Part shown: one piece after another, positions 1-64,000 of the stretch | How the letters are laid out: every line of letters begins with the position of its first letter | Position numbering within the stretch: position 1 is the first letter of the stretch | DNA from: Thermofilum uzonense | Lineage (GTDB): Archaea; Thermoproteota; Thermoprotei; Thermofilales; Thermofilaceae | DNA: 64,000 nt | Direction: 5' to 3' | Assembly (NCBI RefSeq): GCF_000993805.1 | Contig: NZ_CP009961.1 | Span: forward strand, 924,714 to 988,713 | Made by a program: the position numbers and the translations under genes | The notes under the pieces: model-generated | Told to the model about the DNA's origin: nothing | What the model saw: only the letters and a program-made list of their open reading frames with translations | Databases searched by the model: none

Positions 1-1
1 C

Positions 2-436
2 GCTGCCCAGAAAAAAGTAGAGCAACTCGTAACCTCGAAGGTGAGGCTAGAGGCTTCAGAGAGCTTCAACACCTTGTACTCAGTTAAGATTATCGAGAAG
101 AAAATTGAAAATCGTGGACTCATACACTATCCCATCTGGGTTTTAGGATATAACTATAATGGGAGGAGTTACCAAGCAATTGTTGACGGCGCTAGTGGAA
201 TTGTTATACACTCCGAGTATCCCCAGACAGTGAGGGGAAGAATCTCCCTGGCTGTTTACGCCTTGCTTTCAGTTGTTATGGGCGTAGCAGGCGCTTTGCT
301 TTACTCGTATCTAGTAGGTGAGGGCTTCCTAGCACTTCTTGGAGGGCTCGTCGTAGGCGGCGCGACGGCTTTGCCGGCTCTAACGAGGTCTGCGACTCGT
401 GTTGCCAGGGCAAGCGAGTATATGGAGTTTCGGTGA
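2..436 (+). CDS. Membrane protein, 5' end outside window
   Basis: The reading frame is open from base 2, so the gene starts upstream of the window and only its last ~144 codons are seen. The visible part has a soluble segment with a YNYNGRSYQAIVDGASG motif, like the loop found in archaeal zinc-ribbon membrane proteins, followed by a hydrophobic hairpin (about 45 residues, two transmembrane helices) and a short basic tail. GTG at 41 is only an internal codon in this frame. Its stop codon lies about ten bases before the likely ATG of the next gene, so the two are probably co-transcribed. Function unknown. Confidence 0.6.
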   Translation, partial: AAQKKVEQLVTSKVRLEASESFNTLYSVKIIEKKIENRGLIHYPIWVLGYNYNGRSYQAIVDGASGIVIHSEYPQTVRGRISLAVYALLSVVMGVAGALLYSYLVGEGFLALLGGLVVGGATALPALTRSATRVARASEYMEFR

Positions 437-446
437 AAAAAAGAAC

Positions 447-1328
447 ATGTATGTTAGGCCTTTTGACCCTTGGCGTAAGACAAGCCTTTGCACGTGTCCT
501 TTCAAGTACAGCGTAAATCCTTACACTGGTTGCTTTCATGGATGCCTTTACTGTTACGCCTCCTCATACATTAAAGACTTTTTTAACCCACGGCCAAAAG
601 AAGACTTTCTAAGAAGAGTTCAGAGAGACTTGGAGAAGATAAAAGAAGGCTCCATAATAAATATCTCGAGCAGCAGTGATCCCTATCAGCCCTTAGAAGA
701 AAAATACAGGTATACGAGACACCTACTCGAGATGCTAAAGGATCGTTTCATTATTGAGATAGTAACGAAGTCGGATCTCGTAACCCGAGACGTCGACATA
801 CTCTCAAGTTCAAGGTCACTGGTATCGATAACAGTGACAACTCTGGACTCAGGCATTGCTAGACTACTCGAGCCTCGCGCTCCGCCGCCTAAGAGAAGAG
901 TGGATGCGATAGAGCGTCTCACGGAGGCGGGTGTTCCCGTTGTTGTTCGCTTAGATCCTCTCATCCCGGGTTTAAACGACGACATTGAAAACATCATAGA
1001 GGTGCTCGAAGCCGTATCGCTAGCTGGCGCAAATCACATAGTAAGCTCGACTTACAAGGTTAAACCCGATAATCTGGGACGGCTTTCCAAGGTGTTCCCA
1101 GAAGTCATCCCAAGGGTAAAGGAGCTTTATCTCGAGAAGGGTCAGAAAATTCACGGATATATCTATGCTTCTAGAAGTTATAGAGCCGAGATTCTGAAGC
1201 TCGTCAAGGTCGAAGCTGAGAAAAGAGGGATGACCTTTGCAACGTGCAGGGAAGGCTTATCAAACCTCAACACACCAGGGGTGAGTTGCGATGGTACTCA
1301 CCTAGCCCTGAGAAAAGCAATAATCTAA
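447..1328 (+). CDS. SplB-like radical SAM protein
   Basis: Radical S-adenosylmethionine enzyme of the COG1533 (spore photoproduct lyase-like) group. The [4Fe-4S] motif CxxxCxxC is seen as CFHGCLYC near the N-terminus, preceded by the NPYTGC signature of this group; the SSSSDPYQP stretch is also typical. The true substrate of archaeal members is not known. The frame is open back to a GTG at 399, but the ATG at 447 is preceded by GGTGA ten bases upstream and gives the normal N-terminus (MYVRPFDPW), so I chose 447. It follows the truncated membrane protein closely on the same strand. Confidence 0.8.
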   Translation: MYVRPFDPWRKTSLCTCPFKYSVNPYTGCFHGCLYCYASSYIKDFFNPRPKEDFLRRVQRDLEKIKEGSIINISSSSDPYQPLEEKYRYTRHLLEMLKDRFIIEIVTKSDLVTRDVDILSSSRSLVSITVTTLDSGIARLLEPRAPPPKRRVDAIERLTEAGVPVVVRLDPLIPGLNDDIENIIEVLEAVSLAGANHIVSSTYKVKPDNLGRLSKVFPEVIPRVKELYLEKGQKIHGYIYASRSYRAEILKLVKVEAEKRGMTFATCREGLSNLNTPGVSCDGTHLALRKAII

Positions 1329-1398
1329 ATCTTAAAGTGTTTTTGATTCCTTAGGTTATTTGATGATGAAAAGAAGATAAATAAAAAATGTTTTTAGG

Positions 1399-1962
1399 CT
1401 AAAGGAGCTTCTTTAACTCATAGGGTTTCCATCCAAGTTTTTCTCGAAACTCATTTATGAGCTGTATAGATTTCTCTTTCTCCTCTTTGGGCATCTTCGA
1501 GGATTTAAGAACTCCCATGAAGAGGGCGTATAGCCTCGCGTTGATTGTAGCCTTGGATATGCCGAAGTCGAGGTCATCCTCTAGCTCCTTCAGGATGCCC
1601 TTAACCTCCTCAGCGGAAGAGAGGCCGGGGGGACCTATGTCTTTTACTTCTCGCCCCAGGTAAAGGTGGCCCTTTTGGACTACAACCGCTTTCCCATCCT
1701 CGATAGTAAGCCTACCTTTCATTATTCTGTCGTAGAAGACCCAAGCGTCATGAGCATGCGGAGCCATTTCCTTTAACCTGAGTAGAACAAAGCGGCGTAT
1801 CTCGCTTGTAGAGGCACCATCCTTTATCTTCTCCTCAGCTTCCTTCGTTATCTCGTGGGCAACCTCAGGAGGGGCGCCTGCAGCTATACATGCATTATAT
1901 ATTTTTTGCGGATTAAAATCCTCGACTTTACCGCTTTGCTTTACAACTTTTTTAGAAGCCAT
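1399..1962 (-). CDS. ATP-cone domain protein
   Basis: 187-residue protein whose N-terminal ~90 residues look like an ATP-cone, the nucleotide-sensing domain of ribonucleotide reductases and NrdR: VVKQSGKVEDFNPQKIYNAC followed by a helical region ending in RRFVLLRLKEM. The C-terminal half is charged and helical with no recognised domain. No reductase gene is adjacent, so it may be a free-standing regulator that senses ATP/dATP; that role is inference. A small intergenic region (1,963-2,002) separates it from the amidohydrolase-like gene upstream on the same strand. Confidence 0.65.
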   Translation of the reverse strand: MASKKVVKQSGKVEDFNPQKIYNACIAAGAPPEVAHEITKEAEEKIKDGASTSEIRRFVLLRLKEMAPHAHDAWVFYDRIMKGRLTIEDGKAVVVQKGHLYLGREVKDIGPPGLSSAEEVKGILKELEDDLDFGISKATINARLYALFMGVLKSSKMPKEEKEKSIQLINEFREKLGWKPYELKKLL

Positions 1963-2002
1963 TATGATACTTGGGGTAAATGCAAGGATTTAAGCGTGAT
2001 GT

Positions 2003-3175
2003 TTACCCTAACACTTCTTGATCCATCAGTTTTTCTATAAGTCTGCGTTTTTCAGCGAGAATCTCCTGCTTCTTTTCAGGAGAGAATATAATCTGCCCAT
2101 TGACCACGACATACTCAAGAGACTTGGTGTTTAATCCAAAGAAAAGTAGGTTTGCATCCTGGTATGTCGGTAAGGACAATTCTTCGAGAGAATAAAATAG
2201 AAGGTCAGCCTTTGCACCATCTCTGATTTCTCCACCCTCAAACATTAAAGTATTGTAACCCGCACTAGTCGCAGACAGATAGGCATCAGATATCGTGTAA
2301 TCAATATTTTCGAAGAAACCCCGCTGGAAGAGGTAATAAGTTTTAAGCTGCTCAAGCATGTCTAGTGTGAGCCCTAGACTCGGCGACTCGCTACAGAGGG
2401 CTGGTGTGACGCCCCGGTTGCGTAACTGTTCATGGGGTAACAGGCCCTCGCCTGTGTAGAGCCCAGCTATTGGTGCTTGAACGATGCGGGTTTCAGTCTC
2501 AGCGAGTAAACTTAACTCCCAGCTTGTGAGCCAAGCGGGGGAGATGAGTATTGTTCTCGAACCTAGGAGGTTCTTCATGTAGAGGTATTCAATAGGATAT
2601 CTGCCTTTCCTTCTTTTAAACCCGAATACTTGCTCCTTGCTATTGGATACGTGTATCATAAGGAAAGCCTTTGCCTTTTCCTGGTATTCCCGCAGATCCT
2701 CTAAATCTTCCTCAATCGAATCAAAATTATCTATGAGGATAACTTTTCCCTTTGAAACCTCCTTCTTCGGCCACCTCGCAGAGATGATATAGTTTAGTCC
2801 TATTTTTCCTGCATGAACACTAATCTCCTCCGCGTATAAGGATGCGTCTACAATGAGAGTGGTCCCTGTCTCGAGTGTGTTGTAAAGAGATAAGACAGCT
2901 AAGCTGATTGCAGACTCTTTTGGTAGAGGCTCGTCGTGATGACTCGACCAATTAAGTCTCGAGAGAAATTCCCGCTTATAGAAATAATGCGTCAGCTGGG
3001 TGTGAAGATTTGCAAAACCGTGAACCACTAGAAGACCCTTACAAGGTACTTTTTCCTCCCCTGCAAGCTCTTCTCCAATGTTGATTCTACCGTCAGGATG
3101 TACAAGGATGTCTACGTCTCTGAGAATACCTTCGGACGAATACACCAGCGAACATTGTTTGAAAACGTATGCCAT
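2003..3175 (-). CDS. Amidohydrolase-fold protein, metal site lost
   Basis: 390 residues with the layout of SAH/MTA-type cytosine-deaminase-like amidohydrolases: N-terminal beta-sandwich, the GFANLHTQL strand-1 motif, an IHVSNSKEQV segment, a C-terminal sandwich with KADLLFY and VVVNGQIIF. The metal ligands are largely missing: strand-1 HxH is HTQ, the expected AHC/HNP region reads ILISPAWL and VQAPIAG, and the expected GTDG aspartate region reads ALCSESPS. Only the mid-protein histidine (IHVSNS) is kept. It lies 45 bases downstream of the corrinoid methyltransferase on the same strand and may share its operon. Likely a pseudoenzyme or an enzyme with changed chemistry. Confidence 0.7.
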   Translation of the reverse strand: MAYVFKQCSLVYSSEGILRDVDILVHPDGRINIGEELAGEEKVPCKGLLVVHGFANLHTQLTHYFYKREFLSRLNWSSHHDEPLPKESAISLAVLSLYNTLETGTTLIVDASLYAEEISVHAGKIGLNYIISARWPKKEVSKGKVILIDNFDSIEEDLEDLREYQEKAKAFLMIHVSNSKEQVFGFKRRKGRYPIEYLYMKNLLGSRTILISPAWLTSWELSLLAETETRIVQAPIAGLYTGEGLLPHEQLRNRGVTPALCSESPSLGLTLDMLEQLKTYYLFQRGFFENIDYTISDAYLSATSAGYNTLMFEGGEIRDGAKADLLFYSLEELSLPTYQDANLLFFGLNTKSLEYVVVNGQIIFSPEKKQEILAEKRRLIEKLMDQEVLG

Positions 3176-3220
3176 CGCGAAAACCCATTCGCTAAAACTA
3201 AACTTTTCTGAAAGATAAAG

Positions 3221-4495
3221 TTAGTAGTAGCCACACTTTTTTACTGCCTCTACCTGTGCCCAGAGGTTCTCTATCCTTGTGGCAGCACCCGGGGAAACAC
3301 CTGAGCCATAAAAGACGAATCCTCCGGGCTCCTTTATATCATTGAGAAGGTTACAAGACTCCTCGAAGACTTTTTCCCTGGAGCCATGCATAAGTATCGA
3401 TACGGGTATACCTCCTCCAATGTTTACGTGATCCCCTAGGATTTCTCGGGCTTTTCTGAGGTCTGCTTTCTCGAAGTATGCGAAGACCCTGCCCTTGGGG
3501 AGCTCTAAAATGTAATGTAGGAAAGGAGTGAAGTCGCCTTCGAAGAAAACCCAGGGCGTGTAGCCTAGCTCAATGGCATAAATTATTGTCTCCTTCAGGC
3601 TTGGCCAATAGAATTCCTCAAAGAGCTTAGGAGGCAACATTTCGTCCAAGTGCAGTGGCCAGAAAACCAGCACCACCCGTGTACCAAACAATTTTTCGGA
3701 GAGCTCTTGAGGTATCGTAGAGTTTTTTATTGCCTTTTTAATTAGGGGAGTTAATACTTCTGTCGCCTGTAATACTTCCTCTGGATGCCTCCTTAGGTCA
3801 AGCATTACTCCGGTTGGCATTCTCATAAAATCCCCTATAAGATCCAACGGTGCATAACCATATCCCATATAGAACGTAGGGAACCCCATTTGGAATGATT
3901 CAACTCCTATACGGGTCATTGTAGCGTTAAAGTTCTTTGTCTCAGCCCCCAGTTTCATTAATGCTGCAGCCGCCTCAGGAGAATAAGGTTTTCTCAGCGC
4001 TTCTACAGCGCGCGGAAGTAGGGTACTAGTGATAAACTCCAGAGGGTCTTCTATGAGCTTCCTGTACTCCCCGGGCTCCATGAATGTTCCCCCGATAAAC
4101 TGGGGATGAAAATCCGGAGGAAGCTCCCTGCCCGGCCACCTTGTCCATTTGTCGCGTAGAGCATCATGGAACTGTCCGGTAATGAAGCGTGTGGCTATCC
4201 ACTCCGGATAGTCAGCCCATGCAACGGCGAAAATCATTCCTTCTAAACCCGGAGGAAAAAACGGTAGAAGATCCACTCCCTCCACGTTAAAGTCTCTTCC
4301 CCATTTAACGGCGGTTTTCACCCATGAATCCCAGTTAAAGCAATACTCAGCTACCGTGATACCTGCATATTTGGCTTGTAGATCCATTGCGGGAAGAAAG
4401 GTGTAGGGAACCCTGTCAGGTGTGCCACCAGTGAAGGCTCTCTCCAACCTCTCTCTCCTGAGCTTTAAAGTCTCTTGGGGCTCCAGAGACGCCAT
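3221..4495 (-). CDS. UroD/MtaA-family corrinoid methyltransferase
   Basis: Uroporphyrinogen decarboxylase-fold protein of the type that moves methyl groups to or from corrinoid proteins (MtaA/MtbA relatives). An FFEGDFTPFL segment stands where MtaA has its HxC zinc motif, and IGGGIPVSIL and GSGVSPGAAT near the C-terminus are typical of the family. It is unlikely to be a haem-pathway HemE, because it sits directly behind a corrinoid protein gene. The frame is open back to 4,570 inside that gene, but ATG at 4,495 has a strong GAGGTGA ribosome site just upstream and starts 8 bases after the corrinoid stop. Methyl donor unknown. Confidence 0.8.
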   Translation of the reverse strand: MASLEPQETLKLRRERLERAFTGGTPDRVPYTFLPAMDLQAKYAGITVAEYCFNWDSWVKTAVKWGRDFNVEGVDLLPFFPPGLEGMIFAVAWADYPEWIATRFITGQFHDALRDKWTRWPGRELPPDFHPQFIGGTFMEPGEYRKLIEDPLEFITSTLLPRAVEALRKPYSPEAAAALMKLGAETKNFNATMTRIGVESFQMGFPTFYMGYGYAPLDLIGDFMRMPTGVMLDLRRHPEEVLQATEVLTPLIKKAIKNSTIPQELSEKLFGTRVVLVFWPLHLDEMLPPKLFEEFYWPSLKETIIYAIELGYTPWVFFEGDFTPFLHYILELPKGRVFAYFEKADLRKAREILGDHVNIGGGIPVSILMHGSREKVFEESCNLLNDIKEPGGFVFYGSGVSPGAATRIENLWAQVEAVKKCGYY

Positions 4496-4503
4496 GTTCC
4501 TCT

Positions 4504-5232
4504 TCACCTCTTCTTTTCCTTCACCCATTCTAGCATAATCTTTATCCCTCGCCCCGCGTCGGTTGTCCAAGCATCAGCCCCAACGTATTTGCATGCTGAC
4601 TCGTCTACTCTTCCACCACCTATTATTATCTTCACTTGATCACGAAGACCAGTGTTTTTTATGACATCAACGGTTCGCTTCATTGACTCTATAGAAAGGG
4701 TTAGCAGACCCGAGAGACCGACAATGTCAGGCTTATACGTCTTAATCGCCTCAACGAACTTCTCAGGTGGAACGTCGACCCCGAGATCAATAACTTCAAA
4801 GCCGGCAGCCTCCGCCATACTTACAACTATATTCTTCCCGATGTCATGGATGTCCCCCTGAACAGTACCTATAATTAGGCGTCCGACGTATTCATGTCTT
4901 GGCTCTGATTGGAGAAGAGGCCTGATCATCTCGCTTATCTCCTTGAGTATCTCACCAGCCATAACGAGATCTGCTACAAAAAATTCTCCCTTGGAGTATT
5001 TTTCTCCTATAATGTCAGCAGCCTTACGCAGAACCTCAAGCATCTTGAAAGGTGACTTTGAGTTCTCCAACTCTTTCCTCGCAATTTCCAAGGCTCGCTC
5101 CTCATCGAGCTCAACTATAGCCTTCAAGAGGTTATTCTCCATAGACAAGGGAATCAGCCTAGTTCTGCTATCCATTCTAGAGAGTATTTTAAGATATTTA
5201 TTTAATGCATGAGAGTAATTTTTTATCTCCAA
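4504..5232 (-). CDS. Corrinoid (B12-binding) methyl-carrier protein
   Basis: 242-residue MtaC/MttC-like protein. Residues ~25-110 form the helical methionine-synthase-type cap domain; residues ~115-240 form the Rossmann-like B12 domain with the base-off ligand motif DIHDIGKNIV (histidine is the lower cobalt ligand), VDVPPEKFVEAI, and LSGLLTLSIESM. It would carry a methyl group on its cobalt between a donor-specific methyltransferase and an acceptor. It is flanked by the activator gene (3 bases upstream) and the UroD-type methyltransferase (8 bases downstream), so the three form one operon. Confidence 0.9.
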   Translation of the reverse strand: MEIKNYSHALNKYLKILSRMDSRTRLIPLSMENNLLKAIVELDEERALEIARKELENSKSPFKMLEVLRKAADIIGEKYSKGEFFVADLVMAGEILKEISEMIRPLLQSEPRHEYVGRLIIGTVQGDIHDIGKNIVVSMAEAAGFEVIDLGVDVPPEKFVEAIKTYKPDIVGLSGLLTLSIESMKRTVDVIKNTGLRDQVKIIIGGGRVDESACKYVGADAWTTDAGRGIKIMLEWVKEKKR

Positions 5233-5235
5233 TTA

Positions 5236-7065
5236 TCAGCCTTCATTACTCTCTCGCGGAAAAGTCAATGCCCTAGGGAAAATTTTCTTGAATTCCTGAG
5301 CCACTGTAAGCTCGATATATTCGGTCTCGCGAGCTACCTTCTCGGCCTCCTGGACAGCCTGTTCGGATATAAGCATGAGTTTAGCTCCTTCTATAGCCGT
5401 GTTACCGGTAAGCCTTACCTTTGAAAGATCAAAATTTGGTAGGAGTCCTATCCTTACAGCGTTCCCTATGTCGAGATTATACCCGAATGATCCTGCTATT
5501 AAGACTTCTTCTATATCCTTAGGGTCGAGATGCGCTCTTTCAAGAAGAACCATAATACCACTGTATATGGCAGCTTTTGCAAGTCTTATCTCCGCTATAT
5601 CCTTCTCAGATATAGTTATATCCCTGCCCGTAGCACTATCCTCAGCTCTTACAATGACAAATTCATAGCCATTACTGTTGGGAAGGTTTAGGAGCCTAGA
5701 GCTATGAATACCTTTGTTGAAGAGGCCCCGCCATGATAACAAGCCGTTCTCCAGGAGGCCGGCAACCACATCTATAAGGGCTGAACCCGCTACTCCTAGA
5801 GGTTTCTCGCCTCCAATAACCTCGTACTCAACGTTCTCGGAGTCTCTTATTACTACCCTCCTTATGGCTCCTGGAACTGCCTTCATGCCATGTTTTATGT
5901 GCCCACCTTCGAATGCGGGCCCGGAAGGAGTTGAGCATGCGAGAAGCTTTTCGCCTGTATTCAGTATAATTTCCGTGTTGGTGCCGATGTCGATTAAGAG
6001 TATAGGTCTGTTCTTAAGATGCATTCCGGTTGCTATTATATCAGCTAGGGCATCCCCTCCCACGTAGCCTGCGATTATCGGTGGAAAATAGACATACGCA
6101 ACGCTCTCAAGACCTAACTGGTATCCTGGTAACTCTAATGGATCACTCGTAACTGGTACGTAGGGTGACGCCCCTAAACCGCTAACGTCGAGGCCGAGGA
6201 AGACGTGGTGCATAACTGTATTGCCGACTATGACGGCTGACGTCAAATGTTCTTTCTCTATACCCGCCGTGACAAGAGCAACTCTAACTAGGTTATTCAC
6301 GGCTCGAACAACGAGGTGTTTCATATCTTCCAGGTTTTTTGCGTCGAGAACGGCCGCGTGGATTCTCGAGATTATATCGTCTCCATATACTATCTGTGGA
6401 TTTTCGGTGGATAACATTGCCAACGTTTTTTTATTTGCAAGGTCTACGAGGTGTAGAACTATCTTTGTTGTTCCAATATCAACCGCTATACCCAGGTTTT
6501 CACGGGAGGTGTCACCTTCTTCAAGACCTATTACTTTATTCCCACGCCACAAAGTTACTGTAACGGCCCAGTTAGACCTTCTAAGCCTAGCTGAAAGCTC
6601 TTTCAACACATTGAACTCAACAGTAAGCTCACTGGAGCCCAGAGCCTTAAGTAGGGAGTTAACATCTGGGTGGGGCTTTTCAAGACTTGGAGGCTCAACC
6701 CGTAAATAGATCTTCTTAGCGAGCGGGCTAAACAACACATCGCGAGTCAAGCCCTGTATTGCCGCTTCTATCCCCTTGCTCCTTGTTTCAGGTGGAACAA
6801 AGAGCCGAACATCACCTTGGAGAACCACCTGACAAGCTAAACGATATCCAGCTTTGATCTCTTCCACGCTGAGTAGGCGTTTCTCCGTTGAAGAGAGCTG
6901 TGATACCTCTCCAGACTTTATTACAACTCTACACTTACCGCACAAACCCCTTCCGCCACACTCTGTTCTAAAGGGTATTCCCGTCGTTCTCAAAACGTCA
7001 TAAGCCCTAACCCCCTTAGCCACCTCCACCGTTATGTTGTAGGGTTCTATAACGACCTTTACCAC
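5236..7065 (-). CDS. RACo-type reductive activator of corrinoid protein
   Basis: 609 residues. The N-terminal ~95 residues are a plant-type [2Fe-2S] ferredoxin domain with CGGRGLCGKC and a fourth cysteine in YRLACQ. The rest is the ASKHA/DUF4445 ATPase region, with AVDIGTTKIVLHLVD and LLIDIGTNTEIILNTG as phosphate-binding loops and IAGSFGYNLDIGNAVRIGLL near the end. Such proteins use ATP to reduce the corrinoid from Co(II) to active Co(I) when it is accidentally oxidised. The start is GTG at 7,065. It heads the minus-strand corrinoid operon. Confidence 0.9.
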   Translation of the reverse strand: MVKVVIEPYNITVEVAKGVRAYDVLRTTGIPFRTECGGRGLCGKCRVVIKSGEVSQLSSTEKRLLSVEEIKAGYRLACQVVLQGDVRLFVPPETRSKGIEAAIQGLTRDVLFSPLAKKIYLRVEPPSLEKPHPDVNSLLKALGSSELTVEFNVLKELSARLRRSNWAVTVTLWRGNKVIGLEEGDTSRENLGIAVDIGTTKIVLHLVDLANKKTLAMLSTENPQIVYGDDIISRIHAAVLDAKNLEDMKHLVVRAVNNLVRVALVTAGIEKEHLTSAVIVGNTVMHHVFLGLDVSGLGASPYVPVTSDPLELPGYQLGLESVAYVYFPPIIAGYVGGDALADIIATGMHLKNRPILLIDIGTNTEIILNTGEKLLACSTPSGPAFEGGHIKHGMKAVPGAIRRVVIRDSENVEYEVIGGEKPLGVAGSALIDVVAGLLENGLLSWRGLFNKGIHSSRLLNLPNSNGYEFVIVRAEDSATGRDITISEKDIAEIRLAKAAIYSGIMVLLERAHLDPKDIEEVLIAGSFGYNLDIGNAVRIGLLPNFDLSKVRLTGNTAIEGAKLMLISEQAVQEAEKVARETEYIELTVAQEFKKIFPRALTFPRESNEG

Positions 7066-7081
7066 GGATTAATCGAGAAAC

Positions 7082-7858
7082 CTATTCGTATATAGAGTTT
7101 CCCATTTTAGTAACGTCAGAAATACCCTCTTCATGAGACTTTTCTTCAAGTCGCGCGTCACTTATCCTGAAATACCAGCTATACTCTCCCGTTCTCAAGG
7201 CTTCACCCCTCACTCTTAACCTTTTCTTGAAGAGGGGGGCATCGAGGACCAGGGTCTCTGCCTCGCCACCCTCAAAGGCAGGGTTAAAACCATGTATCTT
7301 TGAGCTATTGATTATACTGGTTATATCTTCACGACTCAATTCTTTACCTAGAAGTTGTGGGTCAAGCCCCTTTACTGTTATAGATGTGATTATAAAATGA
7401 AATCCCATATCCACAAGTCGAAACATGTATCTTTCTTGGCTGCGCCACCACAACGGATTGTATAAGTTCAACCCATACATATGAGCACTCTCAGCCACGC
7501 GCATCCTCTGGTAATCTGATCTCAAGGCTCCCGTGACAACACCTGAGCAACCATACTCCCTCAATGCTATTTCGAGAGCCTTTCTCAGAGCTTCCTCGTC
7601 GCTCTCATATCCCTGCTCGTAGTATACCAGAGGTATCTCCAGCGCCTGAGCCTGTAACCTTGTAAGCTCAACATATGGAACATGAAACATCATTGACTCC
7701 TGTGACCGTGGTTTAATAGATACCAGGCATGAGACGTTGAACATTTTCAAGACAGCCCAGTGAAGAGCATATGTGCTGTCCTTACCTCCAGAATATAACA
7801 CGCAAACCTCTTCAGACGAGCGCTTCCCGTAAAATCCTTGCAACCTCTTCACCCTCAT
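7082..7858 (-). CDS. Diphthine-ammonia ligase (Dph6-like)
   Basis: PP-loop ATPase of the DUF71/COG2102 family. It has the adenylation loop LYSGGKDSTYAL near the N-terminus and the family-specific GFNPAFEGGEAETLVLDAP segment. In archaea and eukaryotes this enzyme performs the last step of diphthamide formation on elongation factor 2. ATG at 7,858 lies inside the end of the HIT gene; a TTG at 7,843, right after GGGTGAAGAGG, is an alternative start that trims five residues. The tight overlap suggests co-transcription with the HIT protein. Confidence 0.85.
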   Translation of the reverse strand: MRVKRLQGFYGKRSSEEVCVLYSGGKDSTYALHWAVLKMFNVSCLVSIKPRSQESMMFHVPYVELTRLQAQALEIPLVYYEQGYESDEEALRKALEIALREYGCSGVVTGALRSDYQRMRVAESAHMYGLNLYNPLWWRSQERYMFRLVDMGFHFIITSITVKGLDPQLLGKELSREDITSIINSSKIHGFNPAFEGGEAETLVLDAPLFKKRLRVRGEALRTGEYSWYFRISDARLEEKSHEEGISDVTKMGNSIYE

Positions 7859-8210
7859 CTCGGCTCAGCTGAAGCCTGCCTCTACGCGGAACCCCGTAGG
7901 GTATCACGTGTATATGAGCGTGCATTATCTCCTGCCCAGCTTCACGGTTGTTATTCATGAGTATCTTAACGCCTTGAGCACCCAGACCCCGCGACTGAGC
8001 CTCTGCAACTCGCTTTGCTAGTATAAAGGCCTCCCCGATTATATCCTCTGGCATATCAAATATGTTTGTGAAGTGTTTAATGGGAGCTATAAGTACATGC
8101 CCTACACTTACAGGAAATTTATCTAGGAAAGCTATGAGCAGATCATCCTTGTATATTATGAAGGCCTCCTCTTCTCCCCTAGCTATAGCGCAGAACACGC
8201 AGTCCCTCAT
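7812..8210 (-). CDS. HIT-family nucleotide hydrolase
   Basis: 132-residue histidine-triad protein. CVFCAIARGEE at the N-terminus contains the usual CxxC zinc half-site, and HAHIHVIPYG carries the catalytic histidine triad. Such proteins hydrolyse nucleotide phosphoramidates, adenylated amines or Ap4A-type molecules. Size is normal for the family. It is the first gene of a short minus-strand unit with the Dph6-like gene, which it overlaps by 47 bases. Confidence 0.9.
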   Translation of the reverse strand: MRDCVFCAIARGEEEAFIIYKDDLLIAFLDKFPVSVGHVLIAPIKHFTNIFDMPEDIIGEAFILAKRVAEAQSRGLGAQGVKILMNNNREAGQEIMHAHIHVIPYGVPRRGRLQLSRDEGEEVARILREALV

Positions 8211-8300
8211 AAGCCAAGATGGAATAGCATGAGCTGTTATTAAGGTTAGTTGAGGTTAGGCTTCAGGATGCTAGACTTTTTAACAAGCCCTATAGTATAG

Positions 8301-9131
8301 ATGATGAGTCTAGTGGAGCCCCTGGTACCAATCATCACCGAAATGCTTGGAGAAGATGTAAAGGGAGTAGTGTTGTACGGGTCATCCACAGTCCCAGCAG
8401 ACCATTCCCCTCTAAGCGACATTAACATAGCAGTACTCCTACGCAAAAAACCCTCCATTGAGACTATGGCCTCTCTTACTGACAGGCTTGGCCCTGACGT
8501 ATCAGTGCTCTTCCTAACGATAGACGAGTTGAAAAGGTTAAGAGAGGAGGGCGAGTTCATAGCTCACGAGATTATTAGAGGAGGAAGGATACTCTACGCT
8601 GATGAAGAAGCAACTAGGGAGTTAGCGAAAACTCCACCAATTACGGAGCGTACAAAATCTTATCTACGGAGACATTCCACGGCTTGTCTCGGACTGTGTC
8701 TCGAGAACTATTTCAATGGACGGTTCAGCCTATCACTAAACTATGCGTTTAAGTCCCTTCGAAGTGCTTGTCGTCTGTTAGCAGTCGAGGACTCGCTTGT
8801 TATCCTTTCGGACGGCGAGATGCTCGGCTATCTTGAGAAGAAGGGAATGCAAGACATTATAGCTGTCTACCGGGAACTCCGTGACAGGAGGTTCAAGGGA
8901 GTGAGAAAAGGGGAACTTCTAAGCGTGCTCAATGTAGCCCTCAAGTCATCCATGAAGATCCTAGGCTTTGAACCCCTGGAAATTAATCAGGTGATTGAAA
9001 CCATCGAGAAAGAGTTTCGATTTGTCTCAGACGTTAAGTTTCGATTAGAGAATGGTTCCCCAACCCTTCACGTCACAGGCTTAAACAACAAGGGCAGTAA
9101 CCATGAAATACTCATCTCGCTTCGAAAATAG
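8301..9131 (+). CDS. MNT-type nucleotidyltransferase-like protein
   Basis: 276 residues. Residues ~1-100 match the minimal nucleotidyltransferase (MNT) fold: VVLYGSSTVPADHSPLSDIN gives the GS motif and the region of the catalytic DxD, but the second acidic position is asparagine (DIN). A helical region (about 110-220) follows, with an arrangement like the HEPN domains that often partner MNT proteins, then a short C-terminal extension ending in ILISLRK. Two ATGs are at 8,301 and 8,304; a TTTTTAA element about 20 bases upstream suggests a nearly leaderless mRNA. Could be an AMPylating or kanamycin-transferase-like enzyme or an inactive relative. Confidence 0.65.
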   Translation: MMSLVEPLVPIITEMLGEDVKGVVLYGSSTVPADHSPLSDINIAVLLRKKPSIETMASLTDRLGPDVSVLFLTIDELKRLREEGEFIAHEIIRGGRILYADEEATRELAKTPPITERTKSYLRRHSTACLGLCLENYFNGRFSLSLNYAFKSLRSACRLLAVEDSLVILSDGEMLGYLEKKGMQDIIAVYRELRDRRFKGVRKGELLSVLNVALKSSMKILGFEPLEINQVIETIEKEFRFVSDVKFRLENGSPTLHVTGLNNKGSNHEILISLRK

Positions 9132-9141
9132 GGGTTAAGGG

Positions 9142-9879
9142 TTGACTGCTTCCAACGACGTTTCCAAGATAAAAAGCGAGATAAGGAGGCAGATATGGGA
9201 GAGGATGATACGCGAAAAGGTAGCCTTACCCCCTTTTCCAATAGAGGGACGTATACCTAATTTTAAGGGAGCTGATCGGGCTGCAAAGAGACTCGTTGAA
9301 GATAAACTTTTCCAAGAAGCGGAGGTTGTCTTCTGCAGCCCGGATTCACCTCAAAGGCATGTACGAGAAGCTGTACTTAGGAGCGGTAAAATACTGGTAA
9401 TGGCTACACCACGTCTACGCGAGGGGTTTATCGTGCTTGACCCGCGCAAAATAGAGGAAAAAGTATTTCATGAAGCGGCAACAATCAAAGGCGCGTTTAA
9501 GTATGGGAGACTTGTCACTCTAGACCTACCAGTTATAGATTTGAAGGTTACGGGTAGCGTGGCTGTAAGCCGGGATGGCGGCAGAGTTGGTAAGGGAGGA
9601 GGGTTTAGCGACCTGGAATTTGCCATTCTCAAGACAATAGGCGTAATAGTCGATGAGACACCAGTGGTTACGACTGTACATGACCTGCAGTTCGTTGAGG
9701 CTATTCCCATGCTTAAACACGACGTCCCACTTGACGCTTTGTATACCCCTGAAAAGAAGATTTACACTACTAGAAAATTAAAGAAGCCCGAAGGTATTTA
9801 CTGGGACCTCATCCCCATAAAAAAGTTTGAGGAAATCCCTCTGTTGAAGATTCTCAGGGATAAAAACTTAAACAGATGA
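9142..9879 (+). CDS. 5-formyltetrahydrofolate cyclo-ligase-like protein
   Basis: 245-residue MTHFS-family protein: IRRQIWERMIREK at the N-terminus, VVFCSPDSPQRHVREAVL and VSRDGGRVGKGGGFSDLEFA, the last being the family's nucleotide-binding glycine-rich loop. Archaeal members are usually of uncertain function because substrate residues differ from the bacterial folate enzyme. The start is TTG at 9,142, with GGGGT just upstream, 10 bases after the stop of the preceding nucleotidyltransferase-like gene, so the two are likely one operon. Confidence 0.8.
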   Translation: MTASNDVSKIKSEIRRQIWERMIREKVALPPFPIEGRIPNFKGADRAAKRLVEDKLFQEAEVVFCSPDSPQRHVREAVLRSGKILVMATPRLREGFIVLDPRKIEEKVFHEAATIKGAFKYGRLVTLDLPVIDLKVTGSVAVSRDGGRVGKGGGFSDLEFAILKTIGVIVDETPVVTTVHDLQFVEAIPMLKHDVPLDALYTPEKKIYTTRKLKKPEGIYWDLIPIKKFEEIPLLKILRDKNLNR

Positions 9880-9900
9880 AAAACCCAAATTGTTAAGGGT

Positions 9901-10695
9901 ATGCGAATGGCTCTCAAAATTCTATTAACAAACGATGACGGTCCCTTCTCACCCGGCCTAGCGATTCTACGCGAAGCAGTTAAAGACCTGGGACAGGTCT
10001 TCACCGTTGTGCCCGAGACTCCCAAATCCGCCACGGGACTCGGTCTAACCCTCCACAAACCAGTACGCGTGAACAAGTTAAAGGTTGATCAGGAGCACAT
10101 TTATCTGGTAAGTGGAACTCCCAGCGACGTTATCTACATAGCCATGAACGTTGTGACGGGTAAGCCTGACTTGGTGGTCTCAGGAGTAAACATAGGAGAT
10201 AACTTGAGCGTCCAAGTCATCCTCTCATCGGGTACCCTGGGGGCTGTCCTACAAGCCTCCATAGAAGGGATACCTGGAGTGGCTTTTAGCGCATCCGTGG
10301 ACTCCCCTGAGGAGTTGGAAGAACCTGAGTACAGAAAGTTTATAACGAGAACCTCACGGATAATACTGGAAAGCCTTCTCAAAACTGGTTTCCCAGAAGG
10401 AGTGGACGCCTTGAACGTAAATTTCCCACCTGTTATCACGAGTGAAGTAGTCGTTGCGCGTCCGGCAAGGAGAAGGTTCTCTACGGCCGTCGTGAAGAGG
10501 AGAGACCCCCAGGGAAGACCCTATTACTGGCTATACGGACAGCCCGTCGAGGTCGAGAAAGACACAGACGTCTACGCGGTGCTCGAGGACGGCAAGATCG
10601 CAATAACGCCGATATCGCTTGGTATGCTGTTCGAACACAAAGTTGAGACAATAGACACGTTTCTCAAGGAAATCAAAAACAGACTTGAAGGATGA
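9901..10695 (+). CDS. surE: 5'-nucleotidase SurE
   Basis: 264 residues. The N-terminal LLTNDDGPFSPGL motif holds the paired aspartates that bind the divalent metal, followed by GTPSDVIYIAMN and SGVNIGDNLSVQ, all diagnostic of SurE survival-protein phosphatases that dephosphorylate nucleoside monophosphates and polyphosphate. Full length for the family. Its last codons overlap the start of the THEP1 gene by 4 bases, so nucleotide-handling genes SurE and THEP1 are translationally coupled. Confidence 0.9.
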   Translation: MRMALKILLTNDDGPFSPGLAILREAVKDLGQVFTVVPETPKSATGLGLTLHKPVRVNKLKVDQEHIYLVSGTPSDVIYIAMNVVTGKPDLVVSGVNIGDNLSVQVILSSGTLGAVLQASIEGIPGVAFSASVDSPEELEEPEYRKFITRTSRIILESLLKTGFPEGVDALNVNFPPVITSEVVVARPARRRFSTAVVKRRDPQGRPYYWLYGQPVEVEKDTDVYAVLEDGKIAITPISLGMLFEHKVETIDTFLKEIKNRLEG

Positions 10696-11246
10696 AGGAC
10701 ATGAATAAGAACTTTCTAATCACAGGTAGACCCGGCATAGGGAAGACTACTTGTCTAAGGCGCGCCGCTGAAATCCTCTTGAGCAGAAACGTCGTAGTCG
10801 GGGGTATGTTAACGCTAGAGGTTAGGGAGGGTGGTATAAGGCAGGGCTTCCAAATCATTGACCTGATAAGTGGTAGAAAAGGAAAACTTGCCGACGTAAA
10901 CCTAAACAAGGGGCCAAGGGTGGGAAAATATTGGGTAAACCTTCAGGACCTCGAGGAGATTGGTGTTACTGCGATTAGGAGAGCTCTCAGGGAGGCAAAA
11001 GTGGTGATAATTGATGAAATTGGACCAATGGAATTGTTTAGTGAAGCTTTCCGGGAGGCGGTGACAGCGGCACTAGATTCTCCAAAGCCTGTACTGGCAT
11101 CCATCCATTTTAGAGCACGTGAGTCTACATTTGGCAGGATGATCCTAAGCAGACCTGACGTAGAGGTTGTCGAGCTAACAATATCTAACCGTGAGCAGGT
11201 CCCGGTTGAACTTGCAAGAAAAATAGCACAGCTGGTGGCAGCCTAG
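10692..11246 (+). CDS. THEP1-family nucleoside-triphosphatase
   Basis: 184-residue P-loop NTPase with Walker A GRPGIGKTT at the very N-terminus, the Walker B-type VVIIDEIGPMELFS, and ASIHFRARE towards the C-terminus, matching COG1618 (THEP1). Members hydrolyse several nucleoside triphosphates in vitro; the cellular role is not settled. It overlaps surE by 4 bases (ATGA arrangement) and ends convergently with the iron ADH gene, overlapping it by 4 bases. Confidence 0.88.
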   Translation: MKDMNKNFLITGRPGIGKTTCLRRAAEILLSRNVVVGGMLTLEVREGGIRQGFQIIDLISGRKGKLADVNLNKGPRVGKYWVNLQDLEEIGVTAIRRALREAKVVIIDEIGPMELFSEAFREAVTAALDSPKPVLASIHFRARESTFGRMILSRPDVEVVELTISNREQVPVELARKIAQLVAA

Positions 11247-12388
11247 TACACGGCCTCAAAAATACTACGAACAATGCTTTCACTTACATCCAAAGGCGCG
11301 TTCGCTAGGTTTCTCTGATAGCGAAGCCCTTCTTTGACATAGTGTTCTAGCTGCTCCCGCGTAACTCCCAGATCCCGAAGCTTCAGAGGTGCTCCAACAC
11401 TCGCCTTTAGTCTCTGTATTGCCTCTTCTAAACCGCCGGGCGGTCTAGCAACCCCCGTTTTGAGATAGAACGTTTCACTTTTTGCTGGGAGTATTCCTTC
11501 ATAGAATCGGGCTGCTCCGGGTAGAATCATCGCGTTTGCAAGCCCGTGAGGTAGACCGAGCTCGACTGTGAGCGCATAGCCTAGACCATGACCCAGGTTC
11601 GTGCCACTATAGTTAATCGCTATCCCTGCTAACATGCTAGCATAGAATACCTTCTCTCTGCACTCAAAAAGACCAGTCACGGCACAGGGCAGATACCTGA
11701 ATATTATTCCTGCTGCCTCCAAGGCGAGAAGGTCGGAGTATGGATTGCTCCTGCGGCTAAAATAAGCTTCAATGGCGTGGCTCAGAGCGTCAAGACCTGT
11801 ACTCGCGGACTGATCACGTGGGAGATAATTTAGAACCAGAGGGTCGAGAACTGCGTAGTCTGGATATATGCCATCACCGGAAACTGCTATTTTCATCTTG
11901 TTAGTCTCATCCACAAGAACAGAGTACTTAGTCACCTCGCTACCCGTACCGTGAGTCGTAGGAATTGCTATCAATGGAGTAAGCCTTTCATCGACCGTTT
12001 TTGGATACACATAATCCTCTATGCTGCCTCCGAGTGTGTAGACCACGTTTAAGGCTTTAGCAGCATCAATCACACTGCCACCCCCAAATGCTACTATCAC
12101 GTCTGGCTGAACCTTACTCGCTACTTCCATGGCTTTTCTAATAGTCGTGTAAGTAGGGTTCGGTTCAACATCGCTGAAAAAGCTACACGTTAAGCCTGAA
12201 TCTTCAAGTATTTGTCTAATCTTCGCGTCATAGCCGTATTTACGGGCGAAGGTCCGCCCCGTAATAACGAGGGCTTTTCTTCCGTGCTTAGAGGCGAGCT
12301 GCCCGATGGTTTCAATTGCCCCCCGCCGAAAAATTATCCTAGTGGGAAGCCACAAGTTAAAGGGAGTTGTCTCCGTCATAAATGTCAT
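11243..12388 (-). CDS. Iron-containing alcohol dehydrogenase
   Basis: 381 residues of the group III (Fe-ADH) family. Seen are the NAD(P)-binding VIAFGGGSVIDAAKALN, IPTTHGTGSEVTKYSV, and iron-ligand regions DALSHAIEAYFS and GHGLGYALTVELGLPHGLAN, so the Asp and three His iron ligands appear to be kept. It would interconvert an alcohol and aldehyde or ketone; substrate cannot be read from sequence. Single-gene unit with its own short upstream region. Confidence 0.88.
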   Translation of the reverse strand: MTFMTETTPFNLWLPTRIIFRRGAIETIGQLASKHGRKALVITGRTFARKYGYDAKIRQILEDSGLTCSFFSDVEPNPTYTTIRKAMEVASKVQPDVIVAFGGGSVIDAAKALNVVYTLGGSIEDYVYPKTVDERLTPLIAIPTTHGTGSEVTKYSVLVDETNKMKIAVSGDGIYPDYAVLDPLVLNYLPRDQSASTGLDALSHAIEAYFSRRSNPYSDLLALEAAGIIFRYLPCAVTGLFECREKVFYASMLAGIAINYSGTNLGHGLGYALTVELGLPHGLANAMILPGAARFYEGILPAKSETFYLKTGVARPPGGLEEAIQRLKASVGAPLKLRDLGVTREQLEHYVKEGLRYQRNLANAPLDVSESIVRSIFEAVY

Positions 12389-12427
12389 GTTGAAACCCTG
12401 AATGAAAAGTATTGTCCCAAACAGTAT

Positions 12428-13975
12428 TTATGCGTTTGAGTGTGCAAGGTCCGGGTAGTACTCAGTCAGAACCCTTGTAATGTCTACTCTTGGTGTGAAT
12501 GTCAAGACGGCATTTAGCCCAATATTCAGGAACCCTTCGCGATCCGACCTGAAGAGATCGAGGGCCTTCGCCAGCTTAACTTTAAGCTCCTCGTATTCAC
12601 GCGAATCAATCTCGGGGACGCGGGGATCCCTGGCAAAGTCTATAAGGTCTCGTATATCGTTTCCGAAGAGCCATCCATTCACCCCATCCTTTATCAGTTC
12701 GATGGCAGCACCGTCGCGTGAAGCTATCGATGCTGTAGCGTTTAGTGCAGCCTTCATGAAGCTGGTCCCACTGGCCTCGTATCCCGAGAACGGGGTGAAT
12801 AGTAGGATGTCTCCGCCTGCAAGGATTGTTCTGGCCTTCTGCACATCGTAGTCGGGAAAGTATACTACATTCGGTCTACTCTTTTCTAGCTCTTTAAACT
12901 TTCTCATGTACCCGAGACCTTCCTTGTCCTCGGGGTGAGCCTTACCCCCAAGCAGGAAGAAGACATCTCTGTCCGCTTCCTCTATCAACTTCAAGGCAAA
13001 GTATGGGCGTTTATACTTGGTGATACGTCTCGCCCACACGACTATGGGGGTTTCAGGGTCTATACTCACGTGCTTACGCGAGCCGACGAGACGCACAGCT
13101 TCTTCACGAATTTTTTTCTTGGCCTCCGCTAGAACACCGTTGTTCAGACCCCCGTTCAACAGATGGTCACGAATACTCGGATGCATCCATCTCTCAATGT
13201 CAACACCGTTAGTAACGAATCTGGCCTTGTCAATAAGGTGAGGTATTACCCTCCTCATAACATTAAAGTGCTTTGCTGAAACCATTATTAGCTCTCGAGA
13301 CATTATGGCCCCCAGGGTTGTCAGAACAACTTTGTCCTCTATCATTTTGTATCCAAATTCTTGCTCAAAGTATTCTCTGGGAAATGACGGGTGTCCCCAT
13401 GAGCCGGGCGTATGGATGATTAGTCTGAAGTATCCGGGAAGGTTGAGTACGAGGGGTAGCAGTGCAGTATATGCCTCTTGCAAGTCGATATACTTGACGT
13501 ATTCAACTCCAACAACATTTTTTATATACTCCGCTGATGCACGGGCGAGGAAAACATACTTCAGGAATTTTTCTTTTGGGTCTCTCTCGATAAAGACTCT
13601 ATCAACTATACTCTTGGCCCAGTCCGGTTCCACTGGCTCAAAGAATACCACTCTAGCACTACCTTTAGTGTAGACCCATGTGGAAACGCCTACTCTTTCA
13701 CCTTTAAGCGTTACTTCGAGCTCACAGCATCGTTGAAGTTTATCGAGAAAGCTCTTGGGTTGACCTTGCGGGACTGGCCTGGGGCTTCCGTCAGCGTCGA
13801 ACTCATAGTCTACGTAGCCTCCACGATAGAGGAGCGAGAGGACGTGATAGTTTAATCCAAGACGTGAAGCTGCGTAAAACTTGTCCCCCTCTAGTACACC
13901 GAGTCCGCCGGCGTACGTGAATCCCTCATCGAGAGCTATTTCGGGTGTAATGCTTATTATGGCTTCAGCGGGCAT
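12428..13975 (-). CDS. GT35 alpha-glucan phosphorylase, short archaeal form
   Basis: 515 residues, much shorter than the ~800 of animal glycogen phosphorylases but typical of short archaeal members. Motifs: YAGGLGVLEGDKFYAAS at the N-terminus (phosphorylase GGLGxLAGD signature), ARRITKYKRPYFAL, and GYEASGTSFMKAALNATASI, whose lysine corresponds to the one that binds pyridoxal phosphate. It would release glucose-1-phosphate from alpha-1,4-glucan. An asparagine usual just before that lysine is phenylalanine here (SFMK for SNMK). ATG at 13,975; the AT-rich 13,976-14,078 upstream is a likely promoter. Confidence 0.85.
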   Translation of the reverse strand: MPAEAIISITPEIALDEGFTYAGGLGVLEGDKFYAASRLGLNYHVLSLLYRGGYVDYEFDADGSPRPVPQGQPKSFLDKLQRCCELEVTLKGERVGVSTWVYTKGSARVVFFEPVEPDWAKSIVDRVFIERDPKEKFLKYVFLARASAEYIKNVVGVEYVKYIDLQEAYTALLPLVLNLPGYFRLIIHTPGSWGHPSFPREYFEQEFGYKMIEDKVVLTTLGAIMSRELIMVSAKHFNVMRRVIPHLIDKARFVTNGVDIERWMHPSIRDHLLNGGLNNGVLAEAKKKIREEAVRLVGSRKHVSIDPETPIVVWARRITKYKRPYFALKLIEEADRDVFFLLGGKAHPEDKEGLGYMRKFKELEKSRPNVVYFPDYDVQKARTILAGGDILLFTPFSGYEASGTSFMKAALNATASIASRDGAAIELIKDGVNGWLFGNDIRDLIDFARDPRVPEIDSREYEELKVKLAKALDLFRSDREGFLNIGLNAVLTFTPRVDITRVLTEYYPDLAHSNA

Positions 13976-14078
13976 TATGACTCAGAAGCGGTTATTTTGT
14001 GCATCCTTAAATTCTTTTTTAATAATATTTTAATAATTTCACGAAATTAGGATATAAAATAAAGTGTGAGGAAGTTCT

Positions 14079-14450
14079 TCAGTTTCGATTGTCATCTGAC
14101 CCAAGATGTAATTTTTGATAATCGCCTCTGTTATTTAAGTAGTAGCCCTTTATTATCCCGTTGTTTTGGGGAACTAGAAGAAGCCTTCCGCCATCCTCGA
14201 AGTGTAGCTCAATATAGCTTAAACTTTCGCCGAGAACTTCTGAGAGCTTTCTTGCAATGCTGACCATGGCGGCAGATGCTGCTGAGATCATTAGATCTCC
14301 CTTATTACTCAGGGGAAGGCCCTCTTCATTCGTAAGGAATTCCTCATTCTCAAGTTTGAGCTTCCTGACGATGCCGATGCTCTCTGCTCCTCCAGCATGT
14401 TTGTTTACCAAATTATTCATTTTCATCATCACCGCATTGTCTAACTCCAA
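14079..14450 (-). CDS. Roadblock/LC7-like protein
   Basis: 123-residue alpha/beta protein with the roadblock/LC7 pattern: an N-terminal helix, an ESIGIVRKLKLENEEFL strand pair, DLMISAASAAMVSIARKL helix, then YIELHFEDGGRLLLVP strands. Such proteins are small scaffolds that often pair with Ras-like GTPases in prokaryotes; no GTPase gene is adjacent here. Followed on the same strand (after 39 bases upstream) by the HAD gene. Function is inferred from fold only. Confidence 0.65.
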   Translation of the reverse strand: MELDNAVMMKMNNLVNKHAGGAESIGIVRKLKLENEEFLTNEEGLPLSNKGDLMISAASAAMVSIARKLSEVLGESLSYIELHFEDGGRLLLVPQNNGIIKGYYLNNRGDYQKLHLGSDDNRN

Positions 14451-14489
14451 GCCATTTAAAAGTAATTTAGTTCAATGGGTTTCCTATGT

Positions 14490-15200
14490 CTAAACAGTTT
14501 CTAGGAGAAGTTTTATCTCGCTCATATTCTTAACCGTATAGTCCGGTTTCTCCCGGCCATTGTACTCATGGAAACCTGTGTATGCCACCGTCTTCATCCC
14601 CAAGTTTTTCGCCCCTATGATATCGGCTTCTTCGTCCCCGACGAAGATACTCTTTGTTGGGATTATACCGGTGTTGTAAACTATCCAGGAGTAGAACCTT
14701 GGATGTGGTTTCCTGTAGGCTATCTCATCGGAAAAAGCGAAAGCATCAAAGAGTGTTGATAGCCCTTTGTGCTTGAGAAGTTTTAGAGTATGCTCCCCAC
14801 TAAAAGTGTTGGATGCTATTATAACCTTGTAGCCGAGACTCTTGGCATGAATGAGTAGCTCCGGTGCGCCCAGTGCCATGGTCATCGAGTTCAGGTATGG
14901 ATACATGTATGCCTCGCTAAGCGATTTGAGTAATTCACGGTTGGGCTTGACGTTTAATTTATTCAGGAATATTATTATCTCTCCCTGGAGATCCACCTCG
15001 CGGAACGTGTTGTTCCTTATCTCATCGGCTAGGAGACGGGCTTCAATGTATGCCCGGTAGACATCTTCGACATCGAATTCATACCCGTTGCTAGCCAGGG
15101 CTTCGGCAACCTTTAGGGAGCGAAGCCTATGGTATTCCTCTATTGTAACCACTGGGTAGAATAGCGTTCCCCAGAAATCTATTAGGAGGCCTTTCTGCAC
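14490..15200 (-). CDS. HAD-superfamily hydrolase
   Basis: 236 residues. Motif I is IDFWGTLF (nucleophilic Asp kept; the second Asp of the usual DxD is Trp, as in phosphonatase/dehalogenase-like members), motif II IIASNTFSG, motif III lysine in YRKPHPRFY, motif IV VGDEEADIIGAK. Probably a small-molecule phosphatase or dehalogenase-like enzyme; substrate unknown. Its start lies 19 bases inside the end of pheT on the same strand, so it is probably translated from the pheST message. Confidence 0.85.
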   Translation of the reverse strand: MQKGLLIDFWGTLFYPVVTIEEYHRLRSLKVAEALASNGYEFDVEDVYRAYIEARLLADEIRNNTFREVDLQGEIIIFLNKLNVKPNRELLKSLSEAYMYPYLNSMTMALGAPELLIHAKSLGYKVIIASNTFSGEHTLKLLKHKGLSTLFDAFAFSDEIAYRKPHPRFYSWIVYNTGIIPTKSIFVGDEEADIIGAKNLGMKTVAYTGFHEYNGREKPDYTVKNMSEIKLLLETV

Positions 15201-16858
15201 TCTTCAAAGCACCTTTTGAGGTGTGAAAGGTCTAACTCGCAAATAACTACTGGAACTTTTAATTCAAAGCTTTGTAGCACGGCTGGATGAACCTCGCCGA
15301 TAATCCCTAGCTCTCCGAGCTTTGAATAGATTTTCGCTGATCTTCCCTGAATGAGGCTTGGGTGTTCTAGGGGCTGGTAAGTCACTTCTACCCCGAATTG
15401 AGAAGCAAGTGTCTTCAGGACTGCCATCCCGTCGGTGAGTGTAACGCCCCTACCTGCGATAGCAAAGGCAAGGTGCCTCTCGTCCCTAGCTTTATTTTCG
15501 CGCATAGGGTCTGGTATTACCACGTCTCCCACCTCGAATATCCTTTGAGGGTATCCTGCGTGCTTGCTTGCCGAGAGAGTGGCGAGAAGCTGTGGAGAAA
15601 TCCAGACACGTAGGGCGTGGAATGTTTCGTGCTTAGGGTTCTCGACCTCTATTATATCTCCTGCCGGGAGGTTCATCCTATCAAACATCAGCGCCTTGCT
15701 AGTCATGATGTAATTGTTTACCTCCACAAAACCCATCCCTATCATCCCTTCCCTGACAGCTCTCGAGAAAACTTCCAAGCCATCCTCACGTCCAGGGTGG
15801 AGTGGAGGCATGTAGCTCGGCTCGATTGTATCGAAACCATATGCCATTGCAACCTCTTCTGCTATGTCAACGGGGTGAAGGATGTCTACTCTGAAATATG
15901 GGTATTCTACCGAGAGTGTTGTAGGTGAAAGCGGTGATGCTTTCATCCTCATTCTTGCAAGGAGCTCGACCGTATTTTCTATATCAATATCAAGTCCGAG
16001 GAGCATCTGATTCAGAGCCGTGTCGTAGACTATCCTTTCAGGCTCCGTAATAGGAGTTGTCCTTAGATCTTCCCGGTAAATGTTACGCACAGCATGTATT
16101 GTACCTCCTCGCATGGCTACAGCGTAGGCGACAAGAGTGATGATACGCTTCCCAGCCTCGGGGTCCGTGCTTGTAACATCGATGAGTATGTCCTTTGAGT
16201 TCTCTGTTAGTCTATAGTCCTCACTATTTGTGATTGGCGGGAAGCTAACAACTTGATCCCTCGCGTCAACTATAAGCGGAACCTCCTCCTGGCCCTCTAG
16301 AAGGTGCCTGTACGCTATACCCTTGGGGTGGGTCTTTAGAACCTCTCTTGGAGTCATCTCTATAGTGAAGCCGAGCGGTTTGAACTTAACAGCATCTGGT
16401 TTAACAGACGAATATTTTACAGGAAACTCGACGCCAGTTAGGTCATAAAGCCCTATGGAGACCTTTCGCCTGTCTCTACCGTATGTCAGGTGTATCTTCT
16501 CCTGAAGCTGCATAAGCTGCCGAATACTTTCGTCGTCTAGACTAACACCCTTCACGACTGCAAAGAAAGCATAGGGACGGTAAGATGGCCCGTTAATATG
16601 GGCCTCGTAAGTATGGTCGCTGATTGACACTTTAGGGAGCCCTTTCTCTAACCCTAGGAGTCCTTTCACGTAGATCGAGAGAAGCTCTGCGGAGTACAAG
16701 TCTGGCCTGTCATGGGTAGCCTCAAAGGATATAGTGTCTCCCGCTATGTCTTCGACCTCGCATTTTAAGCGGGGTAGTATGTTCCTCAGCTCGCTTTCTG
16801 AGAGGCTTACACCAACTAAGCGTTCCAGGTCCCAAAGTTTGACCTCAACTACTGGCAT
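15182..16858 (-). CDS. pheT: Phenylalanyl-tRNA synthetase beta subunit
   Basis: 558 residues, the size of archaeal/eukaryotic-type PheT. The N-terminus MPVVEVKLWDLERLVG and ISFEATHDRPDLYS are signature segments; the B5 region and the C-terminal core (VDILHPVDIAEEVAMAYGFD, then KHETFHALRVWISPQLL) follow. It forms the (alpha-beta)2 enzyme with PheS, charging tRNA-Phe. It starts 4 bases after pheS, forming a pheS-pheT-HAD operon on the minus strand. Confidence 0.95.
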   Translation of the reverse strand: MPVVEVKLWDLERLVGVSLSESELRNILPRLKCEVEDIAGDTISFEATHDRPDLYSAELLSIYVKGLLGLEKGLPKVSISDHTYEAHINGPSYRPYAFFAVVKGVSLDDESIRQLMQLQEKIHLTYGRDRRKVSIGLYDLTGVEFPVKYSSVKPDAVKFKPLGFTIEMTPREVLKTHPKGIAYRHLLEGQEEVPLIVDARDQVVSFPPITNSEDYRLTENSKDILIDVTSTDPEAGKRIITLVAYAVAMRGGTIHAVRNIYREDLRTTPITEPERIVYDTALNQMLLGLDIDIENTVELLARMRMKASPLSPTTLSVEYPYFRVDILHPVDIAEEVAMAYGFDTIEPSYMPPLHPGREDGLEVFSRAVREGMIGMGFVEVNNYIMTSKALMFDRMNLPAGDIIEVENPKHETFHALRVWISPQLLATLSASKHAGYPQRIFEVGDVVIPDPMRENKARDERHLAFAIAGRGVTLTDGMAVLKTLASQFGVEVTYQPLEHPSLIQGRSAKIYSKLGELGIIGEVHPAVLQSFELKVPVVICELDLSHLKRCFEECRKAS

Positions 16859-16862
16859 ACAC

Positions 16863-18449
16863 TCACCTCAGAAGGCTTGTGGGGAGGGGTCTAGGCGCCC
16901 GCCGAATAAAGTCTAGATCCTGGGTGAAGAGGAGGCGTATATCATCGATTCCTAAAACAGTCATAGCTATCCTGTCAATACCTATACCCCAGGCGGCAAC
17001 GTTTACCCCTTTTACGCCTAGAGCTGCAAGCATCTCGGGTCTAAACATACCCCCTGGAAAAACCTCTATCCAGCCCAGCTTCTCGTGTTTTATAAAGCCT
17101 TCAACGCTTGGCTCAGTGAAGGGGAAATAGGCCGGCTTCACCTTGACCTCGCCTAGACCCAACCTTCTGGCCATCTCGTTGAAGAATCCGAGTAGGTTTC
17201 GGAAGGTCACTTTTCTACCAACGATAATTCCTTCGAGCTGGTAGAACTCCATGCTGTGCTTTGCATCGAGGTTCTCAGGCCTGAACACTCTGTCGAGCGA
17301 GAAACACATATACTCGCCAGCCCCCCTCTGGTACAAGGTTCTCGCCGAGACGGCTGTCGTCTGCGTCCGGAGTATAAGCCTTGCAGCCCTGAGCGGATCC
17401 CACTTGTAGCCCCAACCCTTAGAGCCTGTCCCGCCCCCGTTTTCGTGGGCGCTTGCGATCCTCTTTAAGAGTTCTAGGTCGCGGATCTCGCCTAGCATGT
17501 TACCTTTCACGAAGTACGTGTCGTGTATCTCGCGGGCCGGGTGGTCTTGAGCCTGGAACAAGGCATCAAAGTTCCAAAGTTCTAGCTCGACATGAGGCCC
17601 CTTCATCTCCTCGAAGCCCATTTCAACAAGTATCTCTCTAAGCCAGTCTAGGAATTCGAGATATGGGTGTTTGCGCCCAGCCGGAATACTTGGAGGCTCG
17701 GCTTTAAGGTCGAAGGGCTTAAAGACGGCGTATCTCCAGCTATCACTCTCCAGTATCTCTGGAGTAAGCTCGGTGATGACGGGAGCTTCCGCCAGGAGCC
17801 CTTTGCTTAATAGCATTGAAAGTGTCCCTGTTGCTCTGAGCCTCAGCTTGGTCCTTTTCCTGAGCTCGACTAAGCCCCTCCTCCTCAACGTGTTTAGGAG
17901 TTGTTGCTCAGGGAGCTGTCCTCGAGCTATGAGTTCCAAAGCGCTCTTATTCCTCTCGACGAGCTCATGCGCGTTAGGCTCTACAAGCTTTAGAAGCCCA
18001 GACTCCACGATCAACGCTTTCCCAGCTGCCAGCTGGGCTATGCCGATCTCTATTTCCTCAGGCTTAAAACCCTTCTCGACGCCCTTTCGTGTTAACTCTT
18101 CCCTACTTATAGAACCTAGAGAGGAGAGAAGGCTGAGAACGTTTTCCTCGGGAAGGCCTGATTTTAGACACCTTTCTCCCTCTTTTGTAAGCACGTAGAC
18201 GGGTACTTCTACTCTCTCAACCTCGAGTAGTCCTTTCGACTTTAACTCCTCTATGTCCCGCATGAGGTCTTCGCGCTTAACGTTAAGCCGCGACGCAAGC
18301 TCGTCGACGTCGAGCTCTGACTCTTGAATTGCCATCAGGATTCTCATTTGACGTGGAGAAACGTAGGTTTTCGTCAAAATTGGCGAGTCATGGTCACCAT
18401 TAACGCTCATACCTCCCTCCCTATTAAGATTTTCGAGACTGGCTTGCAT
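16863..18449 (-). CDS. pheS: Phenylalanyl-tRNA synthetase alpha subunit
   Basis: 528 residues. About 150 N-terminal residues form winged-helix-type DNA/RNA-binding modules (SPRQMRILMAIQESELDVDE) as in archaeal PheS; the class II catalytic core follows with GPHVELELWNFDALFQAQDH, LRTQTTAVSAR, and motif 3 in AAWGIGIDRIAMTVLGI. Start at ATG 18,449; an ATATAAATAG element about 20 bases upstream fits a near-leaderless mRNA. A second ATG at 18,410 follows GGGAGGGAGGT with almost no spacer and is less likely. Confidence 0.94.
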   Translation of the reverse strand: MQASLENLNREGGMSVNGDHDSPILTKTYVSPRQMRILMAIQESELDVDELASRLNVKREDLMRDIEELKSKGLLEVERVEVPVYVLTKEGERCLKSGLPEENVLSLLSSLGSISREELTRKGVEKGFKPEEIEIGIAQLAAGKALIVESGLLKLVEPNAHELVERNKSALELIARGQLPEQQLLNTLRRRGLVELRKRTKLRLRATGTLSMLLSKGLLAEAPVITELTPEILESDSWRYAVFKPFDLKAEPPSIPAGRKHPYLEFLDWLREILVEMGFEEMKGPHVELELWNFDALFQAQDHPAREIHDTYFVKGNMLGEIRDLELLKRIASAHENGGGTGSKGWGYKWDPLRAARLILRTQTTAVSARTLYQRGAGEYMCFSLDRVFRPENLDAKHSMEFYQLEGIIVGRKVTFRNLLGFFNEMARRLGLGEVKVKPAYFPFTEPSVEGFIKHEKLGWIEVFPGGMFRPEMLAALGVKGVNVAAWGIGIDRIAMTVLGIDDIRLLFTQDLDFIRRAPRPLPTSLLR

Positions 18450-18498
18450 ACTTAAGTTTAGAACTATTTATATTGTTTAACATTCTCTTTTCATAGGG

Positions 18499-19740
18499 GT
18501 GCACTTGATTAATCCTTACGAGATACGAAAGGACTTCCCCATATTTAGCAGGAAGGTACACGGCAAGAGCCTAATTTACTTCGACAACGCGGCGACAAGC
18601 CAGAGACCCATACAGGTCCTTGAAGCTATAGAGAACTTTTATAGGAACCAGAATGCGAATATTGGACGGAGTGTACACGAGCTCGCTCTATCCGCCACTG
18701 AAACCTACGAGGCGTCCAGAAAGATTGTGGCGACCTTCCTTGGGGCTAAGCCTGACGAGCTAGTATTTACAAAGAATACAACGGAGAGCATTAACATGGC
18801 AGCTTACTCTCTGCTTGTCTCGGGTATTATCGACAGAGGGAGTGAAATCATGATCACGAGGATGGAGCATCACAGCAATCTTCTCCCCTGGGTTACCGTT
18901 GCTAAACTGGCCAAGGCCGAGCTACGGGTTGTAGAGGTCTCGGATAACGGTAGGCTATCCATGGATGACTTCTATAGAAAGTTGAGCGATAAAACTCGCG
19001 TCGTCGCAGTCACGCATGCTAGTAATGTTACAGGAGTCGTCAACCCGGTACGCGAGATCTGTGAGGAGGCTCACAAGCACGGTGCACTCTGCCTTGTGGA
19101 TGGGGCTCAAAGCGTCCCGCACATGAAGGTTGACGTTAACACCATGAAGGCAGACTTTCTAGCTTTTTCCGGGCATAAAATGCTTGGTCCCATGGGAATA
19201 GGTGGACTTTTCATTAGGAGAGAGTTGGGAGAGAGGCTTGACCCGCCTTTTCCAGGGGGAGGAGCTATATCGCTTGTGGGATGCGAGGTAGACAGGTGTA
19301 CGGCGGAGTGGCTTAGCATGCCTCACAAGTTCGAAGCTGGGACGCCAAACGTTGCCGGAGCACTAGGCTTGTCTGTAGCCGTAGAATATCTCGAAAAAAT
19401 AGGGCTTGAGAATATTGAGGCTCATGAGAAAAGGCTTCTCGAGAAAGGCATGGAAATTCTCTCTGGGTTAGGTGTCAAACTCTATGGCCCTGAAGAGACA
19501 AGGGAAAGGATAGGTGTTTTAAGCTTTAACATAGAGGGCATGACACCGCATGAGGTGGCTCAGCTACTTGACAGTGAAGGTATAGCTGTAAGAAGCGGTC
19601 ATCACTGTGCGCTCCCCCTCGTTAAAAGGCTTGGCGCCCCGATGGGTACGGTTAGAGCTAGCTTCTACCTTTACAACACTCTGGAAGAACTGGAAACTTT
19701 CGGCGAAGTATTAAGGAAGATAAAGATCCTCGCAAGCTAG
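18499..19740 (+). CDS. sufS: Cysteine desulfurase, SufS type
   Basis: 413 residues. PLP-binding lysine is in FSGHKMLGPMGIGG, the substrate region is THASNVTGVVNP, and the catalytic cysteine lies in RSGHHCALPLV, the SufS (group II) pattern. It supplies sulfane sulfur for Fe-S clusters and tRNA thiolation. No SufU/SufBCD gene is adjacent. The first start is GTG at 18,499; TTG at 18,505 is also possible. Divergent from pheS, with a short AT-rich shared promoter region between. Confidence 0.9.
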   Translation: MHLINPYEIRKDFPIFSRKVHGKSLIYFDNAATSQRPIQVLEAIENFYRNQNANIGRSVHELALSATETYEASRKIVATFLGAKPDELVFTKNTTESINMAAYSLLVSGIIDRGSEIMITRMEHHSNLLPWVTVAKLAKAELRVVEVSDNGRLSMDDFYRKLSDKTRVVAVTHASNVTGVVNPVREICEEAHKHGALCLVDGAQSVPHMKVDVNTMKADFLAFSGHKMLGPMGIGGLFIRRELGERLDPPFPGGGAISLVGCEVDRCTAEWLSMPHKFEAGTPNVAGALGLSVAVEYLEKIGLENIEAHEKRLLEKGMEILSGLGVKLYGPEETRERIGVLSFNIEGMTPHEVAQLLDSEGIAVRSGHHCALPLVKRLGAPMGTVRASFYLYNTLEELETFGEVLRKIKILAS

Positions 19741-19743
19741 AGC

Positions 19744-21126
19744 CTAGACGGCGTCCTGAATGTACTCTTCCCCCTCCCTTAAAGCGTTTTCAGCGCGATA
19801 CAACTCTCTTGCAAGGTACGCGGCATGTCTGGGGAGTAAAGCATCAAGGTTGATCTTTTCTAAAAGCTCCTTGGCGCTCTTTCCACGGAAGGAGGTGACA
19901 AGGGCGCCCGTCTGATCCCTATGCTCTAGTAGTATTAGGCCGTCCTCAACCCGTATTATGAAGTTGCCCTTAGGGTCTGGTACGAAAGCCGTGAAACTCT
20001 TCCTCTCGTTCTCCACCAGCTCCTTTACCCTTGCCCAATCATGCTCATAGAGGTGCAGGGAGCCACTGATAACTGTTAAAAAACCAGGGCGAACATTATT
20101 CCCAGTCTTATCTGAAAGCTGCCTCGAAATCTCTTCCATCAGGCGTAGAAGACCATAAGTGTTTACTGGCCAGCCTGCGTAGGCATCGTGACTTCGGAAA
20201 TAAGCGAGCTGGTTGTACCTGTATCCCGACAGGTCACCCTGCACTATTATAAGGCATGGCGGGTCTTTGCTCTTAGGGTCTATTTCGAAATCCCAGGTTA
20301 AGGCTACTGCCCTCCTAGTGCTGGGGTTTGAGGCAAGCTTTGAGACGAGGGTGGCTATTTGATCCCCGGCAACCCTGTGCCTGCGAAGCCTGTCACCATA
20401 CGAGTAGCTTGCACCGGAAACGCCTTCTAGGAGTGCCTCCACGTGTCTCTCGAGCTCTTCACGAGAGAAATATCGCTGTAGTTTGTGAGAAGTCTTTAAG
20501 GCTTCTTCCGCGTATAATACAATCGTAGAGCCAAGCAGTTGTTTCTGCATCTCCCCGTACTCGGTGCCTTTTAGGTATCCCCATGTGAGTACGGCATCGA
20601 CAAGCTTAGCCCATGCTCTTACAAGGTTATCCTCGACGATGTGTAAACCGGATATTTGGCTAGGCCACGAGGTTGACCGTACTTCTACAAGTTCAATGTT
20701 AACTATATCCCTGTAGATCCCGGGAGCGAATTCCCGATTGATGACCAGTGCTATTGATTGGTAAGCCCCCTTGCTGAATTCTTCTCGTAAATCTATGACC
20801 TTAACTGTTCCAAGTATTGGTTTGAGCTTCTCTAAGGGCCACATTAGCCTGAGTCCTTCAGGGACTGACCCCTGAAACAGCTCTATCAAGGCTTTCCCGC
20901 TTCCAGAGAGATCTGCGCCGAAGACCACGAGAGTGTTTATTTCAGGATGCTTCGAGAGTGTATATAGCAAGTGGTTTATCCCGTACATCGTGTAGAGCGT
21001 TCCTACGATGTTTACTTTGGCGTCTACTTCTAGCCTTTTGAGAAGATCCAGGACAAACTCCTTCTTGGTCCACAGTGTGACGATGCTAACGTTTGACTTC
21101 GGGTTCAGTACGACAACATCAGGCAT
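19744..21126 (-). CDS. Divergent two-domain thymidylate synthase
   Basis: About 460 residues from ATG 21,126. The C-terminal ~300 residues match ThyA: catalytic cysteine in DPPCLIIVQGDL, the dUMP-binding RSHDAYAGWPVNTYGLL (compare RSxDxxLGxPxN), and HLYEHDW in place of DxHIYxNH. The N-terminal ~165 residues form a separate Rossmann-like domain (VVVLNPKSNVSIVTLW, TLVVFGADLSGSGKALIEL), resembling the MtrA/DUF4346-type domain. The frame is open to 21,279, but that stretch is hydrophobic, overlaps the divergent promoter, and MPDVVVLNP is a natural start. Makes dTMP from dUMP; cofactor may be a modified folate. Confidence 0.8.
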   Translation of the reverse strand: MPDVVVLNPKSNVSIVTLWTKKEFVLDLLKRLEVDAKVNIVGTLYTMYGINHLLYTLSKHPEINTLVVFGADLSGSGKALIELFQGSVPEGLRLMWPLEKLKPILGTVKVIDLREEFSKGAYQSIALVINREFAPGIYRDIVNIELVEVRSTSWPSQISGLHIVEDNLVRAWAKLVDAVLTWGYLKGTEYGEMQKQLLGSTIVLYAEEALKTSHKLQRYFSREELERHVEALLEGVSGASYSYGDRLRRHRVAGDQIATLVSKLASNPSTRRAVALTWDFEIDPKSKDPPCLIIVQGDLSGYRYNQLAYFRSHDAYAGWPVNTYGLLRLMEEISRQLSDKTGNNVRPGFLTVISGSLHLYEHDWARVKELVENERKSFTAFVPDPKGNFIIRVEDGLILLEHRDQTGALVTSFRGKSAKELLEKINLDALLPRHAAYLARELYRAENALREGEEYIQDAV

Positions 21127-21264
21127 TAGACGCCCACTGATTATAAGATGGAAGCGAAGGAATAAAAAGGGAATGTTGAAAAAAGTGAAAGTCTTTTCAA
21201 AACACTGCTCAAGTAGGATTGAGGAAGCAATAAAGATAATAACGTCTGAGGAGAATATCGCTCG

Positions 21265-22122
21265 GTGATCATTCTGCAACGCAGGGTTAACGATAAGAAG
21301 TTTTTCAAAAAGATCGGGGCAGAGCTACCCGTGCTAGGTCTGGGTACCTGGGGTATTGGCGGTGGATTCTGGACCCCTGATAACTCACAGGATGATGCAT
21401 GGGTTGACGCCTTGAGGTATGGCCTGGAGCTGGGTGCAACTCTAATTGACACTGCTGAGATGTATGGAGGTGGACACTCAGAGGAAATCGTGGGTAAGGC
21501 TATAAAGGGGTTCGAGCGCGAGAAGATTTTCATTGTGTCAAAGGTGTGGCACACGCATGCAAGCCGTGATGATGTTATAAAGGCCGCTCAAGGCAGTGTT
21601 AAGAGGCTTGGGACATACATGGACTTATACCTGATTCACTGGCCTCCCGAGAACGTTAAGCTTTGTGAGACGATGAGGGGGCTCGAGGAGACTGTTAAAA
21701 GAGGGTACACCAGGTTTATCGGTGTGAGCAACTTTAGCGTAGAACTCTTGGAGGAGGCTAGGAGCTGCCTGAGCACGAATGATGTCGCTGCGATAGAGAA
21801 CAAGTTCAGCCTTCTCGACAGGCGAGACGAGAATACTGTTATTCCCTATGCTGAACGCGAGGGCATGCTTTACCTGGCTTATACCCCCCTTGAGAAAGGC
21901 CAGCTGGCAAAGGACTCTTTCCTTGCAAGTATTGGGTCAAAGTACGGGAAAACCGCAGTGCAAGTGGCTCTCAACTGGCTGATAATGTTTAACCCTGTGG
22001 TTCCAATTCCCAAGGCAGCGGACAAAAGACACGTTGAGGAAAACGTCGGTGCTATGGGTTGGAGGCTGAGCATTGAGGACTGGAGACTCATCTCTGAAAA
22101 ATATAAGAGAGTGATTGCTTGA
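21265..22122 (+). CDS. Aldo/keto reductase
   Basis: 285 residues with the complete AKR tetrad: Asp in LIDTAEMYGGG, Tyr in MYGG, Lys in VSKVWHTHA, His in YLIHWPPEN, plus the C-terminal NADP-binding VVPIPKAADKRHVEEN. Resembles the archaeal/bacterial AKR5 or 2,5-diketo-gluconate-like group; substrate unknown. GTG start at 21,265. The stop overlaps the start region of the next small gene. Confidence 0.9.
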   Translation: MIILQRRVNDKKFFKKIGAELPVLGLGTWGIGGGFWTPDNSQDDAWVDALRYGLELGATLIDTAEMYGGGHSEEIVGKAIKGFEREKIFIVSKVWHTHASRDDVIKAAQGSVKRLGTYMDLYLIHWPPENVKLCETMRGLEETVKRGYTRFIGVSNFSVELLEEARSCLSTNDVAAIENKFSLLDRRDENTVIPYAEREGMLYLAYTPLEKGQLAKDSFLASIGSKYGKTAVQVALNWLIMFNPVVPIPKAADKRHVEENVGAMGWRLSIEDWRLISEKYKRVIA

Positions 22123-22124
22123 AG

Positions 22125-22436
22125 ATGGTGCGAGTATATAGAAACGAAGATGTGAGGAGAATAATAGCTTTTATCCCTAAGGGTCACAGACACGTTAGGA
22201 TTCTCCTGGAATTCGTCGATGGAGCTGTTGTAATCCAGGAGGCGACAGCGGCGGCGATAGTCAGGGCTTACATGAATGTTGTGACGCATCCTTTTAAGAG
22301 GGCTGTGGAGCTGGTATCCCAAAGAGTTAGTGGGCAAAAGGAGGGATACGCTGAATATCAGTTATTGGAGACTGGTAGAAGCGAGGAGGAGATTTTCTCT
22401 CAGCTTGAGTCGATATTAGAGCCCAATAAAAGCTAG
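22125..22436 (+). CDS. Small conserved-looking protein of unknown function
   Basis: About 103 residues. ATG at 22,125 (or TTG at 22,119, which overlaps the aldo/keto reductase stop) begins MVRVYRNEDVRRIIAFIP, then a beta strand pair (HVRILLEFVDGAVVIQ) and a long helix with AIVRAYMNVVTHPFKRAVEL, ending in an acidic C-terminal helix. No domain recognised. The tight coupling to the aldo/keto reductase suggests one operon. Confidence 0.65.
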   Translation: MVRVYRNEDVRRIIAFIPKGHRHVRILLEFVDGAVVIQEATAAAIVRAYMNVVTHPFKRAVELVSQRVSGQKEGYAEYQLLETGRSEEEIFSQLESILEPNKS

Positions 22437-22452
22437 CCCTCTTAAAGACAAG

Positions 22453-23265
22453 TTATTTGCGGTAACGCCGCTCAAGGAGTACTTCGGCTAGCTTTGCAGG
22501 GTTAAGCTCTTTTACGCCGAGCTCCTTGGCAATTCTTTGAAGCTGCGTAAGCATAAAGCCGTGTTGCTCAAGAAAATCCGTATCTGTGAGCACTTCGAGA
22601 GCTTCGCCATCTCGGATGATTTTTCCCTTCTCAAGGACGATAATCCTACTCGCATATCTCCCGAGCAGATCCAAATCATGAGTTATAACGATGATTGTTT
22701 TCCCCATCGCGTTCAAGACCCTAAGGGTTTCAAAAAGCATGAGGCTTCTACCGTAATCTAGGCCCGTGGTTGGCTCATCCAATATTATTGCTTGAGACCC
22801 CATAACGAGAACACTTGCTATTGCTAGTCTGTGTTTCTGTCCAAAGCTTAGTGTATGGGGAGGGGTGTTTAGAGGTTTGTCGAGGTCGACAGTCCTTAGG
22901 GCTTCACGAACCCGCGGTTCTATGTCTCTTTCAGCGAATCCAAGATTTCTAAGGGCAAAAGCAACTTCATCCTTTATGGTATGAGAAAATATCATTATAT
23001 CAGGGTTCTGGAACACATATGCCACCGTCCTTGCAGCCTCAGATGCTGGAAGCTTTCTAGAATCCACGCCATTTATTATGACACGCCCCTTCGTGGGCTT
23101 AAGTAGCGATGCCGCTAGCTTTGCTAGGGTTGTTTTCCCTGAGCCACTGTGTCCTATTATGCCTATAAATTCACCCTGCGTTATCTCGAGGGAAATACCT
23201 TGAAGGGCCCTTACCCCCGTGGGATAAACAAACTCTACCTCTTCAAACCTTATCATACCCTTCAC
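22453..23265 (-). CDS. ECF transporter ATPase (EcfA)
   Basis: 270 residues. Walker A GHSGSGKTTLAKLAAS, Q-loop AYVFQNPDIMIFSHT, signature LSFGQKHRLAIASVL (a variant of LSGGQ), Walker B AIILDEPTTGLD, and the H-loop in VITHDLDLL. The Q-loop FQNPD and the FSHTIKDEVAF helix match energy-coupling-factor ATPases. It overlaps the upstream ATPase gene by 4 bases. Together with the second ATPase, EcfT and the S-component upstream it would import a vitamin, cofactor precursor or metal. Confidence 0.9.
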   Translation of the reverse strand: MKGMIRFEEVEFVYPTGVRALQGISLEITQGEFIGIIGHSGSGKTTLAKLAASLLKPTKGRVIINGVDSRKLPASEAARTVAYVFQNPDIMIFSHTIKDEVAFALRNLGFAERDIEPRVREALRTVDLDKPLNTPPHTLSFGQKHRLAIASVLVMGSQAIILDEPTTGLDYGRSLMLFETLRVLNAMGKTIIVITHDLDLLGRYASRIIVLEKGKIIRDGEALEVLTDTDFLEQHGFMLTQLQRIAKELGVKELNPAKLAEVLLERRYRK

Positions 23266-24107
23266 CAGCTGAGCTCCTTGAAGTCTTCAAGGCGGACGGG
23301 AATTTTCACCCTGACACCTTTCTTCATGAGCTGGTAGGCGATCTCCGCTACACCTGGGGGCCTAACGCCTAGCTTGGTCACCAAATCCATTTGCGAGAAG
23401 ACTTCCTGCGGGGTGCCTCCTAGGAGAATCTTGCCCTCATCCATGAGATAAATTTTATCGGCAACATTGACGGCCCACTCGACCCTGTGTTCTGCTACGA
23501 TAATTGTCAAGCCGTACTCCTCTTTTAGCCTCGAGATGGCTGTTAGAACCATCTGTGTGCCCAAGTGATCAAGCATGGAGGTAGGCTCATCTAGGAGGAG
23601 TATTTTGGGCTTCATGGTTAATACGCTTGCTATTGCCAGGAGCTGCTTCTCGCCGCCCGAGAGGGTTTGGGGATCCTTTTGCTCATACCCTCTGAGCCCA
23701 AGCGCATCAAGCGCCCACTCAACGCGAGCGAGAACCTCATCTTTAGAGAGGCCAAGATTTTCGGGCGCCATGGCTAGCTCCTCGAATACCGAACGAGTAA
23801 TTATCTGGATCTCGGGGTTCTGGTAGACGATGCCCACCTTGCCTGTCAAAGCCTTGTAGCCCTGCTTAACGGGGTCTACTCCGTCGACGAAGACCTCGCC
23901 CTTGACGTGCCCTGGAATCACTCCTGGGAGGAGCCCTGAGATAATGTTGAGCAGCGTGCTTTTCCCGCAGCCACTGGGACCCATCAATACGACAGTTTCT
24001 CCCTTTGATATCTCTAAAGAGACGTTCTCTATAATCCATTTATCCGAAGTAATATACTTAGCGTACACCTCTCTTAACCTTACAACTGTATCAGACCCAT
24101 ACCCCAA
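23262..24107 (-). CDS. ECF transporter ATPase (EcfA')
   Basis: About 281 residues. Walker A GPSGCGKSTLLNIIS, Q-loop YQNPEIQIITRSV, signature LSGGEKQLLAIASVL, Walker B LLLDEPTSMLD, H-loop VAEHRVEW. The frame is open to 24,170 inside ecfT, but the extra residues are not ABC-like; TTG at 24,107 has GGGGTGAT a few bases upstream and leaves a normal N-terminus (SDTVVRLREVYAKY), overlapping the ecfT stop by 28 bases. Non-identical to the other ATPase, so the ECF module likely carries an EcfA-EcfA' heterodimer. Confidence 0.88.
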   Translation of the reverse strand: MGYGSDTVVRLREVYAKYITSDKWIIENVSLEISKGETVVLMGPSGCGKSTLLNIISGLLPGVIPGHVKGEVFVDGVDPVKQGYKALTGKVGIVYQNPEIQIITRSVFEELAMAPENLGLSKDEVLARVEWALDALGLRGYEQKDPQTLSGGEKQLLAIASVLTMKPKILLLDEPTSMLDHLGTQMVLTAISRLKEEYGLTIIVAEHRVEWAVNVADKIYLMDEGKILLGGTPQEVFSQMDLVTKLGVRPPGVAEIAYQLMKKGVRVKIPVRLEDFKELSW

Positions 24108-24859
24108 GCCGCTATCACCCCGTAAAATACTAGGGAAACTAAGATGAATATAGTGTCCGAACTCTTCCAATTCGATTCCAATACATATGTTCTTTTACCG
24201 TATCCTACAGCTCTAGTAGCTAGGACGAGGCTTAGATCCCACACGTCAGTCAGCATCTTGGAGAAAAGAGGAACAATGATAGGGATGTGCTTCCTGATTC
24301 TTTCCACCAAGCTTCCTTTGTCCAATGACAATCCCCTCGCTCTTTGCGCGTCTATTACGTCGCCTGCCACTTTCACCATTGAGGGCAGTAGACTCAATGC
24401 TATAACAAAGGTTAACGCTAGTTTATGGGGAACCTTGATCTTCTCAAGAGTCCACATTAAATGGTAGGGCTTAGTAGATGCGAAAAATACTACAAATGCG
24501 ATTATCGGATTGACTATGAGGAAAAACTTGCCCAAAGCTACTAAGAGGCCAACATCGGTAACTCGGAGCCAGCCCATCTCGAGCAACACAGTTCCCTGCG
24601 AGCTATAAATGCCGGCCCATATAATAGTGGAGACAAGGAAGAATATTAAAGAGTTGAAGATCAGGAGGAGGGCAACCCCCGTACCTAGTCCTGAAAGTGA
24701 TAAGGCCATGAGTGTGGAGATGAAGACAGGTATTCCCTTTATACCGTTAAACTGTGTAGCTATCGAGGCCGCAAGCACCAGTATCGACCATATAAGCTTT
24801 GACCGCGGGTCGAGACCGTGCATGAATGATTTTCTTTCAATGTAAAGGCCAGTAAACAT
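24080..24859 (-). CDS. ECF transporter membrane coupling protein (EcfT)
   Basis: 259 residues with about five to six hydrophobic segments and the CbiQ/EcfT signature: N-terminal FMHGLDPRSKLIWSILVL and, in the C-terminal cytosolic coupling helices, DVIDAQRARGLSLD, whose ARG triplet contacts the ATPases. Located between the S-component and the two ATPase genes on the same strand, with the following ATPase overlapping its end. Confidence 0.9.
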   Translation of the reverse strand: MFTGLYIERKSFMHGLDPRSKLIWSILVLAASIATQFNGIKGIPVFISTLMALSLSGLGTGVALLLIFNSLIFFLVSTIIWAGIYSSQGTVLLEMGWLRVTDVGLLVALGKFFLIVNPIIAFVVFFASTKPYHLMWTLEKIKVPHKLALTFVIALSLLPSMVKVAGDVIDAQRARGLSLDKGSLVERIRKHIPIIVPLFSKMLTDVWDLSLVLATRAVGYGKRTYVLESNWKSSDTIFILVSLVFYGVIAAWGMGLIQL

Positions 24860-24917
24860 GAGTAAGACACCAAGGGTTTAACAGAGTAATGTTGAAAAAA
24901 TTATAAAATTATCGTTT

Positions 24918-25769
24918 TTATGCTAGGTTTTTCACCCTATCCTTCCAGTATAAACCTCTCCCTTTAACATAAGGGAATAGTAGAGCGCCTAGAATCGGCG
25001 AGAGAATCGCGTTAACCACTATGTTGTTGCTGAGAATGCTGGGGGCAATAATTCCCCAGATTACGAAGAGGGGTAGTCCTACGACGGCTTGCATAGCGTC
25101 AAGCCACCAGCATATGTATACTGCGCTGACGAGAGCCTGAACAATTACTCCCCAGATGTAAAAGTCGGCTAGGGATACGGCCGACTTGAAAGTCTGGTCA
25201 CGTACAAATTTGTAAGGAATGTAAGCTATAAGGAAGTTGCCCACGAAGCCTCCTATGGATCCCACGCCAAAGTAACCGGCAAGAACGTCAGCGATTAGGT
25301 TGCCGAAGGCTACCCCGAGTGCCCCTGGAATACCGAAGAACATGCCGAAGAGGGGTGCTAGTGAGTTGGCGGGTCTTATCCATGTAAAGCCCGGCACTAT
25401 GGTTATAGGGGCTGTAGCTGCTAGGAGACCTCCATAGACTGCTGCGCTAAGAGCTGCTAAGGCTACGTCCAGCACGCCCCAGTTGCTTACGCCTTGACCT
25501 GTCTTTTTAAGGCCGCTAAGAGTGATTGTGTATCCGGCTAGCTCGACTAGGAAGACCAGAGTTCCTATAACCCACACAACCGCGCCTATGTAGAAGATTA
25601 TGTTGGTGAACTGGGTGAAGAAACGTGAGAGGGGGAATACACTCCATGGATCCTGGGGGTTAACAGTGTAGGCTTGATAGAATTCATAAAGTATGGCAGC
25701 CGCGATCAGAAGACCTATTATTAAAATTAAGTAACTGTAAAGTTTGCTATTTGAGCTTTGTGCGCTCAT
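24918..25769 (-). CDS. ECF transporter S-component
   Basis: 283 residues with about seven hydrophobic segments. Two N-terminal helices precede an S-component core: LDVALAALSAAVYGGLLAAT, then IRPANSLAPLFGMFFGIPGA and GVAFGNLIADVLAGYFGVG, a pattern seen in substrate-binding S subunits such as the QueT-like group. The C-terminus is basic (KGRGLYWKDRVK). The substrate cannot be told from sequence. First gene of the ECF operon; start at ATG 25,769 is about 7 bases from the expected transcript start. Confidence 0.8.
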   Translation of the reverse strand: MSAQSSNSKLYSYLILIIGLLIAAAILYEFYQAYTVNPQDPWSVFPLSRFFTQFTNIIFYIGAVVWVIGTLVFLVELAGYTITLSGLKKTGQGVSNWGVLDVALAALSAAVYGGLLAATAPITIVPGFTWIRPANSLAPLFGMFFGIPGALGVAFGNLIADVLAGYFGVGSIGGFVGNFLIAYIPYKFVRDQTFKSAVSLADFYIWGVIVQALVSAVYICWWLDAMQAVVGLPLFVIWGIIAPSILSNNIVVNAILSPILGALLFPYVKGRGLYWKDRVKNLA

Positions 25770-25796
25770 ATCAAGTTATATTAATTAGTCTTTCTA

Positions 25797-25809
25797 CTTA
25801 AATATATTT
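25797..25809 (-). promoter_or_regulatory. TATA box of ECF operon
   Basis: AAATATATTTAAG on the minus strand. Its centre is about 27 bases upstream of a point 7 bases before the S-component ATG, fitting an archaeal promoter with a very short leader. No riboswitch-like structure is seen between it and the gene. Confidence 0.5.
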
Positions 25810-25866
25810 TCCTAAGGAGAATTTGCATAACGGTGTGTATGCTGGAAGCCTATTAGAAGGCTCTAC

Positions 25867-26766
25867 CTATTGATATGACAGGGTGTACCGTACAAGCTTG
25901 TTAAGAACGTCCGTTCTTGTCACTATTCCTACAGGTCTCTCTAATTCATCCACCACGACTGCTCTTCCCGTTTTTCTCGAGGCAAGAATTTTCATGAGAT
26001 CCATTATGTCAGCCCCAGTTCCCACCCTTGGAACGTTCGTCTCCATGAAGTCTTCCACCTTTCCTTTATAATCACGCCTGAGATAAGCCTTGACGACATG
26101 CGATGCACTTATAATTCCGCAGAGCTTCCCGTCATCGTCAACGACCGGTATGGCTCTAATGTCATTAGAGAGTAAAAGATCCCCTACAGCAGTAAGGTCT
26201 ACACTTCTCTTGACGACCACAGGGCTAGGCGTCATCACCTCGCCTGCAGTGGCTTTGGGCACCGCTATAAGGGAGTTAACCTCTATTAGTATCTCGTGTC
26301 GCTTGTAATCCACTTTCAAAACATATCCATCAATTATTAGTCTGGTTCTGGGCGTAGGGCCGAGTTTGACGTGAGCGCCCTCCCTCAACTGGTTTATGCT
26401 GCCAAACACCTTGAGAACAGCCTTAACTCCAGCGGGATCCGCTAGTCCAAGGATGTCGAGCTCTAGGGCATAGATTCGCGAGGGATGAGAGTCAATAACT
26501 ATTGGTGTAGGCTCAATAAAATTCTCCAAGTATTGGGGGGACCTTGCTATTTCAATACCCTTAACCGTTGGGAGATAACCTCCACCCGGTCCCGTCCTAG
26601 CTTCAATGAGTCCCATCGCTTTAAGAGCTAATATAGAGTTTCTTACAGTTCCCTCACTCTTCCCAAGGTGCGTAGCTATCTCACTACTCGTAACGGGACG
26701 TTGAAGAGAGTCAAATAGTGTGACCACCGCAACTAGTAGCTCGTAAAGAGTACTCGAAAGAGACAT
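25867..26766 (-). CDS. HTH-CBS domain transcription regulator
   Basis: 299 residues. Residues 1-70 form a winged helix (VTSSEIATHLGKSEGTVRN, then GLIEARTGPGGGYLPT wing). A middle SpoVT/KOW-like beta segment follows, then two CBS domains at about 185-295: MTPSPVVVKRSVDLTAVGDLL with AIPVVDDDGKLCGIISA, and RVGTGADIMDLMKILAS with AVVVDELERPVGIVTRTD. CBS pairs bind adenosyl compounds, so it may sense a nucleotide or cofactor. It sits directly upstream of the ECF operon on the same strand, 97 bases away, and may control it; that link is inference. Confidence 0.85.
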   Translation of the reverse strand: MSLSSTLYELLVAVVTLFDSLQRPVTSSEIATHLGKSEGTVRNSILALKAMGLIEARTGPGGGYLPTVKGIEIARSPQYLENFIEPTPIVIDSHPSRIYALELDILGLADPAGVKAVLKVFGSINQLREGAHVKLGPTPRTRLIIDGYVLKVDYKRHEILIEVNSLIAVPKATAGEVMTPSPVVVKRSVDLTAVGDLLLSNDIRAIPVVDDDGKLCGIISASHVVKAYLRRDYKGKVEDFMETNVPRVGTGADIMDLMKILASRKTGRAVVVDELERPVGIVTRTDVLNKLVRYTLSYQ

Positions 26767-27275
26767 ATTTAGTGTTATTATTATAAGGTATTAATCTTTA
26801 ACTCGTCGAATAAAGCTTCGTCATTTACTTAAAAATTAAAGCGGTTACCCTTTCACTGTTAACTCAGGAGATCAAAGGTAAACTTTACCCGGTTAAAAAA
26901 TGCTCAACAAGCTTCATAGCGTCTCTAAAGCTTAATTAGTACGTGTAGAGACCCCTCTCCTCCAATCACACAAGCCTAGGGTTTCTTCGTCTCCTGCACC
27001 CTGTCAAGGAGATACCTCTCAGAGGAGATTCGGGTGTGCTTAGAGCAATGTACATCTACCTTATGATCACACATCCTTTGCCCTCCATGCATACGTGTTC
27101 ATCCATCAGCTTTTCAAGGGTCTGGAGCTTTACTCCTTTTCCTACACTATACGTGTAGTATTGGAGGAGGACGGTACTATATCCCGGATAGGATTTATGT
27201 TTTCATAATTATATGGGAGGCGTAGGGTTTTAATATGAGTGATAGGTCTGTGAGGATCCTAAAGAAAGATGCCTC
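26767..27275 (+). other. Gene-poor stretch with relics
   Basis: About 510 bases without a complete gene. The minus strand keeps a start-less open frame at about 27,056-27,190 ending in VGKGVKLQTLEKLMDEH and CMEGKGCVIIR, protein-like but lacking a start codon. Two inverted repeats are visible: GTCTCTA/TAGAGAC at 26,921-26,952 and CTACAC-TATAC-GTGTAG at 27,142-27,158. The region looks like decayed sequence between the regulator gene and tRNA-Tyr. Confidence 0.5.
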
Positions 27276-27390
27276 TTATTCCTCGAGGAGGCCATCGATC
27301 CTGGCTGAGAGTTCTTCTAGCTCTCTGAGCATCGCGTCTATGCTGTCGAGTGCGCTCCTTTGGTCTGGCAGGATTTCAGCGTAGGCCCTT
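27276..27390 (-). pseudogene. C-terminal fragment of a coiled-coil protein family
   Basis: The last ~38 codons (VRAYAEILPDQRSALDSI followed by DAMLRELEELSARIDGLLEE) closely match the C-terminus of the gene at 62,186-62,648 (DAMLRELEELKSRIEGLLEE), and the DNA is also visibly alike. Upstream of VRAYAE the open frame continues to 27,518 but has no similarity to the other copy and looks non-coding. So this is a truncated 3' remnant of a second copy of that family, 35 kb away. Confidence 0.7.
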
Positions 27391-27548
27391 ACTGGAAAGA
27401 AAGGCAAGATATGACCGACAGAGGCAAAAGGAATAAAACAATAACCCCTCATGGGGGTAACCCGGGAGCCCGACTCAGTGGCGCAGGGCAGCTGTGTTTC
27501 CCCAGAAAAATTTTTCAAAACGTGTAATTGTGGTTAATTGCGAGGATT

Positions 27549-27905
27549 ATGACGCTCGCAAGAGTACGCTATTTGCAAAAACAACTAATCAAAAGGTATG
27601 GAATTATAGGAAAAGTGGCTTCAAGGTACCTAGAGGCCGGGTTAAGTGTCCGTATACGGCATCCGACAAGACTGGGGGACGCCCATATAATAGTTCAAGG
27701 AAACGGCAACAGGCTTGTAGTAGAGGTGTACACGAGTCCAAAGCCCTTACATCCAAGAGACGTACAGGCTGTAGCTGAGAAGGCTAAACTGCTTAATTCG
27801 AAGCCAGTAATCGTAATTTATAGCGGGGGAAGGTTGAAGAGTAGAGTAACCAAGGAAGCGTTGGAGGAGGCAACAAGACTACAAGTGAAGATTAAGAGAG
27901 TCTAG
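27549..27905 (+). CDS. Restriction-endonuclease-like small protein
   Basis: About 118 residues. ATG at 27,549 with GCGAGG 4 bases before it; a longer frame from 27,528 has no better start. After two N-terminal helices there is RIRHPTRLGDAHIIVQG, then RLVVEVYTSPKPLHPRDVQ and KPVIVIYSGGRLKS, a strand order like PD-(D/E)xK nucleases (GD, then ExK). The position of the catalytic lysine is tyrosine (EVY), so it may be inactive or use another residue. Function is not established. Confidence 0.6.
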   Translation: MTLARVRYLQKQLIKRYGIIGKVASRYLEAGLSVRIRHPTRLGDAHIIVQGNGNRLVVEVYTSPKPLHPRDVQAVAEKAKLLNSKPVIVIYSGGRLKSRVTKEALEEATRLQVKIKRV

Positions 27906-27935
27906 TTACTGAAAGGCTTCACATCTAGCGAAATG

Positions 27936-27945
27936 TTCATAAAAC
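27936..27945 (+). promoter_or_regulatory. TATA box of tRNA-Tyr
   Basis: TTCATAAAAC, centred about 27 bases before the first base of the tRNA acceptor stem at 27,968, the usual archaeal spacing. Confidence 0.5.
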
Positions 27946-27967
27946 CGTTAAGTTGTTTTTATTTTGT

Positions 27968-28124
27968 CCCCGGGTAGCGTAGCGGTATCGCGGCCGGCTG
28001 TAGCTCGAAGCGCACGGCGAGAGGGGTAAATCCCTGCTGTGAAGCCGTGTCAGCCGGCTGGAAACCGGCAACGCGTCTAAGACGCGCCGGAGGGTCCCGG
28101 GTTCAAGTCCCGGCCCGGGGACCA
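27968..28124 (+). tRNA. tRNA-Tyr (GUA), two introns, CCA encoded
   Basis: Acceptor CCCCGGG pairs with CCCGGGG, followed by A73 and an encoded CCA; the C1-G72 pair is the archaeal tRNA-Tyr identity mark. T arm is CCGGG-TTCAAGT-CCCGG. Exon 1 runs through GCCGG-CTGTAG (anticodon GTA). Intron 1 (about 28,004-28,063, 60 nt, after position 37) contains hairpins CACGGC/GCCGTG and AGGG/CCCT. Exon 2 gives A-CCGGC-A, completing loop CTGTAGA. Intron 2 (about 28,071-28,092, 22 nt, between positions 44 and 45) is a CGCGTC-TAA-GACGCG hairpin flanked by CCGG/CCGG with bulges CAA and AGG, a bulge-helix-bulge-like site; removal leaves the variable loop AGGTC. Confidence 0.85.
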
Positions 28125-28241
28125 TTCTATATCTGGGTGTTCACGTTCTTTGAGTTTAGCAAGGACTCTAAGGATCTTTAATCTTCCTGCAGAAGAATAA
28201 TATTACAAGCCAAGTCATGTCGAAACACATTAATTCCCATC

Positions 28242-29492
28242 ATGAGAATCTATGACTTGATGTATATGAATAATTGGAATGAACGCTTTATTTACGCCAC
28301 GTTCGATGAAATAAAGGAGGGTTTGACGACGGACGTGTATTTCACGCGTACCAGAAGAATTCTTGAAAAAAACGGCCTTATAGACGCTGTTGTTCATATG
28401 GAAGTAACTGCCAGCAAACTTCCCGAGAGCTATAGATGGGGCGTCTTCGCGGGTTTACGCGAAGTTATAAAGCTCCTGAAAGGACGAAAAATAACTCTGC
28501 GGTCTTTGCCTGAGGGGGAGATCTTCACTGCTAGCGATTTTTCCGGCATCAGGGTTCCCGTGATGACAATAGAGGGCCCTATAGGTGAATTCCTAGAACT
28601 TGAAACACCTCTACTAGGCTTCCTCGCCTCGGCCTCAGGCATAACCACTAAAGCAGCCCGAGTGAAAAAAGCAGCTGGAGAGAAAATCGTTCTTTCCTTC
28701 GGAGCTAGACGCCAGCATCCAGCTCTAGCCCCCTTCATCGAGTTTTATGCATATATTGGTGGCGCTGACGGGGTTTCTGCTGTTCTTGGGGCCCAAGCCC
28801 TGGGTATAAGGGCCACGGGAACGATGCCTCATAGCTTGATGATACTCTTCAGAGCTTATAAAGGAGATCACACGTTGGCATGGATAGCGTTCGACGAGAT
28901 TATCGAAAAGGATGTTCCTAGAATTGTCCTAGCTGACACCTTTTTCGATGAAGTAGAGGAGTCGATGCTAGCCGCGGACATTCTAGGAGAAAAACTCTAT
29001 GGTGTTAGACTTGACACTCCGGGGAGCCGACGGGGGAATTTTGAAGATATCATAAGAGAAGTTAAGTGGAAGCTCAAAGCTAGAGGATTTAAGGATATAA
29101 AAGTCATTGTATCGGGAGGCATTGACGAAGAGAGGATTCCCGCGTTAGTAAAAGCTGGTGCTGATGGTTTTGGCGTAGGGGCATCCATATCAACTGCTCC
29201 TCCCATAGACTTCTCAATGGATATCACAGCTGTGCAGAAGGATGGAAGATGGGTGCCTGTGGCGAAGCGAGGTAAACTCTCGGGAAGAAAGGAGGTCTAC
29301 AGGTGCAACAACTGTCTTATCGATGTAGTCACACTGGAGGGGGGTGAGCCTCCTAAATGCCCAAAGTGTGGAGGAGAAATGAGGCCTCTTCTTGAAACAT
29401 ATATCAAAGAGGGCGTAGTGATTAAGGAGCCTCCACCGGCTGAAGAGGTAAGAAAAAGAGTCTTAGCATCAATCCAGAAGCTTGAACTTTAA
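28242..29492 (+). CDS. Nicotinate phosphoribosyltransferase
   Basis: 416 residues of the NAPRTase family: ITTKAARVKKAAGEKIV, LSFGARRQHPALAPF, the GIRATGTMPHSLM histidine motif and KVIVSGGIDEERIPALVKAG phosphate-binding barrel end. It makes nicotinate mononucleotide in NAD salvage. A C-terminal zinc ribbon is present (CNNC and CPKCGG, residues ~350-385), as in archaeal short forms. It stands alone after tRNA-Tyr and ends overlapping the convergent DUF123 gene by 4 bases. Confidence 0.92.
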   Translation: MRIYDLMYMNNWNERFIYATFDEIKEGLTTDVYFTRTRRILEKNGLIDAVVHMEVTASKLPESYRWGVFAGLREVIKLLKGRKITLRSLPEGEIFTASDFSGIRVPVMTIEGPIGEFLELETPLLGFLASASGITTKAARVKKAAGEKIVLSFGARRQHPALAPFIEFYAYIGGADGVSAVLGAQALGIRATGTMPHSLMILFRAYKGDHTLAWIAFDEIIEKDVPRIVLADTFFDEVEESMLAADILGEKLYGVRLDTPGSRRGNFEDIIREVKWKLKARGFKDIKVIVSGGIDEERIPALVKAGADGFGVGASISTAPPIDFSMDITAVQKDGRWVPVAKRGKLSGRKEVYRCNNCLIDVVTLEGGEPPKCPKCGGEMRPLLETYIKEGVVIKEPPPAEEVRKRVLASIQKLEL

Positions 29493-29950
29493 GATTCAAA
29501 ATGAACTATTCGAATATCATTCAAAAAACTTTGCTTGAAAGCTTCTCGGACATCATCATAGCATTTGATGATTTCACTATTACATCTTAAAAAGTGTGAG
29601 TAGCACCCCAGCTTGCAGTCAGATGAACCAAAGCCTTTGATGGGATGCGTAAAGCCGAGATCTTCCAAAATGGGAGTTAAAACGCACTCTGGCCCGGGAG
29701 AGCTGGCAAAAACCACTCCAAGTACACGTGCATGGGGGGAAGAGGTTACGTTATCTATGTGCCATCTGATCTTTTTTAGAGGCTTTCTATGTCTGTCTAC
29801 GCGTGCTTTTACTCCTCCAGGTCCTCTAGCAGAGCCTATGTAAACGTAAATCCCAGGCTTCAAACACACATTTTCCCTTTTAAACATAAAATGTATGGGT
29901 TCTTGAACTTTTATTATTAAGGCATAGATTCCTTTTAAAGTTTCATGCAT
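29489..29950 (-). CDS. DUF123 GIY-YIG-type protein
   Basis: About 153 residues from the ATG at 29,950 (MHETLKGIYALIIKV), an upstream ATG at 29,983 being less family-like. Features: LKPGIYVYIGSARGPGG (GIY-YIG-like core with the glycine-rich YIGSA), ARVDRHRKPLKKIRWHID, and conserved cysteines in GPECVLTPILEDLG and GSSDCKLGCYSHF. DUF123 proteins are thought to be nuclease-like but the activity is not known. Convergent with the NAPRTase gene. Confidence 0.85.
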   Translation of the reverse strand: MHETLKGIYALIIKVQEPIHFMFKRENVCLKPGIYVYIGSARGPGGVKARVDRHRKPLKKIRWHIDNVTSSPHARVLGVVFASSPGPECVLTPILEDLGFTHPIKGFGSSDCKLGCYSHFLRCNSEIIKCYDDVREAFKQSFLNDIRIVHFES

Positions 29951-30028
29951 ATTGATGTACACCTCTTTAAATCTATCGTACAATAAATTTATAACTTAAT
30001 TGACATAGTTAAAAGGACAGGTGTAGTT

Positions 30029-31729
30029 GTGGGTAAAGATTGGCCTCTCTCAATCCTTGTGGCCGGCCCCGCGGGAGCAGGTGTCTTTGCAGCAAGCCTA
30101 ATCATAGGACGCGTCTTGTTTAGACATGGAGTCAACGTGTTTATAACTAACGAGTACCCATCCCTTATCCGAGGAGGTAACCAGTGGGCCCTAATTAGAA
30201 GTTCTCCCGATGAATACATATTTTCCCATAGGAGACTTGCCGATATCGTACTCGCGTTAGATAACTACTCGGCAAGAGCGTATATTTCGAAGCTTAGCGA
30301 GAGAGGAATTATTCTTTGTGATGAGAAGGATTGTGGCCAAAACTACAACGAACATATTAGGGCTTTCCCCTTTAGAAAGGTACTTGAAGAGTACAAGGCT
30401 CCTCAAGTCGCATTAAACACATTGGCATCTGGCGTCATTTTTGGTATCCTCGGTGCATCGAAGGATACGGTAAGTGAGGTTATCAGCGAACAGTTCAAGC
30501 ATAGAAAAGAGTACGCTGAACTTAACTTAAAACTCATAAATAAGGGTTACGAGCTTGGCGTAGCTCTTTCAGTGGGCCAGTTCCCACAACTCTCGAAAAA
30601 GGTGGAAGAAAAAAGGAGACTCCTTATAGACGGGAACTCTAGCGTAGCTCTAGGCGCTCTCGCCGGCGGTATGAGCTTCTTCGCCGCATACCCTATGACT
30701 CCCGCCAGCCCAATCCTCCATTTCCTAGCCGAAATTCAACGTGACTACGGAATCGTGGTTTTTCAGCCAGAGAGCGAGCTTGCAGCCATAAACATGGCTA
30801 TAGGAGCCGCCTATGCTGGCGCTAGAGCGATGGTCGCCACGAGTGGCGGGGGGTTCTCACTCATGGTTGAGGCGCTTGGTCAAGCAGCAATGACCGAGAC
30901 ACCTATAGTGATAGTAGAGGTGCAGAGACCTGGACCCTCGACGGGGCTACCTACCCATACGGCGCAGGGCGATTTGAGGTTCGTCATACATGCTTCTCAA
31001 GGAGAGTTTCCGCGTGTAGTTTTAGCTCCAGGTGATCCTGGCGAAGCCTTCACATTGAGCTTTAAAGCCATGGAGATAGCGTGGAGGTATCAAGTGCCCG
31101 TTATTCTTCTCTCTGATAAATTCCTCGCTGAGAGTTACTGGAGCATCGACGAGTTCCCGTCTCTAACGCCCAGCCCAGGCTCCGTTATACGCGGAGAGTA
31201 TCAGGGAGATTATGCTAGATACAGGATAACCGAGGATGGAGTGTCACCCATGGCACTACCTGGGACGAAGAATGCTCTTGTGTACGCTAACAGCAGCGAG
31301 CACGACGAGTATGGTGGAGGAACCATCGATCCCCAGATGGTGAGATCAATGAATGAGAAAAGGTTTAGGAAATATGAAAGCCTAAAAAGCATAGCTGAGA
31401 AAGAGGGAGTAAAAACGTATGGTAAAGGGGACAAGATTATAGTTACCTGGGGTTCTACGAAGATGCCTATACTTGAAGCCCTTAAGAGCCTTAAAGATAT
31501 CCGGGTTGTACAGGTTCTCTGGCTTGAGCCTTTCCCTGAAGAGGCGCTACGTAAGGAGCTAGCTGGATCACAATTCGTGGTAATCGAGAACAACATGACA
31601 GGTCAACTTGTATCTGTTATACGGGAAAAATTGCTCGTCAAGCCTCATGGATTCCTTGGAAAATACGACGGCAGGCCTTTCGACCCAGAGGAAATAGAAA
31701 GTTATATTGCTTCATTGGGGTGGGTATAA
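30029..31729 (+). CDS. korA: 2-oxoacid:ferredoxin oxidoreductase, fused gamma-alpha subunit
   Basis: 566 residues. The N-terminal ~190 residues are the gamma domain (GPAGAGVFAASLIIGRVLF, GGNQWALIRSS); the alpha (pyrimidine-binding) domain follows with FFAAYPMTPASPILHFLAE, QPESELAAINMAIGAAYAGA and ATSGGGFSLMVEALG; the C-terminal transketolase-like domain has IIVTWGSTKMPILEAL. Starts at GTG 30,029 after GGACAGGTG. With the beta subunit, 1 base downstream, it would oxidise a 2-oxoacid (2-oxoglutarate or pyruvate type) to acyl-CoA and reduce ferredoxin in fermentative metabolism. Confidence 0.92.
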   Translation: MGKDWPLSILVAGPAGAGVFAASLIIGRVLFRHGVNVFITNEYPSLIRGGNQWALIRSSPDEYIFSHRRLADIVLALDNYSARAYISKLSERGIILCDEKDCGQNYNEHIRAFPFRKVLEEYKAPQVALNTLASGVIFGILGASKDTVSEVISEQFKHRKEYAELNLKLINKGYELGVALSVGQFPQLSKKVEEKRRLLIDGNSSVALGALAGGMSFFAAYPMTPASPILHFLAEIQRDYGIVVFQPESELAAINMAIGAAYAGARAMVATSGGGFSLMVEALGQAAMTETPIVIVEVQRPGPSTGLPTHTAQGDLRFVIHASQGEFPRVVLAPGDPGEAFTLSFKAMEIAWRYQVPVILLSDKFLAESYWSIDEFPSLTPSPGSVIRGEYQGDYARYRITEDGVSPMALPGTKNALVYANSSEHDEYGGGTIDPQMVRSMNEKRFRKYESLKSIAEKEGVKTYGKGDKIIVTWGSTKMPILEALKSLKDIRVVQVLWLEPFPEEALRKELAGSQFVVIENNMTGQLVSVIREKLLVKPHGFLGKYDGRPFDPEEIESYIASLGWV

Positions 31730-32578
31730 ATGGATATCACGACGTATGATTCTGGGAGGAGGCCGGTTTGGTGCCCAGGCTGCGGGAACTACGGAATATT
31801 GCTAGCTTTAAGGAAGGCGTTAGCGGAGTTAAAACTAGCCCCCGAAGAGGTCGTCATAGTCACCGGAATCGGGTGTCACGGACGAATCAGTGACTACATG
31901 AAGACAAATGCTTTCCACACGATTCATGGAAGAGTACTGCCTCTCGCTACGGGCATAAAGCTAGCAAACCCCAAGCTGACTGTGATAGCTCACTCGGGAG
32001 ACGGGGACGCTTACGCCATTGGGATGGGCCATCTTCCCCATGCTGCCCGTCGGAACATTGACATAACACTTATAGTCCACAATAACATGGTGTTTGGTCT
32101 TACTACCGGACAAGTCACTCCTACTACCCCGATAGGTGTCAAAACAAAGTCTACTCCTTTTGGAAACTTTGAGAAGCCGATCAACCCTCTATTGCTAGCC
32201 CTGGCTAGTGGGGCAACTTTTGTAGCTAGAGGGTTCAGCGCTGAAATAGATCATCTAAAGGAGATAATAAAGGAGGGCATCAGTCACCGGGGCTTTGCCT
32301 TTATTGATGTACTCCAGCCGTGCGTCACCTTCTTTAACACCTATACGGTTTTGCGTGAAAGAGTGTATAAGCTTGAGGAGTCCGGACATGACCCCTCAAA
32401 TCTCGAGGAGGCGTTCAGACTAGCAATGCAGAATGATAAGAGAATTCCGATAGGCGTCTTTTATAAGAGGGAAGAGCCTACACTTGAAGACACTTTCAAG
32501 CATGCTATGAACCCACCTCCAGCCGAGAGATTGCCCGTAAAGGTAGACCTTTCCAAGGCTTTAACAAGGTTTAGATGA
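31730..32578 (+). CDS. korB: 2-oxoacid:ferredoxin oxidoreductase beta subunit
   Basis: 282 residues. CPGCGNYGILLAL and GIGCHG supply cysteines of the [4Fe-4S] cluster, with a further cysteine in VLQPCVTFFNTY; the thiamine diphosphate motif is GDGDAYAIGMGHL through HNNMVFGLTTGQ. It begins one base after the alpha-gamma gene, so the two form one transcription unit. No separate delta ferredoxin gene is present nearby, as is common in crenarchaeal two-subunit enzymes. Confidence 0.93.
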   Translation: MDITTYDSGRRPVWCPGCGNYGILLALRKALAELKLAPEEVVIVTGIGCHGRISDYMKTNAFHTIHGRVLPLATGIKLANPKLTVIAHSGDGDAYAIGMGHLPHAARRNIDITLIVHNNMVFGLTTGQVTPTTPIGVKTKSTPFGNFEKPINPLLLALASGATFVARGFSAEIDHLKEIIKEGISHRGFAFIDVLQPCVTFFNTYTVLRERVYKLEESGHDPSNLEEAFRLAMQNDKRIPIGVFYKREEPTLEDTFKHAMNPPPAERLPVKVDLSKALTRFR

Positions 32579-32581
32579 TTT

Positions 32582-33286
32582 TTAGACGGGTAAGGGTTCG
32601 ACCCTTGGTATAACCTTTTCTATTACAAATTGACGAAACTCGTCCTCGTCCAGCTTGCTGAAAGCGAGAATAAGACCCCCTACAGATGCCCCAAGTAATC
32701 CTTTTTCAGTCTTAAACACCACGTATTTTTCCTGGCCAACCTGCATATACCTCTTCAAAAGAGTGGATTGCGATAAGGCTTTACCGTATAAAACTACCGT
32801 GTCGACACCAGCCACTTCTCGTAGCCCCGTGAAGATAACCTGTCTGGGCTCAGCATCTACCATGTATAATTCTCGAAGCCTTTGTGGTGGAAGGTAGACC
32901 GGCATGATCCCATCGGGACGCTCAAAGAGCGCTTGTGAAAAAGTTGATGACACTCTCATGCCGTTCCGCTTCCCTGAGGCAACAAGCAGGAATATTCCTT
33001 GCCGTAACCAAGTGAAGTGGAAATTTATCCGAATGTAGCGTGGAAGTTTTACGGATTCGCTGTCAAGACTTAGAGAGTGTGGCGTTACCTCCTCATATAC
33101 CCCTGAAACCTCACTCTCCCCACCTTCAAGTTCGACAACCCTCACCCCCAGGGTGAATTTACGCCCAAATGCTTCTAGGCTCCCTCTGGCAAGAGAAAAT
33201 CCCTTCAATTTATCGTAGACGTCTTTACTACTTATATTCTCGCGAACCTCAAAAACAGTAATCGCTTTAGGCAAGGCGCCCCCCAA
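32582..33286 (-). CDS. Uncharacterised protein
   Basis: 234 residues, no domain I recognise. An N-terminal alpha/beta half contains LKGFSLARGSLEAFGRKF and YIRINFHFTWLRQGIFLLVA; the second half has LPPQRLRELYMVDAE, TVVLYGKALSQSTLLKRYM and GLLGASVGGLILAFSKLDE. No signal peptide or transmembrane helix, so cytoplasmic. Codon use looks like that of neighbours. It is convergent with korB (3 bases apart) and divergent from the Cas4-like gene, sharing a ~50-base promoter region. Confidence 0.7.
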   Translation of the reverse strand: MGGALPKAITVFEVRENISSKDVYDKLKGFSLARGSLEAFGRKFTLGVRVVELEGGESEVSGVYEEVTPHSLSLDSESVKLPRYIRINFHFTWLRQGIFLLVASGKRNGMRVSSTFSQALFERPDGIMPVYLPPQRLRELYMVDAEPRQVIFTGLREVAGVDTVVLYGKALSQSTLLKRYMQVGQEKYVVFKTEKGLLGASVGGLILAFSKLDEDEFRQFVIEKVIPRVEPLPV

Positions 33287-33339
33287 TTTTTGTCACAAAT
33301 CTTTATTTATTATACTAAACGTTTAATATCATCCGTGAT

Positions 33340-33975
33340 ATGTCCTTAACTCCACAAGATGTCGAAAGAATAGTGTTTCGCTCTCTTAGAACGGCCTATG
33401 AAAAAGACAGAGGCTCGTGGACCGCACCTCCTAACGTGATCTACGTTACTGAGGTTACCGGTTGCCTTCTCCGCTCCTGGTACATGAGGACAATGGCAGG
33501 GCCAATATCTGACGAGAAAATAGTAATACTTCTTTTAGGGGATGATGTCCACTATCTAATTAACAGTCAGTTTCCTCTTGGAGAAGGCGAGAAAAGTTTC
33601 GAGAGAGAATACAAAGGAGTAACTATAAAGGGACGTGTTGATAGGATAGCCGGAGAACTGATTTTTGAGTTTAAGACGGCCAGCAATATCCCGCGCGAAC
33701 CGCGTGAACATCATGTTGATCAAATGCAGCTTTACTTCTGGCTAGCAGAGAAAAACAAGGGTTTCCTAGTATACGTGTCGAAGACGACAGGTCAAGTTAA
33801 AGCATTCCCGATTATACGTGATGAGCAGAGAATACAGACACTCTTAGAGAGAGCAGAGAGCCTCAGTAACTCACTTAGACTAGCTGTTCCTCCGGCCCCC
33901 GAGAAAGGATGGCTATGCGAGTATTGTGAATTTAGGGATCGCTGTATCGGCTTTAGAGAGGAAGGCCCACCTTAG
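33340..33975 (+). CDS. Stand-alone Cas4-like RecB-family nuclease
   Basis: 211 residues. The PD-(D/E)xK core is seen as KGRVDRIAG, then LIFEFKTAS, then HVDQMQLYFWLAEK (QxxxY motif). Four conserved cysteines that hold a [4Fe-4S] cluster in Cas4 are present: one in TEVTGCLLRSWY and three in LCEYCEFRDRC. No CRISPR array or other cas genes are visible in the window, so this is an orphan Cas4-type exonuclease. Its 3' end overlaps the NucS gene convergently by 23 bases; a role in DNA repair is plausible but not shown. Confidence 0.88.
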   Translation: MSLTPQDVERIVFRSLRTAYEKDRGSWTAPPNVIYVTEVTGCLLRSWYMRTMAGPISDEKIVILLLGDDVHYLINSQFPLGEGEKSFEREYKGVTIKGRVDRIAGELIFEFKTASNIPREPREHHVDQMQLYFWLAEKNKGFLVYVSKTTGQVKAFPIIRDEQRIQTLLERAESLSNSLRLAVPPAPEKGWLCEYCEFRDRCIGFREEGPP

Positions 33976-34714
33976 TATTACGCAGTATCTTGGAGACTTT
34001 TTGTAGACTAATTTGCTTATATTCGATGCTCTCCTTCTCAAGCGCGATCAACGCGGATTTAGTGAATCCGGGGGCAACGAGAATCCCTCTCACATGATGA
34101 CCAGTACTCATACTGAGCCTGTCAATATACCTTTTAAGCTGATATACTGCGTCGACTCCCGCCGTATCTTTTTTGACCTCGATAAGGACGTAGTTTCCAT
34201 TATTATCAATCATTAAAAGGTCTGCAAACCCGGCTGTCCCCAGTTTAACCTCTTCCTCGATTGGCTTAAGCTCTTCACCTAAAACCTCCAAGGGATACGC
34301 CATAATTGCACGTTTGATATCGTCTTCATCACCCCACATGTCAAACTTTGCCGTATCCTCTAGTTTGAAGGTGTAAAGGCCGAGAACCCTATAAGCATAT
34401 ATTTTTAACTCTTCACTGGGTTTCGGGCGAACCGCTGAGATTACAAGTCTGTTAGACTCTGCTCTAACAGATAGTATGCTTCCTTCGGGTTGGTAGTTCA
34501 CGGGCGTAGACCCATAAGGTCTGTGGACTATCGTTGTTCCATCGCCTTTAATCAGTACTATGCGTTCTCCTCTACCTAGTTTTGAGGATGCACGACCAGA
34601 GTATTCTACCTCGCAATCAGCAACCAAGATTATAGTCTCTCTCTGGTTAAAGCTCTCTCTAAGCTTCACTGCAGCCTCTTGTATGCTGAGGCCCTGGGTC
34701 TGATTTTTACTCAT
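33953..34714 (-). CDS. nucS: Endonuclease NucS/EndoMS
   Basis: 253 residues. The N-terminal beta-sandwich binding domain includes TIVHRPYGSTPVNYQPEGS; the C-terminal RecB-like nuclease has GFADLLMID and VLIEVKKDTAGVDAVYQL (Asp and ExK catalytic set). Archaeal NucS/EndoMS cuts mismatched or branched DNA. It ends convergently with the Cas4-like gene. Full length for the family. Confidence 0.9.
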   Translation of the reverse strand: MSKNQTQGLSIQEAAVKLRESFNQRETIILVADCEVEYSGRASSKLGRGERIVLIKGDGTTIVHRPYGSTPVNYQPEGSILSVRAESNRLVISAVRPKPSEELKIYAYRVLGLYTFKLEDTAKFDMWGDEDDIKRAIMAYPLEVLGEELKPIEEEVKLGTAGFADLLMIDNNGNYVLIEVKKDTAGVDAVYQLKRYIDRLSMSTGHHVRGILVAPGFTKSALIALEKESIEYKQISLQKVSKILRNTKVGLPL

Positions 34715-34807
34715 TCCGAAAAATAGTAAGAATGGTTTCTATTTATTTATAATGGGAAAACTGAAGCAATCGATATCAGGACAGTGATGCAGAACAGAAA
34801 ATACAGT

Positions 34808-35767
34808 TTAAAGTGCCTGAAGTTTTCCGAGCTCCTCGAGGCGTCTGAGCCTCTCTACAATGTTGGGGTGTGTTGAGAAAAGCTCCATTAGCTTGTCAGC
34901 CGTGGTAACCTTGCTCTGGGCTATCCTCTTGGCAGCCTCGTATCCTTCTAGTGCTTCCATGTCTTGGACGGCACTGTCAGGGTCGGCTATGAATAGCTCC
35001 TTGAATCCTGCAACGTGTAGCTGTGCTCCTTGGAGTTTAAGCCTGCCAGTGTAACCAACTATTTTTGCTAAAGCGGACATGAGCCGTGCTGCACCTATGC
35101 TGGGGTTGGGGGCGGTTTTGACGCTGTGGTAATCTGCATAGTATTCACGTATTCTGCTTAGGTGTAGATTTGCTAGACTCAGAATAAAGTACAAGAAGAT
35201 GCTTAGAGCGCCTAGGGCAATAGCCCCGCCTCTGTCGCGGTCTCTACCACCACCTGAATAGAGGAACATCCTCCCAATGATATAGAAGAAGGCTGGCAAC
35301 ACCGAGACGAAGGTCATGAGTTGGACGTCCCGGTGAACTATGTGTCCAACCTCGTGTCCGAGGACTCCGGCTATCTCGTCTCGGTTAAGAGTGTTTAGAA
35401 GTCCTCGCGTTACTGCAATCTTGTGTCCGGTTAGCGGCGAGCCGTAGGCGAAAGCGTTAGGATAGGGAACTTCAGCGATCATTAATTTTGGTTTTTCACG
35501 TAAGCCACTTCGGGAGACTACTTCTTCAAGAGCCATATGTACGTGAGGGGCTTCACTATAGGGTAGCTCCCTAACATGGTAAAATAGTTCTACCAGGTAG
35601 GGAGAAATAAGCCATTGCCCTACGTTGAAGATTAAAGCAAGTATGAGGGCGGCGATAGGAGATGCCAGTCCCATTAAATCCAGAATGAATACAAATGCTA
35701 GTGTAGTTAAGCCGAAGATGAAGCCTAGCGTCAATATCATTGATAATTTGAGGTCTTCAAGAGCCAT
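34808..35767 (-). CDS. htpX: HtpX-like M48 membrane protease
   Basis: 319 residues. Two N-terminal transmembrane helices, then MIAEVPYPNAFAYGSPLTGH, the zinc-binding GVLGHEVGHIVHRD (HExxH), two more helices (~165-215), and REYYADYHSV supplying the third ligand glutamate (EYYAD). A membrane-bound metalloprotease for quality control of membrane proteins. Own promoter region upstream (35,768-35,867). Confidence 0.92.
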   Translation of the reverse strand: MALEDLKLSMILTLGFIFGLTTLAFVFILDLMGLASPIAALILALIFNVGQWLISPYLVELFYHVRELPYSEAPHVHMALEEVVSRSGLREKPKLMIAEVPYPNAFAYGSPLTGHKIAVTRGLLNTLNRDEIAGVLGHEVGHIVHRDVQLMTFVSVLPAFFYIIGRMFLYSGGGRDRDRGGAIALGALSIFLYFILSLANLHLSRIREYYADYHSVKTAPNPSIGAARLMSALAKIVGYTGRLKLQGAQLHVAGFKELFIADPDSAVQDMEALEGYEAAKRIAQSKVTTADKLMELFSTHPNIVERLRRLEELGKLQAL

Positions 35768-35867
35768 AAGCCTCTCCGTAGACTATAGTAATAGAGAAAC
35801 ACTTAAAAATTTAGTCCAACTGCTAACTCTTATAATTTCTTTAGGTATGAGCTAGGAGTGAGGAAAG

Positions 35868-36941
35868 TCAGTAATAGAGCATTTTATAACCGTGCTCCTC
35901 CATCGTGAAATCCACCACATGTTTCTTCCAGGATTCGTCTAATTGCTGAACCTTTTTTAGCCATTCTTCTCGCATTTTCAAGTTCTTTTCCCAAGCCCCC
36001 TCGTCTCTTACGAGAAGAACGACCCGACTTTTTTCATCCGTCAGTTTAACGTTGTATCCTGTGCGCTGGGAAACTTGCTCCGCGAATTTCAGCATCTCCT
36101 CCATGGTGGGCATCGCAGTTATAGGTAGCCTTTTCTGGCTCTCCCCAACCCAGGTATAACCTTTCAGCTCCACGAACATGGGGTTCCCGTGCCTTATCAC
36201 TCGTGAGTATCCATCGGGGTCAACCATGTTGAGCCCCTTGACTAGGGTTAAGCGTATTACTGTGCGGCTCTCATTGAATTTTTCTAGTAATTCGAGGCTA
36301 CGCATAACCATGTCCCATGCTCTAGGTATCTTGGGCTCTGCGGCAGCATTGAAAACTTCCTCGTTTGGTCCGTACACGCTTACGTAGAGATTGGATGGCT
36401 GGGCATCTTTTTTGATTAGCTGCTCAAGTCTCACTGGTATCGAGCCGTTAGTTACCAGGAAAGCGGTGAGGTTTCTCTCTTTAAGCTTCCTTATCATTTC
36501 CGGCAGTAAGGGGTAAAGAGTTGGCTCTCCATCTAGGCTCATCGTGAAGTGACGGGGAAACATTGCTTCGAGAAATCTCTCCTTATCCACTTTGGGATTT
36601 CCTTTGAAGCCTATGAGGAGTAGCCTTTGAGCTATTATGGAGCCATTGATTATTTCGTCAGGGGAATCCCACCGCCAATTGAGGGGGAGCTTGAACCTCC
36701 CCGGCTGGTGCATACGCCAGCAGAACTTGCAAGTGAAATCGCAGAAGTTCAGCACGGGGGTCATCTGAACACATCGGTGGCTCTGTATACCATACCAGTT
36801 TTTATAGCATAACCTTTCGCCTCTTAACGCTGATCGTGTCCATCGGCAAATGGAAACTGCGCTATGGTTGCCGACGAGCCTGTAGCCTGCTCGTAGATAT
36901 TTCTCAACATTTATTCGCTCCTGAAAAGATAGAGCCATCAT
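35868..36941 (-). CDS. taw1: tRNA 4-demethylwyosine synthase (TYW1/Taw1)
   Basis: 357-residue radical SAM enzyme. Signature CDFTCKFCW (CxxxCxxC), preceded by the family-specific GIQSHRCVQMTPVLNFC with extra cysteines for a second Fe-S cluster, and SLDGEPTLYP. It converts m1G37 of tRNA-Phe to 4-demethylwyosine using pyruvate. ATG at 36,941; divergent from the MFS-DUF47 gene with an inverted repeat between. Confidence 0.93.
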   Translation of the reverse strand: MMALSFQERINVEKYLRAGYRLVGNHSAVSICRWTRSALRGERLCYKNWYGIQSHRCVQMTPVLNFCDFTCKFCWRMHQPGRFKLPLNWRWDSPDEIINGSIIAQRLLLIGFKGNPKVDKERFLEAMFPRHFTMSLDGEPTLYPLLPEMIRKLKERNLTAFLVTNGSIPVRLEQLIKKDAQPSNLYVSVYGPNEEVFNAAAEPKIPRAWDMVMRSLELLEKFNESRTVIRLTLVKGLNMVDPDGYSRVIRHGNPMFVELKGYTWVGESQKRLPITAMPTMEEMLKFAEQVSQRTGYNVKLTDEKSRVVLLVRDEGAWEKNLKMREEWLKKVQQLDESWKKHVVDFTMEEHGYKMLYY

Positions 36942-36979
36942 TTCGTATATGCCGTGGTTATTAAAATTCGTTTCTATAT

Positions 36980-37007
36980 ATGTAACAATAAGGTTTTGCA
37001 GTTACAT
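36980..37007 (+). promoter_or_regulatory. Inverted repeat, candidate operator
   Basis: ATGTAAC (36,980-36,986) and GTTACAT (37,001-37,007), a perfect 7-base inverted repeat with a 14-base spacer. It lies in the divergent promoter region between taw1 and the MFS-DUF47 gene: a TATA-like ATATATAG for taw1 overlaps its left edge and TATATAAATA for the MFS gene begins a few bases to the right. Position and symmetry suggest a dimeric repressor site; no binding protein is known. Confidence 0.4.
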
Positions 37008-37064
37008 AATAACCTATATAAATATAATTTTATATAAGGGAGGGAGGGAGATTTTTAGGGATGA

Positions 37065-38909
37065 ATGTTGAAAAAAGAGAACAAGGCTTTACTACTCATT
37101 CTAGCAACAGAGGTGTTAGTTGGTAGTGCCACAGGTGTTCAGAGAGCAATAGCATCAGTAGCGACTAGTGGTAGTCTTCAAGGCTTACCCGTCCTACTTC
37201 CGTTAGTTTCATTCGGTGTTTTCAAGGCCACATTCGATTTAACAGCAGGATATATCTCACACAAGAAGGGCAGAAGGACTTCACTTGTTATAGGTACAAC
37301 GGCGTATCTTATCGGAGCCACTTTAATCTTCCTCGCTAAACCCCCACTAAATTTCGTGATAGGTAATATTTTCGTTGGTATAGGTGAGGGTATAGTTTTC
37401 GCGACGTCCGCCATAGCTATAGGGGACATTCTTGGAGTTGAAAGATCATCGCTTACCTTCGGCTACATAGAGAGCGCGTGTTACATTGGTTATGCGTTTG
37501 GAGCATATATAGGAGGATGGGCTTGGAGCACCTTAGGAGGTACTACAGCCCTTATGATCATAGTGGTCTCATCCGCCCTAGCACTAGGCACTGCAATCAG
37601 TAGCCGTGAAACGAGCACTTATCTCGAGTCTGACAAGAAAAAATTCAGTGCAAAACCTAGACCCCAAGCTGCCCTAAAACTTATAATATCGAATCCCAGT
37701 CTAGTCTCTCCTCTCATAGCTGCACACGTTGCAAAGATGGCTGATAGTATCGTATGGGGCGTAATGCCGCTCTTCATGCTTAGCAGGGGGCTCGACGTCT
37801 ACTATGCTGGCTATGCACAATCCGTACTTTTGATAGTATGGTCTGCCACAATGCCCTTCTGGTCCTCGTATTCCGACAGGGTTGGAAGACGGCTTATATC
37901 CATGCTGGGGCTAATGTTTACAGCCTTCATGCTCATAGCCCTTCCCAGCACACGTTCTTTTCCAGAGATTCTACTAATAGCTCTGGGTCTCGGAATAGGT
38001 TACGCGATGTTTTACCCTGTTCTCCCTGCCCCCATCTCTGACATGAGCCCTCCCTCGATCCGGGACATATCTGTAGGATTCTACCGTTTTGCGAGGGATT
38101 CAGGCTACGCGACTGGGGCTATTCTGGCTAGTTTCCTTTTGCAAGGAGCCGGGGGAGGATACCCCTCTGTCTTCACCAACGTCGGCGTTCTGGTCGCTAT
38201 AACAGCAGCGTTTTACTCGGTATTCTTCAGGGAGACCAGGCCAACATGGCCTTTCTTCGACCTTGTGGTGGAGCATGTGGAAACTATCAAGAAAATTCTC
38301 TCTTTACAGAAGGACATTGTTAAAGACATTTTCGAGGGCAGGTTGGGTGAGGCTCAAAGGAAAACGGAGGAGATTAAAGAGCTTGAGAGAAAGGCTGACA
38401 GGATTAAAAGAGAGGTGGCTTGGAGGATATGGTCGGGTTTCCTTCCGATATCTAGCCGTATGGATTTTGAGAAACTCGTAGAGGAAATAGATAAGGTTGC
38501 CGGTGCGGTAATAGAGTGCAACGAGAGACTCCTCTGGGTCAAGTTTGTTCCAGAGCTCAGCGAATTAGAGCCCTCCATTGTTGAAATGGTTAGCGAAACA
38601 GAGGGGCTCGCAGGTAAACTTATCGAGAACATCCAGATGTTGAGACTGTCCCCTGCCTACGCTGTAAACATATCACGAGAGATAGACAGCGGTGAAAGAA
38701 AAGTGGATAGACTCAGGTCCGAGACCCTATCTAAGATAAGGCAACTAGTAGATCAGGGCAAGATCGACGTCATGTCAGCCTTAAACCTTATGGACGCCGT
38801 TAACTTGATTGAGCTCTCATCGGATGACTTCCAGGATGCAGCAGATATCATAAGAATAATAGCCTACAAGCACGCGGCGTTGCCGCCTGAGAAGGTAGAG
38901 ACACTCTAA
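37065..38909 (+). CDS. MFS transporter fused to DUF47/PhoU-like domain
   Basis: 614 residues. Residues 1-~395 are a 12-helix major facilitator: KATFDLTAGYISHKKGRRTS is the cytoplasmic loop 2-3 motif and SYSDRVGRRLISMLG its repeat in the second half. Residues ~405-614 are cytosolic and helical, with DIFEGRLGEAQRKTEEIKEL, ADRIKREVAWRIW and a repeat of that layout, the pattern of DUF47 (PhoU-like) proteins that bind metal ions and control phosphate transporters. ATG at 37,065. A fused transporter-regulator, perhaps for phosphate or another oxyanion; the substrate is inference. Confidence 0.82.
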   Translation: MLKKENKALLLILATEVLVGSATGVQRAIASVATSGSLQGLPVLLPLVSFGVFKATFDLTAGYISHKKGRRTSLVIGTTAYLIGATLIFLAKPPLNFVIGNIFVGIGEGIVFATSAIAIGDILGVERSSLTFGYIESACYIGYAFGAYIGGWAWSTLGGTTALMIIVVSSALALGTAISSRETSTYLESDKKKFSAKPRPQAALKLIISNPSLVSPLIAAHVAKMADSIVWGVMPLFMLSRGLDVYYAGYAQSVLLIVWSATMPFWSSYSDRVGRRLISMLGLMFTAFMLIALPSTRSFPEILLIALGLGIGYAMFYPVLPAPISDMSPPSIRDISVGFYRFARDSGYATGAILASFLLQGAGGGYPSVFTNVGVLVAITAAFYSVFFRETRPTWPFFDLVVEHVETIKKILSLQKDIVKDIFEGRLGEAQRKTEEIKELERKADRIKREVAWRIWSGFLPISSRMDFEKLVEEIDKVAGAVIECNERLLWVKFVPELSELEPSIVEMVSETEGLAGKLIENIQMLRLSPAYAVNISREIDSGERKVDRLRSETLSKIRQLVDQGKIDVMSALNLMDAVNLIELSSDDFQDAADIIRIIAYKHAALPPEKVETL

Positions 38910-39698
38910 CTATAGTTTTCTGCTCCCGTCTTCAATGGTACGATAGTATATTTCAGCGTATCCTTGTAGAATTTCTTTTGCCCTTTTAGCGGCTTCTAAG
39001 ACTTGCTCCTTTGGCGTTTTCGGCTTGCGGCGGTACTCTTCTGGGACTCCTGTATAGGGGATGAACTGCTGGACAACGTATACAAGGCGAGGAGCTTTGT
39101 CGAGGCGCATCTCGAGGATCTCTCGTGCTATCTTCTCTACATCCTCTACACCTAGAAGGTCGGGGACTAGGAGTGTTCTAAGCTCTAGGAAGTCCTCTAC
39201 ACGCTGTGAAACCTGTATCCCCATTCTAACCCTCTCCGTCATCTTTACCGCAACGCCTGGCTGTAGCCCTGCAACTCGTGCGTATTTTACAGGATCCTCG
39301 AGCGGGGCCTTGATATCTATAGCTATGTGGTCGAGGGCTACACGGCTAAGAATATACTCTATCGCCCCGGGTATACTCGCGTTCGTGTCCAGGCTAAGCT
39401 TCAACCCGGTCATAGCCTTAACCCTGGCGAAAAGCTCTCCAAGTGCTCTAAACTGTAGCGTGGGCTCACCACCAGTCACGTGGAAATAATCCACGAAGCT
39501 CGCAGCCCTGCTAGCAGCGGCGACTATCTCGTCCACGCTTACAGGCTTCTTCTCAACCCCCCTGGCGAGCACAGAGTTGGCACACCAGGGACACTTGAAG
39601 TTGCAGAAGCTAAGCCATAAGGTGAAGCTAACACTCTCTAATACATCAACTAGACTATTCTCTTTCCACCCTCCCACCCATAAAACTTGGGTGTTCAA
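38910..39698 (-). CDS. Radical SAM activating enzyme-like protein (PflA/NrdG type)
   Basis: About 262 residues. FCNFKCPWCAN is the CxxxCxxC motif; HVTGGEPTLQF and SLDTNASIPGAIEYIL follow as in glycyl-radical-enzyme activases (COG1180/COG0602). The frame extends to 39,836 inside feoB, but TTG at 39,698 overlaps the feoB stop (TTGA) with GGTGAT about six bases upstream, so I take that start. This makes it translationally coupled to feoAB. No glycyl-radical enzyme gene is in the window. Confidence 0.82.
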   Translation of the reverse strand: MNTQVLWVGGWKENSLVDVLESVSFTLWLSFCNFKCPWCANSVLARGVEKKPVSVDEIVAAASRAASFVDYFHVTGGEPTLQFRALGELFARVKAMTGLKLSLDTNASIPGAIEYILSRVALDHIAIDIKAPLEDPVKYARVAGLQPGVAVKMTERVRMGIQVSQRVEDFLELRTLLVPDLLGVEDVEKIAREILEMRLDKAPRLVYVVQQFIPYTGVPEEYRRKPKTPKEQVLEAAKRAKEILQGYAEIYYRTIEDGSRKL

Positions 39699-41803
39699 CC
39701 GGGCATCACCAGGCTTAATAGGTGGTATACAAGTGAGGCTGATAAAGTTCCTATAATGAGCGTATAAAGTACTAGGATTAACGTCAGCCTTCTGTCGCGA
39801 AACTGTGCATGAAAGGCTGAGACCGTGGCCAGGCATGGCGTGTAAACGGTTGTAAAGATCATGAGGCTAGCCAGCTGTGCAGGGGTTAGTGCAAGGGACT
39901 GAACAGCTTCGGATGGGTTTGTAGCCCCCGTCATTACTATCAGGGTTGAAGCCACTGCTTCTTTCGCGATAAAACCCGTTATGAGGGCGAGGGATATTTG
40001 CCACGATTGGATTCCTATAAGAGAAGTAAGGGGAGTTATTGCTTCTCCTATTGATCGAGCATAAGAATCGGTGGCCTCTTGTACGTAACCTTGAGGCCCG
40101 GTATGTAGGAGTGCCCAAACGAGGATTGTAAGCATGAAGATTATCGTTCCAGCCTTTTTCAGGAAGTGTAGAGTATTATCCCAAGCATACCACCATATGA
40201 CTTTCAAGCTAGGCCTATGATATGGGGGCAACTCAAGAATAAGCTCCGTTTTTGCACCTCCCCCCATCAACCTTGAAGCTATCTTTGCTGCGACTGCTAC
40301 AAGGAGAAGGGAGTAAGCGTAAACCGCCAGTACTGCTATTATCTTAGCAGTAGAAGTAGCCGGGATCGCAGATGCCAAAAAGAGTAGAATAACCAGGCGA
40401 GCCTGGCATGGAATGAGGGGGGCTATCATTGAGACGAGAATCTTCTCTTTGTCGGTGTCAAGTATTTTGGTGCCCATTATGGCAGGAACGTTACAGCCAA
40501 AGCCGAGCAACAAAGGCATAAGTGCTTTCCCGGAAGCGCCAAGGCGACTCATAAGGCCATGGTAGACCGTCGCAATCCTAGCCATAAGCCCCGTGTCTTC
40601 CAGGAATCCAAATGCCACGAACACTATGAAGATCAATGGGAGGAAAGTTAAAACAGCGCCTACACCGCCTATTATCCCCTCAGTAATCAATGAGATCAAG
40701 TAGGGAGGGGCTCCATGAATAGTCATAAAATCTGATACGAACTGGCTGACCGTGTCAAAGAGGGATGATAATATGCTTGACAGAGTATACGTCTCAAATA
40801 ATTGTGCAAGTTCCTTGTTACCGGTGAGCTCTAGTATCTGCTTTATTGGAAAGCCTGTGTTCACGGATAATACGAGAACTAGCACAGCAAATATTAGAAG
40901 TAAAGAAGCTAGTGGGCCAGCTAGAGGATGTAAAAATATCTTGTCCAGGTTCTCCGTGAACTCTCGCCCAGCTACACTAGTATAGGTCACGCTCTCAGCG
41001 ACTAGCTTTCCTATAAAATCATACCTAACGCTCGCCGTGATGAGAGCAGCGGGATCCCCTAGATCCTGCTCGATCTTTTTCCTAGTCTCCTCAACCAGGA
41101 CTTGGAGGGAAGAGCAGCCCGTCTTTTTAATTAGCTGTTCGAGCTCAACATCTCCTTCCAGCAAACGGAGCGCTGCCCATTGTAAAGGATATCGGCTCAT
41201 CTCCTTGCACGCGCTTAGAGCTTCAACGAGGTCCTTAGCATAGTAGCCGAGCCCACCATAGTCAAGGCTTAGTTTTCGGGAGGGGTACTTGCCTTCGGCT
41301 ACCTGTATAATATAGTCTGTTAACTCATGGATGCCTTCCCTTTTCAGTGCCGATATCGCTACTACTGGGACCCCTAGCCTGCGGCTAATCTTCTCAGTAT
41401 TAATATGTATGCCACGCCGAGAGGCAGCATCGATCTTGTTTATTGCGACTATAACTTTGTCATAAAGCTCTAGGGTTTGAACGGCGAGATAGAGAGAAGT
41501 TTCCAATGACACGGCATTGGCAACCACGACAATGACGTCAGGCTTTTCGCTTACGATATAATCTCGGGCTATCGCCTCCTCCTCAGTTAAAGCATTTAGA
41601 CTGTACGTTCCCGGAAGGTCGACGACCCTGATCCTGTACCCCATGTGTTCGAAGAAACCCTCATATTTGTCTACGGTCTTCCCAGGCCAGTTACCAACGA
41701 ACCTGTTAGCACCAACAAGAATGTTAAAAAGAGTGCTCTTGCCCACGTTGGGAGACCCAGCTAGTGCCACTACTATTTCCCGCGCTCTGCTGGGATTACT
41801 CAT
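39695..41803 (-). CDS. feoB: Ferrous iron transporter FeoB
   Basis: 702 residues. N-terminal GTPase: G1 GSPNVGKSTLFN, G3 DLPGTYSL, G4 AINKIDAA; then a helical GDI-like region (~170-270) and a membrane domain with about eight helices including GFGCNVPAIMGTK, the conserved cysteine motif, and SLITEGIIGGVGAVLTFLPL. It takes up Fe(II). Overlaps feoA by 4 bases and the downstream radical SAM gene by 4. Confidence 0.95.
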   Translation of the reverse strand: MSNPSRAREIVVALAGSPNVGKSTLFNILVGANRFVGNWPGKTVDKYEGFFEHMGYRIRVVDLPGTYSLNALTEEEAIARDYIVSEKPDVIVVVANAVSLETSLYLAVQTLELYDKVIVAINKIDAASRRGIHINTEKISRRLGVPVVAISALKREGIHELTDYIIQVAEGKYPSRKLSLDYGGLGYYAKDLVEALSACKEMSRYPLQWAALRLLEGDVELEQLIKKTGCSSLQVLVEETRKKIEQDLGDPAALITASVRYDFIGKLVAESVTYTSVAGREFTENLDKIFLHPLAGPLASLLLIFAVLVLVLSVNTGFPIKQILELTGNKELAQLFETYTLSSILSSLFDTVSQFVSDFMTIHGAPPYLISLITEGIIGGVGAVLTFLPLIFIVFVAFGFLEDTGLMARIATVYHGLMSRLGASGKALMPLLLGFGCNVPAIMGTKILDTDKEKILVSMIAPLIPCQARLVILLFLASAIPATSTAKIIAVLAVYAYSLLLVAVAAKIASRLMGGGAKTELILELPPYHRPSLKVIWWYAWDNTLHFLKKAGTIIFMLTILVWALLHTGPQGYVQEATDSYARSIGEAITPLTSLIGIQSWQISLALITGFIAKEAVASTLIVMTGATNPSEAVQSLALTPAQLASLMIFTTVYTPCLATVSAFHAQFRDRRLTLILVLYTLIIGTLSASLVYHLLSLVMPG

Positions 41804-42045
41804 TCTATCACCTCAACGATGATGCGTGCTGCAAGACCCCTTCCTATGGCTATCCTCGTCCCAGAGCGTTCTACAACTATCGGACCTGCATTGTTGAAAA
41901 CAACTCTTAGTTCCTCTCCCGGAACAACTCCAAGCTCAAAGAGTCTACGCATCGAACCTCTTCCTCCTTCAAAACTGATAACCTTCACACGAGAGCCAGG
42001 CTTAGCGAAGAGTAAGGGTATTCTGTTAGACAGCGCCATAATCAC
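41800..42045 (-). CDS. feoA: FeoA SH3-like regulator of FeoB
   Basis: 81 residues of the FeoA/DtxR-C-terminal SH3 fold: VISFEGGRGSMRRLFELGVV then PGEELRVVFNNAGPIVV and AIGRGLAARIIV. First gene of the feoA-feoB-radical SAM operon. AATTTAAAAAC on the minus strand about 25-35 bases upstream is a likely TATA element. Confidence 0.92.
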   Translation of the reverse strand: MIMALSNRIPLLFAKPGSRVKVISFEGGRGSMRRLFELGVVPGEELRVVFNNAGPIVVERSGTRIAIGRGLAARIIVEVIE

Positions 42046-42133
42046 GCAAGAGGTTAGACAGCAGGGTTGTTTTTAAATTTTTAAATCACTGTGAAAATAC
42101 ATAAGAACGCTCTATTAGGTGAACCAGAAAGTC

Positions 42134-43423
42134 TTAAGGATATGTCCGTGACGTTGTTCTTGGGAACGGGAGCGAGTCAACTATATGGTCTAGCCCTGCT
42201 ATCCACATAACCAGTCTATCCATACCAAGCCCAAACCCTGCGTGTGGAACAGAGCCATACCTGCGCAGGTCGAGATACCACTCATAGTCTGAGGGGTTAA
42301 GCCCAAAACGTTTTATCTTTTCTACGAGCTCTTCAAGCTTATCTATCCTTTCCCCGCCCCCGATTATCTCGCCGTAGCCCTCGGGCGCAAGCAAGTCTGC
42401 CGAGAGCGTGACGCTGGGCCGCGAAGGGTCATTCTTATGGTAGAAAGCCTTTACCGACTCCGGGAAGCCGTAGAGAAAGAACGGTTTATCAAACTCCATT
42501 GTAAGGACTCTCTCCTCGTCTGCTCCCAGGTCGTCTCCCCACTTTATCCCTACACCCTTATTCTGGAGAATCTCGATCGCCTTGTCATAACTGATTCTTG
42601 GAAAAGGCGGTTCGACAAGCTTAAGCCTGCTTAAATCCCTGCCCAAGAATGTAAGCTCATCATGGTTCTTCTCCAATACTCTCCTTACGATGTGCGAAAT
42701 AAGCTCTTCTTCCACCTTTAGAATACCCTCCAGGCCCATCCAAGCCGCTTCGGCCTCGGCGTGCCAGTACTCTGTTAGGTGGCGCCTGGTCCTGGACTTC
42801 TCAGCTCTGAATGAGGGAGCAACCGTGTAGACCTTTTCCAAGGAGAATATCAACGCCTCCAGGTAAAATTGCGAGGACTGGGTAAGATATACCGTGGAGC
42901 CATCCACATATTTGACGGGGAAGAGGGTTGCGCCACCCTCAACAGCAGCTGATACGAACATCGGTGCTTGAACCTCATAGTAGCCATTAGTTCTAAACCA
43001 TTCATGTAACGCGGCAAACGCGGTATCCCTTATCTTTAGAACCGCGGTGAGCTTCCTCGACCTTACCGCGAGGTGTCTGACCTCTAGTAGAAACTCCCTG
43101 GACGCATCCCTTCTAATGGGAAAGTTATCGGCAAGACTCACTATCTCCAAGTTTTCCCCCTGGATTTCCTTTCCTCCTGGAGCCCTTGGATCATCCCGTA
43201 GACGTCCAGAAACAATGACCGAGCTTTCAACCGTGACTCTCCGCGCAGCATCATGTCCGCGGGCTGAGGGCGAGAACACAGCCTGAATTATGCCGGTTGA
43301 GTCCCTAACTACGACGAAGGCCTTGTCGCCGAGATCACGGCGCCTGTAAACCCAGCCTCTAACAGTGACCTCTTCCCCCTGGCTAAGTTTTAAAGCCTCT
43401 CGAACAGGTATAACCTGCGACAT
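42134..43423 (-). CDS. asnS: Asparaginyl-tRNA synthetase
   Basis: About 429 residues from ATG 43,423, which has GGGGTGG just upstream; the frame is open to 43,753 but that part overlaps the divergent methyltransferase and is not synthetase-like. N-terminal OB fold (VTVRGWVYRRRDLGDKAFVV), class II motif 2 FRAEKSRTRRHLTEYWHAEA, motif 3 HAGFGLGMDRLVMWIAGL. The HAEAEAAWM segment fits archaeal AsnRS rather than AspRS, though the two families are close. Confidence 0.88.
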   Translation of the reverse strand: MSQVIPVREALKLSQGEEVTVRGWVYRRRDLGDKAFVVVRDSTGIIQAVFSPSARGHDAARRVTVESSVIVSGRLRDDPRAPGGKEIQGENLEIVSLADNFPIRRDASREFLLEVRHLAVRSRKLTAVLKIRDTAFAALHEWFRTNGYYEVQAPMFVSAAVEGGATLFPVKYVDGSTVYLTQSSQFYLEALIFSLEKVYTVAPSFRAEKSRTRRHLTEYWHAEAEAAWMGLEGILKVEEELISHIVRRVLEKNHDELTFLGRDLSRLKLVEPPFPRISYDKAIEILQNKGVGIKWGDDLGADEERVLTMEFDKPFFLYGFPESVKAFYHKNDPSRPSVTLSADLLAPEGYGEIIGGGERIDKLEELVEKIKRFGLNPSDYEWYLDLRRYGSVPHAGFGLGMDRLVMWIAGLDHIVDSLPFPRTTSRTYP

Positions 43424-43535
43424 GCCCACCCCAGCCTCTACTATACGGGAATCCCTATTCACATTAATTACTAAAACTTTGCTCCGTTTGTACACGCGAC
43501 GGTCAAGAAGACTCCTCTTCCATGGAGCAGAAATC

Positions 43536-44084
43536 ATGGCGCCTAAGACATGCTTCCCCCCGATCCACACTATTAGTACGGAGGCATTACTAAAAGTACT
43601 GGGGGGCCTGGCAGGGTTTAAGAGAGTGGTCGTCGAGATAGGTTGTGGTCCTGGAAGCCTGCTTATAGCAATGGCGTTGAGCAGTGATACAGAATACTTT
43701 ATAGGCACGGACATCAGCGACGAATGCATCAAAGCGGCACGCGTAAACTCCATCTTAAACAGAGTCTACTCGAAAACAGACTTCATCGTCTGTGACTCCG
43801 GAAGCTGTATAAGGGATAACTCGGCCGAGCTCTGTTACACGAATCCGCCCTTTCTACCATATGACTTGAGGGATCAACTGGATCTTCCCTTTGCAGGAGG
43901 CCGCGACCTTAAGACAGCTATAAGAATGATAAGGGACTGTTTTAGAGTGTCCAAGCGTGGCGGACTGGTCTTTTATACTCTCAGCGATCTTTCGACTGGG
44001 CTGAGGCTTAAAGCTAGGGGAAGAATAATCCTCGAGGCTAGTGGTCTTGGGGACAGGGTCTACGTCTTTGCGTCTAGACGATAG
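43536..44084 (+). CDS. HemK-like SAM-dependent methyltransferase
   Basis: About 182 residues from ATG 43,536 (GGAGCAG upstream). Motif I VVVEIGCGPGSLLIAMAL, acidic loop GTDISDECIKAARVN, and the catalytic motif CYTNPPFLPYD, which marks methylation of amide or amino nitrogen. Probably a PrmC/HemK- or tRNA/N6-adenine-type enzyme. Divergent from asnS; ends overlapping the MrfA-like helicase by 11 bases. Confidence 0.85.
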   Translation: MAPKTCFPPIHTISTEALLKVLGGLAGFKRVVVEIGCGPGSLLIAMALSSDTEYFIGTDISDECIKAARVNSILNRVYSKTDFIVCDSGSCIRDNSAELCYTNPPFLPYDLRDQLDLPFAGGRDLKTAIRMIRDCFRVSKRGGLVFYTLSDLSTGLRLKARGRIILEASGLGDRVYVFASRR

Positions 44085-46308
44085 GCTTTCCGCTTCTCGT
44101 CCTATGAGATGATATAAGCTTTAATTCAAGGGTTTCGCCTAGTATCCGGGCGGCCCTTCTCCTTGAAAGTATCCTGTTGTTGTTTCCACAATAGGGTGAA
44201 AATATGCAGCGTGGACAGCCGTCCTCACAAGTACACCTTGAAACGATATCGTAGGCTTTCCTTATGACGTGCTCCATCCTCGAGTAGAGGGCCTTGGTTA
44301 CCCCTGAGCCGCCTGGGAAAGCGTCATAGATGTAGATGTGCCCCGAGGGAAAGCTTATACCACCCATGTCTGTTGGAGCCGCGCCTAGAACCAGTTGCCC
44401 AGCATATATGAGCGCGTGTTCAACTGCGTGGAAGGCCTCGGCGTTTTGGAGCTCGCTCCAGTCGGATACAGCGGGAAACTCGAGGAGGATGCCTTTGGTA
44501 GAGAAGCGATATTCGAGCTCCTTGTCTAGTAGCCGCTGGTTTATCGTTTGCCCCTCTGGAAACGTCTTTGTAACATATCCGTAGACTACATCCGTGACGG
44601 TTAGGTCGAGGTAGTAAATCTTCACGCCCATAACCTCCCCCTCCTGATGTACAGCTCCCTCCTCGGGTAGCGTATAGTAGAGGGGAGAGGTGGTCACAGG
44701 TGGTATACTCTTTGGGAGTGGTTTAACGATCACTTTTCCACCCTCAAAGCGCAGGGATAGAAAGCTCCTTCCGGAGTGGAGGTATATGGCTCCAGGAAAA
44801 AGTTCTTTGATTGCCATCTGTTTTTCCCGGAACCCGATGAGTTTACCCGTGTCGCTGTATATCTTGACCTGCTCGCCCACACCCCTAAGGTTCTCGTGCT
44901 CTCGTAGAAACCTTATCCCAAGCCTTGTGGCACGGATAAACCCGTCTCTCGCAATTTTTAGATAACCCATCCTCAGAAGCTCCTCCAGCTGTTGTTTTTC
45001 AGACGGGTATAACTCTTCAAGCTTCAGAGGACTGTCGAGGGCCATGGCTATAAGGTGCGTCTTCATCACCTCATAGTTCACTGGCTCTAGGAATACTGGA
45101 TCGGGAGCCTGACCATAGAATTCCTGTGGATTTCTCTCATAATACGAGCTTATGGGGTCATTGCCCAAGACTAGAAAGACATACCCGGTCTTATGCCTTC
45201 TTCCCACGCGGCCTGCTCGTTGAAGATACTTCGAGAAGGTAGGTGGAACACCATATAGGATAGCTGCATCGAGCTCACCGACATCTATGCCTAGCTCGAG
45301 GGTAGGAGTTGCAACCAGTGCGTCGAGTAACCCGCTTTTTAGCTGAGACTCAACCTTTCTCCTCTCTTTGGGGAGCAAGCCAGCCCTATGGACGGCGGCC
45401 CTGATTCCCATGCTTGACGCCTGAATTGAAAGCGACTCCGCTATCCTGTGACTGTCAACAAACACCAACGTCCTCAAACCCCTCTCTGTAAGCTTTTTCA
45501 AGAGCCAGAGAACCTCTGAGGTCTTCGACCTTGAACGAGGTGCTAGCATTAGGTGATAGATTGGTGCTTTCCGCGTGCGGCCGGCTTGAACTACTTCCAC
45601 GGCCTCGCCGAAAAGCTTTTCAGCGAATTCACCCGGGTTGCCTATGGTGGCTGAGGCTCCTATGAACAGTGGCGTGGAACTGAGTATCCTCTTGAACCTT
45701 CGAAGCACGTAGTGGACATGGGAGCCGAAGACACCGCTGTAAATATGTGAGTCATCCATGACTACGAAACGTGTCCTCCGAAACAGCTCTTTGTAATCGG
45801 GCGTAGAGTGAAGAGTTAGGTGGAGCATGTCAGGGTTTGTGACGATAAGCTTTGGGGGATATTCTAGCATTCTCCTTCTTTCTTCCTCTGGCGTGTCACC
45901 ATCAAAAACGCTTGACCTGAAACCAAATATCCCGCCTATATAGAACTCTATTCTCTCTAACTGGTCCCTTGCAAGCGCCTTTGTCGGATATACAAGAACT
46001 CCTAGTATTTCATCCTCATGTATGAGTTTCTCTAAGACAGGCATTAGAAATGCCTCGGTCTTCCCAACACCGGTGCCAGCAACTATGAAGACGTTCCTTC
46101 CTTCTCTTATTTTCCTGATAGCCTCCTCCTGGAACCTATAAAATCTGTAAATTCCTCGCCGCTTTAAAGCCTCTACGAGCACAGGCTCATTTATAACCTC
46201 TTCAACCTTGGAGCCTACTTCGGGCTCTCTTGCATCCTCGTAATACTCGTAGACTACTCTGTGCCCCTCGTCACTCCTTATCTCTTCGAGCAGATCACTA
46301 GCAGACAC
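44074..46308 (-). CDS. MrfA/YprA-like DEAD-family helicase with DUF1998
   Basis: 744 residues. RecA1: FRFYRFQEEAIRKI Q-motif region, Walker A AGTGVGKTEAF, YPTKALARDQ, motif II DDSH (the usual DExH glutamate is Asp), motif III SATIGNP. RecA2: VFVDSHRIAESL, TPTLELGIDVGELDA, QRAGRVGRR. The C-terminal DUF1998 region has a four-cysteine cluster, CTC...CPRC...CGNNN. Bacterial MrfA repairs mitomycin C lesions; this archaeal member may act in DNA repair. Confidence 0.85.
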   Translation of the reverse strand: MSASDLLEEIRSDEGHRVVYEYYEDAREPEVGSKVEEVINEPVLVEALKRRGIYRFYRFQEEAIRKIREGRNVFIVAGTGVGKTEAFLMPVLEKLIHEDEILGVLVYPTKALARDQLERIEFYIGGIFGFRSSVFDGDTPEEERRRMLEYPPKLIVTNPDMLHLTLHSTPDYKELFRRTRFVVMDDSHIYSGVFGSHVHYVLRRFKRILSSTPLFIGASATIGNPGEFAEKLFGEAVEVVQAGRTRKAPIYHLMLAPRSRSKTSEVLWLLKKLTERGLRTLVFVDSHRIAESLSIQASSMGIRAAVHRAGLLPKERRKVESQLKSGLLDALVATPTLELGIDVGELDAAILYGVPPTFSKYLQRAGRVGRRHKTGYVFLVLGNDPISSYYERNPQEFYGQAPDPVFLEPVNYEVMKTHLIAMALDSPLKLEELYPSEKQQLEELLRMGYLKIARDGFIRATRLGIRFLREHENLRGVGEQVKIYSDTGKLIGFREKQMAIKELFPGAIYLHSGRSFLSLRFEGGKVIVKPLPKSIPPVTTSPLYYTLPEEGAVHQEGEVMGVKIYYLDLTVTDVVYGYVTKTFPEGQTINQRLLDKELEYRFSTKGILLEFPAVSDWSELQNAEAFHAVEHALIYAGQLVLGAAPTDMGGISFPSGHIYIYDAFPGGSGVTKALYSRMEHVIRKAYDIVSRCTCEDGCPRCIFSPYCGNNNRILSRRRAARILGETLELKLISSHRTRSGKPIV

Positions 46309-46354
46309 ATAAATTAAATAGCTTTGGGGGAGTTATAAATCCCGTACGAGTCTA

Positions 46355-47053
46355 ATGATAGAGGAAATCCACATAGACGTACTTGTCGACGACATACCCT
46401 CTGTTGAGGATCTACTACCCTTACACGGTCTCTCGATATATATTGTGACTAGGGATGACAAGGGCGTTTTCAAGCGTATTCTCTTCGACACGGGGCCAGA
46501 CTCAAAGATCCTTTTTAAGAACGCTGAAACTCTTGGCGTGCAACTCAAGCCCGATCTAATATTTGGAAGCATGCCGCACTGGCATCACATAGGAGCCTTA
46601 GACAAATTCCGGGAAGCTGTACACGTTATCCCTAGCCCTCCTCTCGCACACGCATCAAAAAGAGGGTTAACCCACTTACCGGGAGTCGAGGGAGCATATG
46701 TGCTTCATGGAGACACCCACTGGAACGAGCAGGGACTCGCCTTAATGACACGTAAGGGATGGGTGGTTTTCCTCGGGTGCAGCGTTCACGGCTTGCGGAG
46801 GACCTTTGGTTCAAGCCTGCTGCGACTTGGAAGGATCTGGGGACTTATCGGGGGCTTAAACATCTCGACAAGGGATAACGTAAACTTGTCTTTCTTAAGA
46901 AAGCTAAAGGGAAAAGGGTTACAGCTAGTTATGCCCCTGCACAGCGTCAGCATGGATGCCCGAAAAATAATTTTAGATGGGATTAATATGATCGATTTCG
47001 GCTACGAGGTAAGCGGATGTGGCGTCCAGTCAGATTTTAGTTTCTATAAATAA
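46355..47053 (+). CDS. MBL-fold protein with degenerate metal site
   Basis: 232 residues resembling COG1237 metallo-beta-lactamase-fold proteins: LFDTGPDSKILFKNAETLGV, then SMPHWHHIGAL where the family has SHxHxDHxGG, so the first His is Met and the Asp is His; GCSVHG replaces GCSHPG, shifting that histidine. The closing VMPLHSV still supplies a histidine. Normal length. Divergent from the helicase; its end overlaps the protease start by 35 bases. Probably altered or absent metal chemistry. Confidence 0.75.
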   Translation: MIEEIHIDVLVDDIPSVEDLLPLHGLSIYIVTRDDKGVFKRILFDTGPDSKILFKNAETLGVQLKPDLIFGSMPHWHHIGALDKFREAVHVIPSPPLAHASKRGLTHLPGVEGAYVLHGDTHWNEQGLALMTRKGWVVFLGCSVHGLRRTFGSSLLRLGRIWGLIGGLNISTRDNVNLSFLRKLKGKGLQLVMPLHSVSMDARKIILDGINMIDFGYEVSGCGVQSDFSFYK

Positions 47054-48164
47054 CGCAGTATATCTCGGAGCCATACTATTCATTTATGCGGGAATAATAA
47101 TTGTCCAAAGGTTAAAGCCACAGGCCCTTGAGAAGCTTGGAATTAGTCTGGAGGGGGCAGTCATACTGCTCAAGACCAGGAGACTCAACACGATTATAGT
47201 TTCCTTTGCAGGTAGGCATCCCAAGCTGATACGTCTCTTAGGGGATGTCTCGACGATCATAGGGATAGGCTTGATGATCTTTGGACTTTTTTATTTCCAT
47301 GCAAATCTTGTCAGCTTTTTTATCCGTCCCGAAGCGGCTAGCCCCGTAGCGCCTATCATACCGGGGGTTACTCTGGGCTTGGATGCTCTCCCATACTTTC
47401 TCATCGCCGTCTTCTTAACAATAGTACCGCATGAACTGGCCCACGCGTTTGCCGCTTCAGCTGAAGGGCTACCCTTGAAGTCTACAGGACTCTTCCTTGC
47501 CCTGGTCTTCCCCGGTGGCTTTGCTGAGATTGATGAGGAAAAACTTGGTAGTGCAAGCCTGCGTGCGAAACTGAGAGTCCTCTCGTCGGGCAGCTCGGCA
47601 AACCTGGCGTCCTTCATCGTTTTCGCTCTCCTAACCTCTCTACTAATCCAGCCCACAGGAGTCCTTATTGCTTCAACAATACCTGGCTATCCAGCTCAAG
47701 GAATACTGGAGCCCAACGACGTGGTGATTGCAGTTAATGGAGTCCCGACAAATACGCTTCAGGACTTCACAAGAGTAATGGAGACCACAAAGCCCGGCGA
47801 GGCGGTTCTTCTCACAGTCAAGAGAGGGAATGAAATTAAGAGCATTGAAGTAATCTTGGCTCCACGTCCCGGAAACACCTCTAGGGGCTTCCTGGGTGTT
47901 CAGATCCAGCAGGCAGTGAATAATCCTCTTCTCTACAATGTTCTATACTGGTGTTTAGTTCTTACTTCAAGCGTAGCTATTATAAACATGCTTCCTGCCA
48001 TACCTCTAGACGGCGGACGGATTCTCCAGGCGTTGCTGGAGAAAATGTTTTCAGCTGAGAAGGCCAAGAAGCTTGCTTTCAGCATAACAATTTACACAGC
48101 ACTTATCGTCGTCCTGAACATCGCGTTTTCAACAAACTTTTATGGACTTGTACCGTTTCCGTAA
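47019..48164 (+). CDS. Site-2 protease-type M50 metalloprotease with PDZ domain
   Basis: 381 residues, about six transmembrane helices. Zinc motif VPHELAHAFAAS (HExxH) in an early helix, then a PDZ domain at ~205-290 (GILEPNDVVIAVNGVPTN), and the second metal motif NMLPAIPLDGGRILQ (NxxPxxPxDGG). Cleaves membrane-anchored substrates within the bilayer. GTG at 47,019 overlaps the MBL gene; no ATG occurs before the first helix, so coupling to the MBL gene is likely. Confidence 0.9.
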   Translation: MASSQILVSINNAVYLGAILFIYAGIIIVQRLKPQALEKLGISLEGAVILLKTRRLNTIIVSFAGRHPKLIRLLGDVSTIIGIGLMIFGLFYFHANLVSFFIRPEAASPVAPIIPGVTLGLDALPYFLIAVFLTIVPHELAHAFAASAEGLPLKSTGLFLALVFPGGFAEIDEEKLGSASLRAKLRVLSSGSSANLASFIVFALLTSLLIQPTGVLIASTIPGYPAQGILEPNDVVIAVNGVPTNTLQDFTRVMETTKPGEAVLLTVKRGNEIKSIEVILAPRPGNTSRGFLGVQIQQAVNNPLLYNVLYWCLVLTSSVAIINMLPAIPLDGGRILQALLEKMFSAEKAKKLAFSITIYTALIVVLNIAFSTNFYGLVPFP

Positions 48165-48173
48165 GGGGTTCGT

Positions 48174-48596
48174 ATGAAAATAGATAATTTTGAAGATATT
48201 CTCCCAATAGTGATGCCTGCACTCATAGCCTCTATTTTCACCTTCGTCCCCATTGAGAATTTCTTAAGCGCGTATTTGGTGCCCCCTAGCTTTGCATGGT
48301 ACGTGCCATGGAGGGGGGTTGTCGTCTCATTAATACTATGGTTGATAAGTGGCGCAATATACACTGAGAAATACTACTGGTTAAAAATGTTTTTCCTAGG
48401 CTCGGCGATCTCCTTCACAGTTTTCCACTACTGGCATTTGTTTATCTTGTCGCATTATCTCAGTGTACGTCTCTACCCTCTCGTATACTTTACCGGAGCA
48501 AGTCCCCCCATAGTTGATCTCGGCCAGGTTGTTATGATACTAACACTCTTCTCATTTAAGGGAGAAATATCTACTCTTGGTAGAAAGATTACCTGA
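48174..48596 (+). CDS. Integral membrane protein of unknown function
   Basis: 140 residues, four hydrophobic stretches: DILPIVMPALIASIFTFV, WRGVVVSLILWLISGAIY, MFFLGSAISFTVFHYWHLF and VVMILTLFSFKG. No family recognised. Starts 9 bases after the site-2 protease stop on the same strand, so probably part of that operon; ends overlapping the RuvBL gene convergently by 8 bases. Confidence 0.65.
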   Translation: MKIDNFEDILPIVMPALIASIFTFVPIENFLSAYLVPPSFAWYVPWRGVVVSLILWLISGAIYTEKYYWLKMFFLGSAISFTVFHYWHLFILSHYLSVRLYPLVYFTGASPPIVDLGQVVMILTLFSFKGEISTLGRKIT

Positions 48597-49914
48597 GCAT
48601 TTTCTCCTCTAGCTCTTTAAGATAGCTCGAAGACTCGGCCGTGCTTATGAACAATCTAGAAACCTCGGCTACGTCTTCCCTAGATACTTTTTCCCTCCCA
48701 TTCTGTTTAGCATAGAGCAGAGCTGGGGAGAGCAGTTGCGTCGCATACCTCAGGCTTTTCTCAGCTCCAAGTTTCACTAGCTCTTCAAGTGCGTCAGCCT
48801 CGAGCTCCACTCCCTCCTCTCGCGCCCTAACTTTTATTATCTCGCGAATCTCATCTGGAGTGTAGGGTCGCGTTCTGATAATGAGTAGCCTGTCTAGAAG
48901 GTCTAGAGGCATACCGTGTGGCGCCTCTATGTCTGTGCCCCTTATCCTTGTGTAGCCACGGTTAGTTGCCAGTATAATTATAGGGCTGAGCTCGCTCTCC
49001 ATTGCTCTCGAGAGAAAACTATATGTCTCTATGTCCAACATGTGCGCATCGTCTATGAAGAGAACTCCTGGTACGAGCTCTGCCTTTTTAGCTTCAACCC
49101 ACTCCTTGACAGTCTTGTCAACACGTGCTCTGGCATCTGGAGGTATCTCTTTCTGGGATGGAGCTCCGAAGAAGATCGAAAGTATACTGTCGCTGCGGCT
49201 CTCCATCACATCCAGGTCGTGGAGGGTCAGGGTGTACACGAACTCCTTCTCCTTGTATATCGGTCCACTCGGCACTTCAACGATGTCCTTTGGCTGGACA
49301 TCGAACTCCCCATATCCCTTGGCTCTCCCCGCGCGTGATACTCTGCCCGTCTCCTCGTCAATCCATATCACGTCCCCCTCTGTTATGCCCTTTTGGAGAA
49401 TCTGGTAGATTATGTTAGAGTCCACCCTCAGGTTACGTGTTTCTTTCTCAGTCTTGAGAGTTATCGAGCCGCCGACTGGGACCTGGGTGTATGGGTTTAG
49501 GGGATGACGATCATACCGCACATCAAGCTTCTCTAGCACGCCCTCATAGACCCACCGTCTCTCACGAATTCTGACTCCTATCGATTTCCTCATCGCTTGC
49601 ATCAAAACCTCTGTTTTCTTGAGCTCGGCAGAGTAAACCTCGCTACCAGTCAGGGCCATGAAGGGCGTTTCGGGGCCTAGTTCCCTAGCGATGGCCACAG
49701 CTATAGCCGTTTTTCCTGTACCGGGAGGGCCGACGAGAAGTATAGCCCTGCCAGCCATTTTACCTGATCTTATAAGTTGAACGACGAGCCAGGCTGCCTT
49801 TCGGGCTTCTGTCTGGCCTATAAGCCCGTCTCCAACAGGAAGCACTTCCCCATTTCGCACGCCTAGTCCTTTTATATGGCTGTGTGTTCCAACGCGTTCA
49901 AACGTTGCAGACAT
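48589..49914 (-). CDS. RuvBL/TIP49 AAA+ ATPase
   Basis: 441 residues. N-terminal HSHIKGLGVRNGEVLPVGDG is the TIP49 signature; Walker A GPPGTGKTAIAVAIA; a beta-rich insertion of ~150 residues (domain II) including the KKTEVLMQAMRKSIGVRI lead-in; Walker B VLFIDDAHMLD; sensor 1 ATNRG; sensor 2 SLRYATQLLSPA. Homologues RuvBL1/2 form hexamers in chromatin-remodelling and box C/D snoRNP assembly in eukaryotes; archaea carry a single form of unknown role. Lies beside Hjc. Confidence 0.93.
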   Translation of the reverse strand: MSATFERVGTHSHIKGLGVRNGEVLPVGDGLIGQTEARKAAWLVVQLIRSGKMAGRAILLVGPPGTGKTAIAVAIARELGPETPFMALTGSEVYSAELKKTEVLMQAMRKSIGVRIRERRWVYEGVLEKLDVRYDRHPLNPYTQVPVGGSITLKTEKETRNLRVDSNIIYQILQKGITEGDVIWIDEETGRVSRAGRAKGYGEFDVQPKDIVEVPSGPIYKEKEFVYTLTLHDLDVMESRSDSILSIFFGAPSQKEIPPDARARVDKTVKEWVEAKKAELVPGVLFIDDAHMLDIETYSFLSRAMESELSPIIILATNRGYTRIRGTDIEAPHGMPLDLLDRLLIIRTRPYTPDEIREIIKVRAREEGVELEADALEELVKLGAEKSLRYATQLLSPALLYAKQNGREKVSREDVAEVSRLFISTAESSSYLKELEEKMLR

Positions 49915-49940
49915 CGAAAAACTTATTTAGAAGCGATAAT

Positions 49941-50360
49941 TTAAGCCTTTCCTCTCAATCTGACGTTAGGAGTCCAATCGCTTTCGTCTTCAACCGTGAC
50001 TACCATATCTACGCTGAAGAGGGAATCAACTCTCTTGAAAACCCATTTCTGTGCTGAGGAGAACCATACAGCTAGGACAGCTTCTCGCTTTGAGTACCTC
50101 TTGAAAGCGTCCAGGAAACGGAATAACTTTGAAACCTGGAAACCCTTGATCTTAACCTTCTTACCTGATGTAACCTTAACTTCAAAAGCCACGATTCTGT
50201 CCTCTATATTGTTTACCATAAAAACATCGGGGAAGTGCTCTCCCACCCCGCTCACAGGTACTCTAAAGACGTGGTTTTCCGGGTTTGTGGAAAGGAGTTT
50301 GACAAGCCTCCTCTCGACGTTGAACGCGTTTCGCCGCCTTGCCACGACCTCGCTAACCAT
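49941..50360 (-). CDS. hjc: Holliday junction resolvase Hjc-like
   Basis: About 139 residues from ATG 50,360 (MVSEVVARRRNAFNVERRLV). Nuclease core: Glu in FNVERRLVKLL, Asp in GEHFPDVFMVNN, ExK in VAFEVKVTSGKK, then KGFQVSKLFRFLDAFK. Resolves four-way DNA junctions. The frame is open to 50,387 but TTTAAA 30-40 bases upstream fits the shorter start. Codirectional with and 26 bases upstream of the RuvBL gene. Confidence 0.85.
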   Translation of the reverse strand: MVSEVVARRRNAFNVERRLVKLLSTNPENHVFRVPVSGVGEHFPDVFMVNNIEDRIVAFEVKVTSGKKVKIKGFQVSKLFRFLDAFKRYSKREAVLAVWFSSAQKWVFKRVDSLFSVDMVVTVEDESDWTPNVRLRGKA

Positions 50361-50390
50361 ACCTTTACACGTTTTTCTTTGAAACAAACT

Positions 50391-50399
50391 AATTTAAAG
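50391..50399. promoter_or_regulatory. Shared TATA element between hjc and sRNA/lhr region
   Basis: AATTTAAAG; the TTTAAA core is palindromic. On the minus strand it sits ~26-30 bases before a transcript start just ahead of the hjc ATG; on the plus strand the same spacing points to 50,421, the first base of a C box-like motif. Confidence 0.35.
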
Positions 50400-50420
50400 A
50401 TACTCGCCTTTTTATATCGG

Positions 50421-50471
50421 ATGATGAAAGTCATGCAAGCGCGATTGGTGAGCTTGTCCTGGGGTATCTGA
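50421..50471 (+). ncRNA. Candidate C/D box sRNA
   Basis: ATGATGA (50,421-50,427) matches the C box consensus RTGATGA and CTGA (50,468-50,471) matches the D box, 40 bases apart. Between them TGGTGAG (about 50,446-50,452) could be C', with a weak D' just before it. The interval is intergenic, upstream of lhr. The terminal stem is weak and I could not match the guides to rRNA with confidence, so this is tentative. Confidence 0.35.
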
Positions 50472-50533
50472 CACTGCAAAGCCCTACACCTCGAGACCCT
50501 TAATCCACCATAAGTGTTTTTATCCCCCTTTTC

Positions 50534-53212
50534 TTGTGTGGTGTAGTGTCTGAGTCGAGGAGAAATCTAGTTTACGCTGATAAGGAGTACACAAAGGAGG
50601 AGGTTTTAAGGATACTCAATCCTGTCGTAGCTGAATGGTTTAACTCCAAATTCCCAGACCTGACCCCGCCGCAGAAGCTTGCACTCATCCCTATTCACGA
50701 GGGCAACAATGTTCTAGTATCTAGCCCGACCGGCACCGGTAAGACGCTGACGGCATTCCTTATAGCTATCAGCGAGCTTATCGAGATGGGTTTAAGGGGT
50801 GAGCTTGGGGACAGCGTATACGTCCTCTATGTCTCGCCGTTAAGAGCATTAAACAACGACATTTACCGGAACCTTGAGGAACCAATAAGAGAGATCAGGG
50901 AGCTCGCCGAAAAGAAGGGAATCAAACTCCCGGAGATAAGACATGTCGTTAGAACAGGCGACACAACGAATACACAGCGCCAGAACATGCTCCGCAAGCC
51001 ACCCCATATCCTTATCACAACCCCTGAGACGCTTGCGATCATCCTCGTAGCACCAAAGTTCCGCGAGAAGCTTAAAACAGTTAGATGGGTGATTGTAGAC
51101 GAGGTCCACAGCCTAGCCGAGAATAAGCGTGGTGCACACCTGACCTTATCGCTTGAGAGGCTCCGCGAGCTTACAGAACGGGATTTTGTGAGAATAGGAC
51201 TCTCAGCCACGATAAACCCGCTTGAGGATGTTGCTAGATTCCTGGCAGGTTATGACGATGACGGGACTCCGAGGAACTGTGTAATAGTTGACGCAAGGTA
51301 CGCCAAGCGTAAAAGCCTGAAGGTCGTGTCGCCTGTATCCGACCTGATATACACGCCCTCCCAGGAGGTTACACAGAGGATGTACGAAACACTTTACGAT
51401 ATAGTAAAGCGCCATCGGACAACGCTAATATTCACGAATACCCGTAGCGGCACCGAACGCGTTGTTTTTCACTTGAAGCAACTCGCCAGGAAGAGAAAAG
51501 ACCTCCCGGAGGACTCTATAGCCGCACATCACAGCTCCCTGTCAAGAGGAGTTCGCTTGGACGTTGAGGAGAAGCTTAAGCGGGGGGAGCTAAAAGCCAT
51601 CGTGAGCAGCACGAGTCTCGAGCTAGGTATCGATATTGGTTATATCGACGTTGTCGCACAGGTCGGATCGCCCAAGTCGGTCACAAGGTGCCTTCAAAGG
51701 ATTGGGCGCAGCGGGCACAGGCTTCACGAGACAAGTAAGGGAATAATGGTGTGTGTAGATAGGGACGACCTTGTTGAGGTTGCAGTGATGGTTCGGGAAG
51801 CTTATAGGCATCATCTCGACAAAATCCATATTCCGCGAAACGCTCTCGACGTTCTGGCTCAGCATATAGTGGGCATGGCAATCGAGAAGAAGATGAGGGT
51901 TGAAGACGCCTTCAGGATAATTAGAAGAAGCTATAGCTTCCATGAACTTAGCTACGACGACTTCGTGAATGTATTAAAGTATCTCTCCGGAGGATACAGC
52001 GAATTGGAGAGCCATAAAGTTTATGGAAAGATATGGTTCGACCCTGTGGAGGGCGTCTTCGGTAGAAGGGGGAAATATGCAAGGGTTATTTACTCCTTGA
52101 ATGTTGGAACCATCCCCGACGAGGTCAGCGTAAAAGTGTATACTACTGAGAAAAAATACGTGGGAAACATAGAGGAAGAGTTCCTGGAAAGGCTGATGCC
52201 CGGCGACAGGTTCGTCCTCGGAGGCAAGGTGTACGAATTCGTTAAAAGCGATGGTATGATCGCTTACGTGAAGCCCGCCTTTGAGCAGAAGCCCACTATT
52301 CCCGCCTGGTTTAGCGAGATGTTACCCCTCAGCTACGACCTCGCGGTGAAAATCTCGGAGTTCAGAGGACAGATGTTTAAGTGGATTGAGAGTGGAAAAC
52401 CATTGGAAGAGATTAAAAAGTACCTTAAGAGGGAGTGCCGTGTTGACGATAACTCAGCCGAGGCGATTATCGGATACTTTAGGGAGATGTACTACTTCCT
52501 GCGTTCGCTCGGAATTAGGGAGTACCCAAGTGACAAGACTATTCTTGTAGAGAAGTGGCGCGACGAAAATGGAAGAATCCATCAGGTTTTCCACACTTTA
52601 TTCGGCAGGAGGACTAATGATGCTCTCAGCCACGCACTAGCCTACTTAGCCTCCAGGAAGACCGGAACCAACATCGGTATAGCTCTTCACGATAACGGCT
52701 TTGCACTAATATATCCGAGAGGGGTAGAGCCGGCCGTTAGCCTCAGCGAGTTGAAGCCCGAAGAGGTCGAGGATCTACTGAAAAAGGCTATATTCAACAC
52801 GGAGCTTATGCGGAGACGGTTTAGGCACGTCGCTGTAAGGGGGCTGATGATCCTCAGGAACTATAAAGGATACGAGATAAGTGTTCAGAGACAGCAGGTA
52901 AACGCCTTGACTCTCATCAAGGTTGTGAAGCGATGGATGGACTTCCCGGTCCTGAAAGAGACCTACAGGGAAATACTCGAGGATTACATGGATATAAATC
53001 ATGCAAGAGAGGTTCTGGAATCTATAAGAGACGGGAAGATCAGGATTGTTGAGACGCCTCTCCTTGATACGCCAAGCCCCTTCGCCTACAATATAGTTTT
53101 GGAGGGTCTTAGCGATATTGTACTTATGGAGGATAAGCGTGCCCTCATCGCACACTTCCATCAACAAGTAATGCAAAGAGTTTCACGGTTCTTACAGGAG
53201 AAAAGTGTCTAG
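50534..53212 (+). CDS. lhr: Large helicase-related protein Lhr
   Basis: 892 residues. RecA1: Walker A SPTGTGKTLTAF, VSPLRALNNDI, motif II VDEVHSL, SATINPLEDV; RecA2: IFTNTRSGTERVV, STSLELGIDIGYID, QRIGRSGHR; then winged-helix and the Lhr C-terminal region. An ATP-dependent 3'-5' DNA/RNA helicase for repair of stalled forks and RNA-DNA hybrids. Starts TTG 50,534 or GTG 50,546; no strong ribosome site. Convergent with the YkgJ-type gene by 4 bases. Confidence 0.93.
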   Translation: MCGVVSESRRNLVYADKEYTKEEVLRILNPVVAEWFNSKFPDLTPPQKLALIPIHEGNNVLVSSPTGTGKTLTAFLIAISELIEMGLRGELGDSVYVLYVSPLRALNNDIYRNLEEPIREIRELAEKKGIKLPEIRHVVRTGDTTNTQRQNMLRKPPHILITTPETLAIILVAPKFREKLKTVRWVIVDEVHSLAENKRGAHLTLSLERLRELTERDFVRIGLSATINPLEDVARFLAGYDDDGTPRNCVIVDARYAKRKSLKVVSPVSDLIYTPSQEVTQRMYETLYDIVKRHRTTLIFTNTRSGTERVVFHLKQLARKRKDLPEDSIAAHHSSLSRGVRLDVEEKLKRGELKAIVSSTSLELGIDIGYIDVVAQVGSPKSVTRCLQRIGRSGHRLHETSKGIMVCVDRDDLVEVAVMVREAYRHHLDKIHIPRNALDVLAQHIVGMAIEKKMRVEDAFRIIRRSYSFHELSYDDFVNVLKYLSGGYSELESHKVYGKIWFDPVEGVFGRRGKYARVIYSLNVGTIPDEVSVKVYTTEKKYVGNIEEEFLERLMPGDRFVLGGKVYEFVKSDGMIAYVKPAFEQKPTIPAWFSEMLPLSYDLAVKISEFRGQMFKWIESGKPLEEIKKYLKRECRVDDNSAEAIIGYFREMYYFLRSLGIREYPSDKTILVEKWRDENGRIHQVFHTLFGRRTNDALSHALAYLASRKTGTNIGIALHDNGFALIYPRGVEPAVSLSELKPEEVEDLLKKAIFNTELMRRRFRHVAVRGLMILRNYKGYEISVQRQQVNALTLIKVVKRWMDFPVLKETYREILEDYMDINHAREVLESIRDGKIRIVETPLLDTPSPFAYNIVLEGLSDIVLMEDKRALIAHFHQQVMQRVSRFLQEKSV

Positions 53213-53679
53213 CCTGTATCGCTTTTCAGGTTTGATTGGAGTCTTCGAGCGCTGGTGTAAAAGAGATCCCACCTGACTTTGTATTTATATTCCTTCTCTA
53301 GATCCCGAAGAACCTTCTCCATGAGTTTAACTGCTTCTCGAAGATCTTCTGTCCTATTTGCAAAATCCTCTACAAGCGGACACTCGGGATCAAGGTGTAG
53401 ACCCTTATTCTCGTCGAAGATTAATGGGTAGAGTTTGCAGCCTGAGGGGCGATGCTGGTATATGATACATTTTCCTGTACCCTTGTCGTAGAACACACAG
53501 CTGCCTCCTTCGTTTCTGAGTCTTAGGAATTTTCCGTCCCATACCGTAAAGTATTTGCGACTGTAGCCAAGCTTCTCGATCTGTTTAACGTCTTGATCGG
53601 TTAGGATCATCTCGGTTTGCATGCAACATTTTCCACAGGTTAAGCATTTTATGCTCTGAAACACGGGATATTCTTGCAA
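53209..53679 (-). CDS. YkgJ-family cysteine cluster protein
   Basis: About 156 residues. CLTCGKCC at the start, CVFYDKGTGKCIIYQHRP and GCKLYPLIF later: the eight-cysteine UPF0153/YkgJ zinc or Fe-S cluster set. The longer frame (to 53,937) overlaps the divergent DUF131 gene and its promoter, so the true start is inside; TTG at 53,679 is the best candidate before the cysteines but is not certain. TTTTAAAAATCC near 53,725-53,735 is a possible TATA element. Confidence 0.75.
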   Translation of the reverse strand: MQEYPVFQSIKCLTCGKCCMQTEMILTDQDVKQIEKLGYSRKYFTVWDGKFLRLRNEGGSCVFYDKGTGKCIIYQHRPSGCKLYPLIFDENKGLHLDPECPLVEDFANRTEDLREAVKLMEKVLRDLEKEYKYKVRWDLFYTSARRLQSNLKSDTG

Positions 53680-53755
53680 ACGGGATGGCCTAATTTCTTG
53701 CGCTTCGCACTCGCACCAACAAGGATTTTTAAAAGTTTTAGGAGTTAATATACTG

Positions 53756-54004
53756 ATGAACATAGGGGTATACGTGTTATTCCTCGGCTTCATCCTTTTC
53801 ATTGTAGGGCTCTTTCTCATGTTTATAGAGATGAAATCTAAGGAGACTGGAGGAAAAGTGGAGACTGGAGCTGTGGTGATTATAGGGCCGGTACCCATAG
53901 TCTTTGGCTCAAACAGGGCTATTGCAAAAGACCTCATGATTTTTGCACTGGTTTTGACACTGATGGTTTTTCTAGCATATGTGCTAATGGTGGTTTGGCG
54001 ATGA
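53756..54004 (+). CDS. DUF131 membrane protein
   Basis: 82 residues with two transmembrane helices (VYVLFLGFILFIVGLFLMFI and DLMIFALVLTLMVFLAYVLM) around a short loop GAVVIIGPVPIVFGSN, the signature of the archaeal DUF131/TIGR00304 family. Function unknown. Overlaps the next, related gene by 4 bases (ATGA). Confidence 0.85.
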   Translation: MNIGVYVLFLGFILFIVGLFLMFIEMKSKETGGKVETGAVVIIGPVPIVFGSNRAIAKDLMIFALVLTLMVFLAYVLMVVWR

Positions 54005-54252
54005 AGAAATACAAAGCTGGTCTGACACTTTCTACGCTCGGAATACTCATCATGATAGTAGGCCTCGTATTACTCTCCCTTCCCGAGAACACGCGGGCCT
54101 CGTTCGGTGGCTGTATACTTATCGGTCCAATACCTATCTGTGTAGGCTTTGGGTCTAATCCCTTAATCTTAATACTGCTCTCTCTAGTATCGCTCGCAGT
54201 GATTCTAGTTTTAGGCTACATACTCCCGCTGTATGTTGAAGAAGAAAAATAA
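54001..54252 (+). CDS. DUF131 membrane protein, second copy
   Basis: About 83 residues from ATG 54,001. Same two-helix layout with the loop GGCILIGPIPICVGFGSN, clearly homologous to the preceding gene (GPxPIxxGSN). A tandem duplication, translationally coupled, so the two may form a heteromeric complex. Confidence 0.85.
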   Translation: MKKYKAGLTLSTLGILIMIVGLVLLSLPENTRASFGGCILIGPIPICVGFGSNPLILILLSLVSLAVILVLGYILPLYVEEEK

Positions 54253-54266
54253 AGTCGGCCACTACT

Positions 54267-54455
54267 CTACTTTTCAGCCTCATAGCTCTGCTCTAATATG
54301 GTGTTGAGCGCCTCTCCAGCCTCCTCCAGATAGTAAATAATATCCTCTAGAGCTGCAGCGATCTTTCTATCTTCACGTGCAATCTCGCGGAGTAGATTAA
54401 TAGCTTCATCTATATTGTCTAGGGCTATTCGGATTTTCTCATTCACTCTCTTCAT
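54267..54455 (-). CDS. Small coiled-coil protein
   Basis: 62 residues, nearly all heptad-rich helix (IRIALDNIDEAINLLREIAR, then ALEDIIYYLEEAGEALNTIL), charged and without cysteines. ATG at 54,455, ending convergently 14 bases after the DUF131 pair. Composition looks coding; no family recognised. Confidence 0.55.
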   Translation of the reverse strand: MKRVNEKIRIALDNIDEAINLLREIAREDRKIAAALEDIIYYLEEAGEALNTILEQSYEAEK

Positions 54456-54591
54456 CGGGATTAATATTGGGAGCTCTGAAATATAACGTGTTCTATCAAT
54501 ACTCTAGCTGCGGTCTATGTGTTATACTTTTGATTTCCGTGCAGCTGTCCAGTTGATAACCTTGTTTATGCATGGAACGATAAGCTTATCC

Positions 54592-56253
54592 ATGTCCGGG
54601 TTTTTCGGCTATGTGAATTTCAAGGAGACCATTATTAGAGAAACAGAGTTCTTGGACAATTATGACATTGTAGCAGGCACGCCCGAGGAGCGGGCTGCAA
54701 TAGAACATTTAAAGAAACGTTTTGAGGAGCTTGGCTTGGAGGCGAGGGTTTTAGAGTTTGAGGCACTCTCATGGCGTGAAAATTACGTAGAGCTATCAGC
54801 CGGAGATCTTAGGCTAAGGGCTGTCGCTATGCCTTACACGCTCAGCGGGGAAGTCGAGGGAAAGGTTGTTTATACCGGAAGCCGTATCTTAGAGGAGGAC
54901 TGGGCGTCTATAGACCTCACTGGGAAAATCGTGTTGATTAAGATCTACGACAAAGTTGACGAAGTCGAGTGGCAATACCTTCAGGCCGTTAGAGCTGGAG
55001 CTGACGCTGTGATTTTCATGGATCGTTATCCCTCCAGAGTTAGAAGGATGGTTCTAACCTTGAACACTGATTACCGGTTTAGTGCAGGCACGCCACCCCC
55101 TATACCGGCGGTAGCAGTTACTCTCGAGGACGGACTTCGCATCCTAAAGCTGGCAAGAGAGCATAGGAAGCTCTTCTTGAAGGTAGAGACTCGAATAGAT
55201 CCAAGCGGTAGAAGCGCGGTTATATACGCAGGAAACCTGAGGGGACCTGTATTTTCGGCGCATGTTGACAAGTGGCTAACAGGTTTTCGTGACAACGTTC
55301 TAGGAGTTGGCTTAGTGCTTCACGCAGCCAATTTGTTCAGAGAGAGGGCGGGGTATATAATCTTCGGCTCTGAGGAGTCTGGTGCACCCAGCTTCAGTCC
55401 ATGGTACTGGACATGGGGATCGCGTGTTTTCGCCGAGTTTCTTGAAAAGAATGGACTTCTAGAGGAGTTTGGTGTACTTCTCAACGTAGACACGCTGGGT
55501 GGATCTTCTCTAAGAATCTCAGCCTCGTCGCCGGATATCCAGGCCTGGCTTACAGACTTTATGGGTAGTGTTGTCACTGTGTGTTCTGATCAAGTCCTCT
55601 TTGACAGTTTAAGTTTCGCACTTAAAGGACTCCCTGCTATGACCTTTCACACTTTCCCCGAAATTATTCCTGTTTATCACACAGACCTCGACGTTGCCGA
55701 TACGGTGGATTGGGAGTCTACTGAGAGAGCTTTTAAGCTTTTAGAGCACGTTGCATCAGAGCTTATTAAGCGGGGTGCAAAGGCGTTTAAGTATGAAGAG
55801 CTTATAAGGAGCATCTCAGAAAGTTTAGAAAAGGTGTCCTTTCTCCCAAGCGCCCGCAAAGCCTTAAACTTGGTTAAAGGACTTAAAGTAGAGAGTGAGA
55901 GTGAGGCCCGAACAATTAGACGCTTGCTGACACGCCCTATGTTTTGGGGAAGATATGACAGAGTTTTCAAGGATAGCGTCGTCTTCTATCCTACATATAC
56001 GGATGCCATCGATGATCTACTTTTGCTGCATGACATTCTTTCAGGAGTTAGGAGCCCCGAGGAGGTGACAAGTATGAGGGGCTTAAGAAGAATACCGGGT
56101 TACGAGGAGACCCTGGCTTCTGTAGAGCCCGTTTTCTATGGAAGACCTCTCACCAAGCCCGAATTCCTTAGGCATACTTACATGGTATTGGAAAAAATAG
56201 TCGAGGAGGATGTTGAGCGTCTCGTGGGCATGATAGAGAATCTGAAGAGATAA
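54592..56253 (+). CDS. M28-type aminopeptidase with PA domain
   Basis: About 553 residues from ATG 54,592 (MSGFFGYVNF); the frame is open to 54,517 but the extra residues add nothing. A PA domain (~95-215) is inserted in a peptidase: FSAHVDKWLTGFRDNVLGVG (His and Asp ligands), FGSEESGAPSF (catalytic and ligand Glu), LLNVDTLGGSSL (Asp) and PVYHTDLDVADT (His), the M28 co-catalytic zinc set. A ~130-residue C-terminal helical extension follows. No signal peptide, so likely cytosolic. Confidence 0.82.
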   Translation: MSGFFGYVNFKETIIRETEFLDNYDIVAGTPEERAAIEHLKKRFEELGLEARVLEFEALSWRENYVELSAGDLRLRAVAMPYTLSGEVEGKVVYTGSRILEEDWASIDLTGKIVLIKIYDKVDEVEWQYLQAVRAGADAVIFMDRYPSRVRRMVLTLNTDYRFSAGTPPPIPAVAVTLEDGLRILKLAREHRKLFLKVETRIDPSGRSAVIYAGNLRGPVFSAHVDKWLTGFRDNVLGVGLVLHAANLFRERAGYIIFGSEESGAPSFSPWYWTWGSRVFAEFLEKNGLLEEFGVLLNVDTLGGSSLRISASSPDIQAWLTDFMGSVVTVCSDQVLFDSLSFALKGLPAMTFHTFPEIIPVYHTDLDVADTVDWESTERAFKLLEHVASELIKRGAKAFKYEELIRSISESLEKVSFLPSARKALNLVKGLKVESESEARTIRRLLTRPMFWGRYDRVFKDSVVFYPTYTDAIDDLLLLHDILSGVRSPEEVTSMRGLRRIPGYEETLASVEPVFYGRPLTKPEFLRHTYMVLEKIVEEDVERLVGMIENLKR

Positions 56254-56254
56254 G

Positions 56255-57211
56255 CTACGAGAGGGTTGTCTTCTTTAAGCCATCATCTTCAACTACTATT
56301 ATATCTATAGAGTCGCGTCCGAGCGCCTGTTTCAGGAGAGGCAAAACTTTTTTTAATGCTTTAGCAGAACTGATAGACCTAAAAGTAGCCCCAGCCGCGA
56401 ATTTATGGCCCCCACCGCCGAGCGGCTCGACAATGCTGGCAGCGTTATAGCCGGATTCAGGCTTAGCCCCAGCATATACACGGTACCTGAAAAGGCCCTT
56501 AGGAACTAAGATGAATGTGAAGTCTGCGCCGGATTTCTCGAGTAGTATTGTGAGGTAGCGGTAGGAAAGCTTGTAGTCTTTTTTGAAGAAGACTATAACC
56601 TCCTTTGGAGGCGGTTGGAGAAGAGCGGCGAACTCTTCAGTCCTGCTCTTATTCTTCCTGTAACGCTCAATATACTCTTTAACCTTCTCATCGTTAAGTG
56701 CATCAACCCCCTTCTTTGCAAGCACCTCAATCAGGTGAAGCTTCCCCTTGAAGTCTGCACCCTTGACTGCTGCCTCGAGATCCATGGCTTCCTGGCTCGT
56801 TATCTGGGCGGTATCGGTTTCCACGGCAAGGCTAACAAGTTTTGAAGCCGTAGGGTTCTCTTCCAGCCCAAGCGCTTTTAAGGCCAGGAGAGCAGAGGCG
56901 GGAGCATTCGGATCGTAGAATTCTACAGCGGCGCAAGGAGTATTTGAAAGATGGTGATCAGCCCGCAGCCTGGCCTTACCAGGGCAGGGAAGATCAGCAA
57001 CAAAGTCCCACCGAATAGCTCTTATGAGATAGTTACTCTTAATCTCCGGGGGGTATGCTGTGACAACAACGCCTCGGGGAAACCTCATCTTGAAGAGGGC
57101 GCCGCTGACAATTCCATCCGGGTCTCCCTCATCTACAAGGGCAAGCTCGGATTTTGTGAGCTTAGCCTTAATTATCAAGAATATCCTGTATAATCCATGA
57201 TAGAGCCACAT
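56255..57211 (-). CDS. DHH-family phosphoesterase
   Basis: 318 residues. Motif I LVDEGDPDGIVSG (Glu where most DHH proteins have His), motif III RADHHLSNT, an AVETDTAQIT motif IV region, and the DHHA1 domain GGGGHKFAAGATF. Related to nanoRNase/RecJ-like archaeal phosphoesterases. ATG 57,211 has AGGAGAGG 7 bases upstream. Convergent with the M28 peptidase gene. Confidence 0.85.
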   Translation of the reverse strand: MWLYHGLYRIFLIIKAKLTKSELALVDEGDPDGIVSGALFKMRFPRGVVVTAYPPEIKSNYLIRAIRWDFVADLPCPGKARLRADHHLSNTPCAAVEFYDPNAPASALLALKALGLEENPTASKLVSLAVETDTAQITSQEAMDLEAAVKGADFKGKLHLIEVLAKKGVDALNDEKVKEYIERYRKNKSRTEEFAALLQPPPKEVIVFFKKDYKLSYRYLTILLEKSGADFTFILVPKGLFRYRVYAGAKPESGYNAASIVEPLGGGGHKFAAGATFRSISSAKALKKVLPLLKQALGRDSIDIIVVEDDGLKKTTLS

Positions 57212-57276
57212 TGAGACCTCTCCTACGACACAAGCCTTATCGTTTATTAAGGTTATTTATTGCTTGAGAAGATATT

Positions 57277-58413
57277 CTAGCCGATAACCGCTAGCTCCTG
57301 GATGAGCTTGCCACTCTCGAACCTTTCCAGGGTAAGGTTCCTAGCCTCGGGAATTCCAGGATCTCCTCTGAGTATCCAGTTCGCTATAATCTCTCCTGTT
57401 ACAGGCCCCATCATAAAGCCGTGTCCGCTAAAGCCGGTCGCAACATAGAGCCCCTCATACTTGTTGACAGGGCCGAGCACAGGGTGATGGTCGGGTGTAA
57501 CCTCATAGTAGCCAGGCCAATGTCTTAGAATGTTTACTTCGGGAAGCCAGGTAAGCCACTTAGACCACTCTTTTACAACCTTGTAGAGGAACTTAATGCT
57601 TACCTCAAGACTAGAGTAGGGTTTCTCTGGAGTCTCCACGCCCATGATTACGTTGCCATGAAATGTTTGGACGGCATAAGCACCACTCTCAAAGTCTATT
57701 ATTAACGGGTCGAATAGTCTTCCAAACTCCTCAGTTATTGCTGCGTAGTGTGGAATCGGTTCCACGTGGGGGTCTACGCTTAAGGGCTTCAGTAACTCGT
57801 GCACATAAGCACCTGTAGCTACGACCACGTTTTCCGCTTCTAGACGCTGGTTTGAAGTGCGAACACCCTGTACAACGTTTTGATGCGTTATTATTTCCTC
57901 GACATTTTCCTCCGTGCGGAACTCCACGCCAAGCGATCTCGCCGCCGCGTATAACTTGTAAATAGTGTCGAATGGACTGGCCTTCCCGGCTAAAGGGTCG
58001 AAGAGGGCCCCTACAAGCCTACTTGTGTCCACGTGAGGCGCTACCTGTTTTACGAAGTCCTCCTCCACTATACGTGTAGGAACCCCGCTCTCGTTGTGCA
58101 ACTTCATGTATGCTTTAAGCTTCTCAAAACCTTTCTCGGTTGAGGAGAGCCAGAGATATCCGCTTCTCGCATATTTTATGCTCAGCTCACTTGCGAGCTT
58201 CCCCCATAACTCGATGCTTCGCTTCATTAGTGCTATATGCTCTTTGCTGGTAAAGCTCGCCCTGATCCCCCCCGCGGAACGGAAGGTGGAACCGGAACCG
58301 AGATAGTTTCGCTCCAGGACCACAACTTTACCAGCACCCTTATTTGCAAGGCTGAAAGCTGTAGCCAGGCCCGTAATACCCCCGCCTATTATGATAGTCT
58401 CATATCTCATCAT
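57277..58413 (-). CDS. FAD-dependent amino-acid dehydrogenase, beta subunit type
   Basis: 378 residues of the DAO family: FAD motif IIIGGGITGLATAFSL then VVLERNYLGSGSTFRSAGGI, and the C-terminal GLYVATGFSGHGFMMGP. Matches the beta (substrate-oxidising) subunit of dye-linked L-proline dehydrogenases of hyperthermophilic archaea, though sarcosine/glycine oxidase-like substrates are possible. Last gene of the A-F-X-B order operon; overlaps the BFD-like gene by 14 bases. Confidence 0.85.
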   Translation of the reverse strand: MMRYETIIIGGGITGLATAFSLANKGAGKVVVLERNYLGSGSTFRSAGGIRASFTSKEHIALMKRSIELWGKLASELSIKYARSGYLWLSSTEKGFEKLKAYMKLHNESGVPTRIVEEDFVKQVAPHVDTSRLVGALFDPLAGKASPFDTIYKLYAAARSLGVEFRTEENVEEIITHQNVVQGVRTSNQRLEAENVVVATGAYVHELLKPLSVDPHVEPIPHYAAITEEFGRLFDPLIIDFESGAYAVQTFHGNVIMGVETPEKPYSSLEVSIKFLYKVVKEWSKWLTWLPEVNILRHWPGYYEVTPDHHPVLGPVNKYEGLYVATGFSGHGFMMGPVTGEIIANWILRGDPGIPEARNLTLERFESGKLIQELAVIG

Positions 58414-58699
58414 ACTTCACCTGCAGGAAGAGTTTTGCGGGAACGGGCTCTAATGGTGGTCTAACTATTGGGTAGGCAAGCTTCTCGGGTGGAACACCTA
58501 GCTTTCTACTAACATAGGAAATGAGTGCGGGGATGCAGAATCTACCCTGGCACGGACCCATCCCTATTCTTAGTTTCCTTTTGAGCGACTCGAGATCCCT
58601 TATACCCTCCTTTAGAGCCTTGTCGACATCCTCGAGAGTAACCTTTTCACACATGCATATGTAGGCTTTCACTTCACCCGTATGCTTCTCACCTCCCAT
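58400..58699 (-). CDS. BFD-like [2Fe-2S] protein (PdhX-like)
   Basis: 99 residues. YICMCEKVTLEDV (CxC) and GMGPCQGRFC (CxxxxC) form the BFD-type [2Fe-2S] motif. In the Thermococcus dye-linked proline dehydrogenase operon a small Fe-S subunit occupies this position. Overlaps the ferredoxin-like gene upstream by 31 bases and the DAO gene downstream. Confidence 0.82.
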   Translation of the reverse strand: MGGEKHTGEVKAYICMCEKVTLEDVDKALKEGIRDLESLKRKLRIGMGPCQGRFCIPALISYVSRKLGVPPEKLAYPIVRPPLEPVPAKLFLQVKYDEI

Positions 58700-59145
58700 A
58701 TAAGATCCCTTGGCACCTTTACAAATACAACCTGAGTCTTGTTAATTTCAAAAACTCTCGTAATTTCACCTTCTCCAAGCTCCCGACCGTCTCGGCCCAT
58801 TAGTACTGCCCGCTTACCCTTCTCTGCGCGTGGCAGGAACTCGTATGGGAGTCCTACTATGTAATCATTGCCTGCCCTTCCCACCATGAACATGGCCTGT
58901 CCAGGACATGAACCAACACATACACCGCAGCCCGTACATCTATCCCAGTCTATTCTCGGTCTCCCACTGAGACCTTCGACACGTATGGCCTTAACTGGGC
59001 AAACAGACTGACAGACGTTGCATGGGATCATCTCAATACACTCTGAGACGGCTATAGCCTTAGACTCGACTAGCTCTTCGGGCGGGATGAAGCCAGCGTC
59101 TCGTAGCTCTTCAACCGTAGCATAACCTCTAAGCCTGTAGCTCAC
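58669..59145 (-). CDS. 4Fe-4S ferredoxin-like subunit (PdhF-like)
   Basis: 158 residues with two cluster motifs: IPCNVCQSVCPVKAIRVEG and RCTGCGVCVGSCPGQAM. Connects the FAD subunits electronically. A C-terminal beta region (EKGKRAVLMGRDGRELGEG) follows. Overlaps the pdhA-like gene by 17 bases, consistent with translational coupling. Confidence 0.85.
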   Translation of the reverse strand: MSYRLRGYATVEELRDAGFIPPEELVESKAIAVSECIEMIPCNVCQSVCPVKAIRVEGLSGRPRIDWDRCTGCGVCVGSCPGQAMFMVGRAGNDYIVGLPYEFLPRAEKGKRAVLMGRDGRELGEGEITRVFEINKTQVVFVKVPRDLIWEVRSIRVK

Positions 59146-60562
59146 TCAGCATCACCTTGCCTACTCCCTTCAAAACTTTGGTAGAGAATGGCGTCATGCG
59201 CGCTGCTTCGAGTTCCCGTATGGCCTCCTCTCTTTTCCTTAGAAGTTCGTCACGTGGTCCTAGAATATTGATTGCAGCAGAGTATCCGGCGATCCTCCCA
59301 GTGAGTATAGCTGTCGTCGCCTCCTCTATGCCGGACGCGTCGCCTGCAACGAATACTCCTGGAATACTTGTCTCCATATATTTGTTCCTATATGGAACAT
59401 AACCTCCAAGCTCACTTGTCCAAACCATTCTAGCACCCATTTCTGCTAGTAGCCTAGCTTCAGGCGTGAGACCCACGGCTAGGAGTAGAAGGTCAGCCTC
59501 AAAAGTCTTCTCGGTACCCGGTATTGGCTCAAATTTATCGTTGACCTGAGATACGATGACGCGCTCTACGCTATTCTTTCCCTCCGCTCTTATCACTGTG
59601 TGGCTAGTAAGTATAGGTATACCCCTCCTCCTGAGTTTGGCAGCGTGGACAAGCCAGCCCCCTATCTCTTTCATGACTTCAACGACGGCTGCAACCTCAA
59701 CACCTGCCTGTAGAAGCTGATACGCCACAATAAGCCCGACATTTCCGGCACCGACCACCACTGCCCTGTTTCCAGGCTTTACCCCGTACTCGTTCATCAG
59801 CGTCTGCGCCGCTCCTGCACCCATTACACCGGGAAGCGTGTTTCCCGGGAATGGCAGAAACCTCTCAACGGCGCCCGTTGATACGATAACAGTACGAGGC
59901 TTAACAAGAACGAGTCTATCTTGAGCCGCCACAGCGAAAAAGCCCTCCTTGAACCACCCTATCACCGGGGCTCTCGTATGTATTCTCACGCCGAGAGAGT
60001 TAGCATCCTGGATTAGCCTCCGAGCTATCTGGAAACCCCGCTGACCACCAAAAAGCTTGCCTGAGCCGAAGAATTTGTGTGTCTGCTTCACTAGTTGTCC
60101 ACCCGGCCTGAAGTGCCTCTCGAAAACATCTACCCTCAATCCTTCCCCTCTAGCAGCTATAGCCGCGGAAATACCGGCGGGCCCGCTCCCCACAACCATC
60201 ACGTCTGTCTCAATTATCTCTGCTTTTCCTTCTTCGGCTTCATGTGTGACCTTCGGGGGAAGTGGTTCTTCCTCGATCTCAACGATAAGCCCCTCAGAGA
60301 CAGGTTCCAGACACGTCCTAACACGGGGTCGTCCGTTTACCCGCGCCATGCAGCCCGAGCAATAGCCTATTTGGCAAAAAGGGCCTTGAGGGGGACCTCC
60401 CTTCTTTAAACTTTTTATACCGTTAGCCCATAGCGCAGCGAGTACGCTCTCGTTAGGGTATCCTTCAAGGATATTTCCGTTAAAGGTGAATTTTAGAGGG
60501 GGACCCCGGGTGAAATCTAGTATAGGATGTTCCCTGATTCGCACAGCTAGGATATCACTCAA
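59129..60562 (-). CDS. FAD/NAD(P)-linked oxidoreductase alpha subunit (PdhA-like)
   Basis: 477 residues. N-terminal [2Fe-2S] domain with CQIGYCSGCMARV and a later cysteine (RTCLEP); then FAD motif VVGSGPAGISAAIAARG, an NAD-type motif VVVGAGNVGLIVAYQL, and VFVAGDASGIEEATTAILTG near the end. Resembles the alpha subunit of dye-linked proline dehydrogenase and HcnB/SoxA-type proteins. TTG at 60,562 or leaderless GTG at 60,544 (27 bases from TTTTAAAAG) are both possible starts. Confidence 0.82.
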   Translation of the reverse strand: MSDILAVRIREHPILDFTRGPPLKFTFNGNILEGYPNESVLAALWANGIKSLKKGGPPQGPFCQIGYCSGCMARVNGRPRVRTCLEPVSEGLIVEIEEEPLPPKVTHEAEEGKAEIIETDVMVVGSGPAGISAAIAARGEGLRVDVFERHFRPGGQLVKQTHKFFGSGKLFGGQRGFQIARRLIQDANSLGVRIHTRAPVIGWFKEGFFAVAAQDRLVLVKPRTVIVSTGAVERFLPFPGNTLPGVMGAGAAQTLMNEYGVKPGNRAVVVGAGNVGLIVAYQLLQAGVEVAAVVEVMKEIGGWLVHAAKLRRRGIPILTSHTVIRAEGKNSVERVIVSQVNDKFEPIPGTEKTFEADLLLLAVGLTPEARLLAEMGARMVWTSELGGYVPYRNKYMETSIPGVFVAGDASGIEEATTAILTGRIAGYSAAINILGPRDELLRKREEAIRELEAARMTPFSTKVLKGVGKVMLSELQA

Positions 60563-60607
60563 TCTTTTAAAAAATTTTTCTGTAAAAAAAGATATATATG
60601 ATGTAGG

Positions 60608-60628
60608 GGATAAAATCTAGGATAAAAT
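60608..60628 (+). repeat. Direct repeat upstream of proline-dehydrogenase-type operon
   Basis: GGATAAAAT occurs twice, 12 bases apart (60,608 and 60,620), in the AT-rich divergent region between the pdhA-like gene and the MBL gene. The spacing of about one helical turn suggests a regulator site; it may instead be part of the AT-rich promoter. Confidence 0.3.
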
Positions 60629-60674
60629 TTAACTTTTGCATTTTCTTTTTAATTATGATTATTACTAATAATAG

Positions 60675-60683
60675 TTTATAAAT
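60675..60683 (+). promoter_or_regulatory. TATA box of flavodiiron-like MBL gene
   Basis: TTTATAAAT. The expected start of transcription, about 27 bases on, is near 60,706, beyond the ATG at 60,694, so it favours ATG 60,712 as the real start. Confidence 0.5.
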
Positions 60684-60711
60684 ACAGAGATATATGCAAA
60701 CATCTGAAACC

Positions 60712-61452
60712 ATGCTGACATTATATTCGAAGGATGCACACTCATTTACCGTTTTCAGAGAGTTAACACCACAAGGCTACGTCCAAGCAAACCAGATTGT
60801 TATAGCAGACTCAGGCGAAGGCCTCTTAGCTGATCCAAGCGGTAGGGTTATCTTTTCGAGGCTTTTAGCAGAAGTCTCAATCATAGTTCCAGCGCCTAAG
60901 ATAAAGTACCTTTTCTTTTCGCACCAGGATCCCGACGTAATCGGGGCTGCTTCAAGCTGGTATACGGCGTTACCTAACGCAAAGATAGTGCTCCCTGAGA
61001 TTTGGGCTCGCTTCGTGCCACACGTGTTTCCCCCAGAAGTATCGCCGGGTAACCGTTTTCTACTAGTCCCGGAGCAGGGTACAGAGCTAGAGCTCGGAAA
61101 TTGCAAGCTTAAAGTAATACCTGCGCATTTCCTGCACTCACCTGGGAACAACCAGATATACGATCCATGTTCAAAGATATTGTTCTCCGGAGATCTCTTC
61201 GCGTCGGTGTTTCCGGATCAGGTTGGTTACGACTTTGTCAAGGATTTTGATGGACACATCAAATACATGGAGCCTTTCCACAAGAGATACATGGCGGGAA
61301 ACAAAGCTATTCAGGCCTGGCTTAACAGAATAAAGGGTTTGGAGATCGAGACAATTGTGCCTCAACACGGAGCTATACTTAGCGGGAAAGATGTCGTTGA
61401 AAAAGCTCTAAAGTGGATCGAGAGCCTTAAGTGTGGAATTGATCTCCTTTAA
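60712..61452 (+). CDS. Flavodiiron-like MBL (ODP) protein without flavodoxin domain
   Basis: About 246 residues from ATG 60,712 (an in-frame ATG at 60,694 lies before the expected transcript start). Metal ligands match the diiron site of flavodiiron proteins: HQDPD (His, Asp, Asp), AHFLHSPGN (His), FSGDLFAS (Asp), VPQHGAI (His). The flavodoxin half of FprA/ROO is absent, as in stand-alone oxygen-binding diiron (ODP) proteins. May detoxify or sense oxygen. Confidence 0.85.
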   Translation: MLTLYSKDAHSFTVFRELTPQGYVQANQIVIADSGEGLLADPSGRVIFSRLLAEVSIIVPAPKIKYLFFSHQDPDVIGAASSWYTALPNAKIVLPEIWARFVPHVFPPEVSPGNRFLLVPEQGTELELGNCKLKVIPAHFLHSPGNNQIYDPCSKILFSGDLFASVFPDQVGYDFVKDFDGHIKYMEPFHKRYMAGNKAIQAWLNRIKGLEIETIVPQHGAILSGKDVVEKALKWIESLKCGIDLL

Positions 61453-61503
61453 TCTTGAAGGAAGCCTTATACAGATGCCAGGCTTTAGGTTAATTCGTAT
61501 TTC

Positions 61504-61836
61504 TCAGACGGAGGAAAGACCACCATGTTCACTCCATATTATGCTCAGATCGTGCCGCCTATCGAGAGTTCTGGGCATCAACATTTCCTCGTTCACGTAG
61601 AGCTGTAATTTTTTCGATAAGCGCACTTCCCGGATAAGCCCCACTCGTTCTAGGATCACAAGGTGTCCCGAGAGAGAGCCTATACTAACGCCTAGCTCAC
61701 GGGCTAGTTGTCTTACACTTAGGCCCGGGTTCTCGATAAGGCAGGATACTATTGCCCGCCTTAGAGGATGACTTAATGCTTCTCGGAGAGTTAGGACCTT
61801 GTCGGGCATACTGTTCATCCTCGGTAAGCTTAACAC
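61504..61836 (-). CDS. ArsR-type winged-helix regulator
   Basis: 110 residues. ALSHPLRRAIVSCLIENPGL, SVRQLARELGVSIGSLSGHL (helix-turn-helix) and LERVGLIREVRLSKKLQLY wing. Starts at ATG 61,836 or the internal ATGs near 61,818/61,809. Convergent with the MBL gene, which is only 51 bases away, and divergent from the start-less membrane protein frame. One cysteine in helix 2; no obvious metal-sensing motif. Confidence 0.8.
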   Translation of the reverse strand: MLSLPRMNSMPDKVLTLREALSHPLRRAIVSCLIENPGLSVRQLARELGVSIGSLSGHLVILERVGLIREVRLSKKLQLYVNEEMLMPRTLDRRHDLSIIWSEHGGLSSV

Positions 61837-62220
61837 GCAAGAATATGCAAGGCTACAAATAAATTCTCCGCATCGCTCATAGTCCTTGCAGGGATACTAT
61901 CTATAGGTTATATAGTCTATAACATATACTATAACTGGAGAAATAGGGCTACCTTCCCTGAGCGTACGCCGCTTTACCTCAAGATAATCGCTTATATGAC
62001 CATGAGAATGATAACTTCCCGAGAATACGAGGAGAAGAGATACATGTATACACCTGCCAACCCTCTAGACCCTTCATTTATCACGAAAACGGACCAGTCA
62101 ATGGAAACCCCCACGACGGAGAAGTTCTGGGCCGTGGTACTATTACCATATGTAACGCTGCTGGCAATAGCCTTCTTCACACATATTATTCCTCTAGGAG
62201 GCCTTCAATCCTGCTTTTGA
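61834..62220 (+). pseudogene. Two-helix membrane protein lacking a start codon
   Basis: Frame open from 61,834 (just after TAA) to TGA at 62,218-62,220. It encodes a protein-like sequence: helix ASLIVLAGILSIGYIVYNIY, then NWRNRATFPERTPLYLK, a charged EYEEKRYMYTP loop, and helix FWAVVLLPYVTLLAIAFFTH. No ATG, GTG or TTG occurs before the first helix; the first in-frame ATG is 61,996, after it. Either it starts at an unusual codon, or a frameshift near the A-rich 61,857-61,863 cut off ATG 61,845. Overlaps the next gene convergently. Confidence 0.55.
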
Positions 62221-62648
62221 GTTCTTCCAGCTCCCTGAGCATTGCATCCATGCTGTTGAGTGTCTTCCTGTATTCTGGGGGGATGCCCGCGTAGGCCCTG
62301 AGGGAGGCTATGCGTGTGCGTCGAATGCTTACCTCCTCGATCGCCTCGCTTAGGGCCTGGTACGCCCTCCCTGCATGGTCAACCTGAAAGGCCTGCATAG
62401 CCCTGGACTCCCCCCGGGTTAATGTTGAGGCCACCGGCGAGGGACAACGCCCGGCTGTAAGCCTCCAAGGCCTCCCTGTACTCCCTCTCGACCACCCTCG
62501 ACGCGTAGGCAGCCAGCCTCCCGGCGGCCTCGACGCTAGGAGGGTTGGAGACAGCCGTCCACAGGAGACTCTCAGCCTCCAGCCTAGCACCCTCCTCGCC
62601 CTCCACCGCAGAGACGAGAAGCATTACTAGAGCTGTGCAGGCAAGCAT
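62186..62648 (-). pseudogene. Secreted coiled-coil protein gene, frameshifted in G6 run
   Basis: Two frames make one protein of ~153 residues: ATG 62,648 gives a signal-peptide-like LACTALVMLLVSAVEGEEG and helical LLWTAVSNPPSVEAAGRLAA; the other frame gives MQAFQVDHAGRAYQALSEA, SIRRTRIASLRAYAGIPP and DAMLRELEELKSRIEGLLEE. The switch lies at GGGGGG (plus-strand C run 62,410-62,415); removing one G joins the frames exactly. A clear TATA element lies upstream. So either a pseudogene, a slippage site, or a base-call error. A truncated relative is at 27,276. Confidence 0.7.
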
Positions 62649-62695
62649 ACGCTAAAAAGCATTAAACAGGAACATTAAAAAGGTAAACAATTAGT

Positions 62696-62706
62696 CTTTT
62701 TATACC
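62696..62706 (-). promoter_or_regulatory. TATA box of frameshifted coiled-coil gene
   Basis: GGTATAAAAG on the minus strand, centred about 52 bases before the ATG at 62,648. A strong archaeal TATA match; predicted transcript start near 62,674. Confidence 0.5.
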
Positions 62707-62728
62707 TGAATAATAATAATATTAATCA

Positions 62729-63770
62729 CACAGGCCGCCGCAAGGCCCTCAACAATGGCCCTCAACCCCCGACGAGGGGGATGAGCGGGCACACGGCCTC
62801 GACGGCTACACAGTGCTTCCCCGAGAAAACTGGGGCACACACGCCCCTGCACTCTCGGGGAAAAGAAAGCAGGGCGAGGGGCAAAGCACAGCACGCATGC
62901 CCGGCGCAGCAAATACCATGGGCCGAAACCAGACCCCCTCAAAACATGAGCCTTTTTTTACCCTTCACTCCCGCCTTTAGTGGTGGCGCCCCCTTGTGAG
63001 GGGGTGGAGGGTCCTGTGAGGGCCTCGCCGGCCCCGTGGGCCGCCTGGCCCGAGGGGCGCCCACGGAGTAGCCCGAGGCGAAACGGGGGCGCCGGGAAAG
63101 GCTTGTGTTTTTGAGGGGGTCTGGCGGTCGCGGGGCGGGGCGAGGGGCGCGCGCCCGCTACCCCTCACCGGGGTGCCCCCGGCCATCATGGGGGTGTCCG
63201 CCTAGAGGATCGCCCCAAGAGCGGGCCGGCAGCCCGCCCCCAGGGCTCCGGCCACAGCCCCTGAAGCCCCCAAGGCGCGGCTAAGCCCACGCGGGGTTTG
63301 GAATGGGTGGAGGCGGGGGGTAAAGAGGGGGTAGTCACTGGGGGCGGCTCCCGGGTGGGCCGCGTGGGCGCCGAGACGCAGGGGGCGTCCAGGCATGACG
63401 GGGCAGTGATACAGGGGGGCTGCGCGCTGGGGCATGGCTCCCGGGTAACAACCCCACCCCTCAGGGGCCCGGGCCTACAGGCCTGCGCCCCTTCACTGGG
63501 GCCCCGGGCAACAGGAGCCCGGGCTACGCTGTGACGCGTGGACGCCGGCCATGGTCGGCGGCTCCACGCCGAGGAACCCGGGCCCCCGAGAGGGGTGAGT
63601 AAGGGATGGCAGCTGAAAAAGCGGAGAGGCCTGCAGTGGCCCCGCCCCTCCTGGGGGGTGGGGGCGGGGCTAAGGGCCGTAAATCCAGGAGAAAGAGGTG
63701 TCAGCGAGGGCGAGCGGCTCCCGCTCCTCCGGGGCCGGGGGCCGAGGGCGAAGGCCCGGTAACTTCGACT
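62729..63770 (+). other. GC-rich, hairpin-dense non-coding block
   Basis: About 1.04 kb with GC near 70-85% in the lines counted, unlike the rest of the window. No frame gives a credible protein on either strand. Perfect or near-perfect stems include CTCAaCCCCC/GGGGGaTGAG (62,761-62,785), CCCCGAGA/TCTCGGGG enclosing GGGGC/GCCCC (62,819-62,860), CCCCC/GGGGG (62,989-63,004), CCGTGGGC/GCCCACGG (63,034-63,066), GGGCGCGCGCCC (63,145-63,156), GCGGGC/GCCCGC (63,221-63,237), CGTGGA-CGCCG pairing (63,536-63,570) and GCCCCGCCCC/GGGGCGGGGC (about 63,638-63,671). A T7 run at 62,953-62,959 may end a shorter transcript. Confidence 0.6.
62953..62959 (+). terminator. Possible poly-T terminator inside GC-rich block
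   Basis: Seven T residues after GAGCC, the only T run in this GC-rich block. Archaeal transcription often stops at such runs, so a plus-strand RNA carrying the first hairpins (62,761-62,860) could end here. Confidence 0.3.
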
Positions 63771-64000
63771 ATGACGGGGTGTTCCCCTGAGGATGTAGAG
63801 GCCGTCCGGGCCGTCACCCTCAGGCTCCACCTCACCCCCGAACAGGAGCGGGAGCTCGAGGCCCTAGCCGACCTCTGCACGAAGATGTACAACCAGGCGA
63901 ATTATGAGCTGAGGCAGCTCTTCTTCGCCGGCAGGCTGACTAAGGCCGCGAACGAGGTGCTGAAAAGGTGGTACAACATCTACAGGCCCCGGCTAGGCAG
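63771..64000 (+). CDS. tnpB: IS605-family TnpB (OrfB), N-terminus only
   Basis: About 76 codons from ATG 63,771, cut by the window end. The sequence AVTLRLHLTPEQERELEAL is the typical TnpB N-terminal strand-helix, followed by MYNQANYELRQLFF, a well-known TnpB segment, and EVLKRWYNIYRPRLG. TnpB is an RNA-guided nuclease in IS200/IS605 elements. The RuvC catalytic part and the right end lie outside the window; no tnpA is seen here. Codons are very GC-rich, like the block before it. Confidence 0.85.
   Translation, partial: MTGCSPEDVEAVRAVTLRLHLTPEQERELEALADLCTKMYNQANYELRQLFFAGRLTKAANEVLKRWYNIYRPRLG

Follow-up and report, generated by a model that had tools for sequence, protein, structure and literature searches.

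A DUF47 domain fused to a major facilitator transporter in Thermofilum uzonense and related archaea: a candidate phosphate carrier with a built-in regulator

In the heat-loving archaeon Thermofilum uzonense, a transporter of the major facilitator superfamily (MFS) and a DUF47 regulator of the PhoU type are joined in one polypeptide. The balance is about even that this fusion is a proton-coupled MFS anion transporter, most likely for inorganic phosphate, with a PitR-type bundle on the cytoplasmic end of TM12.

In bacteria, every clade of the PhoU family keeps to a transporter family of its own: PhoU is paired with Pst, the separate protein PitR goes with PitA (97.8%), and NptA has a PhoU domain fused to it (PMC13170248, mBio 2026). 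The same work shows PitR and the PhoU domain of NptA to control phosphate homeostasis. An MFS-fused DUF47 is absent from the pairings described in that paper. The label DUF47 is not used there; from size, pairing and name, PitR appears to correspond to DUF47 (PF01865). How proteins of the PhoU family act on transporters is disputed, the two views being gating of the carrier and signalling to a kinase. A thermostable MFS-DUF47 protein in one chain would allow gating to be tested on the purified molecule, its tail present or removed, and would widen the known transporter partners of DUF47 past PiT.

Results

The fusion gene and its neighbourhood

The window, which is the whole stretch of DNA analysed, comprises 64,000 nucleotides (C1:924714-988713 of a single-contig genome of 1,611,988 bases). 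The features of the locus are collected in Table 1. The gene order from 33953 to 42045 is NucS, M48 protease, TYW1, fusion gene, radical SAM, FeoB, FeoA, and it is largely kept across the genus. All six neighbours lie on the strand opposite to the fusion gene, which stops one base short of the radical SAM frame. FeoAB is found near the fusion gene by synteny in most genomes of the genus. As neighbours, TYW1, the radical SAM protein and FeoAB carry no hint of phosphate. The inverted repeat ATGTAAC-N14-GTTACAT occurs once in the genome. It was rejected as a conserved operator, as it is absent upstream of the orthologs and unique to the species.

Table 1. Coordinates of the fusion gene, its domains and adjoining features in the window.
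Feature	Position	Strand	Evidence or remark
MFS-DUF47 fusion gene, 614 aa	37065-38909	+	Single uninterrupted ORF of exactly this extent (614 codons); Pfam MFS_1 and PhoU_div; 12 aligned family proteins
12-TM major facilitator domain, residues 1-391	37065-38237	+	Pfam MFS_1, AlphaFold2 helices, Foldseek
Conserved linker RETRPTWPF, residues 389-397, TM12 to tail	38229-38255	+	Alignment of 12; helix gap in AlphaFold2 model
DUF47/PitR-type PhoU six-helix bundle, residues 398-602	38256-38870	+	PF01865, AlphaFold2, Foldseek, conservation
TYW1 (4-demethylwyosine synthase), divergent neighbour	35868-36941	-	TIGR03972, 368.6 bits, over cut-off; kept in genus by synteny
Radical SAM protein, tail-to-tail with fusion gene	38910-39836	-	Pfam, synteny
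FeoB, then FeoA, beyond radical SAM gene	39695-41803, 41800-42045	-	Pfam, synteny
Inverted repeat upstream of fusion gene, possible operator	36980-37007	.	Species-specific

Domain architecture and predicted structure

The full protein matches Pfam MFS_1 with 135.8 bits (2.1e-39, cut-off 33.4) and, at residues 398-600, PhoU_div/DUF47 (PF01865) with 72.8 bits (3.2e-20, cut-off 24.4). The tail alone reaches 75.3 bits with PF01865 (cut-off 24.4). The equivalog cut-off of TIGR00153 is missed by the protein (62.5 vs 104.3 bits). A full-length AlphaFold2 model, computed from the 12-protein alignment of the family, has a pLDDT of 90.5 and a pTM of 0.87. It consists of 12 membrane-length helices directly followed by a helical bundle, and the linker forms the gap between helices 366-387 and 398-423. 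As an even number of TM helices follows the cytoplasmic N-terminus in the standard MFS topology, the tail is expected to lie in the cytoplasm.

The transporter part belongs to the major facilitator superfamily by its profile score, above cut-off, its 12 TM helices and its fold. By Foldseek, it is nearest to VMAT1/2, OxlT, LmrP and NorA, with TMt values mostly of 0.7-0.83 (E 7e-10 for the MFS domain with VMAT1). A copy of motif A, SDRVGRR, occupies residues 270-276.

The tail modelled alone has a pLDDT of 92.1. All of its 13 PDB matches at E<=0.001 in Foldseek are PhoU or PhoU-like. The best are the DUF47-type structures 3l39, 2olt and 2iiu (TMq 0.74-0.81), followed by the true PhoU proteins 4q25, 1t72 and 1t8b (TMq 0.66-0.68). 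The tail is therefore a DUF47 domain by its profile and by its PhoU six-helix bundle fold. The first-pass annotation, made from the sequence, had described a DUF47/PhoU-like regulator fused to the end of an MFS transporter. This description is borne out by the Pfam profiles, AlphaFold and Foldseek, and the PhoU topology on which it depended is the only type matched by the tail alone at that threshold.

Distribution of the fusion

The fusion, which the same annotation proposed to look for in other genomes, was found in 12 aligned proteins of the Thermofilaceae and in one distant relative. Frames of about 600 aa ending in DUF47 are present in seven of seven genomes of the genus Thermofilum and in four further genomes of the family (G020, G023, G024, G025), the fusion occurring in three Thermofilaceae genera besides Thermofilum. 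G025 has two diverged copies (L042, L043). The 12 proteins, of 594-616 aa, align end to end and are 34-74% identical to the window protein. A sequencing artefact can be discounted, as all of them share the architecture and several come from single-contig genomes.

When contigs from one genome for each GTDB species were scanned with the alignment as query, matches were confined to Thermofilum, Thermofilaceae and Thermoprotei MAGs; with the single window protein as query, the scan gave no match. Among 300 genomes sampled from the phylum, one further full-length relative was detected in a genome of a different family, G155 (606 aa, 28% identity, profile E 1.3e-123), with Pfam MFS_1 and PhoU_div. 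This genome is the sole carrier among 44 of its class, a pattern suggestive of horizontal transfer.

When 53 DUF47 domains were placed in a tree, whose deep branches are weak, those of the fusions grouped in a single clade (100/99), distinct from the PiT-linked, ABC-linked and orphan DUF47s. Other DUF47 frames in the class are about 220-280 aa long, except for a 571-aa frame in G002 and some weak partial matches. Longer DUF47 frames in G241 and G165 were rejected as fusions, being over-extensions of the start site beside PiT genes. Hidden DUF47 tails were sought in the 640-645 aa Pho84-like MFS frames of G050 and G053, and none was found.

Conserved residues

Across the 12 aligned proteins, the linker residues E390, T391, R392, P393, W395, P396 and F397 never vary. 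The same holds for ten charged residues of the MFS domain: R27, K54, E108, E136, H221, K224, D227, R341, R344 and D345. With the distant G155 copy added to the alignment, nine of them are still invariant, and R344 is replaced by a lysine. These embedded charges would suit a charged, proton-coupled substrate. An alignment of the MFS domain with GlpT by hhalign paired the wrong half with low probability and was of no use for mapping residues. In the tail, the ExxxD pairs E441/D445, E544/D548 and E583/D587, together with D594, are invariant, including in the G155 copy. ExxxD is known as the motif of the metal site in PhoU structures.

Phosphate transporters and the partners of DUF47

No PHO4/PiT match was found in the T. 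uzonense genome or in its genus. The genome encodes a complete PstS-C-A-B operon, and also PhoU-domain proteins. In G023, G024 and G025, a PiT with an adjoining DUF47 is present beside the fusion. The fusion is therefore not a simple substitute for PiT, and a clean swap of one for the other was rejected.

The family of phosphate:H+ symporters (PHS, Pho84-like), TIGR00887, is missing from the NCBIfam matches of the window protein (20 families listed at E<=1), and the Pfam matches of the protein at E<=1 include no Na/Pi-cotransporter family. The missing TIGR00887 match speaks against phosphate, as do the best-matching folds, which are drug, amine or carboxylate carriers.

The 571-aa frame of G002, from another family of the class, encodes a DUF47 fused to an MFS that resembles phosphate:H+ symporters (L044:5761-7455), apparently by an independent event. 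Its best match is TIGR00887 (2e-68, below the equivalog cut-off). This fusion is known from one MAG, with the N-terminal 127 aa encoded in a different frame, so that the support it gives to phosphate as substrate is independent but weak. In two genomes that we take to be Vulcanisaeta-like, a DUF47, a HAD phosphatase and a Pho84-like/2A0115-like MFS form one co-directional cluster.

Five loci of Thermofilales (L046, L047, L048, L072, L073) hold an ABC operon with two TOBE-type ATPases, a DUF47, an SBP_bac_11 binding protein and a fused ModB-type permease, the latter scoring over the cut-off of TIGR02141 in the one operon checked. We know of no previous pairing of DUF47 with an importer of the molybdate/tungstate/sulfate type. 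The partners of DUF47 therefore vary, and its presence alone does not imply phosphate. Taken together, the G002 fusion, the DUF47/HAD/MFS clusters and the DUF47-ModB operons would support an anion, most likely phosphate, as the substrate of the Thermofilaceae fusion.

Discussion

The MFS-DUF47 protein is probably a variant of a known theme, a transporter with a built-in regulator of the PhoU type, as in NptA or YjbB with their PhoU domains. As in these proteins, a PhoU-type bundle stands at the cytoplasmic C-terminus of the transporter; unlike them, the carrier is an MFS and not of the Na/Pi-cotransporter fold, and the bundle is of DUF47 type rather than PhoU type. The resemblance to PitR with PitA/PiT lies in the tail, which is DUF47 by profile and fold; the differences are that it is fused, that its partner is an MFS instead of PiT (PHO4), and that the T. 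uzonense genome lacks PiT. With the Pho84/PHT1-type phosphate:H+ symporters, the parallel is the G002 protein, also an MFS and a DUF47 in one chain, whereas the window MFS is of a different subfamily and the G002 protein apparently arose separately. A DHA-like MFS with an added cytoplasmic domain is also found in PDB 3wdo ("MFS Transporter"; profile match 7e-15), which we take to be YajR, an MFS exporter bearing a cytoplasmic domain at its C-terminus. The extra domain of YajR is a ferredoxin-like YAM domain and not a PhoU bundle.

The chances are slightly short of even that a PitR-type regulator was joined covalently to MFS anion carriers of Thermoproteota at least twice, in the Thermofilaceae family and in the Pho84-like carrier of G002. 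Such proteins would be phosphate transporters that need a single gene and contain their own sensor, and would add a fourth pairing to the three of the PhoU superfamily, PhoU-Pst, PitR-PitA and PhoU-NptA. In the literature searched, outside which most subscription journals lie, no paper describing MFS/PhoU or MFS/DUF47 fusions was found.

In the proposed mechanism, the tail would sense the internal status of phosphate or metal-phosphate through its conserved acidic ExxxD clusters, which are putative binding sites, and would act in cis to open or close the carrier on its cytoplasmic side. In the genus Thermofilum, the fusion may thus serve as a low-affinity, self-limiting phosphate system beside the high-affinity importer PstSCAB.

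Export is a serious, if rather unlikely, alternative. The MFS would then be an H+-antiporter serving as a relief valve for surplus phosphate, or arsenate, which it would pump out of the cell, the DUF47 tail switching it on at high internal levels. The nearest solved folds and sequence relatives are indeed H+ antiporters or exporters (VMAT, NorA, YajR), import is already covered by PstSCAB, and there is a precedent in Escherichia coli YjbB (Na/Pi-PhoU), which exports phosphate. However, similarity of fold does not reveal the direction of an MFS, and the partner in the independent G002 fusion belongs to a symporter family of import type.

It is unlikely that the fusion is devoted to a substrate other than phosphate, such as another oxyanion, an organic anion or a metal-chelate, with the DUF47 tail sensing that ligand or metal. 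The varied partners of DUF47, among them the ModB operons of related genomes, point in this direction, as does the proximity of FeoAB. However, FeoAB is convergent with the fusion gene and not co-transcribed with it, and phosphate transporters accompany most known DUF47s (PMC13170248).

The earlier statement that DUF47 is normally a separate gene accompanying PiT holds for most cases (PMC13170248), but the class also has partners of the ModB-type ABC and Pho84-like MFS kinds. The proposal of a self-regulated transporter of phosphate or another oxyanion is plausible and partly supported: the comparative evidence fits it, but the MFS part stands outside the phosphate:H+ symporter family.

It is improbable that the tail serves chiefly in signalling or assembly, reporting transport to a second protein instead of gating the carrier, since no PhoPR-type system is known to us in these archaea and the very short, invariant linker favours direct contact of tail and carrier. 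What speaks for a signalling tail is that PitR and the NptA PhoU domain of Staphylococcus aureus control PhoPR activity, and that the latter domain is not known as a gate (PMC13170248).

Two further settings of DUF47 were observed. A protein of 91-92 aa precedes the DUF47 gene at L032:4669-5590 and L074:5655-6654; this pair is found in two distant genomes, including that of T. uzonense (C1:1515.7-1516.6 kb), and the small protein of L032 weakly matches a molybdopterin-dinucleotide-binding domain. At five loci of genomes presumed to be Pyrobaculum-like (L056:6245-7009, L058, L061, L062, L066), the DUF47 gene overlaps that of a 254-255 aa multi-TM protein starting ...YNNSLVLLGPTA.... The L056 protein has no Pfam or NCBIfam match; the multi-TM protein is perhaps a very divergent or reduced PiT.
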